This document shows positions 1 to 64,000 of a stretch of DNA of 64,000 bases, in pieces. The translations under genes and the position numbers were made by a program. Origin of the DNA: Tabrizicola sp. TH137 (lineage in GTDB: Bacteria > Pseudomonadota > Alphaproteobacteria > Rhodobacterales > Rhodobacteraceae); contig NZ_PKRQ01000003.1 in the NCBI RefSeq assembly GCF_002855575.1, positions 248,001-312,000 on the forward strand. The letters run 5' to 3'. The notes beneath the pieces were generated by a model. The model saw only the letters and a program-made list of their open reading frames with translations, had not been told where the DNA came from and made no database searches. Within the stretch, counting starts at the first letter, position 1; each line of letters begins with the position of its first letter.

Positions 1-2
1 GC

Positions 3-98
3 GAGCTGGCCGCGCGGGTGGCGCAGGAATGGCGCGACTTCAACCCCGACCTTGTCGAGAAATACCAGCAATGGGCGAGCGAGCTTTCGGCTGGTTGA
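3..98 (+). CDS. Partial 3' end, probable sugar ABC transporter substrate-binding protein
   Basis: An open frame enters from the left edge and gives 31 residues ending in ...KYQQWASELSAG before a TGA. Only the tail is visible, so no domain can be shown. The assignment rests on position: it lies directly upstream of two coupled sugar-type permease genes, where the periplasmic binding protein is normally encoded, and the tail is hydrophilic and helical as in family 1 extracellular solute-binding proteins. Confidence 0.55.
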   Translation, partial: ELAARVAQEWRDFNPDLVEKYQQWASELSAG

Positions 99-106
99 TC
101 TTCGGA

Positions 107-130
107 GGGGCGGCCCGGACGGGCCGCCCC
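107..130 (+). terminator. Intercistronic hairpin after binding-protein gene
   Basis: A perfect 10-bp inverted repeat (GGGGCGGCCC, loop GGAC, GGGCCGCCCC) follows the stop codon with no U-tract. Such hairpins between a binding-protein gene and its permease genes usually stabilise the upstream mRNA or cause partial termination so that the binding protein is made in excess. Confidence 0.6.
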
Positions 131-152
131 GCCCCTTTCCGGAAGGCCAAGG

Positions 153-1022
153 ATGCGCCGCAACAGCCCGCTTGTCCCCTATCTTTTCGTCCTGCCGCTG
201 ATCTGCCTTCTGGCCTTCGTCTTTGGCCTCTCGCTGATCCGGCTGGTGGAGTTCAGCTTCAAGCAGGTGCGGGGCATCGACGGGCCGTGGATCGGGCTGC
301 GGAATTACGAACTGGTGCTGGGTCAGCCGCTGTTCTGGGAAAGCGTGATTCATAACCTGAAGTTGTTTCTGACCATTCCGGTCATGGTGATGGTTGCGCT
401 GGTGCTGGCGCTGCTTTTGTATGAACGGCTACCCGGATGGCGCATTCATCGGACGATCCTGTTCCTGCCCTATATCCTGGCCATCCCGATCATCGCCGTG
501 GTGATGAAGGAGATGTTCCAGTTTTCCGGCCCGGTGAATGCCGTGCTGACGGCGCTGTCGCTGGATTTCATGGTGCTGGACTGGATCGGGTCGGCGGATG
601 TGGCGCTGTGGACGGTGATGGGGTTGATCGTCTGGCGCGAGACGGCGCTGGGGGTGATCCTGTTCCTGTCGCGCCTGATGGCGCTGGATGAAAGCCTGAT
701 CGAGGCGGCGCGGCTGGACGGGGCAAGCTGGCGGCAGCGGGCCTGGCATGTGCTGATCCCGCAGATGCGCGGGGTGATCGAGTTCTTCGTGGTGATCAGC
801 GCGATCACGATGCTGTCGGCGGTCTTTGCCTATGTCTATGTGATCGGCGGCGGGCGGGGCGGGCCCGGCACCGCGACGATGGTGATCGAGCTATATATCT
901 TCAACGCGCTGATCCGCACCAGCCTGCCCGGCATCGCGGCGGCGGTGAGCGTGCTGCTGTTTGCGGTGTCGCTCCTGCTGATCTGGGCGCTGTTCCGGGT
1001 CCGGCGGCGGGAGGAGGCGTGA
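153..1022 (+). CDS. Sugar ABC transporter permease, MalF/UgpA type
   Basis: This 289-residue inner-membrane protein has about six hydrophobic segments, the first at residues 9-31. The permease signature that contacts the ATPase is visible as EAARLDG at residues 184-190. Length and layout fit binding-protein-dependent transport permeases of the carbohydrate uptake-1 family. It is coupled to the next permease gene by a TGATG overlap and follows the probable binding-protein gene after a hairpin. No ATPase gene is visible in the window; it may lie upstream. The substrate cannot be read from the permease, but downstream enzymes suggest an aldose or acid sugar. Confidence 0.85.
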   Translation: MRRNSPLVPYLFVLPLICLLAFVFGLSLIRLVEFSFKQVRGIDGPWIGLRNYELVLGQPLFWESVIHNLKLFLTIPVMVMVALVLALLLYERLPGWRIHRTILFLPYILAIPIIAVVMKEMFQFSGPVNAVLTALSLDFMVLDWIGSADVALWTVMGLIVWRETALGVILFLSRLMALDESLIEAARLDGASWRQRAWHVLIPQMRGVIEFFVVISAITMLSAVFAYVYVIGGGRGGPGTATMVIELYIFNALIRTSLPGIAAAVSVLLFAVSLLLIWALFRVRRREEA

Positions 1023-1834
1023 TGCGGCTGCGCCCCCTGCCCCATCTGGCTTTGTCGATTGCCTCGGCCATCGCGCTGATCCCCACGGTTTTCATGCTGG
1101 TGACGGCGCTGAAGGCGCAGGAGGAGTATCAGGCCGACAAGACGGGCTGGCCCGATGCCTTTGTCTTTGACCATTTCCGCCAGATCCTGTTCGACACGCC
1201 GATCTTTCTTTGGATGGCGAACAGCCTGATCCTTGTGGCGGGGTCGGTCGGGCTGTCGCTGGTGGTGGCCTGCCTTGCCGCCTATGCCATCGCGCGGATG
1301 GAGTTTCGCGGGCGGGATGCGATCCTGACCGTTTCGACCGCGCTGATGGCGGTGCCGCCGGTGGTTCTGATCGTGCCGCTGTTCGTTCTTTACACGAGGC
1401 TGGGGCTGATCAGCACCTATGGCGGGGCGATCCTTATCTATGCCGGGCTGATCACGCCCTTTTCCGTCTATCTTCTGGTCACCTTCTTCCGGTCGCTGCC
1501 GCAGGAATTGATCGACGCGGCGGTGATGGACGGGGCCACGCATCTGCAGATCCTGATGCGGGTGGTGCTGCCCCTGTCGCTGGCGCCCTTGCTGACGCTG
1601 GTGATCGTCAATGCGCTCTTCGTGTGGAACGACCTGCTGATGGCGGTGATCTTCTTGCAGGACGATGCGAAGAAGACGGTGATGGCAGGGATCGCGGTCT
1701 TTCAGGGGCGTTATAACAACCAGATCCCGCTGACGATGGCGGGGATGGCGGTGGCGGCGGCGCCGATGCTGATCCTGTACCTCACCTTCCAGCGGCATTT
1801 CGTGCGGGGGCTGATGGCGGGGGCGGTGAAATGA
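1022..1834 (+). CDS. Sugar ABC transporter permease, MalG/UgpE type
   Basis: The second inner-membrane subunit has 270 residues, with six hydrophobic segments and a DAAVMDG coupling motif at residues 165-171. It should pair with the preceding permease as a heterodimeric channel. I chose ATG 1022, which overlaps the previous TGA as TGATG; a GTG at 1019 is possible but less typical. The gene overlaps the following epimerase-like gene by ATGA, so all three should be translated from one mRNA. Confidence 0.85.
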   Translation: MRLRPLPHLALSIASAIALIPTVFMLVTALKAQEEYQADKTGWPDAFVFDHFRQILFDTPIFLWMANSLILVAGSVGLSLVVACLAAYAIARMEFRGRDAILTVSTALMAVPPVVLIVPLFVLYTRLGLISTYGGAILIYAGLITPFSVYLLVTFFRSLPQELIDAAVMDGATHLQILMRVVLPLSLAPLLTLVIVNALFVWNDLLMAVIFLQDDAKKTVMAGIAVFQGRYNNQIPLTMAGMAVAAAPMLILYLTFQRHFVRGLMAGAVK

Positions 1835-2772
1835 CCGCGACCGTGGTGTTGCAGAACGGAACCCTGTCGGCCGTTGTCACGCCGGGGATGGGGGGGACGG
1901 TGACAAGCCTGCGGCACCTGCCTTCAGGCGCGGAGGTGCTGGCGCGGCCGCCCTGGCAGGCGCAGGGCGGGTCATTGCCGGGGGGCGCGGCGGATGAGGC
2001 GGAGTGGCTGTCACGCTGGGCCGGGGGCTGGCCGGTGCTGTTTCCCAATGCGGGGGATGCTTGCCGGGATGGGGAGGTGCGGCACGGGTTCCATGGCGAA
2101 GGGTCGGTCACGCCTTGGGAGATGGGCTGGGCGGGCGAGGCGCTGGTGCTGCGCCGCCGCTTTGCCGCCGTGCCGGTGCGGATGGAGCGGCGGTTTGCCC
2201 TGGCCGGGGCGACGATGCTGCTGCATGAGGTGGTGGAGGCCGACGCGCCCTGCCGCGTGGTCTGGGGCCAGCATGTGACGCTGGGGGGCGATCTGCTGGC
2301 CGGGGCGGTGCGGGTGGAGACCGGGGCGCGGGGCCTGCGGGCCTGCGCGGCCTATGATCCGGCGGCCAATCCGCTGATCCCCGGCGGGGCGGGGAACTGG
2401 CCGCATCTGCCGGGCAAGGCGGGGGTGGTGGACCTTTCGGCCCCGCCCGACGGCGTGGCGCTGCTGGCTTGCCTGACGGATTTCGCGGAAGCGCCTTGGG
2501 CGCGGCTGGCGCGGGCGGATGGGTCGCTGGCGGTGCGGCTGGACTGGAGTGCCGATCCCTGGCCGTTGGCCTGGTTCTGGGTGGAGACGGGGGGAACCCC
2601 GGACGCGCCCTGGAACGGGCAGGCGCGGATGATCGGGCTGGAGCCGTGCAGCACATGGCCCGCCACCGGCCTTGCCCTTGCCCGTGCGGCGGGGGGCCAT
2701 GTCATCACGCTTGCCGCGGGCGAAACGCGCCATGCGCGGCTGAGCCTGACCCTTGAGATGCCTGACCCCTGA
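1831..2772 (+). CDS. Aldose 1-epimerase family protein
   Basis: The 313-residue protein resembles the GalM/aldose 1-epimerase superfamily, a beta-sandwich that interconverts alpha and beta anomers. Features seen include the early TPGMGGTVTSLRHLPSG stretch, the LFPNAGD segment, HGFHGEG (a likely substrate-binding histidine region) and a WGQHVTLGG segment. There is no signal peptide, so it acts in the cytosol. It is coupled by ATGA to the sugar permease gene and precedes an enolase-superfamily enzyme, which suggests anomer conversion of the imported sugar before oxidation. Substrate specificity is not predictable. Confidence 0.75.
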   Translation: MTATVVLQNGTLSAVVTPGMGGTVTSLRHLPSGAEVLARPPWQAQGGSLPGGAADEAEWLSRWAGGWPVLFPNAGDACRDGEVRHGFHGEGSVTPWEMGWAGEALVLRRRFAAVPVRMERRFALAGATMLLHEVVEADAPCRVVWGQHVTLGGDLLAGAVRVETGARGLRACAAYDPAANPLIPGGAGNWPHLPGKAGVVDLSAPPDGVALLACLTDFAEAPWARLARADGSLAVRLDWSADPWPLAWFWVETGGTPDAPWNGQARMIGLEPCSTWPATGLALARAAGGHVITLAAGETRHARLSLTLEMPDP

Positions 2773-2800
2773 GATGCCTGACAACAAGGACTGACCCATC

Positions 2801-3970
2801 ATGCGTATCGAAGCCGTGGATTTCTTCTATCTTTCCATGCCGGAGGTGACGACCGCCGCCGATGGCAGCCAGGATGCGCTTGTGGTGCGTGTCGCGGCGG
2901 GGGGGCATGTCGGATGGGGGGAATGCGAGGCGGCGCCGCTGCCTTCCATCGCCGCCTGGGTCGCGCCGATGTCGCATGGGGCCTGCCGCCCGGTGGGGGC
3001 GTCGGTCCTGGGGCGGGACTTGAACGGGCCTGCCGATATCGCGGCCATGGCCGCCGATGTGGCCTATAACTCCATGGACCTTCTGCAAGCCTCGCATACC
3101 TGGTCTGGCGTGGAGATCGCGCTGTGGGACCTGCTGGGCAAGGCGCGGGGGGAACCGGCCTGGAAACTGCTGGGGCAGGAGAAGGCGCATCCGAAACTGC
3201 CCTATGCCTCGGTCCTGTTCGGGACGACACCGGAAGAGACGGGGGCGCGGGCGCAGGCGATCCGGGCGGCGGGGTTCACGGCGGCGAAATTCGGCTGGTC
3301 GCCCTTCGGGGCCGATCTGGCCGAGGATATCCGGCATCTGGAGGCGGCACGGGCGGGGCTGGGCGAGGATGGCATCCTGCTGATCGACGCGGGCCAGATC
3401 TTTGGCGAGGATGTGGAGGCCGCCGCCCTGCGCCTGCCGGCGCTGGAGGCGGCGCGGGCGGCCTGGCTGGAAGAACCTTTCGGCGGGTCGGCGCTGGGGG
3501 CCTATGCGGCGCTGGCGGCGCGGTCCAGGGTGCCGCTGGCGGGGGGCGAGGCCGCGCATAACGCGGATATGGCGGAACATCTGATCGACTTCGGCCGGGC
3601 GGGTTTCGTGCAGATCGACACAGGGCGCATCGGGGGCCTTGCCCCGGCGCGGCGGGTGGCGGAACGGGCGGCGGCGGCGGGGGTGACCTATGTCAACCAC
3701 ACCTTCACCTCGAACCTTGCGCTCTCGGCCTCGTTGCAACCCTATGTCGGGCTGGAACATCACCGCATCTGCGAATACCCGACCGGCCTGCAACCCCTGG
3801 CGCGCGACCTGACACTGACGCGGATCGAACCGGGGGCGGATGGGTTGATCCGGTTGCCCGAGGGGCCGGGGCTGGGGGTGGAGGTGAACCCCGAGGCGCT
3901 GATCCGCTATGCGGTGGAGGTGGAGATCAAGGTGGGGGGGCGGGTGCTCTTCGCCTCGGCCAAGCCATGA
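2801..3970 (+). CDS. Mandelate racemase/muconate lactonizing enzyme family protein, probable acid-sugar dehydratase
   Basis: This is a 389-residue enolase-superfamily enzyme with an N-terminal capping domain and a C-terminal barrel. The metal ligands are visible as D196 (LLIDAGQ), E224 or E225 (LEEPFGG) and E250 (GGEAAHN). Candidate catalytic residues are K163 (AAKFGW) on one face and the D273 (QIDTGRIGG)/H300 (NHTFTS) pair on the other. These enzymes abstract the proton alpha to a carboxylate; most relatives near gluconolactonases dehydrate aldonic acids to 2-keto-3-deoxy acids. Its stop overlaps the gluconolactonase start by ATGA. The exact sugar acid is unknown; a racemase or cycloisomerase role is not excluded. 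Confidence 0.85.
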   Translation: MRIEAVDFFYLSMPEVTTAADGSQDALVVRVAAGGHVGWGECEAAPLPSIAAWVAPMSHGACRPVGASVLGRDLNGPADIAAMAADVAYNSMDLLQASHTWSGVEIALWDLLGKARGEPAWKLLGQEKAHPKLPYASVLFGTTPEETGARAQAIRAAGFTAAKFGWSPFGADLAEDIRHLEAARAGLGEDGILLIDAGQIFGEDVEAAALRLPALEAARAAWLEEPFGGSALGAYAALAARSRVPLAGGEAAHNADMAEHLIDFGRAGFVQIDTGRIGGLAPARRVAERAAAAGVTYVNHTFTSNLALSASLQPYVGLEHHRICEYPTGLQPLARDLTLTRIEPGADGLIRLPEGPGLGVEVNPEALIRYAVEVEIKVGGRVLFASAKP

Positions 3971-4854
3971 GCGGCGGGGTGGAGCGGCTGGCCGCTGTGG
4001 GCGCGCGGGTGGGGGAATCCCCGCTCTGGCTGCCGGAGCGGGGGGTTTGGCTCTGGCTCGACCTTCAGGGGCGGCGGGTGCATCGCTTTGATCCGGCGAC
4101 AGGGACGGATGCCGTGATCGCCGAGGGATTCGCCGAGGATCTGGCCTGTCTGGCGCGCTGGACGGCGGAGGCGGTGCTGCTTGTGTCGGTGCGGGGGTTC
4201 CATCGGCTGACCCTGGCGGATGGGAGGGTGAGCCCCCTGCCCTGCCCCATCGACCTGCCGGAGGGGACGATCTTCAACGATGGCAAGGTGGACCGGCAGG
4301 GGGCGCTGTGGATCGGGTCTTCGGATGCGGGGGAGGCGGCGCCCATCGGGCGGTTGTGGCGGATCGCGGGGGGACGCGTGACGGAGGTGGCCGCCGGTTT
4401 CACCGTGTCGAACGGGCCGGCCTTCAGCCCGGACGGGCGGACGGCCTATTTCGCCGACACCTTCGGGCGGCGGCTGCTGCGCTTTGCGCTGGACGGGTCG
4501 GGACGGGTGGAGGCGCAGGCGGTCTTTGCCGAGGTCGCGGCAGAGGCGGGCTATCCCGACGGGATGACGGTGGATCGTGACGGGACGCTCTCTGTGGGCC
4601 ATTGGGACGGCGCGCGGATCAGCCGCTGGACGCCGGATGGCCGCGCCCTGCCCGATCTGGCGATGCCTGCGCGCAATGTCACCGCGCTGGCCTTTGGCGG
4701 GGCGGGGATGCGGCAGGCGGTGGTGACGACGGCCATCCTCTTTCCCGGTCAGGCGGCGGAGGAGACCTTGCCCTGGAATGGCGACCTGCTGGGCTTTGCC
4801 TCTGACGTGCCGGGGCTGGAGGAACCGGCGCTGTCGCCGGATTGGGCGGGCTGA
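3967..4854 (+). CDS. SMP-30/gluconolactonase family protein
   Basis: The 295-residue protein is a six-bladed beta-propeller of the SMP-30/gluconolactonase/LRE family, which opens aldonolactones to aldonic acids using one divalent metal ion. The expected metal ligands are visible: E17 in GESPLW, the asparagine of VSNGPAFSPDG, and the aspartate of GYPDGMTVDRDG. It is translationally coupled to the preceding dehydratase. The order lactonase plus dehydratase plus importer fits a non-phosphorylative route from sugar to lactone to acid to keto-deoxy acid. The sugar dehydrogenase and the aldolase are not in this window. Confidence 0.88.
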   Translation: MSGGVERLAAVGARVGESPLWLPERGVWLWLDLQGRRVHRFDPATGTDAVIAEGFAEDLACLARWTAEAVLLVSVRGFHRLTLADGRVSPLPCPIDLPEGTIFNDGKVDRQGALWIGSSDAGEAAPIGRLWRIAGGRVTEVAAGFTVSNGPAFSPDGRTAYFADTFGRRLLRFALDGSGRVEAQAVFAEVAAEAGYPDGMTVDRDGTLSVGHWDGARISRWTPDGRALPDLAMPARNVTALAFGGAGMRQAVVTTAILFPGQAAEETLPWNGDLLGFASDVPGLEEPALSPDWAG

Positions 4855-4990
4855 GCGCGGGCGGCGCGTCCGGGACGCGACCTCGACAGGGCGGGAACAG
4901 GCTATACGAGCGGGCGATTCCCGGCGCAGGATCGAAGGATGAAGCGCCGGGTCCGCCGACCCGGCGCAATCGGCACGGGGGCAAAAGGCG

Positions 4991-6949
4991 ATGGGCTGGA
5001 GCGACGAGGACAAGCGGCTGGGGATGGATCGCGGGATCACCCGGCGGGATTTTCTGGACGGGGTGGCGCTGGCCATCGGGGCGGCCGCAATCGGCGGCTG
5101 GGGCGCGCGTCCGGCGGCGGCGCAGGCGGCGGCCTATCCGCCCGCCGGAACGGGGCTGCGCGGCCAGACGGATGCGGCGCAGAACGTGATGCATGCGATC
5201 CGCGATGGCGGTTTCTGGGAGGCCGGTCCGGCCGTGGCCGAGACGGGCGAAAGCTATGATCTGGTTGTGGTCGGCGCGGGCATCTCGGGGCTGGCGGCGG
5301 CCTTTGCCTATCAGCAGCAGAAGCCGGGGGCGACGGTGCTGCTGATTGATCCGCTGGAGGATTTCGGCGGCCATGCCAAGCGCAACGAATTCACCGCCTC
5401 GAACGGGCGGCGGCTGATCGGCTATGGCGGGTCGCAGTCGATGCAGACGCCGAGCTATTTCAGCCCGGCGGTGAATGCGATGCTGGCCGACATCGGGATC
5501 GAGCCTGCCAAGTTCGAGACCTATTACGATCAGGCCTGGGCCGAGACGCGGGGATTGAACGGCGCGGTCTTCTTCGATGCGGCGGTCTGGGGCGTGGACA
5601 AGCTGGTGGTGCAGTCGGGCGAAACGAAGGATTGGGTCGCCCAGACCCCGCTGAACGACAAGGCCAAGGCCGATCTGATCGCACTGATCGACGCGCCGGG
5701 CGACTATCTGCCCGGCATGACCCCCGAACAGCGGCTGGAGAAGCTGTCGCAGATCACCTACAAGGAATTCCTGCTGGATTACGTGAAGGCCGATCCGCAA
5801 CTGGTGGATTACTTCCAGACCTCTACCACCGGCTATTTCGGGGTCGGGATCGACGCGACCACGGCGCTGGATGCGCGCGGCAACTGGAACCCCGGTTTCG
5901 ACGGGATGGATCTGGGCGAGAGCGTGTCGAAGTTCCACAGCCCTTCGGGGCGGTTGGGATTCACCGACCCGGACCCCTATATCTACCACTTCCCCGACGG
6001 CAATGCCGGGATCGCGCGGCATCTGGTGCGGGCCTTGATCCCTGCGGCGTTGCCGGGATCGACGATGGAGGATCAGGTCACCGCGATGGTGGATTACGGC
6101 CAGTTGGACCGGGCGGAGAACCCGGTGCGGCTGCGGCTGAATGCAACGGTGGTGAAGGTCGCGCATGATGGCGACCCGGCCTCGGCCGAGACGGTAACGG
6201 TCACCTATGCCGGGGCGGAAGGGCTGGCTTCGGTCAAGGCGGGGCATGTGGTGCTGGCCTGCTGGCACAGGGTCATCCCCTATCTGACCGACGAATTGCC
6301 AGAGGCGCAGATCACCGCGCTGAACGATCAGCAGAAGGTGCCGCTGATCTATACCAACGTGCTGCTGAAGAACTGGAAGGCGCTGGATGCGCTGAAGATC
6401 GACGGCGCGCGGGCGAAGGGCAATTTCTGGAGCGGGTTCGAGATAGATTTCCCGGTCTCGATGGGCGATTACCGCTTTGCCGACAGCCCGGAGGACCCGG
6501 TGATCCTGCATCTGTCCAAGGTGATGGTCCAGCCGGGATTGCCTTCGCGCGAGCAGGCGCTGGCGGGCAAGCGGGCGATGATGAGCCTGAGCTTCGAAGA
6601 GATGGAACGGTCGATCCGGGAGTTGCTGACGAAGGCGCTGGCGGGAACGGGTTTCGACCCGGCGACGGATATCGAGGCGATCACCTGCAACCGGTGGAGC
6701 CATGGCTATGCCTATGAATACATGCGGCCCTGGGATGCCTTCTGGCCCGACGGCCCGCTGCCGATCGAGACGGCGCGCAAGCCCTGGGGGCGGGTGGCCA
6801 TCGCGAATGCGGATTCGGGGGCCTATGCCTATGCCCATTCGGCGATGGATCAGGCCGTGCGGGCGGTGCGCGACCTGCTGGGAACGCCGGAGGGCGCGCC
6901 GGATTTCGCACGCTTTCCGGGCCCGCCGCTGGAGAAGCTGGGGCTGTAG
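4991..6949 (+). CDS. Tat-exported FAD-dependent oxidoreductase, spermidine dehydrogenase-like
   Basis: This 652-residue flavoprotein begins with a twin-arginine signal (TRRDFLDG at residues 17-24, then an Ala-rich hydrophobic stretch ending near PAAAQA), so it should be folded with its cofactor and exported. The FAD-binding dinucleotide fold is clear at residues 91-103 (VVVGAGISGLAAA). Size and the segment YGGSQSMQTPSYFS suggest the amine-oxidase-like group that includes bacterial spermidine dehydrogenase, but the substrate is an inference. It stands alone on the plus strand, 136 bases after the sugar operon and converging on the minus-strand exonuclease gene one base away. Confidence 0.65.
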   Translation: MGWSDEDKRLGMDRGITRRDFLDGVALAIGAAAIGGWGARPAAAQAAAYPPAGTGLRGQTDAAQNVMHAIRDGGFWEAGPAVAETGESYDLVVVGAGISGLAAAFAYQQQKPGATVLLIDPLEDFGGHAKRNEFTASNGRRLIGYGGSQSMQTPSYFSPAVNAMLADIGIEPAKFETYYDQAWAETRGLNGAVFFDAAVWGVDKLVVQSGETKDWVAQTPLNDKAKADLIALIDAPGDYLPGMTPEQRLEKLSQITYKEFLLDYVKADPQLVDYFQTSTTGYFGVGIDATTALDARGNWNPGFDGMDLGESVSKFHSPSGRLGFTDPDPYIYHFPDGNAGIARHLVRALIPAALPGSTMEDQVTAMVDYGQLDRAENPVRLRLNATVVKVAHDGDPASAETVTVTYAGAEGLASVKAGHVVLACWHRVIPYLTDELPEAQITALNDQQKVPLIYTNVLLKNWKALDALKIDGARAKGNFWSGFEIDFPVSMGDYRFADSPEDPVILHLSKVMVQPGLPSREQALAGKRAMMSLSFEEMERSIRELLTKALAGTGFDPATDIEAITCNRWSHGYAYEYMRPWDAFWPDGPLPIETARKPWGRVAIANADSGAYAYAHSAMDQAVRAVRDLLGTPEGAPDFARFPGPPLEKLGL

Positions 6950-6950
6950 G

Positions 6951-9029
6951 TCAGGCGTTCAGGTCCTTCAGCAGGCGGCCATGCTTGCGCACTTCGACCA
7001 GCACCTCTTCGAAGGTGCGGATGTCGCGGCCGCGCAGCATGGTGAGCATCTTGAGAAAGGCATCCGCTGTGGCCACGGCATCGCCCAGGGCGGTATGGCG
7101 GGCCTCTTCCGAGATGGTGATGCCGAGGCGCTGGGTCAGCGCGTCGAGCGAATGTTCGGCGTGCTGGCTGAAGACCACGGCGGAAAGCAGGACAGTGTCG
7201 AGGATCGGCATGTCGAAACGCTTGCCCAGCGCGGGTTCGGCACGGCGCAGGAAGGCCATGTCGAAGGGGGCGTTATGGGCCACCAGCACTGCGCCTTCGG
7301 CAAAGCGGTGGAAACGGGCCAAGGCCTCGGTCACCGGGGGGGCATCGGCCACCATGGCATCGGAAATGCCATGCACATCGGATGAGGCGGGCGGGATCGG
7401 GCGGCCGGGATTGACGAGGGTGTTGAAGACCTCGCCTTCCAGGCGGCGGCCGTTCACGATGCGGACGGCGGCGATCTGGACGATCTCGTCGCCCTGATGG
7501 GGCAGCAGGCCGGTCGTTTCGGTGTCGAAGACCACATAGGTCAGGCTGTCGAGGCCGCTTTTCAGGACATGGCCGCGCTTTTCCTGGGCGAGCAGGTCGA
7601 AATCATAGGTGACGCGCCGGATGACGGGTTCGGGGCGGCGCACGGCGCGGCGGGCCTGAAGGATGGGCAGGCAGAGCGACCCGGTCCCGTCGGGCAGGGT
7701 TTCGGGCCAGATGTCGGTGGCATGTTCGGCGATGACGGCGCGCCCCGTCGCCTCGGGGAGGGACGGATCAAGGGGCTGGTCGAGCAGGCGTTCCAGCGCG
7801 GTGACGGTAAGGGGCGGCCCTTGCCAGCACAGGCGCAGCGAGGCGCCGCCGAATTCCTCGTCCAGACGGAGGGTGAGGTGGCCGGGATTCAGCGCGGCGG
7901 CGACCCCGTCGCAGAGCCGTGCGACAAGGGCGACCATCTCATAGGCATTGCAGCCCACGAGCAGGTTGGACGGCGCGACCGTGATCGCCAGTTCAGGGCT
8001 TTCGGCCCGTGCCTTGATGCCGTCGAGCAGATCCTCGCCGCGCAGCAGGGTGAAGGGAAGGGTTTCGGGGCGGCGATCCTGATTGGTGGTGCCGATCTCG
8101 CGCATGGTGGCGACGAGACCGTCCACCTCGCGTTCCAGGGCCAGCGCCAGCGAAGCATCGCCGGTTTCGCTGGCGGCGGCGCGCAGGCTGGCGATGCCGG
8201 CCACGGCGCGGGAGATGCGTTCCAGCGCCTCGGCGATGAAAGCTTCGCGGCGGGCGGAGACGGCGTAATCCTGCGTCACATCGCGGAGGGTGAGGACATA
8301 GCCCCCTGCCCCGCCATCTAGAAGCCGCATCCGCCCGGCCAGCAGGACATTGCCGCGGATCGCGGTGCAGAGCAGATCGGAGGCGGCATCGGGCTGGCCG
8401 GTTTCGGTGAGACGGTGCCAGGCATCCTGAAGCGGGCCTTCGCGCAGATAGCCGAAGACGCTGCGCGCCAGCCCCGGCTGATCGGCGACATCAAGGCTGC
8501 CTGCGCCGAGGAATTCGGCGGCCTGCGAGTTGTAGAAGACAAGCTGATGGTCGCCCGCGCAGATGATGACGCCGACCGGCACGTCGGAGAGAAGCCGTTC
8601 CAGCCGGGCCTTTTCCTGCGTGAGGCGGGCGGTTTCGCGGCCGATCGCCTCGGCCAGGGCGCTGCGGGTTTCGGCGAGGCTGGCGGCGGCGGCGGAGGCG
8701 GCGGGGGCAAGATCGCCGAGATAGCGCGCGACCTCTGTCTCCAGCGGGCGTTCGACATCGGAATGGGCGCGGGCGCGCAGGGCGCCGGCCAGAAGGTCGA
8801 TGGGGCGGGCGACGTTGGTATCGAAGAGGAACCAGACCCAGGCGATGAGGCCGGTGGTGAGGAAGCCCGCGACCAGCCCGATCTGGATCAGGGCCGTCAT
8901 TTCCTGGTGCAGCGCGGGAAAGCGCGACAGCGCGACCCAGAGGCCCAGACCGATCGCCACCAGCGCCCCGCCCGCGAGGGCCGCGAAGAAGAGCAGGACG
9001 CGCAGGCGCAGGCCGAGGCGGTGGATCAC
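6951..9029 (-). CDS. Membrane PAS/pseudokinase protein fused to DnaQ-type 3'-5' exonuclease
   Basis: The 692-residue protein has two membrane segments (about 8-32 and 46-70), a HAMP-like and helical linker (70-145), a PAS domain (about 147-260), a degenerate kinase-like part (260-450) without a phosphoacceptor histidine in its helical segment (RISRAVAGIASLRAA), and a C-terminal exonuclease (about 495-690). The exonuclease has all five DEDDh residues: D502 and E504 (FDTETTG), D590 (AHNAPFD), H645 and D650 (HTALGDA). It is the last gene of a minus-strand group with a CheY-like regulator and a DUF294 protein beside the acetate genes; the ATGA overlap with the regulator gene implies coupling. Sensor function is inferred. 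Confidence 0.85.
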   Translation of the reverse strand: MIHRLGLRLRVLLFFAALAGGALVAIGLGLWVALSRFPALHQEMTALIQIGLVAGFLTTGLIAWVWFLFDTNVARPIDLLAGALRARAHSDVERPLETEVARYLGDLAPAASAAAASLAETRSALAEAIGRETARLTQEKARLERLLSDVPVGVIICAGDHQLVFYNSQAAEFLGAGSLDVADQPGLARSVFGYLREGPLQDAWHRLTETGQPDAASDLLCTAIRGNVLLAGRMRLLDGGAGGYVLTLRDVTQDYAVSARREAFIAEALERISRAVAGIASLRAAASETGDASLALALEREVDGLVATMREIGTTNQDRRPETLPFTLLRGEDLLDGIKARAESPELAITVAPSNLLVGCNAYEMVALVARLCDGVAAALNPGHLTLRLDEEFGGASLRLCWQGPPLTVTALERLLDQPLDPSLPEATGRAVIAEHATDIWPETLPDGTGSLCLPILQARRAVRRPEPVIRRVTYDFDLLAQEKRGHVLKSGLDSLTYVVFDTETTGLLPHQGDEIVQIAAVRIVNGRRLEGEVFNTLVNPGRPIPPASSDVHGISDAMVADAPPVTEALARFHRFAEGAVLVAHNAPFDMAFLRRAEPALGKRFDMPILDTVLLSAVVFSQHAEHSLDALTQRLGITISEEARHTALGDAVATADAFLKMLTMLRGRDIRTFEEVLVEVRKHGRLLKDLNA

Positions 9030-9421
9030 ATCCCGTCCTCCGGGGTGACGATGCGCTTGATTTCACCCCGCAGGGTGCCGAGGTCGAAGGGTTTCGACAC
9101 GAAGCCATCCGCGCCCAGCGCCATGGCCTTGCGCTTTTCCAGCGCGGAGCCGCGCGCCGTCATCATCACGACCTTCACGTCGGAGAGCGAGGGATCGAGG
9201 CGGATCTCCTGGCAGATCTCGTAGCCCGAGACCGAGGGGAGCATGATGTCGAGCAGCACCACCTCGGGGTGGCGGCTGCGGATGAAGGGCATCACCTCGG
9301 CCCCGTCGGCGATGCGGGCATGGCCGTAGCCTTCGCGCTTGACCACATATTCCAGCGCGACGGCGATGTTGTCCTCGTCCTCCACGATCAGGACGAAAGG
9401 TGGTCTGCTGCGTTCAACCAT
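9026..9421 (-). CDS. Single-domain response regulator (CheY-like)
   Basis: The 131-residue protein consists of one receiver domain: acidic pocket VEDED, phosphorylatable D58 in VVLLDIMLP, the conserved T/S position in MMTARG, and lysine in SKPFD. There is no DNA-binding output domain. I chose ATG 9421 because it overlaps the previous stop by 8 bases and begins right before the domain; a start 36 bases upstream would add an unconserved tail. Its stop overlaps the PAS/exonuclease gene by ATGA, so the two products probably work together. No intact histidine kinase is encoded nearby. Confidence 0.88.
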   Translation of the reverse strand: MVERSRPPFVLIVEDEDNIAVALEYVVKREGYGHARIADGAEVMPFIRSRHPEVVLLDIMLPSVSGYEICQEIRLDPSLSDVKVVMMTARGSALEKRKAMALGADGFVSKPFDLGTLRGEIKRIVTPEDGM

Positions 9422-9944
9422 CGCTTGCCCTCCCGCAGGCGACCTGCGCCGAGGCATCGCCTTCGGCCAGGGGTGCCCATTCCCCTCCGGTCAGGATGCC
9501 GGAGTCGTCGATCTTCGTCTCGGCTGTCAGCCGGACCGAGCGGTCGGCCGCGCAATCCACCACCAGCAGCGCCTGTTCGATGCCCTGCCAGCGCGCAAAT
9601 CCATAGACTTCCGCAAGGATAAGGTCGGGGTTTCCCGGATGCGCCGCCAGCGACCGCGTATCCATGGCCAGAAAGCGGCTGGTCATCGGAAAGACCATCG
9701 TCCAGGGCCGCAGCGCCTGTGGCCGCTGATCCTCCCAGACCACGACAACCCCTTCGGGCAGCGCCCCGGCCTGGCGGCCATACCATCCGTATTCCATGAC
9801 GACCGCAAAGCCGATCATCCCCGCGCCCGCCGCCGCCGGGACCAGCCATTTCGGCAGCCGCCCGCGCGACAGTCTGCGCAGCAGCATTGCGATGCCGGCG
9901 CAGGCGATGGCGGCGATGAAGGCGGCGATCAGTTCAAGGGCCAT
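9414..9944 (-). CDS. Membrane-anchored protein of unknown function
   Basis: This 176-residue protein has two N-terminal hydrophobic segments (residues 3-22 and 33-51) followed by a soluble domain of about 120 residues containing MVFPMTSRFLAMDT, VYGFARWQG and a late VACG cysteine. I do not recognise a family. It lies between the DUF294 protein gene and the response-regulator gene on the minus strand, overlapping the latter by 8 bases, so it is likely part of the same regulatory unit. Topology suggests a periplasmic or membrane-surface domain. Confidence 0.75.
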   Translation of the reverse strand: MALELIAAFIAAIACAGIAMLLRRLSRGRLPKWLVPAAAGAGMIGFAVVMEYGWYGRQAGALPEGVVVVWEDQRPQALRPWTMVFPMTSRFLAMDTRSLAAHPGNPDLILAEVYGFARWQGIEQALLVVDCAADRSVRLTAETKIDDSGILTGGEWAPLAEGDASAQVACGRASDG

Positions 9945-9955
9945 TCCGGCTTGCC

Positions 9956-11779
9956 TCAGCTTCTGGCGCCGCGGGACTGGCCCACGGCGGATTGCATGGT
10001 CCTGACGACGACGAAGGCGTCGCGCAGGTGGGATCGTTCGAAATCCGACAGGTCGGACGGGGGAAGGAAGTTGTCGGGCCGGTGCCCGGCCCGCACCTGG
10101 CGGGCCTGATGTTCAAGGCGCGTCCGGGCGATCAGGTCATAGGCATCCAGCAGGTCGCGGGCGCCCGAGGGCGAGATGATGCCGGCATCGGCCGCCGCTT
10201 CCAGCCGGGCGCGGGTGTTGACGGCGGGCAGCCGCCCGATCAGCGCATAGACGCGGCCCAGATCGGTGACCGGGACCACGCCGTTATGTTTCAGGTCGAT
10301 CTGGTGCTTGTGTTCGCCCGAACGGATGGTGGCGAAGCCGCGCAGCAGGCCGAGCGGCGGCGCATGCTTGAGCGAATTGGCAATCATGTGGGCCACGAAG
10401 ATGGAGTTCCGCGCCGCCATGTCGAGCGTGTCTTCCTGAAGGGCGCGGAAGAGGGAGGGATCGCCGCCGATGGGGCGCAGGTCGAACATCACGGAGGCGA
10501 GCATCTGGGCCATGGGATCGGGGGTGGCGACCCAGGAGGCGAAATAGTCGCGCCAGACGCGGAGCGGTTGGCACCAGCGCGGATTGGTGGCCATCATGTC
10601 GCCGGGGCAATAGACATAGCCGCAGGCATCCAGCCCGTCCGAGACGAATTTCGCCAGCGCGGCGAACCAGGGCATGTCGGCCCCGGTCACGGCATCGGAC
10701 AGGATCAGGCAATTGTCCTGATCGGAAAGGCCGGTCTGTTCCTGCCGCCCCTGCGACCCGCAGGCCAGCCAGAGATAGGGCACGGGCGGCGGGCCAAGCC
10801 TCTGTTCCGCCAGCCAGAGCAGGCGCCGGGTGACGGTATCGGCGATGTCGGTGATCAGCCGGGTGACCACCTCATGCGCATTATGTGCGCCGACCAGTTG
10901 CAAGAGGAGGCGCGGGATGCGGGCGGTGACGCGGACCAGATCCTCCACCCCGTCGGCGGTGGCGGCATCGCGCACGAACTGGGCCGAGGAGACGGCCTGG
11001 AAGCGGGTCAGGTCGGTCTGGGTGACCATGCCGACGAGCGTGCCGTTCTCGACCACCGGCAGATGGCCGATGCGACGTTCCAGCATGATGTGCAGCACGT
11101 CGGAGCCCAGCGCCGAGGGCGGCAGGCTGACGGGATCGCGGGTCATCACCTCGGTCACCGGGCGGTCGGGGGACAGGCCCTCGGCCAGCACCTTTGCCGT
11201 CATGTCGCCCGTCGTGACGAGGCCGGCAAAGCGACCATCCTCGGTCACGCCGAGGCTGGAGACGGCGCGGTCGCGCATCCGTTCGGCGGCGGCGCGGATC
11301 GTGGTTTCGGCGGGCACGGTGATCGGGTCCGAGGCCATCAGCCGTTCCACCTTCTGCGAGGTGAGGTCGGCTTCGCGGTGTTCGGCGCCGCGGCCCCGCT
11401 GGAAGAAGCGTTCGAAGGCGGCGTGATCGGCGATGAGGCGGCGGAATTCGGCCACCGGCAGCATCAGAAGGACGGAGGGTTGCGTCGTGCGCGCGGTGGT
11501 CACGGCCAGCCCGTTGCGCATCAGCCCACGCTCGCCAAAGCTGTTGCGCGGCCCAAGAAGCGAGACGATGTTGCCCGAGGGTTCCAGCACCTCGACCGCG
11601 CCGCGCTTTACGAGATAGAGGCCCTTGAGCGGTTCGCCCGCGTGATAGACCTCTTCGCCGGCGGCGAATTCCCTGCGGCTGAAGGAACCGGCGACACGCG
11701 CCAGTTCGTCCTGCGGCAGGCCATCATAGGGATGCACCGTTTCGAGAAAGGCGATGATGGTCGCGAGCCCGTCATCCAT
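9956..11779 (-). CDS. cNMP-binding/CBS/DUF294 nucleotidyltransferase-like protein
   Basis: This 607-residue cytosolic protein has a cyclic-nucleotide-binding domain (about 12-125), a CBS-domain pair (about 145-265) and a DUF294 nucleotidyltransferase-like domain (from about 290) with the signature ACGSQGRQEQTGLSDQDN (G341, S342, D353, D355), followed by a helical C-terminal part. Relatives of GlnD-type nucleotidyltransferases of this kind regularly sit beside VC_2705 symporter/acs clusters and are thought to regulate them, though the reaction is unknown. CBS pairs bind adenine nucleotides, which fits the AMP made by acetyl-CoA synthetase. A strong terminator separates it from the symporter gene, so it probably has its own promoter. 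Confidence 0.88.
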   Translation of the reverse strand: MDDGLATIIAFLETVHPYDGLPQDELARVAGSFSRREFAAGEEVYHAGEPLKGLYLVKRGAVEVLEPSGNIVSLLGPRNSFGERGLMRNGLAVTTARTTQPSVLLMLPVAEFRRLIADHAAFERFFQRGRGAEHREADLTSQKVERLMASDPITVPAETTIRAAAERMRDRAVSSLGVTEDGRFAGLVTTGDMTAKVLAEGLSPDRPVTEVMTRDPVSLPPSALGSDVLHIMLERRIGHLPVVENGTLVGMVTQTDLTRFQAVSSAQFVRDAATADGVEDLVRVTARIPRLLLQLVGAHNAHEVVTRLITDIADTVTRRLLWLAEQRLGPPPVPYLWLACGSQGRQEQTGLSDQDNCLILSDAVTGADMPWFAALAKFVSDGLDACGYVYCPGDMMATNPRWCQPLRVWRDYFASWVATPDPMAQMLASVMFDLRPIGGDPSLFRALQEDTLDMAARNSIFVAHMIANSLKHAPPLGLLRGFATIRSGEHKHQIDLKHNGVVPVTDLGRVYALIGRLPAVNTRARLEAAADAGIISPSGARDLLDAYDLIARTRLEHQARQVRAGHRPDNFLPPSDLSDFERSHLRDAFVVVRTMQSAVGQSRGARS

Positions 11780-11817
11780 CGCAAGTCTCCGGTTCCATCC
11801 TCGTCAACGAAAAAGGG

Positions 11818-11848
11818 GGAAGCCCCGGCCAGAGGGGCCGGGGCTTCC
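11818..11848 (-). terminator. Rho-independent terminator of the symporter operon
   Basis: A perfect 13-bp stem (GGAAGCCCCGGCC and its complement, 5-base loop) lies just beyond the symporter stop. Read on the minus strand it is followed by CCCTTTTTC, so it should end the acs-adk-DUF4212-symporter transcript. Confidence 0.92.
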
Positions 11849-11856
11849 GTTTCTTG

Positions 11857-13812
11857 TCAGTGGGCCTGGGCCGCACCGGCGCCTTTCGGCACGCGGATCG
11901 ACTGGATCAGGTCCTGCACGTCCTGCGGCGGAGCCTTGGTCATGCCGGACACGATATAGGCCACCGCGAAGTTCAGCAGCGCGCCGATCGGGCCGAAGGC
12001 CGCAGGCGAGATGCCGAGGAAGTGGGCATCCGGCGTGTTCGGGAACATGTTCGTACCCGGGACGAAGAACCAGCCCAGGTAGAGGAAGATGTAGACCGAG
12101 GTCGTGATCAGACCGACCAGCATGCCTGCGATGGCGCCTTCCTTGGTGACGCGGGTGGAGAAGATCCCCATCATCAGCACCGGGAAGATGGTCGCAGCCG
12201 CCAGACCGAAGGCCAGAGCAACCACCTGCGCGGCAAAGCCGGGCGGGTCGAGGCCGAGCCAGGTCGCCAGCACGATGGCGAAGGCCATCGAGATACGCGC
12301 CCAGAGCAGTTCGCCCTTCTCGCTGATATCGGGCTTGAGCGCGCCCTTGATCAGGTCGTGGCTGATGGCCGAGGAGATGGCCAAGAGCAGGCCCGCCGCG
12401 GTGGACAGAGCCGCCGCCAGGGCGCCTGCGGCGACCAGTGCGATGACCCAGCCCGGCAGCTTGGCGATTTCCGGGTTGGCGAGAACCATGATGTCGTTGT
12501 TCACCGTGGTCAGTTCGTTCCCGACGAGGCCCTGTTCGGCCAGCGACTTGCCGTTCAGGCCGTTGGCCGGATCGGCCAGCGCCGCGTCGAGAGCCGCCTT
12601 CGCCTCGGTCACCTTGGCTTCGAGCGCGGCCTTGTCGGCATCGGCCGGAGCCTCGGCCAGGGCCTTGTTCGCATCGGCCAGAGCCTTGTTGGCCGCCGCG
12701 AGTGCCGGCTTTTCGTTGAAGTACTGGATCAGGCCGTCGCCGTTCTTGTCTTCGAACACCAGAAGACCGGTTTTCTGCCAGTTCAGGATCCAGGACAGTT
12801 CCGGGTTGGTGTTGATCTCCTCGACCGAAAGCGCGGGCTTGTCGAAGGCGCTGCCCTCGATTGCACCCGGCCAGAAGGTCGTGGTGATGTTCAGACGCGC
12901 CATCGACCCCACCGCCGGAGCGACGGTGTAGAGCAGCGCGATGAAGACCAGCGCCCAGCCTGCCGAAGACCGCGCGTCCGAAACCTTCGGCACGGTGAAG
13001 AAGCGGATGATCACGTGCGGAAGGCCCGCGGTCCCGATCATCAGCGACATCGTCACGAGGAACATGTTGAACATGTTCGGCGTGTCGGCGGTGTAGGCGG
13101 CGAAGCCCAGTTCCGTCACGACCTGGTCCAGCTTGTGCAGGAAGAAGTCATCCGGCGTGCTGCTCGGGGCATAGCCGCCGATCAGGCCGAGCTGGGGCAG
13201 GAAGTTTCCGGTCAGTTGCAGCGAGATGAACAGCGCCGGGATCGTATAGGCGATGATCAGCACGACATATTGCGCCACCTGCGTATAGGTGATGCCCTTC
13301 ATGCCGCCGAACACCGCATAGGCGAACACGACTGCCGAGCCGATCAGAAGGCCCGTCGTGGTGGACACTTCGAGGAAGCGCGCGAAGGTCACGCCGACGC
13401 CCACCATCTGCCCGATCACGTAGGTGATCGAGATCACCAGAAGGCAGATCACCGCCACCATCCGTGCAGAGGTGGAGTAGAAGCGATCACCCACGAATTC
13501 CGGCACGGTGAACTTGCCGAACTTGCGCAGATAGGGCGCAAGCAGCAGCGCCAGCAGCACATAGCCGCCGGTCCAGCCCATCAGGAAGACCGAGTTGTTG
13601 TAGCCCCCGAAGGCGATGAGACCCGCCATCGAGATGAACGATGCCGCCGACATCCAGTCGGCCGCCGTGGCCATGCCGTTCATGACCGGGGGAACGCCCT
13701 GGCTGGCGGCATAGAATTCCGACGTCGATCCGGCGCGCGCCCAGAAGGCGATCCCGAAATAAAGCGCGAAGGACGCGCCGACGACGATGAGATTGAGGGT
13801 AAACTGATCCAT
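11857..13812 (-). CDS. Sodium:solute symporter, VC_2705 subfamily (acetate/monocarboxylate uptake)
   Basis: This 651-residue inner-membrane protein of the SSS family has about 13 hydrophobic helices, with family segments such as ATAADWMSAASFISMAGL (48-65) and a TAAGLLLAISSAISHDL helix (471-487). The VC_2705 subfamily is the partner of the small DUF4212 protein encoded immediately upstream, and the acs/adk neighbours point to acetate or a related short acid. It carries a long hydrophilic insert at about residues 340-450 containing an EF-hand-like loop (DKNGDGLIQYF, 355-365) and an Ala/Lys/Glu-rich helical stretch (366-412). Confidence 0.9.
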   Translation of the reverse strand: MDQFTLNLIVVGASFALYFGIAFWARAGSTSEFYAASQGVPPVMNGMATAADWMSAASFISMAGLIAFGGYNNSVFLMGWTGGYVLLALLLAPYLRKFGKFTVPEFVGDRFYSTSARMVAVICLLVISITYVIGQMVGVGVTFARFLEVSTTTGLLIGSAVVFAYAVFGGMKGITYTQVAQYVVLIIAYTIPALFISLQLTGNFLPQLGLIGGYAPSSTPDDFFLHKLDQVVTELGFAAYTADTPNMFNMFLVTMSLMIGTAGLPHVIIRFFTVPKVSDARSSAGWALVFIALLYTVAPAVGSMARLNITTTFWPGAIEGSAFDKPALSVEEINTNPELSWILNWQKTGLLVFEDKNGDGLIQYFNEKPALAAANKALADANKALAEAPADADKAALEAKVTEAKAALDAALADPANGLNGKSLAEQGLVGNELTTVNNDIMVLANPEIAKLPGWVIALVAAGALAAALSTAAGLLLAISSAISHDLIKGALKPDISEKGELLWARISMAFAIVLATWLGLDPPGFAAQVVALAFGLAAATIFPVLMMGIFSTRVTKEGAIAGMLVGLITTSVYIFLYLGWFFVPGTNMFPNTPDAHFLGISPAAFGPIGALLNFAVAYIVSGMTKAPPQDVQDLIQSIRVPKGAGAAQAH

Positions 13813-13824
13813 CTCTCGCCGCCC

Positions 13825-14082
13825 TTATTCCTGAACGCCGTGTTCTTTGTCGAGCTTGTTCATCTTCGCCGCATAGGCGAAGATCAGCACGAGAAAGACG
13901 TAGATCGAACCGTTTTGCGCGAACCAGAAGCCAAGATCGGCGCCGCCGATCGAGATGCCGGAAAGCGCCGGACGCAGGATGATGCCCAAGCCGAAAGAGC
14001 AGACGAACCAGATCACCATCGAGATGGTGATGACCCGGATATTCGCTGCCCAATAGGCGTTGGACGATGTCTTGTCCGCCAT
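13825..14082 (-). CDS. DUF4212 small subunit of the VC_2705 symporter
   Basis: The 85-residue protein begins MADKTSSNAYWAANIRV and has two membrane helices (about 17-38 and 52-70) with the family segment GFWFAQNGSIYVFLVLIFAYA. DUF4212 proteins are nearly always encoded directly upstream of a VC_2705-type solute symporter and are taken as its small subunit. I chose ATG 14082 because a GGGAG ribosome site lies just upstream; the longer frame to 14154 adds an Arg-rich stretch unlike the family. Twelve bases separate it from the symporter gene. Confidence 0.9.
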   Translation of the reverse strand: MADKTSSNAYWAANIRVITISMVIWFVCSFGLGIILRPALSGISIGGADLGFWFAQNGSIYVFLVLIFAYAAKMNKLDKEHGVQE

Positions 14083-14155
14083 GAGTGCTACTCCCTGAGG
14101 TTTCTTTGTCTCCACCCGCGCCCCCCTGTTCCGGGGGAAGCGGCCTCCCTTCAAG

Positions 14156-14836
14156 TCACGCCGAGACGCGGCTCACGATGGCGGCAAGCGCGCTGCGGAT
14201 CGCGGGGATGGGCCCCATCGCGTCGATCCGTTGCAGCACGCCCTTGCCATCGTAATAGGCGATCAGCGGTGCCGTCTGGGCGTGATAGGCCTTCAGCCTT
14301 TCCCGCACCGTTTCGGCGGTGTCGTCGGCCCGGCGCTTGAACGCCGTGCCGCCGCATTTGTCGCAAGTGCCCGCCACGGCGGGCTGCTTGAATTCGTCAT
14401 GATAGCCTTCGCCGCAGGTCGCGCAGGTGAAACGGCCTGCCACGCGGCCGACCATCGCCTCGTCATCGACATCGAGGCTGATCGCGGCTGTCACCCGTTG
14501 CCCGTTGGCCGCCAGCAGCGCATCCAGCGCCGCCGCCTGCCCCGCCGTGCGCGGAAAGCCGTCGAGGATCACGCCCTGCGCAACATCCGGCGCCGCCATG
14601 CGGTCCTTGAGGATGGCGAGGACGATGTCGTCAGAGACGAGTTGCCCCGCCTCCATCACGGCCTTGGCCTGACGCCCCGCCTCCGTCCCCGCCGCCACCG
14701 CCGCGCGCAGCAGGTCGCCGGTCGAAAGCTGGACGAGGCCGAAATCCTCTTCCAGCATCCGCGCCTGTGTGCCCTTCCCGGCACCCGGAGGGCCGAGCAG
14801 GATCAGGACGGCAGGTTGGGCAAGGACCTCGGTCAT
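14156..14836 (-). CDS. adk: Adenylate kinase with zinc-type lid
   Basis: The 226-residue enzyme converts ATP + AMP to 2 ADP. Visible are the P-loop [11 protein letters not shown] (15-25), [10 protein letters not shown], the LDGFPRT motif, and a lid carrying two CxxC pairs ([14 protein letters not shown] and GTCDKCGG), which is the zinc-binding long form. It overlaps the end of acs by ATGA. Acs releases AMP and pyrophosphate, so a coupled adenylate kinase would recycle AMP when acetate is activated. Whether this is the only adk of the genome cannot be seen here. Confidence 0.95.
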
Positions 14837-16797
14837 GCCCGGTTCATCCGGTTTTCGATCAGTTCATCGACGACGGACGGATCGGCCAGCGTGGAGGTGT
14901 CGCCCAGCGACCCGAAATCGTTCTCGGCGATCTTGCGCAGGATGCGGCGCATGATCTTGCCCGAGCGGGTTTTCGGCAGGCCAGGCGCCCATTGGATGAG
15001 GTCGGGCTTGGCGATGGGGCCGATCTCGGTGCGGACCCAGGCCTCCAGCTCCTTGCGGAGGGCGTCGGTGGGTTCCTCGCCCTTCATCAGGGTGACATAG
15101 GCATAGATGCCCTGGCCCTTGATGTCATGCGGATAGCCCACGACCGCCGCCTCGGCCACCTTGGGATGGGCGACAAGGGCGCTTTCCACCTCGGCCGTGC
15201 CCATGCGGTGGCCCGAGACGTTGATCACGTCATCGACGCGGCCGGTGATCCAGTAATAGCCATCGGCATCGCGGCGGCAGCCGTCGCCGGTGAAGTAATA
15301 GCCGCGATACTGGCTGAAATAGGCCTCTTCGAAGCGGGCATGGTCGCCCCAGAGGGTGCGCATCTGCCCCGGCCAGCTATCGGCGATGCAGAGGACGCCG
15401 TCGGTTTCCGTCTCTTCCTGAACCTTGGCCGAGGCGGGGTCCAGAACGATGGGCTTGACCCCGAAGAAGGGCTTGGTGGCCGAGCCCGGCTTCTGCGGGA
15501 TGGCGCCCGGCAGCGGGGTGATGAGATGGCCGCCGGTTTCGGTCTGCCAGAAGGTATCGACGATGGGGCAGCGGCCCTTGCCGACATGGGTGTTGTACCA
15601 GTTCCAGGCCTCGGGGTTGATGGGTTCCCCCACCGATCCCAGCAGGCGCAGCGAGGACAGGTCGTGCTTTTCCACCCATTCCGCACCCAGACCCATGAGC
15701 GAGCGGATCGCCGTCGGCGCGGTGTAGAACTGCGTCACCTTGTGCTTGGCGCAGACCTCCCAGAAGCGGCCGGCATCCGGATAGGTCGGCACGCCTTCGA
15801 ACATGATCGTGGTCGCGCCATTGGCCAGCGGGCCATAGACGATGTAGCTGTGCCCGGTGACCCAGCCCACATCGGCGGTGCACCAGAAGATGTCGCCATC
15901 ATGATAGTCGAAGGTCATCTGATGGGTCATCGCGGCATAGACGAGATAGCCGCCGGAGGTATGCACCACCCCCTTCGGCTTGCCCGTGGAGCCGGAGGTG
16001 TAGAGGATGAAGAGCGGGTCTTCGGCGCCAACCTCGGTATAGGCACAATAGGGCGCGGCCTCGGCCATCTCGGCGGTCAGGTCGATGTCGCGGCCTTCGG
16101 TCCAGTGGGTCTGGTCGCCGGTATGCTTGACCACCAGGCATTTCACCCGGTCCGAGCAATGCAGCAGCGCCTGGTCGGTATTGCCCTTGAGCGGGGTCTT
16201 CTTGCCGCCGCGCGGGGCGAAATCGGCGGTGATGACGACCTTCGCCTCGGAATCGTTGATGCGGTTGGCGAGGGCGTCGGGCGAAAAGCCGCCGAAGACG
16301 ACCGAATGGATCGCGCCGATGCGCGCGCAGGCCAGCATGGCATAGGCCGCTTCGGGGATCATCGGAAGGTAGAGGACGACGCGATCGCCCTTCCTTACCC
16401 CGTGCTTCTTCAGCACATTCGCCATGCGGCAGGTCTGTTCCAGAAGCTGGGCATAGGTGATGTGGCGGGCGGGCGTCTTGGGATCATCGGGTTCCCAGAT
16501 GATGGCGGTCTGGTTCGCCCGCTGCATCATGTGACGGTCGATGCAGTTCGCCGAGACGTTGAGGGTGCCATCCTCGAACCATTTGATGGACACATTGCCG
16601 TAGTCGAAGCTGGTATTCTTGACGACCGAGTAATCGCTGATCCAGTCGATCCGCTTGCCCTGTTCGCCCCAGAAGGCGGCCGGGTCGGCGACCGAGGCCG
16701 CGTACATGCGGTCATAGGCCGCTGCATCCACATGGGCCTTTGCAATGAACTCTGCGGGGGCCGAATAGACCCCCGTCTGCTGCACGGAATCTGCCAT
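14833..16797 (-). CDS. acs: Acetyl-CoA synthetase (AMP-forming)
   Basis: The 654-residue enzyme activates acetate to acetyl-CoA through acetyl-AMP. The adenylate-forming core motif [13 protein letters not shown], the [10 protein letters not shown] segment and the C-terminal [11 protein letters not shown], with the lysine normally controlled by acetylation, are all present; length is typical. It is the first gene of a minus-strand operon (acs, adk, DUF4212, symporter), which couples uptake, activation and AMP recycling. The region upstream is AT-rich with a near-palindrome likely to be its operator. Confidence 0.97.
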
Positions 16798-16931
16798 CTG
16801 TGTTCCTCCACCAGTCTGTCGCGCGTCGAGTGTGGCCGTCCTATCAGCCCGTGCCGAAGCTGACGATCACGCCCCCGCGATCAGATTTGATCCCAGTTAA
16901 TCCACAACAAGTTATTGATGTCCATCAGTAA

Positions 16932-16953
16932 TTTAGTAAATTCATTTACGAAA
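16932..16953. promoter_or_regulatory. Near-palindromic operator candidate upstream of acs
   Basis: The half-sites TTTAGTAAA and TTTACGAAA, separated by TTCA, form an inverted repeat with one mismatch in an AT-rich stretch about 135 bases upstream of the acs start. It is a plausible site for a short-chain acyl-CoA regulator of acetate genes; the binding protein is not identified. Confidence 0.4.
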
Positions 16954-17223
16954 TCCGGATTGATTTGTTATTTTATTTTCAATGCCGCCGGTAAGCCGCG
17001 CCGGAACTTGCAGAATCCGCAGCGCGGGCGGCGCGGGGAAGGGTGGCGCGCGCAGGGTTGCGGGCACGTTTTGTCGCAGCCCCGCAGGACGGCTTGGCCG
17101 GTGGGGCCCCCTGCCAAGCCGCCCCCCCCCTGCCCTCCTGCCGCGCGGGCGATGGCCCCCGACCGACTCGCCCGATGACCGTCCTCTTCCGGCCACGGCC
17201 TGCGGCGCGTCGGATGGCTTTCC

Positions 17224-17249
17224 TGTAACGGAATGGCCGCAGCCGCGAA
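17224..17249 (+). promoter_or_regulatory. SigF-type ECF promoter upstream of nrsF
   Basis: TGTAAC at 17224-17229 and CGAA at 17246-17249 resemble the Caulobacter SigF consensus GTAACC-N16-CGAA, here with a 15-base spacer by the same counting. It lies about 250 bases before nrsF, consistent with autoregulation of a sigF-nrsF unit. Confidence 0.45.
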
Positions 17250-17500
17250 GTGGCAGGCATGGACCCTGTCGCCGACGGAGGATCGGAGCGCATCGGCAGC
17301 CATTGCGGAGGCGGGTGACAGACGGCGCCGGACCCTTGCAGCGGCGGATCGCGCGGCTGCTGGGCCACGGCAAAGGAGACGGAACGAGGGGCAAGCGCGG
17401 CAAGGGCCGGGCGGGCCTGCAACAGGACGGAAGGCGCGGTTGGCATGGCCCGGAAAGGGGCCTGCGGAGCACTGGCCGCGCTCAGGGAAAGGCATCTGAC

Positions 17501-18136
17501 ATGAAGACCGAACACCTTGTCGCGGCACTGGCCGCCGACAGCCGGACGGAGGCGGCCCCTTGGGCGGCCCTCTGGCCTGCGCTGGCCACGGCGCTGGCCC
17601 TGGCGGTGCTGGCGGTCTGGGCCCTTCTCGGGCTGCGGGCCGATCTTCTCCGGTCGCTGGCCGATCCGATATCGGTCCTGCGCTTTGTGCTGACAGCCGC
17701 CCTCGGGGGGCTGGGCCTGCGGCTGGCGCTGGTGCTGGCCCGGCCGGAGGGGCGCAGTCTGGCGCGGCCTTGGCTGGTGACACTACCGATGGCGGCGGCG
17801 CTGGCGCTTCTGATCTGGGCCTATGTCAGCACACCGGCCGAGGGGCGGCAGATGGCGCTGGTGGGCAAGACGATGGCCACCTGTCTGGTGATGATCCCGC
17901 TGCTGTCCGTCCTGCCGGTGGCGGCGATCCTGATGGCCCTGCATCGGGGGGCCACCACCTCGCCTGCCCTTGCGGGCTTTGCGGCGGGGCTTGGGGGAAG
18001 CGGCCTTGCGGCCACGGCCTATGCGATGCATTGCAGCGAGGACAGCCCGCTTTTCTATGTGACCTGGTACGGCCTCGCGATGGGCGGGGTCACGATGCTG
18101 GCCACGATGATCGGGGCGCGGTTCCTGCGCTGGTAG
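17501..18136 (+). CDS. nrsF: NrsF/DUF1109 family anti-sigma factor
   Basis: The 211-residue inner-membrane protein has about six hydrophobic segments and the layout of the DUF1109/NrsF family: a short cytosolic N-terminus (MKTEHLVAALAADSR), then helices, with the late segment AYAMHCSEDSPLFYVTWYG characteristic of the family. In Caulobacter, NrsF holds the ECF sigma factor SigF inactive until heavy-metal or oxidative stress. A sigF-like gene normally precedes it, but here none is visible. Three SigF-like promoters in the neighbourhood support a working system with sigma encoded elsewhere. Confidence 0.8.
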   Translation: MKTEHLVAALAADSRTEAAPWAALWPALATALALAVLAVWALLGLRADLLRSLADPISVLRFVLTAALGGLGLRLALVLARPEGRSLARPWLVTLPMAAALALLIWAYVSTPAEGRQMALVGKTMATCLVMIPLLSVLPVAAILMALHRGATTSPALAGFAAGLGGSGLAATAYAMHCSEDSPLFYVTWYGLAMGGVTMLATMIGARFLRW

Positions 18137-18173
18137 CGCGGGGGTTTGGGCCGCGTCATGGGGCGGATTGCCC

Positions 18174-18200
18174 TGTAACGCCACCGCTCCGCCGGGCGAA
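18174..18200 (+). promoter_or_regulatory. SigF-type ECF promoter upstream of the YHS operon
   Basis: TGTAAC at 18174-18179 and CGAA at 18197-18200 match GTAACC-N16-CGAA except for the last base of the -35 element. The element lies 185 bases before the YHS-protein gene and 38 bases after nrsF. Confidence 0.6.
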
Positions 18201-18384
18201 CTGCCGAAGATGGGAGGGCCTGCCGATGCCCCGCGCCGGGCGCCGTGTGAGGCGCTGTCCGGTCCGCGCGCGCCGGGGAGAGGGGGCCTGCCGCCGGGAT
18301 CACGTCGCTGCGACGGGAGTGACACATGTGTAATGCCTCCCGCCCGGACCGCGAAGGGACGGGCGGAAACAACAGGAGTTTTCC

Positions 18385-18906
18385 ATGTTCAAGATCAGCG
18401 CCCTTGCGCTTGCCCTCGTCGCCGCGCCGGGCGGGACCGCCTTCGCCGGCGAGCAGTATATCGACGCGACGGGCTTTGCCGTCTCGGGCTATGATGTCGT
18501 GTCCTATTTCGATCTGCCGCAGGCCGCGATCGGCCAGCCGCAGCCATCGCCCCTGCCCGGCAATGCGGCGATCACGGCAAGCTTCAACGGCGCGACCTTC
18601 GCCTTTGCCACGACGGAACATCGTGACGCCTTCCTGGCCAGTCCGGAGGCCTTCCTCCCGCAATATGACGGGCATTGCGCCTATGGGGTTGCCAAGGGGC
18701 GCAAGGTTCCCGGCAACCCGACCCTGTGGCGGATCGTCGATGACCGGCTTTACCTGAACATCACCGAGGCTGTCGTCGGAGACTGGGAAGAGGACATTCC
18801 CGGCAATCTGGCGAAATCCGGGGCGAACTGGCCGGGGATCGAGGCCGATGCCGCCGCGACCGACCGGATACCGGACTTCATCTCGGCCGCGCCGGTGGCC
18901 GAATGA
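18385..18906 (+). CDS. Periplasmic YHS-domain protein
   Basis: The 173-residue protein has a signal peptide (MFKISALALALVAAPGGTAFA, cleaved near residue 21) and a YHS-like domain with GYDVVSYF (near residues 34-41), then FNGATFAFATTEHRDAFLASPEAFLPQYDGHCAYGVAKGR as separate conserved blocks. YHS domains are small metal-associated modules; the single cysteine (GHCAYG) and nearby histidines could bind a metal. A good ribosome site (ACAGGAG) precedes the ATG. It follows a SigF-like promoter and precedes a CoA-transferase gene; in Caulobacter this regulon responds to metal stress. Confidence 0.78.
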   Translation: MFKISALALALVAAPGGTAFAGEQYIDATGFAVSGYDVVSYFDLPQAAIGQPQPSPLPGNAAITASFNGATFAFATTEHRDAFLASPEAFLPQYDGHCAYGVAKGRKVPGNPTLWRIVDDRLYLNITEAVVGDWEEDIPGNLAKSGANWPGIEADAAATDRIPDFISAAPVAE

Positions 18907-18919
18907 CCGGAGCGGAGCG

Positions 18920-20176
18920 ATGAGCGGCGCCGCGCCCGGACCGGGTCCCGTGCAGGCCCTTGGCGGGCTGCGCGTGCTTGACCTGTCGCGCATCCTTGCC
19001 GGTCCTTCGGCGACCCAGCTTCTGGCCGATCTGGGGGCGGAGGTGATCAAGATCGAACGCCCCGGCACGGGCGATGATACGCGCGGCTGGGGGCCGCCTT
19101 TCGTCACCGATGACAGCGGGGCCGAAACCGGCGCCAGCGCCTATTTCCTGTCGGCCAACCGGGGCAAGCATTCGGTTGCCGTCGATATCGCCGATCCGCG
19201 GGGGCAGGCGCTGGTGCAGGCGCTGGCCGCGCGGGCGGATGTTCTGGTCGAGAATTTCAAGCCCGGCGATCTGGCGCGCTACGGGCTGGACGCGGCGCGG
19301 CTGCGGGAGGCCAATCCGCGCCTGATCTATTGTTCCATATCGGGTTTCGGCCAGACCGGGCCGAATGCGGGGCGGGCGGGATATGACTTTCTGGTGCAGG
19401 GCGAAGGCGGGTTGATGAGCCTGACGGGCCTGGCAGATGGCCCGCCGCTGAAGGCGGGGGTCGGCATCGCGGACCTGATCTGCGGCATGTATGCCGCCGT
19501 CGGCATCCTTGCCGCGCTTGCGGCGCGTGGGGAAACCGGGCGGGGCCAGCATATCGACCTTGCGCTGATGGATGCGCAGGTGGCGATGCTGGTCAATCAG
19601 GGGGTCGGCTATCTGGTGGATGGCAAGGTCCCGCCGAGGCGCGGCAATGACCACCCGACCATCGTGCCCTATGGCAGCTTTCCAGCGAGCGATGGCAGCT
19701 TCATCCTTGCCGTCGGCAATGACGGCCAGTTCGCCCGCTTCGCGGCGCTGGCCGGGGCGCCCGGTCTTGCGACCGATCCGCGCTTTGCCACCAATGCCGC
19801 GCGGGTGCGCAACCGCGAAGTGCTGATCCCGCTGATCGCCGCCCTGACGGCGGGCCGGACGGCGGAGGACTGGCTGGCGCTCTGCGCGGCGCAGAACATC
19901 CCGGCAGGCCCGATCAACGATCTTGCGCAGGTCTTCGCCAGTCCGCAGGTTGCGGCGCGCGGGATGACCGTTCCGATGACCCTGTCCGATGGCGCGGCGG
20001 TCAGGGTGATCGGCAATCCGTTGAAGATGTCGGAAACCCCTGTCACCTATGCAAAGCCGCCGCCTGCGCTCGGGGCGGATACCGGCGCGGTTCTGGCGCG
20101 CCATCTGGGGCTGACGCGGGCGGAGCTTTCCGCCCTTGCGGCGGCGGGCGTGATTGACGGAGAGATGGACGCATGA
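18920..20176 (+). CDS. CaiB/BaiF family class III CoA-transferase
   Basis: The 418-residue enzyme has the family opening LRVLDLSRILAGPSATQLLADLGAEVIKIE as successive blocks, RGKHSVAVD and ENFKPGDLARYGLD, and the catalytic aspartate D156 in AGYDFLVQGEGG. It moves CoA between carboxylic acids. I chose ATG 18920 with GGAGCGGAGCG upstream; earlier codons in the frame overlap the YHS gene and look like another frame. It overlaps the next gene, a ThDP enzyme, by ATGA. The pairing recalls formyl-CoA transferase with oxalyl-CoA decarboxylase, but the substrate is not shown. Confidence 0.87.
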   Translation: MSGAAPGPGPVQALGGLRVLDLSRILAGPSATQLLADLGAEVIKIERPGTGDDTRGWGPPFVTDDSGAETGASAYFLSANRGKHSVAVDIADPRGQALVQALAARADVLVENFKPGDLARYGLDAARLREANPRLIYCSISGFGQTGPNAGRAGYDFLVQGEGGLMSLTGLADGPPLKAGVGIADLICGMYAAVGILAALAARGETGRGQHIDLALMDAQVAMLVNQGVGYLVDGKVPPRRGNDHPTIVPYGSFPASDGSFILAVGNDGQFARFAALAGAPGLATDPRFATNAARVRNREVLIPLIAALTAGRTAEDWLALCAAQNIPAGPINDLAQVFASPQVAARGMTVPMTLSDGAAVRVIGNPLKMSETPVTYAKPPPALGADTGAVLARHLGLTRAELSALAAAGVIDGEMDA

Positions 20177-21786
20177 CGACGACCGGCGCGGATATCATCG
20201 GGCAGGCCCTTGCCAAGGCGGGTGCCACCCATGCCTTCGGCATTCCCGGCGGCGAGGTGCTGGCCCTGATGCAGGGGCTGGATGCCGCAGGACTGACCTT
20301 CGTGCTGGTCAAGCACGAGAATGGCGGCGGCTTCATGGCCGAGGGGCTGTGGCACATGACGGGCAGCCTGCCCGTGCTGGTGGCCACGCTTGGCCCCGGC
20401 GTGGCGAATGCGGTCAATGTGGTGGCCAATGCGATGCAGGATCGCGTGCCGCTGATCTTCCTGACGGGCTGCGTGGATGCGGCCGAGGCGGAAACCTATA
20501 CGCATCAGGTCTTTGACCATCAGGCGATGCTGCGCCCGGTTGTGAAGGGCAGCTTCCGCCTTGCGCCGGGCGCCATCGGGGCGGGCATGGCCAAGGCGAT
20601 TGCCCTTGCCGTTTCGGGCCAGCCCGGGCCGGTTCATGTCGATGTGCCGATCACCGTCGCGGAAGGCGCGGCGGATGAAGCCCCTGCCCCGCCGCCCTGG
20701 ACCGCTGCCCCCGGCCTGCCACCGCAGGGGGCGCTGGAGGAGGCGCTGGCCGCGCTGAGGGGCGCGGCGCGGCCGCTTGCCCTTGCCGGGGTGGATGCGG
20801 TGAACGAAGGGGCCGGACCGGCCATCGCCGCCTTCTGCCGCAGCCACGGCATCCCCCTCATCACCACCTACAAGGGCAAGGGCCTGATGGATGAGGCCGA
20901 TCCTCTCTGCCTCGGCGGGGCGGGCCTGTCGCCGCGGGCCGACCGCATCCTGCTGCCGCTGGTCGCAGAGGCCGATACGGTGCTGCTCTGCGGCTATGAT
21001 CCCATCGAGATGCGGATCGGCTGGCGCAATGCCTTCGGCCCGAAGCAGAGGGTGATCGACCTTGCCCCCTGCCGCCGCGACCATGGCATGCACCGGGCCG
21101 ACATCCCGCTGATCGGCGGGATCGCCCAGACCCTTGCCGCGCTGCGCCATGACGCGCCGCCGCGATGGGCGGAGGGGCAGCCGCAGGCCGCGCGTGACGC
21201 GCTCAGATCGGCCTTCGCGGGCCGCGAGGACTGGGGTCCCCATGCCGTCTTTGCAACGCTGCGGGCGGTGATGCCCGCCCCGACCGTGATCACCGCCGAT
21301 TCCGGCGCCCATCGCATCCTGCTCAGCCAGATGTGGGATTGCCCGGCGCCGCGCCTGATCCTGCAATCCTCGGGCCTTTGCACCATGGCCTGCGCGGTGC
21401 CGCTTGCCGGGGGGGCCAAGCTGGGCCGACCGGAGGCGCCGGTTCTGGCTTTTGTCGGCGATGCCGGGCTGGAGATGGGGGCTGGGGAACTGGCCACGCT
21501 TGCAGCCCAGAACCTGCCCATCCTGATCTGCGTCCTCGTGGATCACAGCCTGACCCTGATCGAGATGAAGCAGCGTGCCAGCCAGCGCCCGAATCTGGGC
21601 GTTGATTTCGGCGGGCCGGGCAAGGGGACCGATTTCGCGGCCCTCGCCCGTGCCTTCGGCGGGCATGGCGCGGATGTCTTCGACAGGGCCAGCCTCGCCC
21701 GCGAGGCCGCTGCCGCCCTCGGGCGCGACCGGTTCACCCTGATCGCCGCGCATATCCCGCGCCGGGCCTATGACGGGGCCTTCTAG
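20173..21786 (+). CDS. Thiamine diphosphate-dependent enzyme, acetolactate synthase-like
   Basis: The 537-residue protein has the three-domain layout of the acetolactate synthase/oxalyl-CoA decarboxylase family. The cofactor-activating glutamate is E49 in KHENGGGFMAEG. The ThDP-metal motif is altered: GDA at 429-431 in place of GDG, and D457 (LVDHSLTLIEMKQ) where the metal-binding asparagine usually stands 27 residues later. The family commonly decarboxylates 2-keto acids or oxalyl-CoA. It is coupled to the CoA-transferase gene, so an acyl-CoA substrate is possible. Function is unassigned. Confidence 0.75.
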   Translation: MTTTGADIIGQALAKAGATHAFGIPGGEVLALMQGLDAAGLTFVLVKHENGGGFMAEGLWHMTGSLPVLVATLGPGVANAVNVVANAMQDRVPLIFLTGCVDAAEAETYTHQVFDHQAMLRPVVKGSFRLAPGAIGAGMAKAIALAVSGQPGPVHVDVPITVAEGAADEAPAPPPWTAAPGLPPQGALEEALAALRGAARPLALAGVDAVNEGAGPAIAAFCRSHGIPLITTYKGKGLMDEADPLCLGGAGLSPRADRILLPLVAEADTVLLCGYDPIEMRIGWRNAFGPKQRVIDLAPCRRDHGMHRADIPLIGGIAQTLAALRHDAPPRWAEGQPQAARDALRSAFAGREDWGPHAVFATLRAVMPAPTVITADSGAHRILLSQMWDCPAPRLILQSSGLCTMACAVPLAGGAKLGRPEAPVLAFVGDAGLEMGAGELATLAAQNLPILICVLVDHSLTLIEMKQRASQRPNLGVDFGGPGKGTDFAALARAFGGHGADVFDRASLAREAAAALGRDRFTLIAAHIPRRAYDGAF

Positions 21787-21836
21787 GCCCGGCTGCATGA
21801 CAAGGGCGTGAGGCCGCTGTCATAATCCGATCCGGC

Positions 21837-21863
21837 TGTAACAAAGCCGGGCAGCCCAGCGAA
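21837..21863 (+). promoter_or_regulatory. SigF-type ECF promoter upstream of the TPR gene
   Basis: TGTAAC at 21837-21842 and CGAA at 21860-21863 match GTAACC-N16-CGAA except for one base. It lies about 75 bases before the TPR gene and after the end of the ThDP-enzyme gene, so it may drive the TPR-opg genes. Confidence 0.6.
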
Positions 21864-21938
21864 GCGCAGTGTATCCGCGCCTGCTGTTGCCGGTCTCCGC
21901 CCCATGCAGGCCTTCACTCCGCCGTGAAAGGTTTGCCC

Positions 21939-23276
21939 ATGCACTTGTCAGATGACCTGAGTGGAACGCCCACCTCGCTTTCGCCGGAATGGATCGGCGA
22001 CTGGAACAGGGTCATCAGGGGCATCCTGTCGCATGCGGCGAGCACCGGCCCCGATCTGAACCGCGTTCTGGCGGCCTGTCCCGATTTCGCGCTGGGACAG
22101 GCGATCCGGGGGATTTCCTGTCTTCTGCTGGGACGGGCCGAGATGGTGGAGATCGCGCGGCAGGCCTATGCCGCCGCCCTTGCCGGGGCGCCGGCCACGA
22201 TGCGGGAAATCGCCTTCGTCCATGCGCTGGGCGACTGGTTGCAGGGCCGCCCGTCGCGCGCCGCCGCGCGGATGGAGGTGGTCCTGTCCCTGAACCCGCG
22301 CGATGCGTTGGCGATGAAGATGGTTCAGGCCATCCATTTCGTCATGGGCAGGCCCGAGGCGATGCGGGCCTCGGTCGAGGGCATTCTTCCGGCCTGGGAC
22401 GATCATCCGGCGCGCGGCTATATCCTTGGCTGCCATGCCTTCACACTGGAGGAAACCGGCGACTTCGCGCGGGCCGAGCGGATCGGCCGCGAGGGCGTGG
22501 CGCTTGCCCCGGATGATGCCTGGGGTCTGCATGCCGTGGCCCATGTCTATGACAGCACCGGCCGGGCGCGGGCCGGTCTGGACTGGTTGACCGGCCGCGA
22601 GAGTGCCTGGGCGCATTGCAACAACTTCCGCTTCCATGTCTGGTGGCACCGCGCCCTGATGCATCTGGACCTGGGACAATACGAGACGGCGCTGGCGCTT
22701 TATGATGCCGATATCCGCGCCGAAAAGACCGATGACTATCGCGACATCTCGAATGCGGCGTCCCTTCTTGCCCGGCTGGAGCTGGACGGTGTCGATGTCG
22801 GGAACCGCTGGGAGGAACTTGCCGACCTGTCCGAACATCGTGCCGGTGACGGCTGCCTGGCCTTTGCCGACCTGCATTACATGCTGGCGCTCTGCGGCGG
22901 AGAGCGGGAACAGGCGGCGGCGGGACTGATTGCCCGGATGCAGGCGACGCGCGCGCCCGGCCATGAGGCGCAGCGCATCATCGCCCATCCCGGCCTGCAT
23001 GTCGCACAGGGACTTCAGGCCTTTGCGGCGGGGGAATATGCCTCGGCCTGGATGCATCTGCGGGCCGGACGCGCCGATTTGCAGCAGATCGGCGGCAGCC
23101 ATGCCCAGCGCGATGTCTTTGACCGCATCACCATCGAAGCCGCCCTGCGCAGCGGCTATGCCGATGCGGCAGAGGGCCTTTTGCGGGACCGCATGGCACG
23201 GCGAGCCGGGTCACTCGACGGCTATGCCGCCGCGCGCCTGTCGCTGATCGAGTCGATCCGCGTGAAGGCCGTCTGA
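21939..23276 (+). CDS. Tetratricopeptide repeat protein
   Basis: The 445-residue protein is almost wholly helical with TPR-like pairs throughout (for example AREIGREGV-type helices near 175 and YETALALYDADIRAEK near 250). There is no signal peptide or membrane helix, so it is probably cytosolic. I chose ATG 21939 because AAAGG lies seven bases upstream; a GTG at 21924 is in frame. It sits behind a SigF-like promoter and only one base before the opgC gene, so the three following genes are probably co-transcribed. Its partner is unknown. Confidence 0.75.
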   Translation: MHLSDDLSGTPTSLSPEWIGDWNRVIRGILSHAASTGPDLNRVLAACPDFALGQAIRGISCLLLGRAEMVEIARQAYAAALAGAPATMREIAFVHALGDWLQGRPSRAAARMEVVLSLNPRDALAMKMVQAIHFVMGRPEAMRASVEGILPAWDDHPARGYILGCHAFTLEETGDFARAERIGREGVALAPDDAWGLHAVAHVYDSTGRARAGLDWLTGRESAWAHCNNFRFHVWWHRALMHLDLGQYETALALYDADIRAEKTDDYRDISNAASLLARLELDGVDVGNRWEELADLSEHRAGDGCLAFADLHYMLALCGGEREQAAAGLIARMQATRAPGHEAQRIIAHPGLHVAQGLQAFAAGEYASAWMHLRAGRADLQQIGGSHAQRDVFDRITIEAALRSGYADAAEGLLRDRMARRAGSLDGYAAARLSLIESIRVKAV

Positions 23277-23277
23277 G

Positions 23278-24468
23278 ATGGCCCCGGCCCAGAAACAGCG
23301 CGACCTGCGCCTCGATTTCTTCCGCGGGCTGGGGATGTTCATCATCCTGATCGCCCATATCACCGGCAATCCCTGGACGCTCTGGATTCCGGCCCGCTTC
23401 GGCTTTTCCGATGCGACGGAGATGTTTGTCTTCTGTTCTGGCATGGCCTCGGCCCTGGCCTTCGGGGCGGTCTTTTCCCGTGCGGGCTGGGGGATGGGGA
23501 CGCTGCGCATCCTGCATCGGGTCTGGCAGGTCTATTGGGTGCATCTGGGTGTCTTCTTCGTGACCCTGTCCCTGATGCTGGCGCTGAACCTGACGGGTGT
23601 TTTCCCGCGCAACGAGGTTTCGGCGCTGAACCTCACTCACTTCCTCGACAATACCGGCCCTAACCTGATCGGGCTGCTGACGCTGACCTATGTGCCGAAT
23701 TACTTCGACATCCTGCCGATGTATCTGGTGATCCTTGCGCTGATCCCCGTGATGATGGCGCTGGCCCGTCACGACGCGCGGCTGGCACTGGCGGCTAGCG
23801 TGGCGCTGTGGATCGCGGCCACGGCTGGGCTGAACCTTCCTGCCGAACTCTGGTTCACCAACGGGTCCGAGCGGAGGTGGTTCTTCAACCCCTTCGCCTG
23901 GCAACTGGTCTTCTTCACCGGTTTCGCCCTGATGGCGGGCTGGCTTCCCGCCCCGCCGATCCATCGCGGGCTGATCTGGCTGGCGGTGGGGATCGTCGTC
24001 CTGTCGGTGCCCTTCGCCTGGGGCAAGGTCTATGCGCAGGTGGACATGCTGCGCGAGGCCCGCGCCTTGGCCGCGCCGCTGTTCAACAAGACGGATTTCG
24101 GCATCCTGCGCTATGTCCATTTCCTGGCCCTCGGCTATCTGGCCTGGGTCGCGGTCGGGCCGGGCGGCGCGCGGCTGCGGCAAGGGGGATGGGCGGGGAA
24201 GGCGATTGCCGTGATCTGCCGCGTGGGGCAGCAATCGCTGGCGGTCTTTGCCGCCTCCATGGTGCTGGCGCGGCTGCTTGGGGCGCTGCTGAAGCTGGCC
24301 GGGAACGGCCCCCTTGCCGCGCTGGCGGTGAATCTGGCGGGTTTCGCCCTGATCATCGCGGTGGCCTGGATCGCCGCCTATTTCAAGAGCCAGCCGTGGA
24401 AGACCGCCCCGGTCCGCAGCGCCCCGGGCGCGGCTGACATCGCGTGGCAGGCCCGGGTGCGGTCGTGA
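23278..24468 (+). CDS. opgC: OpgC family membrane acyltransferase (periplasmic glucan modification)
   Basis: The 396-residue protein has about ten membrane helices and the OpgC signature: RDLRLDFFRGLGMFIILIAH at the start, with conserved arginine, aspartate and histidine, and GFSDATEMFVFCSG. OpgC proteins add succinyl groups to osmoregulated periplasmic glucans. It starts one base after the TPR gene stop and overlaps opgH by GTGA, so the synthesis and modification genes are coupled. Confidence 0.88.
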   Translation: MAPAQKQRDLRLDFFRGLGMFIILIAHITGNPWTLWIPARFGFSDATEMFVFCSGMASALAFGAVFSRAGWGMGTLRILHRVWQVYWVHLGVFFVTLSLMLALNLTGVFPRNEVSALNLTHFLDNTGPNLIGLLTLTYVPNYFDILPMYLVILALIPVMMALARHDARLALAASVALWIAATAGLNLPAELWFTNGSERRWFFNPFAWQLVFFTGFALMAGWLPAPPIHRGLIWLAVGIVVLSVPFAWGKVYAQVDMLREARALAAPLFNKTDFGILRYVHFLALGYLAWVAVGPGGARLRQGGWAGKAIAVICRVGQQSLAVFAASMVLARLLGALLKLAGNGPLAALAVNLAGFALIIAVAWIAAYFKSQPWKTAPVRSAPGAADIAWQARVRS

Positions 24469-26180
24469 CCTTTTCGCCGCGCGAGCTGCGGCCCGGACAT
24501 CTTGCAGCGCTGCCGCTGGCGATGCCGGAGCAAAGCCTGACGGACCCTTTCCGCGATCCGTCGGCACCGGGTCTGCCCCGGCAGAGGTGGCGAGCAGCCT
24601 GCCGGGCCTTCGTGGGTCTGCTTCCGCTCGGTCTGACGGTCGCGCTGGTGTGGACGAGCCTCGACTGGTTCCGGCTGGACGGGCGGCTGACGGCGGCGGA
24701 GGGGGCGCTGGCGGGGCTGTCGGGCCTTGCCGTCTTCTGGATGGCCTTTGCCGTCGCCACGGCGATCCTCGGCCTTTTCTGGCGGCCCGAACCTGCGCCG
24801 CGCCCCTTGCGGCGGCTGACGGTCGCCATCCTGTTGCCGATCTATGGCGAACCCGCCGAGGAAACGATCGGCACTGCCGTGCAGCTTCTGGCCGGGCTTG
24901 CCGGGAAGGGCAGGCACGGGTTTTCGCTCCATGTCCTGTCCGACACCCGCCCTGCCGAGGCGGCGCAGCGTGAGGAAGCGGTGATGGCGGCGGCCCGCCT
25001 GCGGCATCCGGGCCTTGTGCTGTGCTATCGCCGCCGCGCCCGGAACAGCGATTACAAATCGGGCAATATCCGCGACTGGGTGGTCGCGGAAGGCCATGCG
25101 CATGAGGCCATGCTGATCCTGGATGCAGACAGCGTCATGGGCCCCGATACGGTGCTCCGCATGGTTGATGCGATGGCAAGGCAGGCGGGAACCGGGCTGA
25201 TCCAGACCATCCCGCGCGTCCTGCCGGGCCGGACCGTCTGGCAGGGATTGCAGAGCTTTGCCTCTGACGTCTATGGCCTGAACATGGGCCGCGGCTTCGC
25301 CCTTTGGACCGGGAGCGAAGGCAATTTCCTTGGCCACAACGCCCTTGTGCGGATTTCGGCCTTTGCCGCCTCGGCGGGATTGCCGCATCTGCCCGGCCCT
25401 GCCCCGCGTGGCGGGGTCATCCTGAGCCATGACTTCGTCGAAGCCGCCCTTCTGCGCCGGGCCGGGTGGGGCGTGCAGATGATGCCCGAGGCCGAAGACA
25501 GCCATGAGGACACGCCCGAAACGCTGATGGGCTATCTGCGGCGTGACCAGCGCTGGTGTCAGGGCAATCTTCAGCATCTGCGACTGCTCTTCGTGCCCGG
25601 GCTGCATCCCGTGTCGCGGTTTCATCTGTTGCAGGGGGCGATGGCCTATCTTGCCTCGGTCTGGTGGCTGCTTCTGCTCCTGCTCTGGGCGCTGCCCGGC
25701 CGGGACGGGACGCCGCCGCCCCCGATGACGGAAGCGGGCATGGCCGCTGTCATCGCGGGGCTGCTGATCGCGCCCAAGATCCTGGGCATCATCGCCCATC
25801 TGCGCTGGCGTGGCCTGACGCCGGGTGAAGCCCCGCGCTTTGCCGGCCTTGTTCTGGCCGAGATCGTCATCTCGGCGCTGCTGGCCCCGGCGCTGATGGT
25901 GCAGCAGGTGCGGGCGGTGCTGCGTATCCTGCGGGGGCTGGATGGCGGCTGGGTGCCGCATGTCGCGGGCCGGTCCGACCTGCGCAGCCTCTGGCGCTGC
26001 CACAGGATCGAAAGCGGGCTGGGCGCGGCGCTGCTTGGCCTGTCGCTGGCCGGGCAGATCAGCCTCTGGCTTCTGCCCATCGGCATCTGCCTTTGCCTGA
26101 CCATTCCGCTGGCGGCCCTGGTGCAGATGCCGCGCGCAAGCTTCACAATGCGCCGTGTCGCGCCGGAGACCACCGCATGA
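24465..26180 (+). CDS. opgH: Glucan glucosyltransferase OpgH/MdoH
   Basis: The 571-residue inner-membrane GT2 glucosyltransferase makes the glucan backbone from UDP-glucose. The catalytic parts are LPIYGEP, the SDTR segment, LILDADSVM (D-A-D), SHDFVEAALL and RRDQRWCQGN (QxxRW-type). Two helices precede and several follow the catalytic domain. It is shorter than the E. coli protein (about 850 residues), mainly at both ends. I chose GTG 24465, which overlaps the opgC stop; GTG 24444 is possible. No opgG gene, normally required for backbone branching, is in the cluster. Confidence 0.87.
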   Translation: MTFSPRELRPGHLAALPLAMPEQSLTDPFRDPSAPGLPRQRWRAACRAFVGLLPLGLTVALVWTSLDWFRLDGRLTAAEGALAGLSGLAVFWMAFAVATAILGLFWRPEPAPRPLRRLTVAILLPIYGEPAEETIGTAVQLLAGLAGKGRHGFSLHVLSDTRPAEAAQREEAVMAAARLRHPGLVLCYRRRARNSDYKSGNIRDWVVAEGHAHEAMLILDADSVMGPDTVLRMVDAMARQAGTGLIQTIPRVLPGRTVWQGLQSFASDVYGLNMGRGFALWTGSEGNFLGHNALVRISAFAASAGLPHLPGPAPRGGVILSHDFVEAALLRRAGWGVQMMPEAEDSHEDTPETLMGYLRRDQRWCQGNLQHLRLLFVPGLHPVSRFHLLQGAMAYLASVWWLLLLLLWALPGRDGTPPPPMTEAGMAAVIAGLLIAPKILGIIAHLRWRGLTPGEAPRFAGLVLAEIVISALLAPALMVQQVRAVLRILRGLDGGWVPHVAGRSDLRSLWRCHRIESGLGAALLGLSLAGQISLWLLPIGICLCLTIPLAALVQMPRASFTMRRVAPETTA

Positions 26181-27007
26181 TCCGCCGTTTCGCCCTCTGT
26201 GCCGTCGCCCTTGCCGCGATGCTCTGCGGTTCCATCGCGGCGGCCGAATGCAATGGCGCGCCGGAGCCCTGCCTGCTGCCCGATGGCAGCTATCACATCC
26301 TGCTGCCCGAGGGGGTGACGGGTCCCCGCCCGGCAGTGCTGCTGCTGCATGGCTATGGCGGCGAAGGGGAAGGATTCATGCGCCGGGACAGGATCGCCGG
26401 GCAATTCCTGGAGCGCGGCTATGCGGTCATCGCGCCGGATGGCCAGCCGCGCGACGATGGCAAGGGCCGATCCTGGGATTTTCACCCCGAGCGCCCTGCC
26501 CGCCGCGACGAGATCGCCTTCCTGACTGCCGTGGCTGATGATGCGGCGGCGAAATACGGGTTGACGCGGGAGGACATGCTGCTGGCCGGGTTTTCGATCG
26601 GCGGGTCGATGACAAGCTATGTCGCCTGCCGAAGCCCCGCCGCCTTCGCAGCCTATGCGCCGGTCGCCGGCAGTTTCTGGCGCCCGCATCCGGCTGCCTG
26701 CGCGGGGCCGGTGCGCCTGCTGCATACCCATGGCACCGCCGACCGGACGGTCCCACTTGCCGGGCGCGCGATCACGCCCGAATTCGTGCAGGGCAATGTG
26801 CCGGAGGCGATGCAAATCTGGCGCAAGGCCAATGGCTGCCGGTCGGAGGCGGCCGACCAGACCGAAAGCCGCGGGATCTATACGATCCGGAGGTGGACGG
26901 AGTGCGCCCCCGGCACGGACCTGATCTTCGCCCTGCATGGCGGCGGGCACAGCATCCCGAAAGGCTGGGCACAGATGGTGCTGGATTGGCATGAGGGGCG
27001 CGACTGA
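26177..27007 (+). CDS. Secreted LpqC-like alpha/beta hydrolase (polyhydroxyalkanoate depolymerase family)
   Basis: The 276-residue protein has a signal peptide (MIRRFALCAVALAAMLCGSIAAA) and an alpha/beta-hydrolase fold. Visible are LLLHGYGGEG (oxyanion region), the nucleophile serine in AGFSIGGSM, the aspartate in THGTADRTVP and the histidine in HGGGHSIP. Relatives are feruloyl esterases and depolymerase-like LpqC proteins. ATG 26177 overlaps the opgH stop. A role in trimming or de-esterifying periplasmic glucans is only suggested by its position. Confidence 0.82.
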   Translation: MIRRFALCAVALAAMLCGSIAAAECNGAPEPCLLPDGSYHILLPEGVTGPRPAVLLLHGYGGEGEGFMRRDRIAGQFLERGYAVIAPDGQPRDDGKGRSWDFHPERPARRDEIAFLTAVADDAAAKYGLTREDMLLAGFSIGGSMTSYVACRSPAAFAAYAPVAGSFWRPHPAACAGPVRLLHTHGTADRTVPLAGRAITPEFVQGNVPEAMQIWRKANGCRSEAADQTESRGIYTIRRWTECAPGTDLIFALHGGGHSIPKGWAQMVLDWHEGRD

Positions 27008-27139
27008 CGCGGCAAACGTCGCGCAAGACGGGCCATGGCGTTCAGGTGCGGCGGGATGGGCGCGCGCCTTGCCATCGGGACGCCCCGGCGTGGATGTCCC
27101 CGGGCGAGGACGGGAAGACTGTCGCGAAAGTTTCTGTCG

Positions 27140-27160
27140 AGCGTCATCCCTCTGTCGCAG
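27140..27160 (+). promoter_or_regulatory. Candidate Pho box upstream of phnF
   Basis: GTCAT at 27143 and TGTCG at 27153 sit on about the 11-base repeat spacing of PhoB sites (GTCATCCCTCTGTCGC). Phosphonate operons are commonly PhoB-activated. The match is partial. Confidence 0.35.
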
Positions 27161-27178
27161 CCCGGCGTCATACCGTCG

Positions 27179-27192
27179 GTCATCCGGATGAC
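27179..27192. promoter_or_regulatory. PhnF operator candidate (perfect palindrome)
   Basis: GTCATCCGGATGAC is a perfect 14-bp palindrome, extended by CGTC/GACG arms with one mismatch, and lies 21 bases before the TTG start of phnF. The same core recurs before phnC at 33559. GntR-family PhnF is the natural binder. Confidence 0.7.
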
Positions 27193-27212
27193 TGACGGCA
27201 GGAGATTGGACC

Positions 27213-27938
27213 TTGGGGCGGGAAAGCTGGCGTCGCATCCGCGACGGACTTGCAGCAGAGATTGATGGCGGCGGCCTGCCGCCGGGCGCGCAACTGCCGA
27301 CCGAATCCGCGCTTTGCGCGCAGTTCGAAACCGGCCGCCATTCCGTGCGGCGCGCCGTGCAGGCGCTGGCTGTCGAGGGGCGCCTGCGCGTGGTGCAGGG
27401 GCGCGGCACTTTTGTAGAGGCGGCGCCGATGGTCCGCTATGCCATCGGTCGGCGCACGCGGTTCCGGCAGAACCTTCTGGATCAGGGGCTTGCCCCCTCC
27501 GGAGAGCCGTTGGCCGCCGAGACTGTCCCCGCCCCCGCATCCGTCGCCGAAAGCCTGGGCCTGGCTCCGGGCGATGCCGTGCATCGGCTGTTGCGGCGCG
27601 GTCTGGCCGATGGCGTTCCGGTCAGCCTTGGCTTGTCATGGCATCCGGCCGGCCTGTTGCCGGGCTTTCTGGAACAGCGCAATGCCGGGCTTTCGGTGAC
27701 GCAAGCCTATGCCGCCCATGGCATCGACGATTACTACCGCAAGCGGACCGAGATCTATGCCCGGCGCCCCGACCGCGAGGAGGCGAGGCTTCTGGCCCAG
27801 CATCCGGATCAGCCGGTGATGGTGGTCGTGAAGACCGACGTCACGCAAGAGGGGCGGGTGATTGGCCATTCCGAGGCAATCTGGGCCGCCGACCGCGTGC
27901 GCTTTACCATCGACAGCCTGGAGGCGGGGGATGCTTGA
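27213..27938 (+). CDS. phnF: Phosphonate operon regulator PhnF (GntR family)
   Basis: The 241-residue protein has an N-terminal winged helix-turn-helix (about 5-70, with LPTESALCAQFETGRHSVRRA as its core) and a C-terminal UTRA ligand domain (about 95-235). It heads the phn operon and overlaps phnG by 8 bases. The start is TTG 27213: no ATG or GTG fits, and GGAG lies eight bases upstream. A perfect palindrome in front of it is likely its own operator, giving autorepression. Related PhnF proteins sense a phosphonate-pathway ligand or phosphate state. Confidence 0.9.
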   Translation: MGRESWRRIRDGLAAEIDGGGLPPGAQLPTESALCAQFETGRHSVRRAVQALAVEGRLRVVQGRGTFVEAAPMVRYAIGRRTRFRQNLLDQGLAPSGEPLAAETVPAPASVAESLGLAPGDAVHRLLRRGLADGVPVSLGLSWHPAGLLPGFLEQRNAGLSVTQAYAAHGIDDYYRKRTEIYARRPDREEARLLAQHPDQPVMVVVKTDVTQEGRVIGHSEAIWAADRVRFTIDSLEAGDA

Positions 27939-28359
27939 TCGCGGCGAGGCCGGTGACCCCGGCGCCTTCCTTTCGGCCCTTGCCCGAAGCTGCCCCAAAC
28001 GCCTGAAGGCGATGGCCGAGGCCATGCTGCCGCGGCTGGGTGCGGTCGAGGTGGTGCAGTCGCGGACGGGTCTGGTGATGCTGCCCTTCCGCGACACGGT
28101 GCGCGGCAAGGATTTCTTTCTGGGCGAGGTGCTGGTGGCCGAGGCCCATATCCGGGCCAGCGGGATCGAAGGCTATGGCATGGTGACCGGGCGCGATCTG
28201 GAACGGGCCATGGCGATGGCCGTGCTGGATGCGGGGCGCGCGCTTGGCCTGTCCGAGGTGGTGGCCTTTGCCGCCCGCGAAGCGGCGGTTCAGGCCGAAG
28301 AGGATACGGCCCTTCTGCGCCGGGTCGAGGCGACCCGCGTCGAGATGGAGACCTTCTGA
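27931..28359 (+). CDS. phnG: C-P lyase core subunit PhnG
   Basis: The 142-residue protein matches PhnG, part of the PhnGHIJ core complex that forms and cleaves ribose-1-phosphonate. Typical parts are GEVLVAEAHIRASGIEGYGMVTGRD and the AMAMAVLDAG segment. I chose ATG 27931, which overlaps the phnF stop; earlier codons lie inside phnF. It joins phnH by a TGATG overlap. Confidence 0.93.
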   Translation: MLDRGEAGDPGAFLSALARSCPKRLKAMAEAMLPRLGAVEVVQSRTGLVMLPFRDTVRGKDFFLGEVLVAEAHIRASGIEGYGMVTGRDLERAMAMAVLDAGRALGLSEVVAFAAREAAVQAEEDTALLRRVEATRVEMETF

Positions 28360-28892
28360 TGGCCCTGCCCCACCCCACCCCTGACGATCTGCGCGACACC
28401 GACGCCTTCGAGGCGCTGATGTGGGCGATGGCGCGGCCCGGCACGGTGCGCAGCCTGCCCGAGGGCGCAGCCGATCTGGCGCTGGCGCTTCTGGACCGGG
28501 AAACCCGCGTTCATGCCGAGGATCCGGAACTGGCCCGCCGCATCGCCGCAACCGGGGCTGCGCTGGTGACGCCGGACCGGGCCGATCACGCCTTTTGCAC
28601 GACGGCGGCGGGGGCAATGGCCGCGCTGGCCGTGCTGCCGGTCGGGTCCGCGCTCTATCCCGATGAGGGCGCGACCCTGGTGATGCCCGCGATCATCGGC
28701 GCCGGGCCCCTGCTCGGCCTGACGGGCCCCGGAATCGAGGGGCAATGCAGGCTGCGGCTGGGCGGTTTGCCGGAGGGCCTGCTTGATCTGCGCAGTGCCC
28801 GCTGCCGCTATCCCGAAGGGATCGACCTCGTTCTTGTCGATGGGCGCCGCATCGTCGGCCTGCCCCGATCCGTCGCTGTGGAGGTGCTCTGA
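28359..28892 (+). CDS. phnH: C-P lyase core subunit PhnH
   Basis: The 177-residue protein matches PhnH: it starts with a FEALMWAMARPGTV segment, has DRADHAFC and PDEGATLVMP segments, and ends with YPEGIDLVLVDG. PhnH forms part of the core complex without known catalysis of its own. It is coupled to phnG and phnI by TGATG overlaps on both sides. Confidence 0.93.
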   Translation: MALPHPTPDDLRDTDAFEALMWAMARPGTVRSLPEGAADLALALLDRETRVHAEDPELARRIAATGAALVTPDRADHAFCTTAAGAMAALAVLPVGSALYPDEGATLVMPAIIGAGPLLGLTGPGIEGQCRLRLGGLPEGLLDLRSARCRYPEGIDLVLVDGRRIVGLPRSVAVEVL

Positions 28893-29944
28893 TGGCCTAT
28901 GTCGCAACCCGGGGCGGAGAACGCGCCATCGAGCAGGCCGAGCGGCTCTATCGCGAAGCGCTGGGTCCGATCACGCCCGAACGGGTGGCCGAACTGCGCC
29001 TGGCGCTGCCCCTTCTGGTGGACAGGGTGATGGGCGAGGCCTCGCTTTACGACCCTGACCTTGCCGCGCTGGCGCTGGCACAGGCGGGCGGCGATCTTTA
29101 CGAGGCAGTGCTGCTGCTGCGGGCCTGGCGCACGACGCAGCCGCGCCTGACGATTGCAGAACCCGTCAGGCAGGCCGAAATCCTGACTCATCGGCGGATT
29201 TCGGCGGCGTTCAAGGACATTCCGGGGGGCCAGATCCTTGGGCCGACGCTGGATTATGCGCACCGCATCCTCGCGACCGAAGTGATGGAGGGAGAGACCT
29301 TCACCCCTGCCCCGGTGACCCCGGCTGCCACTCCGGCCCCGGCCCGGCAACCCAGTCTGGCCGATTGGCAAAGGGCCAATGGGCTGGTCGCCGACCCGCC
29401 GCGCAGCGAGGTCGCCCCGGATGACATCCCGGATGTCACGCGCGAGCCGCTGCTGTTTCCGGCCAGCCGGGCGCATAGCCTGCAATCGCTGGCGCGGGCC
29501 GATACCGGGGGCCTGCTGGCGCTGGGCTATTCGGCGATGCGCGGCTATGGCAATGCCCATCCTACCGTGAACGAGCTGCGCCTCGGCGAGGCCGAGGTCA
29601 TGGTGCGCCACCCTTCGGGTGCGCTGTTCTCGGCCGGGCGGGTGCGGGTCAGCCAGGCGGAAGTCACGTCGAAGGGGAAATCCGGCCTGCTCGACCTTGG
29701 CTTCTGCGCAACCTTCGGCTGGAACGAGGTGAAGGTGATCGCCGGGGCCACGCTGGACCTGAACGCCTCCGGTGCCGCCAAGGGATCGCCGGTCGAGGAA
29801 GAATTCGTCCTCTATCATACGGAGCCGGTCGAGGCCTCCGGCTTCTGCATCCATTTCAAGCTGCCGCATTACGTGACCTTCCAGTCGTCGCTGGATGCGC
29901 TGCGGGGGGCAAAGACCGCGGAAAAGGACGAGGTGCCGGCATGA
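28892..29944 (+). CDS. phnI: C-P lyase core subunit PhnI
   Basis: The 350-residue protein is PhnI, which with PhnG and PhnH replaces adenine of ATP by the phosphonate to give ribose-1-phosphonate triphosphate. Conserved stretches are AYVATRGGERAIE, GYSAMRGYGNAHPT, GLLDLGFCATFGWNE, and HFKLPHYVTFQSSLD near the C-terminus. Length is normal. It overlaps phnH by TGATG and phnJ by ATGA. Confidence 0.94.
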   Translation: MAYVATRGGERAIEQAERLYREALGPITPERVAELRLALPLLVDRVMGEASLYDPDLAALALAQAGGDLYEAVLLLRAWRTTQPRLTIAEPVRQAEILTHRRISAAFKDIPGGQILGPTLDYAHRILATEVMEGETFTPAPVTPAATPAPARQPSLADWQRANGLVADPPRSEVAPDDIPDVTREPLLFPASRAHSLQSLARADTGGLLALGYSAMRGYGNAHPTVNELRLGEAEVMVRHPSGALFSAGRVRVSQAEVTSKGKSGLLDLGFCATFGWNEVKVIAGATLDLNASGAAKGSPVEEEFVLYHTEPVEASGFCIHFKLPHYVTFQSSLDALRGAKTAEKDEVPA

Positions 29945-30855
29945 CCCTTTCCACCCTGACCAGACCCTGGGCCGCGATAAGCTGGGGCTTCCTTGACGCA
30001 TCGGCCAAGCGCGAGATGCGGCGCAAGATGATCAAGGCCATCGCCGTGCCCGGCTGCCAGATGCCTTATGCCAGCCGCGAGGTGCCGATGGCGCGCGGCT
30101 GGGGCACCGGCGGATTGCAGGTGACGCTGACGCTCCTGCGGACGGACTCCGTCGTGAAGGTGATCGACCAGGGAGCGGATGACAGCGTGAATGCGGCCTC
30201 CATCCGGCGGTTCCTGTCGCGCGTCTCTGCCGCGGCGGAAACCTGGGACACGCTGGAGGCGACGCTGATCCAGAGCCGCCACCGCGTGCCCGAGGAACGG
30301 CTGCGCGAGGATCAGGTTCTGGTCCTGCAAGTGCCGAACCCCGAGCCGCTGCGGCCCGTGCAGCCGAACATGTCGATCGCCCGGCAGATGCATGCCGACG
30401 CCGACTACGGACGGCTGTGGCTTGTGCTTTACGAGCAGATGGTCCGGTCGGGCCGGATCATGCAGGGCGCGGCCTATCCGGCGCTGGTCAATGGGCGGCA
30501 TGTCATGACGCCCTCGCCCATCCCGCGCTGGGACGTGCCGAAGCTGCACATGGCGCGGCACCTGACCTTCCTGTCGGCGGGCCGCGAAAAGCGGCTTTAC
30601 GCCGTGCCGCCCTTTACCCGGGTGGAACCCCTGGTCTTCTCGGATGTGCCCTATAAGGTCGAGGATCACGCCGATCTGGTCTGTCACCGGTCGGGTCTGC
30701 GGGGCGTGTTCATGAACGAGATTCCGCAGGACGGCGGTGGTTCGGCCTTCGAGGCTTCGGACAGCCATCTTGGCATCAAGGCGATACGCCGGGCCGAAGG
30801 TGCGGCCACGACCATCGGCCCGATGTGGTATGAAGAGGGAAGGTTCCGGCCATGA
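29941..30855 (+). CDS. phnJ: PhnJ family protein, divergent C-P lyase lacking the cluster cysteines
   Basis: The first 235 of 304 residues follow PhnJ closely: KAIAVPGCQMPYASREVP (with G38, the counterpart of the radical-bearing Gly32 of E. coli), RGWGTGG, KVIDQGADDSVNAAS, QSRHRVPE, PSPIPRWD and AGREKRLYAVPPFTRVE. The C-terminus differs sharply. Where E. coli has two cysteines as CxxC, then a cysteine in the FVCSD segment and the DYC thiyl cysteine, this protein reads DLVCHRSG and FEASDSHLG, leaving only C248. C39 is the only other cysteine. The gene is intact and coupled to phnI and phnK, so it is not simply broken. Confidence 0.85.
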   Translation: MTLSTLTRPWAAISWGFLDASAKREMRRKMIKAIAVPGCQMPYASREVPMARGWGTGGLQVTLTLLRTDSVVKVIDQGADDSVNAASIRRFLSRVSAAAETWDTLEATLIQSRHRVPEERLREDQVLVLQVPNPEPLRPVQPNMSIARQMHADADYGRLWLVLYEQMVRSGRIMQGAAYPALVNGRHVMTPSPIPRWDVPKLHMARHLTFLSAGREKRLYAVPPFTRVEPLVFSDVPYKVEDHADLVCHRSGLRGVFMNEIPQDGGGSAFEASDSHLGIKAIRRAEGAATTIGPMWYEEGRFRP

Positions 30856-31652
30856 CGATGATGGATCGGCTGCCACCGACGCTGGTGGCGGGTGCGCCCC
30901 TGCTGCGGATGACCGGCGTCTCGCGTCGCTTCGGCCGGGTGACGGCGCTGGAGGATGTGGCCGCAACCGTCTGGCCGGGCGAGGTTCTGGGGATCGTCGG
31001 GGAAAGTGGTTCGGGCAAGTCCACGCTTCTGCGGATGATGAACCTCGAGGACAGTCCGGATGCGGGCGACTATCGGCTGGCCCTGCCCGACACGGCGGGC
31101 AACCTGTTCGATCTGGACCGGTTTGCCCGCCGCCAGCTCTGCGCCCGGCGGATCGGGATCGTGTATCAGAACCCGCATCTGGGCCTGCTGATGGGCCATT
31201 CCTCTTCGGGCAATGTGGCCGAACGCCTGCTGATGGCGGGCGAGCGCAGCTTTGCCGCGCTGCGCGCCCGGGCAAGGGGCGCGCTGGAGGCGAGCGAGTT
31301 TCCCCTGACGCGGATGGATGACCCGCCGAAGCTTCTTTCCGGGGGAATGCAGCAGAGGGTGCAGTTGGCCAAGGCCATCGCGCTGGAACCCGCGCTGCTG
31401 TTGCTGGACGAACCGACCACGGGGCTGGATGTCAGCGTGCAGGCGCTGGTGCTCGATACGCTGAAGCGATTGCAGCGCGACCTTGCCATCACCATGGTCA
31501 TCGTCAGCCATGATCTGGGCGTGATCCGGACCATGGCCGACCGGGTGATGGTGATGCGCCATGGCCGGGTGGTGGAGGAAGGTCTGGTTGACCAGGTCTT
31601 CCAGGACCCGCAGCACCCCTATACGCAGGAGCTGGTCCATGCCAAACTCTGA
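30852..31652 (+). CDS. phnK: C-P lyase system ATPase PhnK
   Basis: The 266-residue ABC-type ATPase has Walker A GESGSGKST (about 50-58), the LSGGMQQRVQLAKAI signature, Walker B LLLLDEPTTG and the H-loop SHDLG, and ends HPYTQELVHAKL as PhnK does. PhnK docks on the C-P lyase core rather than acting in import. It overlaps phnJ by ATGA and phnL by 14 bases. Confidence 0.92.
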   Translation: MTMMDRLPPTLVAGAPLLRMTGVSRRFGRVTALEDVAATVWPGEVLGIVGESGSGKSTLLRMMNLEDSPDAGDYRLALPDTAGNLFDLDRFARRQLCARRIGIVYQNPHLGLLMGHSSSGNVAERLLMAGERSFAALRARARGALEASEFPLTRMDDPPKLLSGGMQQRVQLAKAIALEPALLLLDEPTTGLDVSVQALVLDTLKRLQRDLAITMVIVSHDLGVIRTMADRVMVMRHGRVVEEGLVDQVFQDPQHPYTQELVHAKL

Positions 31653-32352
31653 ACCCGTCCTGGTGGTGGAAGGTCTGGCCAAGACCTTCACCATGCATCA
31701 TCTGGGACAAAGCCTGCATGCCTTTTCCGGCGTCGGCTTTGCCCTGTATCCGGGGCAGTTCCTGCTGTTGAAAGGGCCGAACGGGGTGGGCAAATCCACC
31801 CTTCTGCGCAGCATCTGGCGCAGCTATATGCCCGATGCCGGGCAGGTCTGGTTCAGCCATTCCGGCGGGCGGATCGACCTTGCCCGCGCGGCGGATGTGG
31901 ATATCGCCCAACTCAGGCGCAGCGACATGGGCTTTGTCACCCAATTCCTGATCGCACGGCCCCGCGTCTCGGCCGAAGAGATCGTGGCCGAACCCCTGCG
32001 CCGTGCTGGCCTTTCGGGCGAAGACGCCCTGGCCGATGCGCGGCATTGGCTGGCCACCTTTGGCGTCAAGCGCGATCTCTGGCGGGCCTATCCGACCAGC
32101 TTTTCGGGCGGCGAACAGCAGAAGGTCAATCTTGCCCGCGCGCTGATCCGGCCGCCGCGCCTGCTGCTTCTGGACGAACCCACCGCCTCGCTGGACGCAG
32201 GCGCGAGGGCCGCACTGGTGGCCCGCCTGCGTGAGTTGAAGGCGGCGGGCGTCGCCATGATCGGCGTCTTTCACCATCCGGGCGATGTGGCGGCGCTGAT
32301 CGACGGCGAAATCGAATTGCAGGCGAAGGAGGTGCGTGATGTGGCTGTCTGA
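31639..32352 (+). CDS. phnL: C-P lyase system ATPase PhnL
   Basis: The 237-residue ATPase has Walker A GPNGVGKST, the signature FSGGEQQKVNLARAL and Walker B LLLLDEPTASLDAG, plus the PhnL-like VTQFLIARPRVSAEEIVAEPL segment. ATG 31639 lies inside the end of phnK; earlier codons in frame are PhnK coding sequence in another frame. PhnL joins PhnK on the C-P lyase complex. Confidence 0.92.
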   Translation: MPNSEPVLVVEGLAKTFTMHHLGQSLHAFSGVGFALYPGQFLLLKGPNGVGKSTLLRSIWRSYMPDAGQVWFSHSGGRIDLARAADVDIAQLRRSDMGFVTQFLIARPRVSAEEIVAEPLRRAGLSGEDALADARHWLATFGVKRDLWRAYPTSFSGGEQQKVNLARALIRPPRLLLLDEPTASLDAGARAALVARLRELKAAGVAMIGVFHHPGDVAALIDGEIELQAKEVRDVAV

Positions 32353-33508
32353 TTTCCGTGTCGTGCTGGCAGACCGGGTGCTGCCGCGCGGCAGCCTGCG
32401 GATCGAGGGCGAGACCATCGCCGAGGTGTGCGATGGCATCGTCCCGGGTGCGGCCCTTTACGGCGAGGGGCTTTTGCTGATGCCCGGCTTCGTTGACATG
32501 CATGGCGACATGATCGAACGCGAGGTGGAACCGCGCCCCAATGTCAAGATGCCGATGGAACTCGGCCTGCGCGATCTGGACCGGCGGCTGAAGGTTTCCG
32601 GCGTGACCACGGCCTATGCGGCGGTCAGCTTCAACCCGAAATCGGCCTATGGCCATCTGCGCAGCTATGAGCATTCCCAGGAGATGCTGCGCGCCCTGAA
32701 GGCGCTGCGGCCGATCCTGAAGGTCGATCATCGCGTCCATGCGCGGTTCGAGATCAACTATCCCAACGCACTTGCCGTGGTGGAGGAGCTGATTGCCGAT
32801 GGCACGGTCGATCTGGTCAGCCTGACCGACCACACGCCCGGCCAGGGCCAGTATCGCGATCTGGAGCATCTGGCGCGGCGCACGCAGCGCGATCTGGGCC
32901 TGACGCCGGAAGAGGCCGAGGCGCATATCCGCGAGCGCATCGACGAAAAGCGCGCGCATGCGGGTGACGTGGCGGCGACCCTGGCCGCGATGTCCGGGCT
33001 CTGCGCGGCGCATGGCATTCCGCTTGCCAGCCACGATGACGATACCGCAGAGAAGGTGGCGCTGATGCAATCGCTGGGCGCAACGATCAGCGAGTTTCCG
33101 GTCACAATCGAGGCCGCGCAGGCGGCGCGACAGCGCGGCCTTGCCACCGCGATGGGCGCGCCGAATGTGGTGCGGGGCCAAAGCTATTCCGGAAATCTTT
33201 CGGCGCGCGATGCACATGCGGCGGGCCTTCTGGATATCCTTGCTGCCGATTACCACCCGTCGGCCATCCTGCCCGCGGTGCTGGAACTGGCGAAGGCCGA
33301 TCCTGAGGGGCTGGTGGGGGCAACGCGCCTTGCGACGGCGAACCCGGCGCGCGCGCTTGGCCTGGCCGACCGTGGCAGCATCGCCGCCGGTCTGCGCGCC
33401 GATCTGGTGATCGCCGATGACAGCGGCATCGGCCATGTCCGCGCCACGTTCCGCAACGGCCGCCAGATCTTTTCCGACGGGTCGCTGACGCTAGACATCG
33501 CCGCCTGA
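32339..33508 (+). CDS. phnM: Ribose 1-methylphosphonate 5-triphosphate diphosphatase PhnM
   Basis: The 389-residue amidohydrolase-fold enzyme removes pyrophosphate from the triphosphate intermediate to give the PhnJ substrate. Metal ligands are visible in FVDMHGDMIE, LKVDHRVHARFE, SLTDHTPGQGQ and ASHDDDT. ATG 32339 has AAGGAGG just upstream and overlaps phnL by 14 bases. It closes the first phn transcription unit; about 100 bases with a second operator follow. Confidence 0.94.
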   Translation: MWLSDFRVVLADRVLPRGSLRIEGETIAEVCDGIVPGAALYGEGLLLMPGFVDMHGDMIEREVEPRPNVKMPMELGLRDLDRRLKVSGVTTAYAAVSFNPKSAYGHLRSYEHSQEMLRALKALRPILKVDHRVHARFEINYPNALAVVEELIADGTVDLVSLTDHTPGQGQYRDLEHLARRTQRDLGLTPEEAEAHIRERIDEKRAHAGDVAATLAAMSGLCAAHGIPLASHDDDTAEKVALMQSLGATISEFPVTIEAAQAARQRGLATAMGAPNVVRGQSYSGNLSARDAHAAGLLDILAADYHPSAILPAVLELAKADPEGLVGATRLATANPARALGLADRGSIAAGLRADLVIADDSGIGHVRATFRNGRQIFSDGSLTLDIAA

Positions 33509-33558
33509 TCCCTGTCCGAAAAGCGACGCGAAACCTTCATCCCGGCGTGTCGGAAAAT

Positions 33559-33570
33559 TCATCCGGATGA
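33559..33570. promoter_or_regulatory. PhnF operator candidate upstream of phnC
   Basis: TCATCCGGATGA, a perfect 12-bp palindrome identical to the core before phnF, lies 38 bases before the phnC start. It indicates that the transporter unit has its own PhnF-controlled promoter. Confidence 0.7.
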
Positions 33571-33607
33571 CGTGGCGGGGTTACCAAGTGGCGCGAGAGT
33601 GATGGGC

Positions 33608-34414
33608 ATGGAACAGCACAGCCTCATCCTCTCCGACATCACCCGCCGCTTCGGCGAGACCACTGCGGTAAGCCGCGTTTCGCTGGAGATACCGCCCGGC
33701 CAGTTCGTCGGCGTCATCGGCCGGTCGGGGGCAGGCAAGTCCACCTTGCTGCGCCTGATCAACCGGCTGATCGACCCGAGTTCGGGCCGCATCACCCATG
33801 GCGGGCGCGAGATCACGGCGCTGCGGGGCCGCGCCCTGCGCGAATGGCGCCGCGACTGTGCGATGATCTTTCAGCAGTTCAACCTGGTGGAGCGGCTTGA
33901 CGTGCTGTCGAATGTGCTGGTCGGGCGGCTGGCGGAACGCGGCTTTCTGTCCTCCATGGCCATGCGCTTCAGCGATGCCGAACGCACCGAGGCGCTGCGC
34001 GCGCTGGAGCGGCTGGACCTGTTGCCACAGGCCTTGCAGAAGGCGGGCACGCTGTCGGGCGGCCAGCAGCAGCGCGTCGCCATTGCCCGTGCGCTGGTCC
34101 AGAAGCCCCGCATCATGCTGGCGGATGAACCGATTGCCAGCCTTGACCCCGGCAACGCCACCCGCGTGATGGAGGCGCTGCGCAGCATCAATGCCGAAGA
34201 CGGGCTGACGGTCCTCGTCAACCTGCACACGATCGACACGGCCCGCACCTATTGCCAGCGCATCATCGCGATGCGTGAGGGGCGTGTCTTCTTTGACGGC
34301 ACCCCCCGGCAACTGACCAATGATGTCCTGCGCGACATCTATGGCAGCGACGGGCTGGCCGAATTCTCCGAATCCGTCACCTCGACCTCCGTCAGGGTCA
34401 AGGTGCCGGCCTGA
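33608..34414 (+). CDS. phnC: Phosphonate ABC transporter ATPase PhnC
   Basis: The 268-residue ATPase powers phosphonate import: Walker [10 protein letters not shown] (about 38-46), Q-loop FQQFNL, signature [15 protein letters not shown], Walker [15 protein letters not shown] chose ATG 33608, with GAGAG eight bases upstream; ATG 33602 leaves too little spacing. It starts the second phn unit, C-D-E1-E2. Confidence 0.94.
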
Positions 34415-34453
34415 CCCCCGAACCGAAGCCTGAACCCCAGAAGGGAGCCCACC

Positions 34454-35356
34454 ATGCGTCTGCTCGCCACCACCGCCTTCATCGCATTTGCCGCCGTTCC
34501 GGCCTTCGCCGAGGACTGGAGGGCCGATTACAAGGTCGTCAAGTTCGGCATTCTGTCGGGCGAGAACGAAAGCGACCGCATCGCCCGCTACACGCCGTTT
34601 CAGGAGTATCTTGAAGAGACGCTCGGCATCGAAGTCGAGATCTTCACGGCCGGAAACTATGACGGCGTGATCCAGGCGCTGGCGGCCGGGCAGATCGAAT
34701 TCTCGTTCCTCGGTTCGTCGGCCTATGCCGCCGCCTATACGGAAACCGAAGGCGGCGTGATCCCCTTGCTGACCGCGGTTCAGGAAGACGACTCGACCGG
34801 CTATTACTCGATCATCGCGGTGCGCTGCGACAGCGGCTACAAATCGGTGGACGACCTGAAGGGAAAGACCCTCGCCTTTGCCGATCCCGACAGCACCTCG
34901 GGCTACAATGTGCCTTACTACAACCTGGTTCAGCAGGGCTATGTCCCGGAGGAATTCTTCGCGGCGATCCCCTTCTCGGGCAGCCACGAGGCGGGTGTGC
35001 AGGGCGTGGTCAACGGCCAGTTCGACGCCGCCGCGACCTATATCAACAACGAAAAGAACGGCATCCCGCAGCGGATGGAAACCAAGGGCATGATCCAGGA
35101 AGGCGAAATCTGCTGGATCTGGACCAGCCCGGAAATCACCTCGGGCCCGTTCACCGCCCGTGCCAACCTGCCGCAAGGGCTGATCGACGAGATGAAGGCC
35201 GCCGTCATGGCCGCACCCACCGCCGCGCCCGAGGCGTTCAAGCAGATGACCGGCGCAGAGGACAGCACGGCGAAGGGTTACATCGAGGTCAATCACGATC
35301 GCTATCAGTGGATCGTGGACATGCGCGAGTGGTTCAAGAACCAGCGCAAGTCCTGA
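34454..35356 (+). CDS. phnD: Phosphonate ABC transporter periplasmic binding protein PhnD
   Basis: The 300-residue protein has a 19-residue signal peptide (MRLLATTAFIAFAAVPAFA) and a PhnD-type fold with FGILSGENESDR, PFQEYLEETLGIEVE, SFLGSSAYA and FADPDSTSGYNVP. It captures phosphonates for the PhnC/E importer. The ribosome site GAAGGGAG is strong, and a hairpin follows the gene, as is usual where the binding protein is made in excess. Confidence 0.94.
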   Translation: MRLLATTAFIAFAAVPAFAEDWRADYKVVKFGILSGENESDRIARYTPFQEYLEETLGIEVEIFTAGNYDGVIQALAAGQIEFSFLGSSAYAAAYTETEGGVIPLLTAVQEDDSTGYYSIIAVRCDSGYKSVDDLKGKTLAFADPDSTSGYNVPYYNLVQQGYVPEEFFAAIPFSGSHEAGVQGVVNGQFDAAATYINNEKNGIPQRMETKGMIQEGEICWIWTSPEITSGPFTARANLPQGLIDEMKAAVMAAPTAAPEAFKQMTGAEDSTAKGYIEVNHDRYQWIVDMREWFKNQRKS

Positions 35357-35364
35357 TCGTTCAA

Positions 35365-35391
35365 GGGGCGGCGCCTTCCGGGGGCCGCCCC
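35365..35391 (+). terminator. Intercistronic hairpin after phnD
   Basis: GGGGCGGC and GCCGCCCC form an 8-bp stem with an 11-base loop, nine bases after the phnD stop and without a U-tract. It probably limits downstream expression or protects the phnD mRNA. Confidence 0.55.
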
Positions 35392-35408
35392 GCTTTGATG
35401 GCGGACCG

Positions 35409-36308
35409 ATGACCTATTCCCTCACCGATTTCGACCGCGACTACAGGGAGCACCGCCGCCGTTCGCGGATGGTGTTCTGGTCGGCGGCGCTTCTGCTGGC
35501 CGTGCTGACCTGGGTCACCTCGGCCCTGTCGGGTTTCTTCAAGGTCACGCAATACACCCTGCCCGACGGCAGCCGCGAGGAGGGTTGGGTGATTCCGGCA
35601 GGGTTGCCGCGACTTGGCGAATACCTGTCGAAGACCATCCCCGAATTGCGCTGGGAGTCCCTTCTTGCCGATATCGCCAACTGGTTCGGCCGTGGCGCGA
35701 TCTGGGCCGAACTTTTGCTGGAAACCGTTCTCATCGGCTTTCTGGCCACGCTCTTTGGCGTGATCGGCGGGCTTCTTTTGTCCTTCGTGGCCTCGCGCAA
35801 CCTGTCGCCCGCGCCCTGGATGCTGTGGGTCAGCCGCCGCAGCCTGGAGATCATGCGGACGGTTCCGGAACTGGTCTGGGCGCTGATCTTCGTCTTCTGC
35901 TTTGGCGTGGGGCCGATGGCGGGCGTGCTGGCCATTTCGATCCACGCGGCAGGCGCGCTGGGCAAGCTCTATTCGGAAGCCAATGAAAACATCGACATGC
36001 GCCCGGTCGAAGGGGTGAAGGCCGCGGGCGGAAGCTGGGCCGACCAGATGCGATGGGGCGTCTTCCCGCAGGTTTTGCCGAATGTCATCAGCTATACCCT
36101 GCTGCGGTTCGAAATCAACGTCCGGTCCTCTTCCATCATCGGCTATGTCGGCGCGGGCGGCCTGGGGCAGGAACTGCGCACCGCCATCAGCCTTCAGGAA
36201 TACACCAACCTTTCGGCCCTGTTCCTGATCATCTTCGCCACGGTGATCGTGATCGACTGGGCATCGGAACGCATCCGCCACCGCATCATCGGGATTGTCA
36301 CAGCATGA
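35409..36308 (+). CDS. phnE: Phosphonate ABC transporter permease PhnE (first copy)
   Basis: The 299-residue permease has about six membrane helices (first at about 23-43) and the PhnE motif region LYSEANENIDMRPVEGVKAAGGS, followed by YVGAGGLGQELR. It overlaps the second phnE by ATGA, giving a heterodimeric channel. Two different PhnE proteins per importer are common in alphaproteobacteria. Confidence 0.92.
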   Translation: MTYSLTDFDRDYREHRRRSRMVFWSAALLLAVLTWVTSALSGFFKVTQYTLPDGSREEGWVIPAGLPRLGEYLSKTIPELRWESLLADIANWFGRGAIWAELLLETVLIGFLATLFGVIGGLLLSFVASRNLSPAPWMLWVSRRSLEIMRTVPELVWALIFVFCFGVGPMAGVLAISIHAAGALGKLYSEANENIDMRPVEGVKAAGGSWADQMRWGVFPQVLPNVISYTLLRFEINVRSSSIIGYVGAGGLGQELRTAISLQEYTNLSALFLIIFATVIVIDWASERIRHRIIGIVTA

Positions 36309-37162
36309 GCCTGTCAGACAGCGACATCGCCGACATGAAGGCCCGCATGCCGCTGGCCTTTCGCGCAAGCCCCGCCCAGCGCCTGCGCCGCACCCTGCTC
36401 TGGGCCGCGCTTGCGGGTCTGACGGCCTGGTGCCTTTACGCCTTCGACTTCTCGCCTGCCCGCATCTGGAACGGCCTGGCCCGACTCGGGAATGTGCTGT
36501 CCTTCATGTTCCCGCCGCATGTCTGGACCGATGCCCGGTCGTGGCAGGAGATTGCCAAGGGTCTGGGCGAGACGCTGTCCATGGCCTTTCTGGGCACCGT
36601 CCTTGGCGCGCTGGTGGCCTTTCCGCTGTCGTTTCTGGGCGCGAAGAACATCAACCGCCTGCCCTTCCTGCGCTTCACCCTGCGGCGCGGTTTCGACATG
36701 ATCCGGGCGCTGGAGACCCTGATCCTCGCGCTGGTCTTCATCCGCGCCTTCGGCCTTGGCCCGCTGGCGGGTGTGCTGGCGATTGCGGTGGGGGAAGTGG
36801 GTGTGCTGGCCAAGCTTTATGCCGAGGCCATCGAGAACAGCTCGAACCGCCCCATAGAGGGGGTGGTCGCCGCCGGTGGCAGCCGCCCGCAGGCGATCCG
36901 GATTGGTCTTCTGCCTCAGGTCTGGCCGGTGCTGCTGTCGATCACACTCTACAATTTCGAATCCAACGTGCGGTCGGGAACGATCCTCGGCATCGTCGGT
37001 GCGGGCGGCATCGGCTTCCTGCTGTCGGATCGGATCGGCGCCTATCGCTGGGACGAGGCATGGTCGATCATCTTCCTGATCATCGCCATGGTCTATCTGA
37101 TCGACTGGCTTTCGGGCCTGATCCGCGCCCGTTTCATCGGCAGATGGGAGGGTGTGCGGTGA
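36305..37162 (+). CDS. phnE: Phosphonate ABC transporter permease PhnE (second copy)
   Basis: The 285-residue permease parallels the first copy, with [23 protein letters not shown] and [19 protein letters not shown] 36305 overlaps the stop of the first copy. The N-terminal 30 residues are cytosolic and charged. Its TGA overlaps the ATG of a possible small ORF (TGATG). Confidence 0.92.
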
Positions 37163-37407
37163 TGGCGCGGGGGATCAAGGTCGCCGGTCCCGAAGACGGG
37201 AGGCGGGATGTGCCGCCTGCCCTGAACCCCGAGGACGGGTCCGGGCGAGCCGTCGGTCCCTGGATGGGCCGTGCCCTGCCCGGAAAGGGTGGGGGCGATC
37301 TGAAGACCCTCGGCAAACCCATGGCGCCCCGGCCCGGTGGCCGGGCGCGCGGGTCCGACTGCCGGAACCCCTTGACCCCCCAACACAGAGCGGAAGCCAA
37401 CGCATGA
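37162..37407 (+). CDS. Possible small protein, Gly/Pro/Arg-rich, coupled at both ends
   Basis: An 81-codon frame runs from an ATG overlapping the phnE stop (TGATG) to a TGA overlapping the next start (ATGA). The product ([20 protein letters not shown]...) is rich in Gly, Pro and Arg with no recognisable domain or helix, so it may be translated only to carry ribosomes to the next gene. No separate ribosome site is evident at its start. Confidence 0.35.
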
Positions 37408-38012
37408 AGACCCTGACCGAAGCGCCGACCGTCCATGAGAGCGCAACCCTCATTGATTGCACTTTGGGCAAGTGGACCGAGGTCATGGCCCAAGTGACCA
37501 TGCGCGAAGTGACCTTTGGCGATTACTCCTACATCGTCCGGGGCGGCAACGTGGTCTGGTCCACCATCGGCAAGTTCTGCTCGATCGCCGAAGGCGCGCG
37601 GATCAATCCGGGCAATCACGCGACCTGGCGCGCCGCGCAGCATCATTTCACCTATCGCGCCGCGCAGTTCGGGTTTGGCGAGGATGATGACGCGTTCTTC
37701 CAGTGGCGCCGCGACCATTGGGTGACCATCGGACATGACGTCTGGATCGGCCATGGCGTCACGATCCTTCCCGGCGTGACCGTCGGCACGGGCGCGGTGG
37801 TCGGCGCGGGGGCCGTGGTCTCGAAACCCGTCGCGCCCTATGAGATCGTCGGTGGCGTGCCGGCCCGCCACATCAAGTGGCGGTTCGACAGGCCTGAGGC
37901 GGAGGCACTGCAACGGATTGCCTGGTGGGACTGGGACCATGCGCGGCTGACGGCCGCCTTGCCGGATTTCCGGGCGCTGGACATTCATGCCTTCCTTGAA
38001 AGATACGCGTAA
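37404..38012 (+). CDS. Hexapeptide-repeat acyltransferase of phosphonate operons
   Basis: The 202-residue protein is a left-handed beta-helix transferase of the type found in phn operons (phosphonate-metabolism hexapeptide family, often labelled chloramphenicol acetyltransferase). Repeats run through [37 protein letters not shown] and [25 protein letters not shown]. The histidine in NHATW is in the place of the usual catalytic base. GGAAG lies just upstream. It probably acetylates an aminophosphonate or pathway intermediate; the substrate is not known from sequence. Confidence 0.88.
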
Positions 38013-39060
38013 TCTGCCGGGGCGCATTCGGGGGCATCGCGTGACATCTCTAGCGCGCATAGTGGCGGGGCTGTCGATCGGCGGCCTTGGCGGCTGTGTG
38101 TTCCATCTGCTTTCCATGCCGCTGCCATGGATGCTGGGGGCCCTGACCGCCACGATGGCCACCTCGGTCGCCGGCTGGCCCATCCGCGGGCCGGACCGGC
38201 TGAGACCGGTCATCGTCGCTGTCATCGGCGTCTTGCTGGGATCGCGTTTCACGCCGGGCATCATCGAACAGGCGGGCGAGATGCTGACCTCGCTGGCCAT
38301 CCTTCTGGCCTATCTCGTGGCGGTGGGAGGCGTGATCGTCAGCTACTTCCGTCTGGTCGGGCGGCAGGACTGGACCACCGCCTATTTCGCCGGAATGCCC
38401 GGCGGCCTTTCGGAAATGGTTGAACTCGGAGAGGCAAGAGGGGCGAATGTTCCGGTGATCGTGCTGGCGCATTCGCTGCGGATCGTTCTGACGATCGCGC
38501 TGATGGCCATACTGTTTCGCCTTGTGCTTGGCCATGACGTGGGCACTGGGCCGGTCAAGCTTGACGCTGCCATCGGGCCAGTGGATGCGGCCCTTCTGAT
38601 CGCCTGTGCGGTGATCGGGATGCCGCTGGGCAGATTGTTGCGCCTGCCTGCGCCGACCTTTCTGGGTCCGCTGATCCTGTCGGCTGCGGTGCACATGGCC
38701 GGGCTGACGGCCAGTGTGCCGCCCCTTCTGCTGGTGAATGCCGCGCAGGTCGCGCTGGGCACGATCCTGGGATGCCGCTTCCTTGGCATTTCTGTCCCCA
38801 CCCTTGCGCGGGCCTGCGCCCTGAACCTTGGCGCCACGCTGATCACCCTGACCTTTGCCCTGGGCGGTGCGCTGGCGATGCAGCAGCTTGCAGGGGTGCG
38901 CCTTGACCAGGGATTTCTGGCGCTGGCACCGGGCGGACTGACGGAAATGGGCCTGATCGCCCTTGCCATCCAGGCCGATGTGGCCTTCGTCGCGCTGCAT
39001 CACGTGATCCGCATTCTGGCTGTGATCGTCGTCGCCCCGCTTCTGCTGCGGCAGAGATAG
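37987..39060 (+). CDS. AbrB-family membrane protein
   Basis: The protein (357 residues from ATG 37987, or 339 from GTG 38041, which has a G-rich ribosome site) has about ten hydrophobic helices in two similar halves: [15 protein letters not shown] with [19 protein letters not shown] in the first, and [15 protein letters not shown] with [15 protein letters not shown] in the second. This is the AbrB duplication family (PF05145), of uncertain transport function despite its regulator-like name. ATG 37987 overlaps the previous gene by 26 bases. Its link to phosphonate use is by position only. Confidence 0.8.
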
Positions 39061-39299
39061 GTTTGCCCGCCTGCAAAGGCCGGATGGAGCGCGGATGCGT
39101 GAAGACGGCCGAAAGCAGGATGCTGGAGCCCCGCGGGGATCAAGAAATGTCTTCCCCGATCCGCCCCCCGCCCAACAGGCCCCTTCTCCGACGTGCCGGG
39201 CCTTTGGAACGTCTTGATGCGCCCGGCATGTTAAGCTGAAAGCCGATCAGGTGAGTCGATTGTCCACGCGCCAGAATGGCATCCAGAGAGGTCCGAACC

Positions 39300-40226
39300 A
39301 TGAGGAAACCCGTCTTCCCCGCAGTCAACCGCCGCGGCTTTGCGCTTGCGACCATCGCCCTTGTCGGTGGTCTTGTGGCAGGCCTCCCCTCGGTCGCTGT
39401 CGCCGAGACCCCCGACACCGCGCGCTGGGTGATCGACGCCGCGAAGGCGCGGGAAATGTTGGCCAATGGGGCGATCCTGCTGGATACGCGGGGGCAGGAC
39501 CTGAAGGACGAGCGCCCCGTGGAGGGCGCAATCCCCGTCGTCTGGCAGGATTTCACCAATGCCGATCTGCCGAACAAGGGGCAACTCCTCGCCGATGACG
39601 CGGTCCTGACCGAAAAGCTGCGGGCTTTGGGCATATCGACGGCCATTCCGGTCGTGGCGATTGCCGACAGCGCGAAGGGCTGGGGCGAGGATGGGCGGAT
39701 CGTCTGGACGCTGCGCACGCTGGGACATGAGAATACCTTCCTCGTTGATGGCGGGGTCGAGGCGCTGCTGGCGGAGGGCGACCTTGCGCTGAAGCCGGTC
39801 GCGGTGCCGGGCGATTTCACCGTGGCGCGGACGGATGCCTATGAGATCAAGAAGGAAGAGCTGGTCACGCTGATCGACAAGCCGGATGTGGTGATCCTCG
39901 ACACGCGCGAGCCGCGCGAATATGCGGGCGAGACGCCCTATGGCGAAAGCCGGGGCGGCCATATCCCCGGGGCGCGGCACATCTTCTACAAGGATCTGGT
40001 CGGCGCGGACGGAAAGATCGTGGAAGGAGAGGCGCTGAAGGCGCGGCTGGCGGAACTGGGCGTGAGTGAAGATACCCAGGTCGTGTCCCACTGCACGGGC
40101 GGCATCCGGTCGGGCTTTGTCACGGCGGTGCTGAACGATATCGGGGTCAAGGCGCGGAACTATGCCGGGTCCATGTGGGAATGGTCGGCGCAGGATGCGG
40201 CCTCCTATCCGCTGGTGACGAACTGA
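39300..40226 (+). CDS. Periplasmic double-rhodanese sulfurtransferase
   Basis: The 308-residue protein has a long signal peptide (about 29-30 residues from VNRRGFALATIALVGG to VAVAE) and two rhodanese domains (about 35-155 and 165-305). The first lacks the active cysteine, having IADSAKGWGEDG there. The second has it in VSHCTGGIRSG, with CxGGxR typical of thiosulfate or 3-mercaptopyruvate sulfurtransferases. AGAGAGG precedes ATG 39300. A degraded TVP38-type gene follows. Confidence 0.88.
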   Translation: MRKPVFPAVNRRGFALATIALVGGLVAGLPSVAVAETPDTARWVIDAAKAREMLANGAILLDTRGQDLKDERPVEGAIPVVWQDFTNADLPNKGQLLADDAVLTEKLRALGISTAIPVVAIADSAKGWGEDGRIVWTLRTLGHENTFLVDGGVEALLAEGDLALKPVAVPGDFTVARTDAYEIKKEELVTLIDKPDVVILDTREPREYAGETPYGESRGGHIPGARHIFYKDLVGADGKIVEGEALKARLAELGVSEDTQVVSHCTGGIRSGFVTAVLNDIGVKARNYAGSMWEWSAQDAASYPLVTN

Positions 40227-40299
40227 TCTTTCTGCCGCGGTCGGGGGGGCCTGACCGCGGCCATTTGCGGCGCGGGTGATCCGCGTCTTGGCGGATACC

Positions 40300-40737
40300 A
40301 TGACACGCAAAGCTTCGCGCATCGCCGCCGTGGCGCTGTTGCTGGCCGTCGGCCTGCCGGGGGCGGCCTTGCTGCTGTTGCCCGATCTTCGGGCCGCCGT
40401 CGGGGCGGGCATCCACCTGCTGACCACCGCCGAGGTCGAGGCTGCGGTGGCGGGCCTGATCGACTATCTGCGATCCTTCGGCATCTGGGCCCCGGTCGTG
40501 TCTGCCGCGCTGATGGTGCTCCAATCCGTGGCGGCACCGATCCCTGACCTTTGCAAATGGCCTGCTTTTCTGCCGGTTCTGGGGCGCGGCGCTGTCCTCG
40601 TCCGCAATGGCTTTGGTTGGCCTTGTGCTGCCGGGCGTTCTGGCGTGGTCGGTCGATCTGCGGCACCTGCCAACAGGGTTGGTCGCGCGTGGGTCTGCCG
40701 CCTGGAACATCCGCTCGCTGAGCGGGAGATCCGCTAG
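40300..40737 (+). pseudogene. Frameshifted TVP38/TMEM64 (DedA-like) membrane protein
   Basis: The first 80 or so codons read as a TVP38-type N-terminus, ending SFGIWAPVVSAALMVLQS and VAAPIP. At about 40546 the family sequence continues in another frame (TFANGLLFCRFWGAALSS, then SAMALVG), showing a small deletion with frameshift. After about 40650 neither frame gives the expected helices, and the remainder of the roughly 230-residue family is missing. The original frame runs on to a TAG at 40735, overlapping the converging oxidoreductase gene. Sequencing error could explain one shift but not the missing C-terminus. Confidence 0.75.
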
Positions 40738-42113
40738 ACCACCTGCCCCAGCACGATCCGCCTTGCCAGCGATGCCGCCTGTTCGCGGATGTCCGGGATG
40801 GCCGTGATCTCCCAGAAGGCTGCCCGGCTCACGGGGCCGATTGCCGAAAGGCGGGGGGACGCCGTGCCGTCGGCCCGGATGACGGAGCCGTCATTGGCGA
40901 TGTCGAGGCCGATGCGCAGCGTGTCCCACCGCGCGGTGCCCTGATCCAGCAACTGGGCGAGCAAGGGGGAGTCCGTCGGACGCCCGCGCAGACCGCGCGC
41001 GTCGATGGCGAGTGTCGCGGCCAGCGTTTCGGTCGCGGCCTTCCGGTAAGGGCGGTAGCGGGCGGTGATGCCCGATGCGGCAGGGTGGACCTGCAAGACA
41101 TCCCCCTTGAGCAGGGTGAACTGCCCATCGGCCATGGCGGCAAGGAGGCGGGCTTCGGACCCGGGCGGCATACGGTGGCGGTGGATGTCCCACCAGCGCT
41201 GGCCATGGCGCAGGAAACGGGCGCGTTCCACGGGGGGCAGGCTGCGCCAGATGCGCCGCACGAAGGGCCGCACCGCATCCATCGCATCGCGCCATGTGCC
41301 GCCCTTGCCTTCCGCCTCGCGGGCAAGGCTCCGCAACCAGCGGCAAAGCGCGCTCATCGGTGCGCCGAAGGGCACATCCTGCGGGCCGAGGCGCAGCGGG
41401 ATCGTCGGGCGATGCGCGCGGGGCAGAAGGCCACGGCGCGAGATGGCAAGGATGCGCCCTTCGAACCCGGAATCGAGGAGGGAGAGGACCTGATCCACCA
41501 TGGTCAGCCCGGTCCCCAGGATCAGGACCGAGGCGTCGGAGGGCAAGCTGGGGATCGGGTCCCATGCGGGCTGGATCGCCCGGTCTGCGGCCGGGCGCGG
41601 CAGACTGTGGCCGGTGGCAAGGATGGCGTGATCCGCCAGTTGTACCGTGCCGTCATCGAAACTGGCGACGATGCCAGCGGGGTTTTCCGACAGGCCCGTG
41701 CAGATGCCGTGAACCCTACGGAACCGGGCAGGACGCTGTGCGCGCCCTGTGGACAGAAGATCGGCGAGGTATTCGCCATAGACCCGGCGGCTGACGAAAC
41801 GGTCGGGGCTGCTGTCCTGCCCCTTCCCTGCCAGCCAGTCGAGGAAATGCCGCGGGTCGTCGGCCAGCGCGCTCATGTTGCCCGCGCGGACGTTCAGGAG
41901 GTGGTTCTGATCCGGGGTGGAATAGGCAAGCCCCAGACCGATGCGGTCACGCGGTTCGACCAGCGTCACGCGGGCCGAGGGATCGCTGCGGAGGATGTGG
42001 GCAGTGGCGAGGACACCGCTCGCCCCGCCCCCCACGACCAGGACATGGGGGCCGGGACGATCCGGCCCCGGGCCGGAGGAGGAAGATCGGTCGGGGCCGG
42101 GGTGATCCTTCAT
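40734..42113 (-). CDS. FAD/NAD(P)-binding oxidoreductase
   Basis: The 459-residue flavoprotein starts after a short polar tail with VLVVGGGASGVLATAHIL (FAD-binding fold), followed by NLLNVRAGNMSALADDPRHFLDWL-type segments in shorter blocks, and a second nucleotide site VLILGTGLTMVDQVLSLL. The layout is that of the FAD-NAD(P)-binding (NAD_binding_9) group, whose substrates are poorly known. I chose ATG 42113, forming ATGA with the upstream small gene. It is the last gene of a four-gene coupled operon. Confidence 0.8.
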   Translation of the reverse strand: MKDHPGPDRSSSSGPGPDRPGPHVLVVGGGASGVLATAHILRSDPSARVTLVEPRDRIGLGLAYSTPDQNHLLNVRAGNMSALADDPRHFLDWLAGKGQDSSPDRFVSRRVYGEYLADLLSTGRAQRPARFRRVHGICTGLSENPAGIVASFDDGTVQLADHAILATGHSLPRPAADRAIQPAWDPIPSLPSDASVLILGTGLTMVDQVLSLLDSGFEGRILAISRRGLLPRAHRPTIPLRLGPQDVPFGAPMSALCRWLRSLAREAEGKGGTWRDAMDAVRPFVRRIWRSLPPVERARFLRHGQRWWDIHRHRMPPGSEARLLAAMADGQFTLLKGDVLQVHPAASGITARYRPYRKAATETLAATLAIDARGLRGRPTDSPLLAQLLDQGTARWDTLRIGLDIANDGSVIRADGTASPRLSAIGPVSRAAFWEITAIPDIREQAASLARRIVLGQVV

Positions 42114-42256
42114 GCCGGGACGGTGAGAGCGATCACGGCAAGAAGAAGGGTGGAAACGAAGGCAGTCCATTCCAGCGGACCGGCCTCGGGTTCCGTGCCA
42201 AGCGGGTGTTCGGCAAGGAAGAGGGCCATGCCGGGATCATGGATGCAGGAGAACAT
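42110..42256 (-). CDS. Small membrane protein of 48 residues
   Basis: The frame encodes MFSCIHDPGMALFLAEHPLG and 28 further residues, with one C-terminal helix (WTAFVSTLLLAVIALTVPA, about 30-48). AAGGAG lies six bases before the ATG. It overlaps the upstream small gene by TGATG and the oxidoreductase gene by ATGA, which argues strongly that it is translated. I do not recognise a family; it may be a membrane anchor or subunit for the neighbouring enzyme. Confidence 0.7.
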   Translation of the reverse strand: MFSCIHDPGMALFLAEHPLGTEPEAGPLEWTAFVSTLLLAVIALTVPA

Positions 42257-42432
42257 CAGGGGGCTCCTTTCTGTGCCGTGCCGACGGTTTCGATCAGGAT
42301 GGTCTGGCCGGGCGGTTCGGCCCGGAACTGGTCAGGGGCCACGATGACCGCCAGGGTGCCGAGATAGACGAGGAGGAAGAGCATCAGCGCCGGATAGCTG
42401 GTGCGGCGATGCGTGCGAAGGATGGCGGTCAT
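42256..42432 (-). CDS. Small membrane protein of 58 residues
   Basis: The product starts MTAILRTHRRTSYPA, followed by one helix (LMLFLLVYLGTLAVIVA, about 16-32) and a 26-residue polar tail. The basic N-terminus suggests the tail is periplasmic. It overlaps the hydrolase stop by ATGA and the next small gene by TGATG. No family is recognised; coupling and a clear helix support it as a real gene. Confidence 0.7.
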   Translation of the reverse strand: MTAILRTHRRTSYPALMLFLLVYLGTLAVIVAPDQFRAEPPGQTILIETVGTAQKGAP

Positions 42433-43004
42433 GCGATGGCCCTCCGCCCGAAAAGGCCAACGCCCTTGCCTGCCGTGATGCCTGCACGTTCTGCAAGCTG
42501 GTCACGCAGGTCCAGCGCCACAGGCCAGGGGCCGAAGCCGCTGGCCACGTTGATGTGGCCGGCATAGCCGAGGTCCACCAGTTCGGCCTGCCACAGCTCG
42601 GCCAGATGGGTGCTTTGCTGGAAGGACATCCAAGGGTCGTTACGGCTGGCAACCACTGTGGTCGGCACGCCAAGCGGGCGTTCCGGAAGCCCGGCGAAGG
42701 AGGCAAGGCGACGGCTGAGCGCCGGGTTCGCGGGCGCCACCAGAAGGGCCGCCGAAACCTTCAATTGCGGCCAGCGCGTCAGGATGCGCGCGGCCAGCAC
42801 CGCGCCCAGGCTGTGACCCACGAGGATGCAGCCCGGATGGTTCAGGATCGCCCCGGCAAGCTCGGCCTCCCATGCCTCATGCGTGGGTCTCGCCCAGTCC
42901 TGCTGTTCGACGGTCAGGGCGTTGGGGTCGGTCGCGGCCCACCAATGCTGCCAATGCGGCGCTGGCGATCCGTCGAGTCCGGGCAGGATGAGCGTCTTGG
43001 GCAT
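42429..43004 (-). CDS. RBBP9/YdeN-family alpha/beta hydrolase
   Basis: The 191-residue protein is a small serine hydrolase: LILPGLDGSPAPHWQHWW at the start, nucleophile serine in VGHSLGAVLA, aspartate in ASRNDPWMS and histidine in GYAGHINVASGFGPWP. The physiological substrate of the family is not established. It opens a coupled operon with two tiny membrane proteins and an FAD oxidoreductase. Confidence 0.87.
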   Translation of the reverse strand: MPKTLILPGLDGSPAPHWQHWWAATDPNALTVEQQDWARPTHEAWEAELAGAILNHPGCILVGHSLGAVLAARILTRWPQLKVSAALLVAPANPALSRRLASFAGLPERPLGVPTTVVASRNDPWMSFQQSTHLAELWQAELVDLGYAGHINVASGFGPWPVALDLRDQLAERAGITAGKGVGLFGRRAIA

Positions 43005-43097
43005 GGGGCGACTCCTTTTCCCGCTAAAACACTATCATGTTTGTCGTGATTAAGTTTCCAAAGACGTGGCTGGAAAGAGAAAAGGATACTCTGGGGC

Positions 43098-43568
43098 TTA
43101 CCTGTTGCGCGTATCCACGGGATAGGCGGTGGTGAACTTCATCCGCTCCATGGCGAAATGGCTGGTGACATTCTTGATCGGGACGGCATCGGTCAGCCGC
43201 TTGTAGAGCGCATCGAAGGACGCCATGTCGCTGACCGAGACGCGGAGCAGGTAATCCAGTTCGCCCGCCATGCGATAGACTTCCATGATCTCGGGGATTG
43301 ACCCGACGGCGGTGGCAAAGGCCGCCCGCCAGTCTGGCGAGTGGTCCGGTGCCTCGATCCCGACAAAGACCGTCAGACCAAAGCCAAGCCGGGACGGATC
43401 GGCCAAGGCCACCCGCGAGGTGAGCACGCCCATCGCCTCCAGCTTCTGGATGCGCTTCCAGCAGGGGGTTTGCGACAGACCGGCCTTCTCGGCGATCTGG
43501 GCGATGGGCATGGTCGCGTCGCGCATCAGTTCGGCGACGATCTTCCGGTCGATGAGGTCAAGGTCCAT
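43098..43568 (-). CDS. Lrp/AsnC family transcriptional regulator
   Basis: The 156-residue protein has an N-terminal helix-turn-helix (DLDLIDRKIVAELMRDATMP, then IAQIAEKAGLSQTPCWKRIQKLE) and a C-terminal ligand domain (about 66-150) with the SIPEIMEVYRMAGELDYLLRV segment. ATG 43568 fits the family start. It is divergent from the rrf2-type gene across about 210 bases and lies upstream of the hydrolase operon on the same strand. The effector is probably an amino acid. Confidence 0.92.
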   Translation of the reverse strand: MDLDLIDRKIVAELMRDATMPIAQIAEKAGLSQTPCWKRIQKLEAMGVLTSRVALADPSRLGFGLTVFVGIEAPDHSPDWRAAFATAVGSIPEIMEVYRMAGELDYLLRVSVSDMASFDALYKRLTDAVPIKNVTSHFAMERMKFTTAYPVDTRNR

Positions 43569-43648
43569 CCTGCAAACGTCCCCTCTGCGATGATGCATGC
43601 AATCCGTTCCAGGAAGCATGCATGAAAAATACGATAAGTCTACTGTCT

Positions 43649-43657
43649 TGATCGTGT
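43649..43657. promoter_or_regulatory. Shared motif TGATCGTGT between lrp and rrf2 genes
   Basis: TGATCGTGT in the AT-rich divergent region reappears as its reverse complement ACACGATCA at 44370 before the sulfate transport operon. An AATACGAT sequence about 20 bases to its left may be the other half of an inverted pair. Likely an Rrf2 or Lrp operator. Confidence 0.4.
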
Positions 43658-43777
43658 ATTAATCCGCCCGGCGGATCACGCGCCGGGAAAGGGCCTTTCG
43701 CAACAGCGCGCTGTTCAAATGGCGGGTGGGCAAATGCCGACATTGATTCTCGTCTATCAGGGGCGTAACGCTTGGGC

Positions 43778-44236
43778 ATGATCACGCAGAAGATGAAATA
43801 CGCCCTCAAGGCACTTCTGGCCCTCGCGGACGAGGCCGAGAAAGGCCACCCCGAACCCCTGACGATCGAAGAGATCGCCAAGCGGTCCGGGACGCCGAAG
43901 CGTTTTCTCGAACATATCCTGCTTGAAGTGCGGAATGCCGGTGTCATCGCCTCGACCCGCGGGCGCTCCGGGGGCTATAGCCTGATCAAGAAGCCGAACG
44001 AGGTTTCGATCTCCGAACTCCTGCGGACGATTGACGGCCCCATCGCGCCGCTGCCCTGTCTGTCGCGCCGCGCCTATCAGCGCTGCGAAGACTGCACCGA
44101 CGAAGCGACCTGCCGCATCCGCAAGGTCTTTGCCGATGTGTTCTGGTCCTACCTTCTCATCATCGAATCGCTCACGCTGGAAGACATGCTGCGCTCTGCG
44201 GAGGCGCAACAGCAAGTCATTGGCGAAACGCGATAA
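43778..44236 (+). CDS. Rrf2 family transcriptional regulator
   Basis: The 152-residue protein has a winged helix (about 1-70; MITQKMKYALKALLALA, GTPKRFLEHILLEVRNAGV, STRGRSGGYSL) and a C-terminal segment with four cysteines (PCLSRR...CEDC...C, near 89-113). Such cysteines can hold an iron-sulfur cluster, as in IscR or NsrR; CymR-like members without a cluster respond to cysteine supply. ATG 43778 is the proper start. Next to sulfate transport genes it may sense sulfur status. Confidence 0.9.
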   Translation: MITQKMKYALKALLALADEAEKGHPEPLTIEEIAKRSGTPKRFLEHILLEVRNAGVIASTRGRSGGYSLIKKPNEVSISELLRTIDGPIAPLPCLSRRAYQRCEDCTDEATCRIRKVFADVFWSYLLIIESLTLEDMLRSAEAQQQVIGETR

Positions 44237-44369
44237 AATCCCGTCCCTTCTGCGGCCGGACGATTGCGGAAACTGACCGGATCACCCCCCCCTGCCCGCC
44301 TGCCGAGCGACAGGGAGAAGCCTGCCTTGCAGGAAATCCCTCCTTCTGCGGGAGAATAGGATTCTATAA

Positions 44370-44378
44370 ACACGATCA
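44370..44378. promoter_or_regulatory. Shared motif ACACGATCA upstream of the cys operon
   Basis: This is the reverse complement of the motif at 43649 and lies in an AT-rich promoter region about 107 bases before the first gene of the sulfate transport operon. Confidence 0.4.
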
Positions 44379-44484
44379 TTTTTGGCGTGTTTTTTCCGTT
44401 GCGATACTCGACTAACTGTGTCGTTATTTTAGACATAACGGGGCGCCGAAAGAGGCACCCCGCTGGTTACCGAGGAGACGCACG

Positions 44485-44736
44485 ATGTCCGCTGCCACAC
44501 TCTCGCCCGCCCTCACCGGAACGGCCGAACGGACGACCGCCGCACGCGGCGCGCCCCAGCCGCAGACCTGTGCCGTCCGTCTGATCGACCGCCGCACGGG
44601 CCAGACGCATCGCGTCAACGGCAGCCCGCTGCTGATCTTCACCAAGTCGCCCGGCGAGGCCGCCGAAGATCTGCTTGCCGGGCGTGACCGCGCCCTGTGG
44701 GAGGCTCGCATCGAACCGATTGGAGGCGCGTCGTGA
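44485..44736 (+). CDS. Small conserved-looking protein preceding the sulfate transporter
   Basis: The 83-residue soluble protein has a disordered start (Ala/Thr/Pro-rich) and an ordered core, [20 protein letters not shown], then [26 protein letters not shown] lies upstream. I do not recognise a family, but the core resembles a short beta-hairpin/helix unit. It is the first gene after the likely cys promoter; its TGA overlaps a GTG that leads in frame into the binding-protein gene. Confidence 0.65.
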
Positions 44737-44828
44737 CGACCTTCACGCCCCACCCGCTTACCGTTCTGGGCCTCGTGCCCTTTACCCCTTCCGTCGCGCC
44801 GCAGGCGCGCCCGCAACAGGAGAAGACC

Positions 44829-45947
44829 ATGCATGCCACCATCACGCTTGCCGGCACGATCACGGCGCAAGGCCCCGTCGCCGAAAAGCTCCCCGACGGC
44901 CGCGTCACCATCGCCGACGGTCTGCGCCGCCTTACCGGCTGGCCGGTTGCCCGCAGCCTGCGCGGCACCCTATCGGCCCTTGCCGTGGCGCTGCTGGCGC
45001 TCGGCTCTGCCCCGGCACCGGTTCAGGCCGAGAGCCTGCTGAATGTCAGCTATGACCCGACGCGCGAACTCTACCGTGAACTCAACGAGGCCTTCTCCGC
45101 CTGGTGGGTGGCCCAGGGCAACGAGGCGCCGCAGATCGAGGTCAGCCATGGCGGTTCCGGCAGCCAGGCCCGCGCCGTGATCGACGGGCTCGAGGCACAG
45201 GTGGTGACGCTGGCGCTGGCCTCGGACATCGACAAGATCGCCGAGGCGGGCAAGCTCCCGGCCGATTGGCAGACCCGACTGCCCAACAATTCCTCGCCCT
45301 ATACCTCCACCATCGTCTTCCTCGTGCGCGAGGGGAACCCGAAGGGCATCGCCGACTGGGGCGATCTGGTGAAAGACGGCGTGCAGGTCATCACGCCCAA
45401 TCCGAAAACCAGCGGTGGTGCGCGCTGGAACTACCTCGCCGCCTGGGCCTGGGCCGAGAAGAACGGGCAGGATCCGCGGGAATTCGTCGGCGCGCTCTAC
45501 AAGAACGTTCCGGTTCTGGACAATGGCGCGCGGGGATCGACCACCACCTTCGCCCAGCGCGGTATCGGTGACGTGCTGCTGGCCTGGGAGAACGAGGCCT
45601 ATCTCGCGCTGAAGGAAATCGGCGAGGATCAGTTCGACATCGTCGTCCCCTCCGTCTCCGTCCTTGCCGAACCGCCGGTCGCCCTGGTCGATGGCAATAT
45701 CAAGTCCGATGCCCAGCGGGCGCTGGCCGAGGCCTATCTGAACTACCTCTACTCGCCCGAAGGGCAGGCGCTGGCCTTCAAGCACTTCTACCGCGCCTGG
45801 GACGCCTCCAAGGCCAACCCGGAAGACGTCGCCCGCTTCCCCAAGCTGGAGCTGGTTGACATCGCCTCCTTCGGCGGCTGGGCCAAGGTGCAGCCCGAAC
45901 ATTTCGGCGACGGCGGCATCTTCGACCAGATCTACGTCCCGAAATAA
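44829..45947 (+). CDS. cysP: Sulfate/thiosulfate ABC transporter periplasmic binding protein
   Basis: The 372-residue protein has a typical mature part from [20 protein letters not shown], with [38 protein letters not shown] and [22 protein letters not shown] 44829 has ACAGGAG seven bases upstream. The signal peptide lies unusually late: a 46-residue lead ([20 protein letters not shown]...) comes before the hydrophobic core [21 protein letters not shown], cleaved near residue 67. It serves the CysTWA importer. Confidence 0.92.
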
Positions 45948-45956
45948 GGAACCGTG

Positions 45957-46793
45957 ATGGGCAAACCTCTCATCCACCGATCCCCCATGCCCGGGCTGGG
46001 CCTGAGCATGGGGATCACCCTGACGATGCTGTCCCTTGTCGTGCTTTTGCCCATCGGCGCCCTTCTTCTGAAGGGCGCCCATTACGGTTTGGCAGGCATC
46101 TGGGAAACCGTGAACCGGGAACGCGTCTGGGCGGCGCTCTATCTGTCGTTCCGCCTGTCGCTCTTTGCCGCGCTCTTCAACCTGATCTTCGGCGTCCTCT
46201 TGGCCTGGGTCCTCGTGCGCTACCGCTTTCCCGGCCGCCGCATCCTTGATGCGGCAGTGGACCTGCCCTTCGCCCTGCCGACCGCCGTGGCGGGCATCTC
46301 GCTGACCGCGCTTTACGCGCCCAACGGCTTTTTCGGCCAGATGGCCGCCGAGATCGGCTGGAAGATCGCCTATACCCAATGGGGCATCTTCATCGCGCTG
46401 GTCTTCGTGGGCCTGCCCTTCGTCACCCGCACCGTGCAACCCGTGGTGGAAGAGATCGAGCGTGAAGTGGAAGAAGCCTCGGCCACCCTCGGCGCGTCAC
46501 GCCTGCACACGATCCGCCATGTGATCCTGCCGATGCTGACGCCCGCCGCGCTGACGGGATTTGCCCTCGCGCTGGCGCGGGCCGTGGGGGAATACGGGTC
46601 GGTCATCTTCATCGCGGGCAACATCCCGCTGTTGACGGAAATCGCCCCCCTCCTGATCATCATTCAGTTGGAAGAGTTCAACTATGACGCGGCGGCGGCC
46701 ATCGGCATCGCCATGCTGCTGATCAGTTTCGCGATGCTCTTGGTCATCAACCTGATCCAGGTCTGGAGCCGTCGGAGGATCGGATATGTCTGA
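45957..46793 (+). CDS. cysT: Sulfate/thiosulfate ABC transporter permease CysT
   Basis: The 278-residue permease has about six helices and the motif EEASATLGASRLHTIRHVILP, and includes the family stretch DLPFALPTAVAGISLTALYA. ATG 45957 has AAGGA upstream; the GTG three bases before is an alternative. It overlaps cysW by 8 bases. Confidence 0.93.
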   Translation: MGKPLIHRSPMPGLGLSMGITLTMLSLVVLLPIGALLLKGAHYGLAGIWETVNRERVWAALYLSFRLSLFAALFNLIFGVLLAWVLVRYRFPGRRILDAAVDLPFALPTAVAGISLTALYAPNGFFGQMAAEIGWKIAYTQWGIFIALVFVGLPFVTRTVQPVVEEIEREVEEASATLGASRLHTIRHVILPMLTPAALTGFALALARAVGEYGSVIFIAGNIPLLTEIAPLLIIIQLEEFNYDAAAAIGIAMLLISFAMLLVINLIQVWSRRRIGYV

Positions 46794-47649
46794 CGCCACC
46801 CAAATCCGGTTCCGCGCCGCGACCGAGGAAAGCCCCGCCACCCGCTGGACGCTGATCGCGCTGGCCTTTGCGGGCTTGGCCATCCTCGTTTTCGCACCCC
46901 TGATCGCGGTGTTTGTCGAGGCGCTGGCCGATGGCGCGGTCGAGGCGCTCAGAAGCCTCGCCTCGCCCGATGCCCGCGATGCGATCCGCCTGACCCTGAC
47001 CATCGCCGCCATCTCGGTGCCGCTCAATGCCATCTTCGGCGTCGCGGCGGCATGGTTCATCACCAAGTTCGACTTCCGCGGCAAGGCCTTCCTGATCACC
47101 CTGATCGACCTGCCCTTCTCCGTCTCACCCGTCGTGGCAGGCCTCTGCATCGTGCTGATGTTCGGTGCGAATTCGGCCCTTGGCGGCTGGTTGGTGGCGC
47201 AGGGCTATCCCATCGTCTTCGCCATGCCGGGGATCATCTTGGCCACGATGTTCGTGACCTTCCCCTTCGTGGCCCGCGAACTCATCCCCGTGATGATCGA
47301 ACAGGGCCGGGCCGAGGAAGAGGCGGCGCTGACCCTCGGCGCCTCCGGCTGGCGGGTGTTCTGGACGGTCACGCTGCCCAATATCCGCTGGGCGCTGCTT
47401 TACGGCGTCCTCCTTTGCAACGCCCGCGCAATGGGGGAATTCGGGGCGGTCGCGGTCGTCTCGGGCAAGATCCGGGGCGAAACCGCCACGATCCCCACCA
47501 CGATCGAGATGCTCTATCAGGAATATCTCTCCGTCGCGGCCTTCAGCCTCGCCGCCGTCCTGACGCTTCTCGCGCTCCTCACCCTGCTTCTCAAGACGCT
47601 TCTGGAATTGCGCCATGCCGATCAGCTCGCCGCGAACCACCGCCATTAG
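46786..47649 (+). CDS. cysW: Sulfate/thiosulfate ABC transporter permease CysW
   Basis: The 287-residue permease pairs with CysT. It shows [42 protein letters not shown] and [19 protein letters not shown], all characteristic of CysW. It overlaps cysT by 8 bases and lies 10 bases before cysA. Confidence 0.93.
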
Positions 47650-47659
47650 GAGACCTGCC

Positions 47660-48379
47660 ATGCATATCGAGATCGACGAAATCTCCAAGGCCTTCGGGAC
47701 CACCGCCGCGCTGCATCCGGTGTCGCTCTCCATTCCTTCGGGTGCGCTGGTGGCGCTGCTCGGCCCTTCGGGATCGGGCAAGACCACGCTTCTGCGCATC
47801 CTTGGCGGGCTGGAATTCCCGACCTCCGGCCGCGTCCTCTTTGACGGGCAGGATGCGACGGGCCTGACGGTGCAGGAACGCCGCGCGGGCTTCGTGTTCC
47901 AAAGCTACGCGCTGTTCCGGCACATGACGGTGTTCGAGAACATCGCCTATGGCCTGAACGCCCGCCCCCGCGCGACCCGGCCCACCAAGGCCGAAATCGC
48001 CCGCCGCGTGACCAAGCTGCTGGAACTGATCCAGCTTCCCGATATCGGCGCGCGCTATCCGTCGCAGCTTTCTGGCGGCCAGCGGCAGCGCGTGGCACTG
48101 GCCCGGGCGCTGGCCATCGAACCGAGGATGCTGCTCCTCGACGAACCCTTCGGCGCGCTGGACGCCAAGGTGCGCAAGGAATTGCGGCAGGGCCTGCGCG
48201 ACATCCACGACACGACAGGCCTGACCACGGTCTTCGTGACCCATGACCAGGAAGAGGCGATGGAACTGGCCGACCTCGTCGTCGTCATGTCGATGGGCCG
48301 GATCGAACAGATCGGCAAACCCGCCGACATCCGCGCCCGCCCCGCCACCGCCTTCGTGAAGGATTTCATCACGGCGTGA
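47660..48379 (+). CDS. cysA: Sulfate/thiosulfate ABC transporter ATPase CysA, short form
   Basis: The 239-residue ATPase has Walker [10 protein letters not shown] (about 35-43), Q-loop [17 protein letters not shown], signature [15 protein letters not shown], Walker [13 protein letters not shown] and H-loop [21 protein letters not shown] precedes ATG 47660. CysA proteins commonly have about 350 residues with a C-terminal TOBE-like regulatory domain; this one ends right after the nucleotide-binding domain (AFVKDFITA). Confidence 0.92.
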
Positions 48380-48641
48380 GGCGCCTTGACCGCGGGTGCT
48401 GGAGAGCTTCTGTGCTGCCCTGACGACGCCAGAAGCCGCCCCAGATGCTGCCCCTGTTCGCAGCGAGCATGAGATTCGGGGGAACATGTGGTGGTGCCGA
48501 AGGCCGTACGGGAGGCGCCTTGTGAAGGAGGAGGCGCCAACCTTCACAAGGGGCAGGGGTGGAGCTTTGCCCCCCGCCACGTTCCACGCTCGCCTTATCC
48601 AACGATAAAGCTGAGGCTATCCAATGGCTTAGAGAAGGAAG

Positions 48642-48717
48642 TGGTGCCGCTGAAGGGACTCGAACCCCCGACCCCATCATTACGAATGACGTGCTCTACC
48701 AGCTGAGCTACAGCGGC
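48642..48717 (-). tRNA. tRNA-Thr (CGT)
   Basis: Read on the minus strand this is a complete cloverleaf: acceptor stem GCCGCTG/CAGCGGC, D arm GCTC-AGCTGGTA-GAGC, anticodon arm CGTCA-TTCGTAA-TGATG with anticodon CGT, T arm with GGTTCGAGT, discriminator A, and encoded CCA. It decodes ACG. Confidence 0.96.
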
Positions 48718-48798
48718 CTGGTGGCGGGCTATTAGCACCGCTCCCAGGCGGTGTGTAGCCCCCTTCGGCAGAAAAATGCACCCGGCGGGCAAAAGCCA

Positions 48799-49836
48799 TC
48801 AGCGGGTGAAATCGTCGATCACCGCCACGCCGGGGGGCATCGGGCCGTCGAAGGCGCGCAGTTCGGCGCTGGCGCCAGAGAGGGGCACGGTGCGGGCGAT
48901 CAGCGGGGACATGTCCACCACGCCCCGCGTGATCAGGTCCAGCAGCGAGGGATAGCGCCAGGCGGGCATTCCGCGCGTGCCATAGACGGCAAGCTGCTTC
49001 ATGTAGATGGCGTTCATATGGACCTCCATCCGTGCGGTATGGCCTGTGGGCAAGCCCACCTGAACATGCCGCCCCAGCGGGCGCAGGCAGTCGATGGAGG
49101 CATTGGCCGTGGCGGCGATCCCCAGCGCCTCGATCGAGACATGGGCGCCGCCGCCCGTCGCCTCCACGATCCGGGCGGCCACATCGCCCTCGCGGGCGTC
49201 GAAGGCGGCCTCGGCACCGAGCGACAGGGCATGGGACAGCTTCTCCGGCACCACATCCACGACCACGACCCGCGCGCCCAAAGCGCGGCCGAGGATCAGC
49301 GCCGACAGCCCGATCCCGCCCGTGCCATGCACCGCCAGCCATTCGCCCGCCCGCAGATCGGCGCGGCCCGTGAGCGCGTGCCAGGCGGTCGTCACCCGGC
49401 AACCCAGCCCCGCCGCAAGCACCGGCGAAATCGCCTCGGGCAGGCGGGCAAGGTTATGGGCACGGGGAACGGAGATGTATTGCGCATAGGCCCCCGGCTC
49501 GCCGAAACCCGGCACGCGCTGGGACTTGCAGATGGTGGACTGGCCAGCCTGGCAATCGGGGCATTGGCCACAGGCGAGGATGAAGGGCGCGATCACCCGG
49601 TCGCCGGGCTTCCAGCGGGCGAGCGGCCCGGCCTCGACCACCTCGCCGCAGTATTCATGGCCCGGAATCGCGCCTGGCTTGACCTTTGGATGTTCGCCCA
49701 CCCAGCCGTGCCAGTCGCTGCGGCAGATGCCGCAGGCCAGCACCCTGAGCACCACCCCATCCGCCTCGCAGGCCGGATCGGGGACGGTGTCGATTTGCAG
49801 GTCTTCGCGATAGGCGGTCAGGATGGCGGCGCGCAT
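48799..49836 (-). CDS. Zinc-dependent alcohol dehydrogenase family protein
   Basis: The 345-residue medium-chain dehydrogenase has catalytic-zinc ligands in CGICRSDWHG (about 35-44) and GHEYCGEVVEAG, four structural-zinc cysteines in CGQCPDCQAGQSTIC, and the NAD fold VHGTGGIGLSALILGRALGA ending in VVVDV, where the aspartate favours NAD. The substrate is not predictable. It is monocistronic on the minus strand, next to tRNA-Thr. Confidence 0.9.
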   Translation of the reverse strand: MRAAILTAYREDLQIDTVPDPACEADGVVLRVLACGICRSDWHGWVGEHPKVKPGAIPGHEYCGEVVEAGPLARWKPGDRVIAPFILACGQCPDCQAGQSTICKSQRVPGFGEPGAYAQYISVPRAHNLARLPEAISPVLAAGLGCRVTTAWHALTGRADLRAGEWLAVHGTGGIGLSALILGRALGARVVVVDVVPEKLSHALSLGAEAAFDAREGDVAARIVEATGGGAHVSIEALGIAATANASIDCLRPLGRHVQVGLPTGHTARMEVHMNAIYMKQLAVYGTRGMPAWRYPSLLDLITRGVVDMSPLIARTVPLSGASAELRAFDGPMPPGVAVIDDFTR

Positions 49837-49929
49837 GAGGTATCCCTTGTCAGGGGGTCAGCCAAGCATCCGGCGCGGGCTCTGGCTATGCCCGGGCCGA
49901 CGCGCCGCCGTCGCAAGCAGGCCGCAGGG

Positions 49930-50169
49930 TCAGAGAATTTCGACCCGATAGCTTTCGATGACCGTATTGGCGAGAAGCTTTTCGCACATCGCCTTGACCT
50001 CGGCCTCAGCCTTCGCGCGATCCGTCTCCGCCAGATCAAGCTCGATCACCTTGCCCTGACGCACGCCCTCCACGCCGGCAAAGCCGAGCGTGCCCAGCGC
50101 GTGGCGCACGGCCTCGCCCTGCGGATCGAGAACGCCGTTCTTCAGCATGACGGTGACGCGCGCTTTCAT
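49930..50169 (-). CDS. purS: Phosphoribosylformylglycinamidine synthase subunit PurS
   Basis: The 79-residue protein matches PurS: MKARVTVMLKNGVLDPQGEA, then GVRQGKVIELDL and the final VIESYRVEIL. PurS bridges PurL and PurQ in purine synthesis. I chose ATG 50169 (GGGGA spaced upstream); an ATG six bases earlier adds MK. It follows purC, but purQ does not follow; an alcohol dehydrogenase gene comes next. Confidence 0.95.
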   Translation of the reverse strand: MKARVTVMLKNGVLDPQGEAVRHALGTLGFAGVEGVRQGKVIELDLAETDRAKAEAEVKAMCEKLLANTVIESYRVEIL

Positions 50170-50251
50170 CTTCATTCCCCGGCCAAGGTTCGCTTCGCCC
50201 TGCCATAGCGCCCTGCCCCTGCCGGGGCAAGGCGTCTGTCCGGCGATCGCC

Positions 50252-51019
50252 TCAGTTGATCAGCGTGGGCTTCGTCGGGTGGGTGACGTTGGAGGGCAGC
50301 ACGCCCAGCCGCCGTGCCAGTTCGGTATAGACATCCGGCAGCGGGCCGGGATCGCGCGTCACGCCCTCGCGTTCCATCGATTCCGCCGCGCCGCGCAGGT
50401 CCCAGAGACGGCAGCTGTCGGGGCTGATCTCGTCGGCCACGATCAGGCGCATGTAATCGCCATCCCAGATGCGGCCCACCTCGATGCGGAAATCCGCCAG
50501 CCGGATGCCCACGCCCATCATCACGCCCGACAGGAAGTCGTTCACCCGCAGCGCCAGCGCCACGATATCATCCAGGTCCTGCTGGCTGGCCCAGTTGAAG
50601 GCGAAGATATGCTCTTCGCTGACCATGGGCGTGCCGAGCCTTTCGTCCTTGTAATAGTATTCCACGATCGGCCGCGGCAGCGGGGTGCCTTCGGGGATGC
50701 CAAGGCGGCTGGAGAGTTCGCCCGCGGCGAAGTTGCGCACCACCACCTCCAGCGGGATGATCTCGGCCATCCGGACCAGTTGTTCGCGCATGTTGAGGCG
50801 GCGGATGAAATGGGTGGGCACGCCGATGGCATTGAGCCCGGTCATGAAGAATTCCGACAGACGGTTGTTGAGCACACCCTTCCCTTCCACCGCCGCGGGG
50901 GCGGGGGTGGCTGGCGTCGGGGCGCTGTCATCCTTGAAATACTGGATCAGAGTGCCCGGCTCCGGCCCTTCATACAGGATCTTCGCCTTGCCCTCGTAAA
51001 CCTTCTTGCGACGTGCCAT
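50252..51019 (-). CDS. purC: SAICAR synthetase PurC
   Basis: The 255-residue enzyme joins aspartate to CAIR in purine synthesis. Visible are [32 protein letters not shown], the [16 protein letters not shown] block, and [15 protein letters not shown] followed by [16 protein letters not shown] 51019 starts [11 protein letters not shown], as in the family. It precedes purS by 82 bases and is divergent from the DUF1476 gene. Confidence 0.96.
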
Positions 51020-51233
51020 GAATGCTCCGGTCAATGCACAAGGCGGGGCAACCCCGAGGGTTCCCCGCCTGCTTGCTGCGGCTATAGTCCAAGCGAACCC
51101 GTCCCGCAAGGCGGCAGACCCCTTGCCAGGACGGATGCGGCGGCTTCTGCCCATGGCTGCGCCCTCCCCTTGCGGCGGGCGCGGGCTGGGGGCATATGAA
51201 GAGGCAAGCCGAAACCGCAGCAAGGGGCCGCAG

Positions 51234-51548
51234 ATGACCACCTTCGACGATCGTGAACATGCCTTCGAGGCCAAGTTCGCCCATGATGCCGACATGCAGT
51301 TCCGCGCCGAGGCGCGCCGCAACAAGCTGGTGGGTCTCTGGGCCGCGGGCCTGCTGGGAAAGACCGGCGACGCGGCGGCAGAATACGCGATGAGCGTGGT
51401 CAGCGCCGATTTCGAAGAGGCCGGGATCGAGGATGTTGTCCGCAAGGTCGCGGGCGATCTGGCGGGCAAGGCCAGCGCCGATGACGTCCGCGCCAAGATG
51501 GCCGAACTTCTGCCGGTCGCGAAGAAGCAGCTGATGGACGAACTCTGA
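51234..51548 (+). CDS. DUF1476 protein, F1-ATPase zeta-type inhibitor
   Basis: The 104-residue helical protein has the alphaproteobacterial DUF1476 pattern: [20 protein letters not shown], then [16 protein letters not shown]. In Paracoccus denitrificans this family is the zeta subunit, whose N-terminus blocks reverse rotation of F1-ATPase; length matches. The reading frame extends upstream, but ATG 51234 is the family start. The stop region contains a 10-base tandem duplication and is followed by two hairpins. Confidence 0.9.
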
Positions 51549-51559
51549 CGAACTCTGAC

Positions 51560-51587
51560 GCAGGCTGGGCAGAATTGCCCAGCCTGC
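51560..51587 (+). terminator. Hairpin after the DUF1476 gene
   Basis: GCAGGCTGGGC and GCCCAGCCTGC form a perfect 11-bp stem around AGAATT, directly after the stop. It has no U-tract and precedes a second, canonical terminator. Confidence 0.6.
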
Positions 51588-51593
51588 GCGCTG

Positions 51594-51618
51594 AAAGGCA
51601 CCCTGCGGGGTGCCTTTT
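51594..51618 (+). terminator. Rho-independent terminator after the DUF1476 gene
   Basis: AAAGGCACCC-TGCG-GGGTGCCTTT is a perfect 10-bp stem with T-tract on the plus strand and A-tract on the other side, so it could work in both directions. Confidence 0.9.
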
Positions 51619-51734
51619 CCATGCCCCTGCCCGAATCTTGGCCCATGGCTCAAGATCATCATGCGGAATATCGAATTGCCTCATGGCCCAGCGCATGGCA
51701 GACGGAAGACGAGACCCCCAGGAAAAGGTGCCCC

Positions 51735-52748
51735 ATGGCCGATGCGCTGACCGAGCTTCTCTCCACCCGCGACTGGCTGATGGCCGATGGCGCGACGGGG
51801 ACGAACCTGTTCAACATGGGCCTGTCTTCGGGCGAACCGCCCGAACTCTGGAATGTCGATGAACCCGACAATATCCGCAAACTCTATCGCGGCGCGGTGG
51901 AGGCGGGGTCGGACATCTTCCTGACCAACACTTTCGGCGGCAACGCGGCGCGGCTGAAGCTACACAATGCGCAGGGGCGGGTGCGGGAACTCAACCGCGT
52001 CGGCGTGGCACTGGGGCGCGAGATCGCCGATGCCTCGGGGCGCAAGGTGGTGGTGGCCGGATCGGTCGGCCCGACGGGCGAGATTTTCGAACCGATGGGA
52101 AGCCTGACCCACAAGGACGCGGTAGAGATCTTCCATGAACAGATGGAAGGCATGAAGGAGGGCGGGGTCGATGTCCTCTGGATCGAGACGATCTCCGCCC
52201 CCGAGGAATATCGCGCGGCGGCCGAGGCGGCAAAGCTGGCCGGTCTGCCCTGGTGCGGGACCATGAGCTTTGACACTGCGGGGCGGACGATGATGGGCGT
52301 CACCTCTTCGGCGCTGGCCGATCTGGTGGAAAAGCTGCCCAATCCGCCCATCGCCTTTGGCGCGAATTGCGGGGTGGGCGCGTCCGACCTGATGCGCACG
52401 GTGCTGGGCTTTGCCTCCACCGGAACGGAACGCCCGATCATCGCCAAGGGCAATGCCGGGATTCCGAAGTATCACGATGGCCATATCCATTATGACGGCA
52501 CGCCGGACCTGATGGCCGAATATGCCGTGCTGGCCCGCGATGCCGGGGTGCGGATCATCGGCGGCTGCTGCGGCACCATGCCCGAACATCTGCGCGCCAT
52601 GCGCGCCGCGCTGGAAAGCCGCCCCAAGGGGCCGCGCCCGACGCTGGAGACGATCAGCGAAAAGCTGGGCGGCTTCTCCTCTGCCTCGGACGGGACGGGC
52701 GATGATGCGGGCGCACCCCGCCGCGAACGTCGTGGCCGCCGGGGCTGA
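51735..52748 (+). CDS. bmt: Betaine--homocysteine S-methyltransferase
   Basis: The 337-residue enzyme belongs to the homocysteine methyltransferase family: LMADGATGTNLFNMGL at the start and zinc cysteines in FGANCGVGASD and IIGGCCGTMPEHL. The SGEPPELWN stretch and overall length fit the rhodobacterial betaine-dependent enzyme that makes methionine. AGGAAAAGG precedes ATG 51735. The last 30 residues are charged and Arg-rich. Confidence 0.88.
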   Translation: MADALTELLSTRDWLMADGATGTNLFNMGLSSGEPPELWNVDEPDNIRKLYRGAVEAGSDIFLTNTFGGNAARLKLHNAQGRVRELNRVGVALGREIADASGRKVVVAGSVGPTGEIFEPMGSLTHKDAVEIFHEQMEGMKEGGVDVLWIETISAPEEYRAAAEAAKLAGLPWCGTMSFDTAGRTMMGVTSSALADLVEKLPNPPIAFGANCGVGASDLMRTVLGFASTGTERPIIAKGNAGIPKYHDGHIHYDGTPDLMAEYAVLARDAGVRIIGGCCGTMPEHLRAMRAALESRPKGPRPTLETISEKLGGFSSASDGTGDDAGAPRRERRGRRG

Positions 52749-52828
52749 CCCGGCCCAATAGCGCCCTTGCACCCCGCCCCGCCCCGCCCTAAGAAGCGCG
52801 CGGAATTCGGGCCTTGCGGGGGGGATGC

Positions 52829-54088
52829 ATGCCGCTTCTCGTGATGAAATTCGGGGGCACCTCGGTGGCCGATCTCGCGCGCATCGAGAATGCCGCGAAG
52901 AAGGTGCGGAAAGAGGTCGAGCGCGGCTATGACGTGATCGTCATCGTCAGCGCCATGTCGGGCGAAACCAACAAGCTTGTGGGTTACGTCGAAGGCACGT
53001 CCAAGCTTTATGACGCCCGCGAATACGATGCCGTCGTCGCCAGCGGCGAGAACGTGACCGCCGGGCTGATGGCGCTGCGGTTGCAGGAGATGGGCATTCC
53101 CGCGCGGAGCTGGCAGGGCTGGCAAGTGCCGATCCAGACCACGGCACAGCATGGCTCGGCCCGCTTCGTGGATATCCCCCGCGCCAATATCGACGCGAAA
53201 TTCGCCGAAGGGTTCAAGGTCGCGGTCGTGGCGGGCTTCCAGGGCGTCAGCCCCGAAGGCCGCATCACCACGCTGGGCCGGGGCGGTTCCGACACCACCG
53301 CCGTCGCCTTTGCCGCCGCCTTCGGGGCGGAGCGCTGCGACATCTATACCGATGTGGACGGCGTCTATACCACCGACCCGCGCGTGTCGTCCAAGGCGCG
53401 CAAGCTGGACAAGATCGCCTTCGAAGAGATGCTGGAACTGGCCTCGCTGGGCGCGAAGGTCCTGCAAACCCGCTCGGTCGAACTTGCCATGCGCTACAAG
53501 GTGCGGCTGCGCGTGCTGTCGTCCTTCGAGGATACCGATGAAACGTCCGGCACCCTTGTGTGCGACGAGGAGGAAATCATGGAATCGAAAGTCGTCTCTG
53601 GCGTCGCCTTCTCGCGCGAGGAGGCCAAGATCACCCTCTTCACCATCGAGGATCGCCCCGGCGTCGCCTCGGCCATCTTCGGCCCGCTGGCCGATGCGGG
53701 CGTGAACGTGGACATGATCGTGCAGAACATCAGCGAAAAGGACTATGACGACGCCCATCCCGGCGCCGTCACGGACATGACCTTTTCCTGCCCGATCAAT
53801 CAGGTGGACCGCGCCCGCAAGGCGATGGAGGATGCCAAGGCCGCGGGCCTGATCGGCTATGACGAGCTGATCGTCGATACCGATGTGGCCAAGGTATCGG
53901 TGGTGGGCATCGGGATGCGCTCGCATGCCGGCGTTGCGGCGAAGATGTTCAACGCTCTGGCGGCCGAAGGGATCAACATCAAGGTCATCTCCACCTCCGA
54001 GATCAAGATTTCCGTCCTGATCGACCGGAAATACATGGAACTGGCCGTGCAGGCCCTGCATGACGCCTTCGAGCTGGAAAAGGCTTAA
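52829..54088 (+). CDS. lysC: Aspartate kinase
   Basis: The 419-residue enzyme phosphorylates aspartate, the first step to lysine, threonine and methionine. Visible are VMKFGGTSVADLARIE at the start, GRGGSDTTAVAFAAAF, and DIYTDVDGVYTTDPR; two ACT domains follow (about 265-415) for amino-acid feedback. ATG 52829 fits the family. Its end overlaps the converging MarR gene by four bases. Confidence 0.96.
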   Translation: MPLLVMKFGGTSVADLARIENAAKKVRKEVERGYDVIVIVSAMSGETNKLVGYVEGTSKLYDAREYDAVVASGENVTAGLMALRLQEMGIPARSWQGWQVPIQTTAQHGSARFVDIPRANIDAKFAEGFKVAVVAGFQGVSPEGRITTLGRGGSDTTAVAFAAAFGAERCDIYTDVDGVYTTDPRVSSKARKLDKIAFEEMLELASLGAKVLQTRSVELAMRYKVRLRVLSSFEDTDETSGTLVCDEEEIMESKVVSGVAFSREEAKITLFTIEDRPGVASAIFGPLADAGVNVDMIVQNISEKDYDDAHPGAVTDMTFSCPINQVDRARKAMEDAKAAGLIGYDELIVDTDVAKVSVVGIGMRSHAGVAAKMFNALAAEGINIKVISTSEIKISVLIDRKYMELAVQALHDAFELEKA

Positions 54089-54516
54089 GGCAGCAGCCGC
54101 GACAGCAGGGCCGCCAGCGGCCCTGCCTCATCCCCCAGCGGCGCACCAAGATGGCGCTGGATCGCCGGGCCATAGACCGCCCACATCCGACCCCGCATCG
54201 CACGCCCCGCATCCGTCACGCTGATAACCTGCCCGCGCCCGTCCCCCGCAAAAGGCGCGCGTGCGATCAGCCCCGCCCCTTCCATCCGGTCCAGCAGGCG
54301 CGACACGTTGTGCTGCGCCAGCAGAAGCCGCCCCTCAAGCTCCAACGGGCGCAGGGGTTCGCCCGCCCGCTCCAACTCCAAAAGCACGTCATACCATCCA
54401 AGCGGCGGCAGACCCGCCGCCTTCAACTCGGCCTCCACCGCGCCCAGCACCACGCGCTGCGCCCGGATCAGGCGCGCCCAGGCCGTGACGGCATCCTCTG
54501 TCGGTTCTTCGGTCAT
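54085..54516 (-). CDS. MarR family transcriptional regulator
   Basis: The 143-residue protein has a winged helix: LPPLGWYDVLLELERAGEPL, then LLLAQHNVSRLLDRMEGAGLI, and DGRGQVISVTDAGRA as the wing. It is divergent from a Rieske and GST gene pair; three palindromic sites in the 100-base gap are probably its operators, giving autorepression and control of the pair. A hairpin inside its 3' end (54105-54126) may also terminate lysC. Confidence 0.92.
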   Translation of the reverse strand: MTEEPTEDAVTAWARLIRAQRVVLGAVEAELKAAGLPPLGWYDVLLELERAGEPLRPLELEGRLLLAQHNVSRLLDRMEGAGLIARAPFAGDGRGQVISVTDAGRAMRGRMWAVYGPAIQRHLGAPLGDEAGPLAALLSRLLP

Positions 54517-54535
54517 GCAGCCTGCCTAGCAGAAA

Positions 54536-54597
54536 GATGCAACTGCATCAACATTGACATCTAGATGCAAGTGCATCCATATAGATGCACCTACATC
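54536..54597. promoter_or_regulatory. Triple MarR operator region
   Basis: Three sites share the pattern GATGCA-NN-TGCATC: GATGCAACTGCATC at 54536, GATGCAAGTGCATC at 54564 and GATGCACCTACATC (one mismatch) at 54584. They fill the space between the divergent marR and Rieske genes. Confidence 0.75.
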
Positions 54598-54616
54598 CAG
54601 AATCGGAACAAGCCCC

Positions 54617-54925
54617 ATGCAACACGAACTTGCCAAACTTGCCGACATTCCCGAAACCGGCAGCATCCTTATCCCCTTCTTCGGGCGCGAAGTGCATGTC
54701 TTCCGCGCGGGCGGCGAACCCCGGGCCGTCGCCAATGCCTGCACCCATATCGGTGGCCCGCTGGAGTGCCGCGACGGGAAATTCATCTGCCCATGGCATG
54801 GCGCGACCTTCTCGATGGAAGACGGCGCGCGGCTGGATGGACCCGCCCCCGCAGGCAGCCGCCTGATGCGCCTGCCCACCCGCGTGATCGACGATGCGCT
54901 GGTCTATGTCTGGGGGCGGGACTGA
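54617..54925 (+). CDS. Rieske (2Fe-2S) ferredoxin-like protein
   Basis: The 102-residue soluble protein is a single Rieske domain with both cluster motifs intact: CTHIGGPL (C-x-H) and CPWHGATFS (C-x2-H). It should carry electrons for an oxygenase or reductase. It overlaps the GST gene by TGATG and lies downstream of the MarR operators. Confidence 0.9.
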   Translation: MQHELAKLADIPETGSILIPFFGREVHVFRAGGEPRAVANACTHIGGPLECRDGKFICPWHGATFSMEDGARLDGPAPAGSRLMRLPTRVIDDALVYVWGRD

Positions 54926-55578
54926 TGGAAAAGCTGACGCTCGTCTCCTTCGACCTCTGCCCCTATGTGCAACGCGCGGTGATCGTGCTGGCGGAAAAGG
55001 GCATCCCCTTCGACCGGATCGACATCGACCTTGCGGCAAAACCCGACTGGTTCCTGCGCCTGTCGCCCACGGGTCGCGTGCCGCTTCTGAAGGTGGGTGA
55101 GGAGGTGCTGTTCGAAAGCGCGGCCATCATCGAATACCTCGACGAAACCCACGGACCGCGCCTGCATCCCGAGGACCCCGTCACCCGCGCCCGGCACAGG
55201 GCGTGGATGGATCAGGGATCGGCCCTGCTGGGTGATCTCTGGACGCTGGAGACCACGAAGAATGCCGCAACCTTCGACGCCACCTGTGCCACTATCCGCA
55301 CCCGCCTTGCCCGTTTGGCCGAGGCATTGGGGCATCGCACCTGGTTCGGCGGCGACAGCTTCTCACTGGTCGACGCCGTCTTCGCCCCTGCCTTCCGCTA
55401 TTTCGACACGTTTGAAGTGGCGGCAGACCTGCACCTGATCCCTCCCGAACTGGCGGGCTGGCGCGCAAGGTTGGCCGCACGACCCTCCGTCAGGGGCGCT
55501 GTGGGGACGGACTACGCCGACCGCCTGCGCGCCTTCATCAAGCGGCAGGAGGGGGTCATGGCGACACGGATCGCGTGA
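54925..55578 (+). CDS. Glutathione S-transferase family protein
   Basis: The 217-residue protein has a thioredoxin-like N-domain (LVSFDLCPYVQRAVIVLAEK at the active site, with LCPYVQ in place of a catalytic serine or tyrosine; SPTGRVPLLKV; FESAAIIEYLDE for glutathione binding) and a helical C-domain (from about 85). The CPYV motif resembles omega- or beta-like GSTs that use cysteine. Together with the MarR regulator and Rieske protein it suggests detoxification of an electrophilic or phenolic compound. Confidence 0.9.
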   Translation: MEKLTLVSFDLCPYVQRAVIVLAEKGIPFDRIDIDLAAKPDWFLRLSPTGRVPLLKVGEEVLFESAAIIEYLDETHGPRLHPEDPVTRARHRAWMDQGSALLGDLWTLETTKNAATFDATCATIRTRLARLAEALGHRTWFGGDSFSLVDAVFAPAFRYFDTFEVAADLHLIPPELAGWRARLAARPSVRGAVGTDYADRLRAFIKRQEGVMATRIA

Positions 55579-55738
55579 AGCCGGTTTGTGCGGGGAAATC
55601 CGCACGTATTCCCGAAGCGTTCGGTCCCGTCCCCGCAGGGACGGGATTCCGCGTCGCAGGCTCTGTCCGCAGGTTGACAGGGGGTTCCGCAAGCCCCGGT
55701 CCTGTGGTCTAAAGACGGCAACAGGGACAAGAACAACC

Positions 55739-57988
55739 ATGCCGGAACGGACCGAAAGCGAAAGCCGCAAGCTGCTGCGCCGGTTGCGCGACACGCTCGC
55801 CACCACCGGGGGCGGGCAGGACAGGCTCGACCGCATCACCCATCTGATCGCGGATTCGATGGGGACCGAGGTCTGTTCCATCTATCTCTTCCGCGACACC
55901 GACACGCTGGAACTTTGCGCCACCGAAGGGCTGAAGGCCGAGGCCGTCCACAAGACGCGGATGAAGCTGGGCGAAGGCCTCGTGGGCCGCGTCGCGCGCA
56001 GCGGCCTGCCGGTGAACACCGCCAATGCACCACAGGAAAAGGGCTTTCGCTACATGCCGGAAACGGGGGAGGAGCTCTATTCCTCCTTCCTTGGCGTGCC
56101 GATCCAGCGGGTCGGGGAAAAGCTCGGCGTGCTGGTCGTCCAGTCGCGGACGGCACGGGAGTTTTCGGAAGACGAGGTCTATGCCCTCGAAGTGGTGGCC
56201 ATGGTTCTGGCCGAGATGACGGAACTGGGCGTCTTTGCCAGCGACAGCGACGGCATGCGGGCGCTGCACAAGCAATCGGTGATGATCCGGGGCGGCACCG
56301 GGCAGGAGGGCGCGGCCGAGGGGCGCGTCTGGCTGCACGAACCGCGCGTCGTCGTCACGAACCCCGTGGCCGACGATCCGCTGACCGAGATCGAGCGCAT
56401 CCGCGCCGCCGTGGGCAAGCTGCGCGTATCGGTGGATGACCTTCTGTCGGCGGAAAGCCTCGACAAGGATCAGAAGGCGGTGCTCGAAGCCTATCGCATG
56501 TTCGCCAATTCGCGCGGCTGGCTGAAGCGCATGGAAGATGACATCGCCCGCGGCCTGTCGGCCGAGGCGGCGGTAGAGAAAGAGCAATCCGCCACCCGCG
56601 CCCGCCTGGAACAGGTGCCCGACGCCTATCTGCGCGAAAGGCTGCACGATCTGGATGACCTGTCGAACCGCCTTCTGCGCATCCTGACGGGACAGGGCAC
56701 CGACACCGGCGCGACCATGCCCGAGAACCCGATCCTCGTGGCGCGCAACATCGGGCCTGCCGAACTGCTCGATTACGGGCGCAAGCTGAAGGGTGTGGTG
56801 CTGGAGGAAGGCTCCGTCGGCAGCCATGCCGCCATCGTGGCCCGCGCGCTGGCCATCCCCCTTGTCATCCATGCCGACCGCATCGTGACCGAGGCGCTGA
56901 ACGGCGATCCCATCCTTGTCGATGGCGATCAGGGCATCGTCCATCTGCGCCCCGAGGAAACGGTCGCCCGCGCCTTCCGCGACAAGATCGCCATGCAGGC
57001 GGCGGCGCAGCAGCGCTATGCCAGCCTGCGCGGCCTTTCGGCGCAGTCGAAATGCGGGACGGTCACCGCGCTGATGATGAATGCGGGCCTGATGGCCGAT
57101 CTGCCCAGCCTCGAAGGATCGGGCGCCGAGGGCGTGGGGCTGTTCCGCACCGAGTTGCAATTCCTCGTCCGCAACAAGATGCCCCAGCGGGCGGAACTGG
57201 CCGCCCTTTATGCCCGCGTGATGGATGCCGCGAAGGGCAAGCGGGTGGCCTTCCGCACGCTCGATATCGGGTCGGACAAGGTGCTGCCCTATATGAAGCC
57301 GCAGGATGAGCCCAACCCCGCGATGGGCTGGCGCGCGATCCGCGTGGGGCTGGACAAGCCCGGCGTGCTGCGGATGCAGTTGCAGGCACTGATCCGGGCG
57401 TCGAAAGGGCGCCCGCTGACGGTGATGTTCCCCTTCATCACGGAACTGTCGGAATTCACCACCGCCCGCGCGCAGGTCCTGCACGAGCTGGAGCGGGAAA
57501 AGGCGCTTGGCCACACGATCCCCGCACGGGTGGAGATCGGGGCAATGCTGGAAACCCCGAGCCTCGCCTATGCGCCGCGCGCCTTCTTCGAACTGACGGA
57601 TTTCGTTTCCATCGGCGGCAACGATCTGAAGCAGTTCTTCTTCGCCGCCGACCGCGAGAATGAACGGGTGCGGCGGCGCTATGACACGCTGAACGTGTCC
57701 TTCCTGAACTTCCTGTCGCAGATCATCGCCCGCTGCGCCGAGACCGGCACCCCCCTGTCCTTCTGCGGCGAGGATGCCGGGCGGCCGATCGAGGCGCTGG
57801 CCTTCGCCGCGCTGGGGCTGCGGGCGCTGTCGATGCGGCCGGCCTCCATCGGGCCGGTCAAGGCGCTTCTGCGGCGGGTGGATCTGGGCGAGGCGCGGGC
57901 CGTGATCGACCGCGCCATCGCCGAGGGGGCGGAAACCGTCCGCCCCGCCCTGATGGCCTGGCTGGCGGATCAGCCCGAACAGCCCTAG
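55739..57988 (+). CDS. ptsP: PEP--protein phosphotransferase PtsP (EI-Ntr)
   Basis: The 749-residue enzyme begins with a GAF domain (about 18-165), followed by the EI domains: the phosphohistidine swivel domain with [21 protein letters not shown] (active histidine) and the PEP-binding barrel with [27 protein letters not shown] and [20 protein letters not shown]-Ntr feeds phosphate from PEP to NPr and EIIA-Ntr, linking nitrogen and potassium status to regulation. ATG 55739 starts [11 protein letters not shown]. Its TAG overlaps the stop of the converging mutase gene. Confidence 0.95.
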
Positions 57989-60114
57989 TCGCGGGTCGAG
58001 CGGATCAGGTCGAGGATGCGCCGCGCCGCCTCGGGGATATTGGTTCCGGGCCCGAAGATCGCCTTGACTCCGTTGTCATAGAGGAACTGGTAATCCTGCT
58101 GCGGGATCACGCCCCCGCAGATGACGAGGATGTCTTCGGCCCCCGCATCCTTCAGCGCCTGCACCAGTTTCGGCGCAAGCGTCTTGTGCCCCGCGGCCTG
58201 GCTGGAAATCCCCACCACATGCACGTCATTGTCGATGGCATCCTGCGCCGCCTCTTCCGGCGTCTGGAACAGAGGGCCGACATCCACGTCAAAGCCGATA
58301 TCGGCAAAGGCCGTGGCGATGACCTTCGCGCCCCGGTCATGGCCATCCTGCCCCATCTTGACGACCAGCATCCGGGGACGCCGCCCCTCGGCCTCGGCAA
58401 AGGCTTCCACGTCCTTCTGGATGCGGGCAAAGCCTTCGTCGCCCTCATAGGCCGACCCATAGACCCCGGCCAGCGTCTTCACCTCGGCCCTGTGCCGCCC
58501 GAACACCTTTTCCATCGCGTCCGAAATCTCCCCGACCGTGGCCCTTGCGCGGGCCGCCTCCACCGCTGCTTCCAGAAGATTGCCACCCTCGCTTGCGCGC
58601 CGGGTCAGCTCGGCCAGCGCCGCCTGCGCGCGGGCCTCGTCCCGCGCGGCGCGGGTCGCCGTCAGTCGGGCAATCTGCGCCTCGCGCACCGCCATATTGT
58701 CGATGTCGAGGATGTCGATGGGTTCTTCCTTGTCCTTGCGATACTTGTTCACCCCGACGATGACCTCTTCCCCCCGGTCGATCATCGCCTGCCGCCTTGC
58801 GGCGCTTTCCTCGATCCTGAGCTTGGGCATCCCCGTCGCGACGGCCTTGGTCATGCCGCCCATCGCCTCGACCTCTTCCATCAGCTTCCACGCCTCGTCG
58901 GCAAGCTGCGCGGTCAGTGCCTCGACATAGTAGGATCCTGCCAGCGGATCGACGACCTTGGTCACCCCCGTCTCTTCCTGAAGGATCAACTGGGTGTTCC
59001 GCGCGATCCGCGCCGAAAACTCCGTCGGCAGGGCAATCGCCTCGTCCAGCGCGTTGGTGTGCAGCGATTGCGTCCCGCCCAGCACCGCCGCCATCGCCTC
59101 ATAGGCCGTGCGGATGACGTTGTTGTAGGGGTCCTGCTCCTGCAAGGAGACACCGCTCGTCTGGCAATGCGTCCGCAGCATCAGGGATGACGCCTTCTTC
59201 GCCCCAAACCCTTCCATGATCCGGTGCCAGAGCATCCGCGCCGCGCGCAGCTTGGCCGCCTCCATGAAGAAGTTCATCCCGATGGCGAAGAAGAAGGACA
59301 GCCGCCCCGCGAAGTCATCCACATCCATCCCCCGCGCCAGCGCGGCGCGGACATATTCCCGCCCGTCGGCCAGCGTGAAGGCCAGTTCCTGCACGAGGTT
59401 CGCCCCCGCCTCCTGCATGTGATAGCCGGAGATGGAGATGGAATTGAACTTCGGCATCTCCTTCGCGGTGAATTCGATGATGTCCGCGATGATCCGCATC
59501 GAAGGTTCGGGCGGGTAGATATAGGTGTTGCGGACCATGAACTCCTTCAGGATGTCGTTCTGGATGGTCCCTGACAGATCGGCGCGCGAAACCCCCTGCT
59601 CCTCCCCGGTCACGATGAAATTCGCGAGGATCGGGATCACCGCGCCATTCATCGTCATCGACACGCTGACCTTCTCCAGCGGGATGCCGTCGAAAAGGAT
59701 CTTCATGTCCTCGACGCTGTCGATGGCCACGCCCGCCTTGCCCACATCGCCCAGCACGCGGGGATGGTCGCTGTCATAGCCGCGATGGGTGGCCAGGTCG
59801 AAGGCGACCGATACCCCCTGCTGCCCGGCGGCCAGCGCCTTGCGGTAGAAGTTGTTCGATTCCTCGGCGGTGGAAAACCCCGCATATTGCCGGATGGTCC
59901 AGGGGCGGCCCGCATACATCGTGGCCCGCACCCCCCGCGTGAAGGGCGCCAGCCCCGGCAATTCACCCATCTGGGGCAGCCCCGCCACATCGGCAGCGGT
60001 GTAAAGCGGCTTGACCGCGATCCCTTCCAGCGTGTTCCAGGTCAGGCTGTCAGGGTCCGCGCCCTTGAGTTCCTTGGCGGCCAGCGCGCGCCATCTGGAC
60101 AGGTCTTCCGACAT
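57985..60114 (-). CDS. scpA: Methylmalonyl-CoA mutase
   Basis: The 709-residue enzyme converts (R)-methylmalonyl-CoA to succinyl-CoA. The substrate barrel (about 20-560) has the [20 protein letters not shown] block and [12 protein letters not shown]; the C-terminal B12 domain has [18 protein letters not shown] with the cobalt-binding histidine. This is the single-chain large-subunit form. ATG 60114 has GGAAGGAAG upstream. It works with the propionyl-CoA carboxylase subunit encoded nearby on the same strand. Confidence 0.96.
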
Positions 60115-60205
60115 CTTTCTTCCTTCCATCACGCCAGTGTGGGCACCCGGCATATCCCTTGGGTTTTCAGGCCCCTGCCCTATATTGGGGGCAAAGGGGA
60201 ACCGC

Positions 60206-60655
60206 ATGAAAACGCTTCGATCCTTGCTTCTCGCGGCCGTGCTGCCGCTGTCTTCGATGGCCGCCGCGCAGGAGGCGGGCGGTTTCCTTCCCAATCAGGC
60301 GGCCGATGTCGTTCTGGGCGACCTGCTTTATGTCAAGCGGCCCATCGCCGTCTTTGCCGACAGCCCCAACGACCCGAATTTCATCCGGCAGATGGAACTT
60401 CTGGCCCGCGATCCCAAGGCGCTGGAAAGCCGCGATGTGATCGTGGTGGTGGACACCGATCCCGAGGCGCGCAGCGAATGGCGCCAGAAACTGCGTCCGC
60501 GCGGCTTTTCCCTCGTCCTGATGGACAAGGACCTGAAGCCCGTCATCCGCAAACCCCTGCCCTGGGAGGTGCGCGAGATTTCGAACGCCATCGACAAGTT
60601 CCCGCTGCGCCGGCAGGAAATCCAGCAGGGCGCCGGACTGGGCATGGGGGGATGA
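60206..60655 (+). CDS. DUF4174 periplasmic protein
   Basis: The 149-residue protein has a signal peptide ([21 protein letters not shown]) and a thioredoxin-like DUF4174 domain: [32 protein letters not shown] and [21 protein letters not shown]. The active-site cysteines of thioredoxins are absent, so it is not a disulfide enzyme. Function is unknown. It is the only plus-strand gene between the mutase and carboxylase genes. Confidence 0.82.
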
Positions 60656-60724
60656 CCCCCCTGCCCTATCGCCCCCCGGACGGGCGGGCGGTCCTGACGA
60701 TTGGCGGGCGCAGAAGGGCATCGC

Positions 60725-62728
60725 TCACTCGAATTCCATGATCACGTCATCCACCTTCAAGCTTGCCCCGGCGGATGCGGCGATCTTCTTCACCACCCCC
60801 CGCCGTTCGGCCTTCAGGATGTTCTCCATCTTCATGGCCTCCACCGTCGCCAGCGCCTGCCCCTCCTGCACCTCGTCGCCCTCGGCCACGTTGATCTTCA
60901 CCACCAGCCCCGGCATCGGGCAGAGCAGGAATTTCGACGTGTCGGGGGGCAGCTTTTCGGGCATCAGCAGCGAAAGCTGATGCTGGCGCGGGCTGCGCAC
61001 GAAGCATTTCAGATCCGCGCCGCGCACCCGCAGGCGAAAGCCCATCGGCACCTTGCCCACTTTCAGCACCAGCGGCGCGCCGTCCACTGTCAGGCGGGCC
61101 AGTTGCTGGCCCGGCGTCCAGTCGCTTTCCACCCGATGCGCGATGCCCTCGGCAAAGGTGACGGTCGATCCGGCCTTGTCGGCGGCGATAGTCACGGGGA
61201 AGCTTTCGCCCTGAAGGCTGACCACCCAGTCATCGCCCACCCGGCGCTGATGGTTGTCCATCGTGCCGGAAATCCGCGTGCGCCGGATTTCCGCCACCCG
61301 GTTCATCGCCGCCGCCGCCGCCGCCACGCGGCGCAGCATGGCCGCATCCAGCGCCACCCCGTTGAAGCCTTCGGGATATTCCTCGGCGATGAAGGCCGTG
61401 GTGATGTTCCCGCTGGTGAAACGCGGATGGTCCATCACCGCCGAACAGAAGGGCAGGTTATGCCCGATCCCCTCCACCTCGAACGTGTCCAGCGCCAGCC
61501 GCATCTCCTCGATCGCCGCCGCGCGGGTTTCGCCCCAGGTGCAGAGCTTGGCGATCATCGGGTCGTAATACATCGAAATCTCGCCGCCCTCATAGACGCC
61601 GGTATCGTTGCGCACGATCCCGCCGCGCGCCGTCTTGCCCTCGACCGGGGGACGATAGCGCGTCAGACGGCCGATGGAGGGCAGGAAGTTCCGATACGGG
61701 TCTTCGGCGTAGAGGCGGCTTTCCATCGCCCAGCCGTTGATCTTAAGGTCGGATTGCCGGAAAGGCAGCGGCTCGCCCGCCGCCACGCGGATCATCTGTT
61801 CCACCAGATCGACGCCGGTGATCAGTTCGGTGACGGGATGTTCCACCTGCAACCGGGTGTTCATCTCAAGGAAATAGAAGTTGCGGTTGCCATCCACGAT
61901 GAATTCCACCGTGCCGGCGCTGGTATAGCCCACCGCACGGGCCAGGGCGCAGGCCTGTTCGCCCATCGCCTTGCGCGTCGCCTCGTCCAGGAAGGGCGAC
62001 GGCGCCTCTTCGATCACCTTCTGGTTCCGGCGCTGGATCGAACATTCCCGTTCGTGCAGATAGACATAGTTGCCATGCTTGTCGGCCAGCACCTGAATCT
62101 CGATATGCCGAGGCTGGGTCACGAATTTCTCGATGAAGATGCGGTCATCGCCAAAGCTCGCCGCCGCCTCGTTCTTGGACGACTGGAACCCCTCTGCCGC
62201 CTCCTGATCGTTCCAGGCGATGCGCATCCCCTTGCCACCGCCGCCCGCCGATGCCTTGATCATCACCGGATAGCCGATCTGGCGGGATATTCTCACCGCC
62301 TCCTCGCTGTCGGCGATCAGGCCCATATAGCCCGGCACGGTCGAAACCCCCGCCTCCTGCGCCAGTTTCTTCGAGGTGATCTTGTCCCCCATCGCCTCGA
62401 TCGCCGGGCTGGGCGGGCCGATGAAGACGACGCCCTCCTTTTCCAGCGCCGCCGCGAAATCCATCCGCTCGGACAAGAAACCGTAACCGGGATGCACGGC
62501 TTCGGCCCCCGTGGCGCGGATCGCCTCCATGATCTTGTCGATCACGATATAGGACTGGTTCGCCGGCGGCGGCCCGATATGCACCGCCTCATCCGCCATC
62601 TTGACGTGCAGCGCATTGCGGTCGGCATCGGAATAGACGGCAACCGTCTGGATGCCCATCTTCCGCGCGGTCTTGATGACGCGGCAGGCAATCTCGCCCC
62701 GGTTGGCGATCAGGATCTTCTTGAACAT
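60725..62728 (-). CDS. pccA: Propionyl-CoA carboxylase alpha subunit (biotin carboxylase and carrier)
   Basis: The 667-residue protein has the biotin carboxylase part (about 1-450; MFKKILIANRGEIACRVIKT, KASAGGGGKGMRIAW, ECSIQRRNQKVIEEAPSPF, EMNTRLQVEHPVTE), a linker domain that joins the beta subunit, and a C-terminal biotin carrier domain with VEAMKMENILKA. It carboxylates propionyl-CoA with a beta subunit not encoded here; methylmalonyl-CoA mutase is its metabolic partner. A 3-methylcrotonyl or acetyl-CoA role is less likely given that neighbour. Confidence 0.93.
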   Translation of the reverse strand: MFKKILIANRGEIACRVIKTARKMGIQTVAVYSDADRNALHVKMADEAVHIGPPPANQSYIVIDKIMEAIRATGAEAVHPGYGFLSERMDFAAALEKEGVVFIGPPSPAIEAMGDKITSKKLAQEAGVSTVPGYMGLIADSEEAVRISRQIGYPVMIKASAGGGGKGMRIAWNDQEAAEGFQSSKNEAAASFGDDRIFIEKFVTQPRHIEIQVLADKHGNYVYLHERECSIQRRNQKVIEEAPSPFLDEATRKAMGEQACALARAVGYTSAGTVEFIVDGNRNFYFLEMNTRLQVEHPVTELITGVDLVEQMIRVAAGEPLPFRQSDLKINGWAMESRLYAEDPYRNFLPSIGRLTRYRPPVEGKTARGGIVRNDTGVYEGGEISMYYDPMIAKLCTWGETRAAAIEEMRLALDTFEVEGIGHNLPFCSAVMDHPRFTSGNITTAFIAEEYPEGFNGVALDAAMLRRVAAAAAAMNRVAEIRRTRISGTMDNHQRRVGDDWVVSLQGESFPVTIAADKAGSTVTFAEGIAHRVESDWTPGQQLARLTVDGAPLVLKVGKVPMGFRLRVRGADLKCFVRSPRQHQLSLLMPEKLPPDTSKFLLCPMPGLVVKINVAEGDEVQEGQALATVEAMKMENILKAERRGVVKKIAASAGASLKVDDVIMEFE

Positions 62729-62774
62729 CTCTCTCCCCTTCCACCGCGCCCGGGCCGGGGCGCGGAAATGACAA

Positions 62775-62805
62775 GGGCCACCGGGGCGTGCTGCCCCGAT
62801 GGCCC
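62775..62805 (-). terminator. Terminator of the small lipoprotein gene
   Basis: On the minus strand GGGCCATCGGGGC and GCCCCGGTGGCCC pair over 13 positions (one T-G) around AGCAC, followed by TTGTCATTT. It lies 40 bases beyond the lipoprotein stop and just upstream of pccA. Confidence 0.75.
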
Positions 62806-62845
62806 GTTGCGATGCGTGTCAGGCCGCCCGATGGCGGCCGTCAGA

Positions 62846-63058
62846 TCAGTAGCGGCGGCAGGGCGGCAGCCCCGGCAGACCGCAGGATGCGGCACCGGCA
62901 AGCGCGCCAAGGGCCGCGCCCGCGACCATGTTTTCATCCATTGCGTCAGCAATGGCCGCCCCGGCGACGGCGCCGCCAAGGCCGCGCTCGGTCGGGGTGG
63001 ACATGCAGCCCGAAAGGGTGGTGGTCGCAAGGGCGAGAATGACAAGATACTTATGCAT
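62846..63058 (-). CDS. Small glycine-zipper lipoprotein
   Basis: The 70-residue protein has a lipoprotein signal (MHKYLVILALATTTLSGC, lipidated C18) and a glycine-zipper-like part (GLGGAVAGAAIADAMDENMV, then AGAALGALAGAASC), ending in PPCRRY. ATG 63058 has the family-like start; upstream codons are not signal-like. Two more cysteines near the end could form a disulfide. It probably anchors to the outer membrane; role unknown. Confidence 0.82.
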   Translation of the reverse strand: MHKYLVILALATTTLSGCMSTPTERGLGGAVAGAAIADAMDENMVAGAALGALAGAASCGLPGLPPCRRY

Positions 63059-63196
63059 GGCTCGATGCCTCTCTGGGTTGTCGTTGCGGCATGTTCTACC
63101 GCATGCCACATATCATGAAAGAGGAAAGCGTCAGCTTCCAGCCTCCCCTCCACCGCATCGGCGGTTGTGCGCGCATCGGGCCGCGCCGGGAAAAGG

Positions 63197-63227
63197 CCCG
63201 GCCTGCCCCGCAGGGGCGAAGGCCGGG
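63197..63227 (-). terminator. Minus-strand terminator downstream of the structured element
   Basis: CCCGGCCT and AGGCCGGG form the outer stem, with an inner GCCCC/GGGGC pairing. On the minus strand CCTTTTCCC follows, so it can end transcription coming from the acidic-protein gene or from a separate RNA. Confidence 0.65.
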
Positions 63228-63246
63228 TAAAGGCGGAAGGGGTACA

Positions 63247-63336
63247 GTCACGGCAGTCTCTGCAAGGGCAGAGGCGGGGGCCAAGGGACCGGGACCCCGC
63301 ATGGGGGAAAGCCTGACCGAACGATCCTGCCGTGAC
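63247..63336 (-). ncRNA. Candidate structured RNA with three-way junction
   Basis: A perfect 10-bp closing stem (GTCACGGCAG at 63247, CTGCCGTGAC at 63327) encloses two hairpins, CTCTGC-AAGG-GCAGAG (63258-63273) and GCGGGG/CCCCGC (63274-63300), plus a 26-base single-stranded part. On the minus strand it precedes a terminator by 20 bases. It matches no RNA family I recognise. The strand is inferred from the terminator; it could also be the 3' untranslated part of the neighbouring gene. Confidence 0.4.
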
Positions 63337-63410
63337 AACGATCATCGCCGCCCTCTGTGACGGCTGTGCGAAACCCTGCCAGATGCGCGGAACGATCGGC
63401 GAATGCATGC

Positions 63411-63827
63411 CTACCTCTCGTCCTCGTCGTCGAAATCCCCGGTAAAATCATCGTCATCAAAGCCGAAATCGGGGGCATCGGCGGCGAAGATTTCGGGAAA
63501 GCTCGCTTCGGCGCGCTTGCGGTCGATCCTGAGCAGCGCGTCATAGGAACAGGGGTCGAACGGGTCTTCGGCCGGCACCACCTCGCGCCCGAAGAGCCAG
63601 CTCAGCCGCCCCGCATCCAGATTGCCCCGTTCAAAGGGCTCTTCCCCGAACTGCGCCCAAAGCGCCGCCATGAAGCCCTGATCGGCCATCCGGTCGGCAT
63701 GCTTGCGGTCCTTGAACCGCTCGCGCCGGACGATCTTGGTCGCGCCATCCTTCTTGTTGGCGCGGCGGATGGTGAACTGGAAATCTGTGCCGGGAAGGCG
63801 GCCCGGAAAGCCGCGATGTTTCAGCAT
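63411..63827 (-). CDS. Unknown soluble protein with acidic tail
   Basis: The 138-residue protein has a basic N-terminal half (MLKHRGFPGRLPGTDFQFTI, then RRERFKDRKHADRMADQGFM) and a very acidic end (DFGFDDDDFTGDFDDEDER). I recognise no family. There is no signal peptide or membrane helix. The charge split suggests it could bind nucleic acid or a basic partner. It is transcribed alone on the minus strand after a terminator at 63907. Confidence 0.75.
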   Translation of the reverse strand: MLKHRGFPGRLPGTDFQFTIRRANKKDGATKIVRRERFKDRKHADRMADQGFMAALWAQFGEEPFERGNLDAGRLSWLFGREVVPAEDPFDPCSYDALLRIDRKRAEASFPEIFAADAPDFGFDDDDFTGDFDDEDER

Positions 63828-63906
63828 GGTCTGCCCCTGTCGATGCCAAGGGGCGCGTCATGGCCGATCAGACGCCCGGCGTCAAACCGGACGGCAGACA
63901 GAATAA

Positions 63907-63943
63907 GGGCGGGCCGGGGCGCATCCGCCCCGCAGGCCCGCCC
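63907..63943 (-). terminator. Double-stem terminator of the gene at the right edge
   Basis: GGGCGGGCC pairs with GGCCCGCCC and an inner GGGGCG with CGCCCC. It lies eight bases beyond the stop of the partial minus-strand gene and should end its transcript. Confidence 0.75.
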
Positions 63944-63950
63944 AGATTCA

Positions 63951-64000
63951 TTACTTGTATTTGCCGGTGTAGGTGGGTTCGGTCGAAACCGGTTCTTCCA
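63951..64000 (-). CDS. Partial 3' end of an unidentified gene
   Basis: Only the last codons are in the window: EEPVSTEPTYTGKYK followed by TAA on the minus strand. A terminator hairpin follows at once, which supports a real gene end. The tail is polar and Thr/Glu-rich; no identification is possible. Confidence 0.6.
   Translation of the reverse strand, partial: EEPVSTEPTYTGKYK

Follow-up and report, generated by a model that had tools for sequence, protein, structure and literature searches.

How could a C-P lyase work if its PhnJ protein has lost most of the catalytic cysteines? In the PhnJ of Escherichia coli, Cys241, Cys244 and Cys266 bind a [4Fe-4S] cluster, Cys272 forms a thiyl radical, and Gly32 is the radical site. 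The question is raised by a phn locus of Tabrizicola sp. TH137 (Rhodobacteraceae), which lies within the stretch of 64,000 nucleotides analysed here and called the window in the following (positions 248,001 to 312,000 of contig NZ_PKRQ01000003.1, assembly GCF_002855575.1). A first-pass annotation of this DNA had claimed that its PhnJ is devoid of three of the four essential cysteines, although the operon is otherwise intact.

Organization of the phn locus

The genes form the run phnF-G-H-I-J-K-L-M-C-D-E-E, which is followed by a gene for a hexapeptide acyltransferase, and the whole set is located on the + strand of the window. The run begins with phnF (27213..27938), coding for a GntR/UTRA regulator (TIGR02325, 182.8 bits, cut-off 156.8), and continues with phnG (27862..28359 as the ORF is listed, possibly with its start at an ATG near 27931; Pfam PhnG, 75.5 bits, cut-off 32.4; NCBIfam, 80.4 bits, below the cut-off of 89), phnH (28359..28892; TIGR03292, 110 bits, cut-off 91.5), phnI (28892..29944; Pfam PhnI, 362.5 bits) and the variant phnJ (29941..30855; Pfam PhnJ, PF06007, 377.2 bits, cut-off 25), whose product has 304 amino acids. 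The next genes encode the ABC ATPases PhnK (30852..31652; best NCBIfam match PhnK, 221.8 bits, below the cut-off of 302.85), which also falls into the variant clade, and PhnL (31639..32352, with an inferred start, as the listed ORF begins at 31561; best NCBIfam match PhnL, 228.7 bits, below the cut-off of 256.3), and the ribosyl phosphonate triphosphate diphosphatase PhnM (32336..33508; NF011988, 505 bits, cut-off 369). They are followed by the importer genes phnC for the ATPase (33572..34414; TIGR02315, 318.9 bits, cut-off 266.1), phnD for the substrate-binding protein (34454..35356; TIGR03431, 269.5 bits, cut-off 261.1) and two copies of phnE. Both permeases were assigned through clustering with the genes of relatives and not by a family scan: the first (35409..36308) clusters with genes at the same place in variant loci, which are annotated as phnE in L191 and L192, and the second (36053..37162 as clustered) probably has its true start near 36300. 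The acyltransferase (37386..38009; Pfam Hexapep) is a common phn companion, found in 15 of the 30 variant stretches (29 loci and the window).

Curated NCBIfam cut-offs are thus passed by PhnF, PhnH, PhnM, PhnC and PhnD, whereas PhnG, PhnK and PhnL have their own C-P lyase family as the top match and yet stay below its cut-off. An NCBIfam search with PhnI and PhnJ at 0.001 gave no match, and both were placed by Pfam. In the list of ORFs, the phn genes around the variant phnJ are open frames that abut or overlap, which agrees with the earlier description of the genes as open and coupled. An AbrB-family (PF05145) membrane protein is encoded after the operon at 37987-39057, and a related gene ends the variant locus L046. 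ARAGORN detected a single tRNA gene in the window, a tRNA-Thr (anticodon cgt) at 48642-48717 on the - strand.

Conserved operators had also been proposed, and the palindrome TCATCCGGATGA indeed occurs as two identical copies in the window, a likely operator upstream of phnF (27180..27191) and a second copy upstream of phnC (33559..33570). With one mismatch allowed, two or more matches appeared in 15 of 100 shuffles, so that the placement of the copies is telling and not their number. Upstream of phnF, the best palindrome resembles TCATCCGGATGA in 16 of 21 variant loci, the window included. As 17 of 200 shuffles of the window stretch also produced a palindrome with an equally high score (8 of 9), the evidence for an operator lies in the shared sequence rather than in the score. 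At the canonical locus L193, a search for the palindrome found none. Apart from the palindrome region, a repeat search yielded nothing but short repeats. We infer that PhnF binds TCATCCGGATGA.

Residues lost and retained in PhnJ

Residues 14-275 of the window PhnJ align to E. coli PhnJ (7z15_D) in phmmer with an E-value of 3.2e-79. According to this and the family alignment, Cys241 of E. coli corresponds to C248, which is kept, and Cys244, Cys266 and Cys272 are replaced by S251, A272 and G278, respectively, in the C-terminal region of the protein (30661..30790). The reported loss of three cysteines is therefore real, and it is not due to chance, because all 121 canonical rows and none of the 42 variant rows have Cys at columns 251, 272 and 278. 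C248 is present in 40 of these variants and replaced by Asp in the other two. The C-terminal region contains one cysteine in 38 variants, none in two, two in one and three in one, never at columns 251, 272 or 278, and the PhnJ proteins of L055 and L056 are entirely free of cysteine. C39 and C248 are, as stated before, the only cysteines remaining in the window protein; C39 occurs in 22 of the 42 variants. Judging from these alignments, the variant PhnJ should be incapable of binding a [4Fe-4S] cluster via the known ligands and of forming the Cys272 thiyl radical.

The glycine of the radical loop, already recognized as retained, is G38. It corresponds to Gly32 of E. coli and is invariant in all 42 variants, as are G53-W-G-T56, R113, H114, Q130, H151, R215 and E216. 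In E. coli, Arg107, His108, Gln124 and the loop 47-50 contact 5-phosphoribosyl 1,2-cyclic phosphate (PRcP), as described in passages of PMC9947105, and the equivalent R113, H114, Q130 and GWGT loop are thus kept throughout the variant clade. About half of the residues differ from E. coli PhnJ, and the variant has a new C-terminal tail and newly conserved positions, which are P262 and K280 (42 of 42) and H207 and T209 (40 of 42). D153 and S212 were rejected as diagnostic residues: they held on 38 rows and are absent from both Thermus proteins.

Phylogeny and distribution

The alignment of PhnJ proteins, proposed earlier as a check for a clade with the same ending, yielded 42 sequences with the same loss of cysteines from Alphaproteobacteria, Chloroflexota and Thermus thermophilus (including plasmid pVV8 of strain HB8). 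In a tree of 81 rows and 229 columns, from which the C-terminal region was excluded, the 42 cysteine-poor proteins make up one side of a branch and thus one clade (ultrafast bootstrap 100, SH-aLRT 99.3); an earlier tree of 79 rows without Thermus had given a support of 99 for the variant split. When species-representative genomes were searched with the window protein, 29 of the best 80 of 590 loci were variants with 60-86% identity, and the other 51 of these best 80 were four-cysteine proteins with at most 53% identity. The 29 variants include proteins from Paracoccus, Haematobacter, Devosia, Hoeflea, Aureimonas, Neorhizobium, Mesorhizobium, the Roseobacter group and Anaerolineae MAGs. The label Bacteroidetes of one locus (L058) may be wrong, as this locus falls among the Anaerolineae.

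Among 301 sampled Chloroflexota genomes, 27 contain PhnJ, and in nine of these (including G316, the centre of the search) the variant occurs alone. A sample of 398 Pseudomonadota genomes gave a PhnJ match in 84, over the cut-off in 83; five of the 398, all Alphaproteobacteria, have a second full-length copy below 400 bits, four of which were scored without alignment. In the family of the window's organism, PhnJ was found in at least 147 of 295 sampled genomes. The variant also resides on plasmids. The PhnJ query matched 215 plasmid records, the 16 closest of which comprise eight with at least 60% identity and eight from Thermus with about 59%, and the three cysteines are missing in all five of these 16 that were read (Haematobacter, Nitratireductor, Microvirga and two from Thermus including HB8 pVV8). 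Near-identical variant phn modules are found in Paracoccus shanxieyensis (L032), in Aureimonas altamirensis (L039) and on the Haematobacter plasmid (L191), and the similarity of these sequences suggests recent transfer between orders. On plasmid pMVF16-1 of Microvirga sp. VF16 (NZ_CP069355.1), the PhnJ query matches nine separate places, the best of which is the variant that was read.

Selection and predicted structure

The first-pass annotation had interpreted the locus as not decaying and as possibly having a cluster with other ligands. The former view holds, as the whole-gene dN/dS of the variant phnJ was 0.05-0.14 in the 12 pairs compared and the same change is seen in three phyla; the latter is not supported, for reasons given below. 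Within the gene, pN/pS amounts to 0.18-0.65 in the C-terminal part versus 0.10-0.16 in the core. An AlphaFold model of the variant PhnJ, based on 51 sequences, has a mean pLDDT of 81. The C-terminal region, whose modelling had been recommended, reaches block means of 87-94 over residues 241-300. The best PDB matches of the model are E. coli PhnJ chains, with TM-scores of 0.79-0.80 by query length and 0.86-0.88 by target length. Given the C-terminal pLDDT and these matches, the domain is predicted to retain the fold in spite of the missing metal ligands.

Co-divergence of the partner subunits

Trees of PhnI (34 variant rows of 86) and PhnK (33 of 84) reproduce the split between variant and canonical proteins with SH-aLRT values of 99, both trees carrying long-branch warnings. 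Mean identities to the window proteins, calculated from 25-29 variant and 15-51 canonical proteins each, are 73% for PhnI, 77% for PhnK, 67% for PhnL, 59% for PhnM, 53% for PhnG and 46% for PhnH at variant loci, and 41, 47, 42, 37, 32 and 32%, respectively, at canonical loci. From these identities and the matching splits, it seems that PhnG to PhnM diverged together as one machine.

His328 and His333 of PhnI bind zinc in E. coli according to passages of PMC9947105. Their counterparts H321 and H326 are kept in the window PhnI and are present, like H223, in all 30 variant and all 51 canonical rows examined; Thermus PhnI carries the same HYKLPHY stretch. The variant system thus shares with E. coli C-P lyase Gly32, the PRcP contacts, the zinc histidines of PhnI and the gene order from G to M. 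Newly conserved in the variant PhnI are C319 and E311 (each in 32 of 34 rows), and C319 is the sole newly conserved cysteine in a screen of PhnG, PhnH, PhnI, PhnK, PhnL and PhnM. Canonical rows mostly have Val or Ile at this position and Thermus has Ala, and C319 thus fails as a clade-wide diagnostic residue. PhnK and PhnL of variant loci contain few cysteines (on average 0.8 and 0.4 versus 2.9 and 1.9 in canonical proteins).

Canonical PhnJ copies and product recycling

A second, canonical phnJ, for which a search of the genome had been proposed, was found. The ordinary PhnJ also encoded by the organism (L001; G000 C33:255984) is of the same family as the variant but has four cysteines, is about 49% identical to it, and is adjoined by PhnN and DUF1045, encoded approximately 2 kb away. 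Among the 29 variant genomes from the best 80 of 590 loci, 20 contain another PhnJ, which has four cysteines in 19 cases and is represented by matches split over two contigs in the remaining one (G306). No other PhnJ was found in the other nine or in eight further Chloroflexota genomes. The variant is thus the only PhnJ found in 17 genomes; as these are mostly MAGs or drafts, the absence of canonical PhnJ is provisional, and one of them, Haematobacter massiliensis CCUG 47968 (L049), is from an isolate. In genome G295, a canonical and a variant phnJ are situated about 21 kb apart on one contig, and at locus L073 the variant phnJ (1880-2797) lies about 9 kb from a divergent four-cysteine phnJ (10700-12073) on the same contig, with a third PhnJ elsewhere in that genome.

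If PRcP were formed by the variant system, the sugar phosphate would be recycled by DUF1045 and PhnN or by a PhnP-like enzyme, the genes for which often lie at other sites of the genome. In favour of this, DUF1045 and PhnN score over the cut-off in all three alphaproteobacterial genomes that have the variant as their only PhnJ. In the H. massiliensis isolate, PhnN is divergent from phnF and DUF1045 follows about 5 kb further, with unrelated genes between; at locus L048, whose genome also has a canonical PhnJ, both follow phnM. At the variant loci PhnN lies within the analysed stretch in only three of 30 cases. Also against such recycling, PhnN over the cut-off is absent from 14 of the 17 sole-variant genomes, namely from all 14 of the Chloroflexota type, and PhnP over the cut-off from all 17. 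A PhnP-like match is present in eight of the Chloroflexota-type genomes, at 101-120 bits against a cut-off of 272, and DUF1045 is matched weakly (31 bits) in one of the 14, G320.

Substrate hints from gene neighbourhoods

Two variant loci, L053 and L058, additionally contain a gene for phosphonoacetaldehyde hydrolase (332 and 343 bits, cut-off 220), which in L053 is joined by a TIGR03364 oxidoreductase (430 bits, cut-off 285). These neighbours point to phosphonates as substrates. L045 and L046, upstream of phnF, and Thermus pVV8 (L189 12001-24846) instead encode a UgpB-like binding protein of a sugar-type ABC importer and a metallophosphoesterase. The UgpB scores are 65 bits in L045 and 219 in pVV8, both short of the cut-off of 411, and the assignment in L046 rests on clustering. 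These genes, which recur in unrelated lineages, point to phosphate esters. Substrate evidence across the variant loci is therefore mixed, comprising both phosphonates and phosphate esters. Passages of PMC10132767 report that a sugar ABC transporter and a predicted phosphodiesterase are raised in Phaeobacter under phosphate limitation.

Possible mechanisms of the variant system

Considered as sequence evidence, the comparisons show the loss of the cysteines, the monophyly of the variants, the co-divergence of their partners and the retention of the zinc and ribose-cyclic-phosphate sites. The case for a different chemistry or another activity, which the first-pass annotation had put forward, is strengthened. 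Our tentative preference, with a probability slightly short of even, is that the variants form a separate, maintained branch of cluster-less C-P lyases, which would cleave their substrate at the zinc site without a SAM radical and would depend on a better leaving group than methyl. PhnI and PhnM would still make 5-phosphoribosyl 1-phosphonate or a similar intermediate, and the steps leading to it look intact because PhnM passes its cut-off. At the zinc site of PhnI and PhnJ, the 2'-OH of the ribose would then attack phosphorus and expel the substituent without a SAM radical, with PRcP as the product. PRcP is also what the canonical core complex yields from a ribosyl phosphonate, together with an alkane. 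Such a reaction would work only with a reasonable leaving group, as in activated phosphonates and P-O or P-N compounds, and not with methylphosphonate. Cleavage at the zinc site is favoured because the parts for ribosylation and for holding the product are kept and those for SAM-radical chemistry are gone; purifying selection and the 17 genomes with the variant as the only PhnJ found argue for a cluster-less branch. According to passages of PMC9947105, PRcP was also present in the E. coli complex without any supply of phosphonate, for which the authors suggest a side reaction. This fits an attack at the zinc site without demonstrating it. However, the invariant Gly32 would have no evident role if no radical were formed, and the faster evolution of the C-terminal domain, the mixed neighbourhoods and the draft or MAG status of most sole-variant genomes also count against the zinc-site reading. 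It is more doubtful, though possible, that the whole system is a non-radical, cluster-less machine that breaks phosphorus bonds, including the C-P bonds of activated phosphonates, at the zinc site and is probably oxygen-tolerant; the lack of PhnN at most variant loci slightly lowers the likelihood of such a non-radical C-P lyase.

The main rival to zinc-site cleavage, which we regard as rather unlikely, is that the variant PhnJ serves as a non-catalytic scaffold. The complex would then only couple phosphonates or phosphoryl compounds to ribose (PhnI) and trim pyrophosphate (PhnM), and cleavage of the phosphorus bond would fall to the canonical PhnJ of that cell or to another enzyme, or would not occur. 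This would account for the missing radical centre, for the weaker constraint on the changed C-terminal domain than on the core, and for the presence of another PhnJ in 20 of the 29 genomes, but not for the nine plus eight genomes in which none was found, nor for the invariance of the PRcP-binding residues.

A rearranged radical chemistry, in which the Gly32 radical is generated in trans by a separate activase and the thiyl radical sits on a different cysteine, e.g., PhnI C319, seems improbable. It would explain why Gly32 never varies, and C319 lies two residues before a zinc histidine. However, Thermus PhnI has Ala in its place, no activase gene is among the clusters recurring beside variant operons, and a distance of 31 angstrom separates Gly32 from the zinc in the open state of the E. 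coli complex according to passages of PMC9947105. Even less credible is the cluster with altered ligands (C248, H249 and H277) offered by the first-pass annotation. C248 is kept in 40 of 42 variants, but only eight of 42 have His at column 249, and column 277, occupied by Tyr, Leu, Phe or Trp throughout the 42, is never His; with Asp for C248 in two variants and the cysteine-free L055 and L056 this arrangement is very improbable. Replacement ligands from newly conserved cysteines of the partner subunits were considered and rejected, as the only candidate is PhnI C319, absent in Thermus. A sequencing or assembly error or a decaying gene, with which the more variable C-terminal part would agree, can be dismissed almost entirely, since identical losses are common to 42 rows of one clade from many assemblies, all with open frames and low dN/dS.

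Implications for C-P lyase biology

A full-text literature search, with most subscription journals outside its coverage and thus no proof of absence, retrieved no recognisable account of a PhnJ clade lacking these cysteines. All annotated plasmid variants that were read are named as ordinary PhnJ. As marine surveys count C-P lyase by means of phnJ (parts of PMC9381506 and PMC6852614), their results may be affected by such annotations. In the passages of PMC9947105 on the mechanism, that of C-P lyase is still termed an unresolved conundrum, and the cluster site of the E. coli complex is placed about 30 angstrom from Gly32. In a natural clade that has dropped the cluster and retained both Gly32 and the zinc site, evolution has separated these parts, and the clade may show which of them can work alone.

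The PhnJ of T. thermophilus HB8 plasmid pVV8 (WP_014677597.1) belongs to the same cluster-less clade, is about 59% identical to the window protein over residues 14-301, and is encoded in the run C-D-E-G-H-I-J-K-L-M. It differs in the absence of D153, S212, Y43 and PhnI C319 and in a LacI-type gene as the nearest upstream regulator. This member is probably a heat-stable protein for structure work. If the zinc-site reading is true, the clade would represent a naturally evolved non-radical C-P lyase, present even in T. thermophilus.
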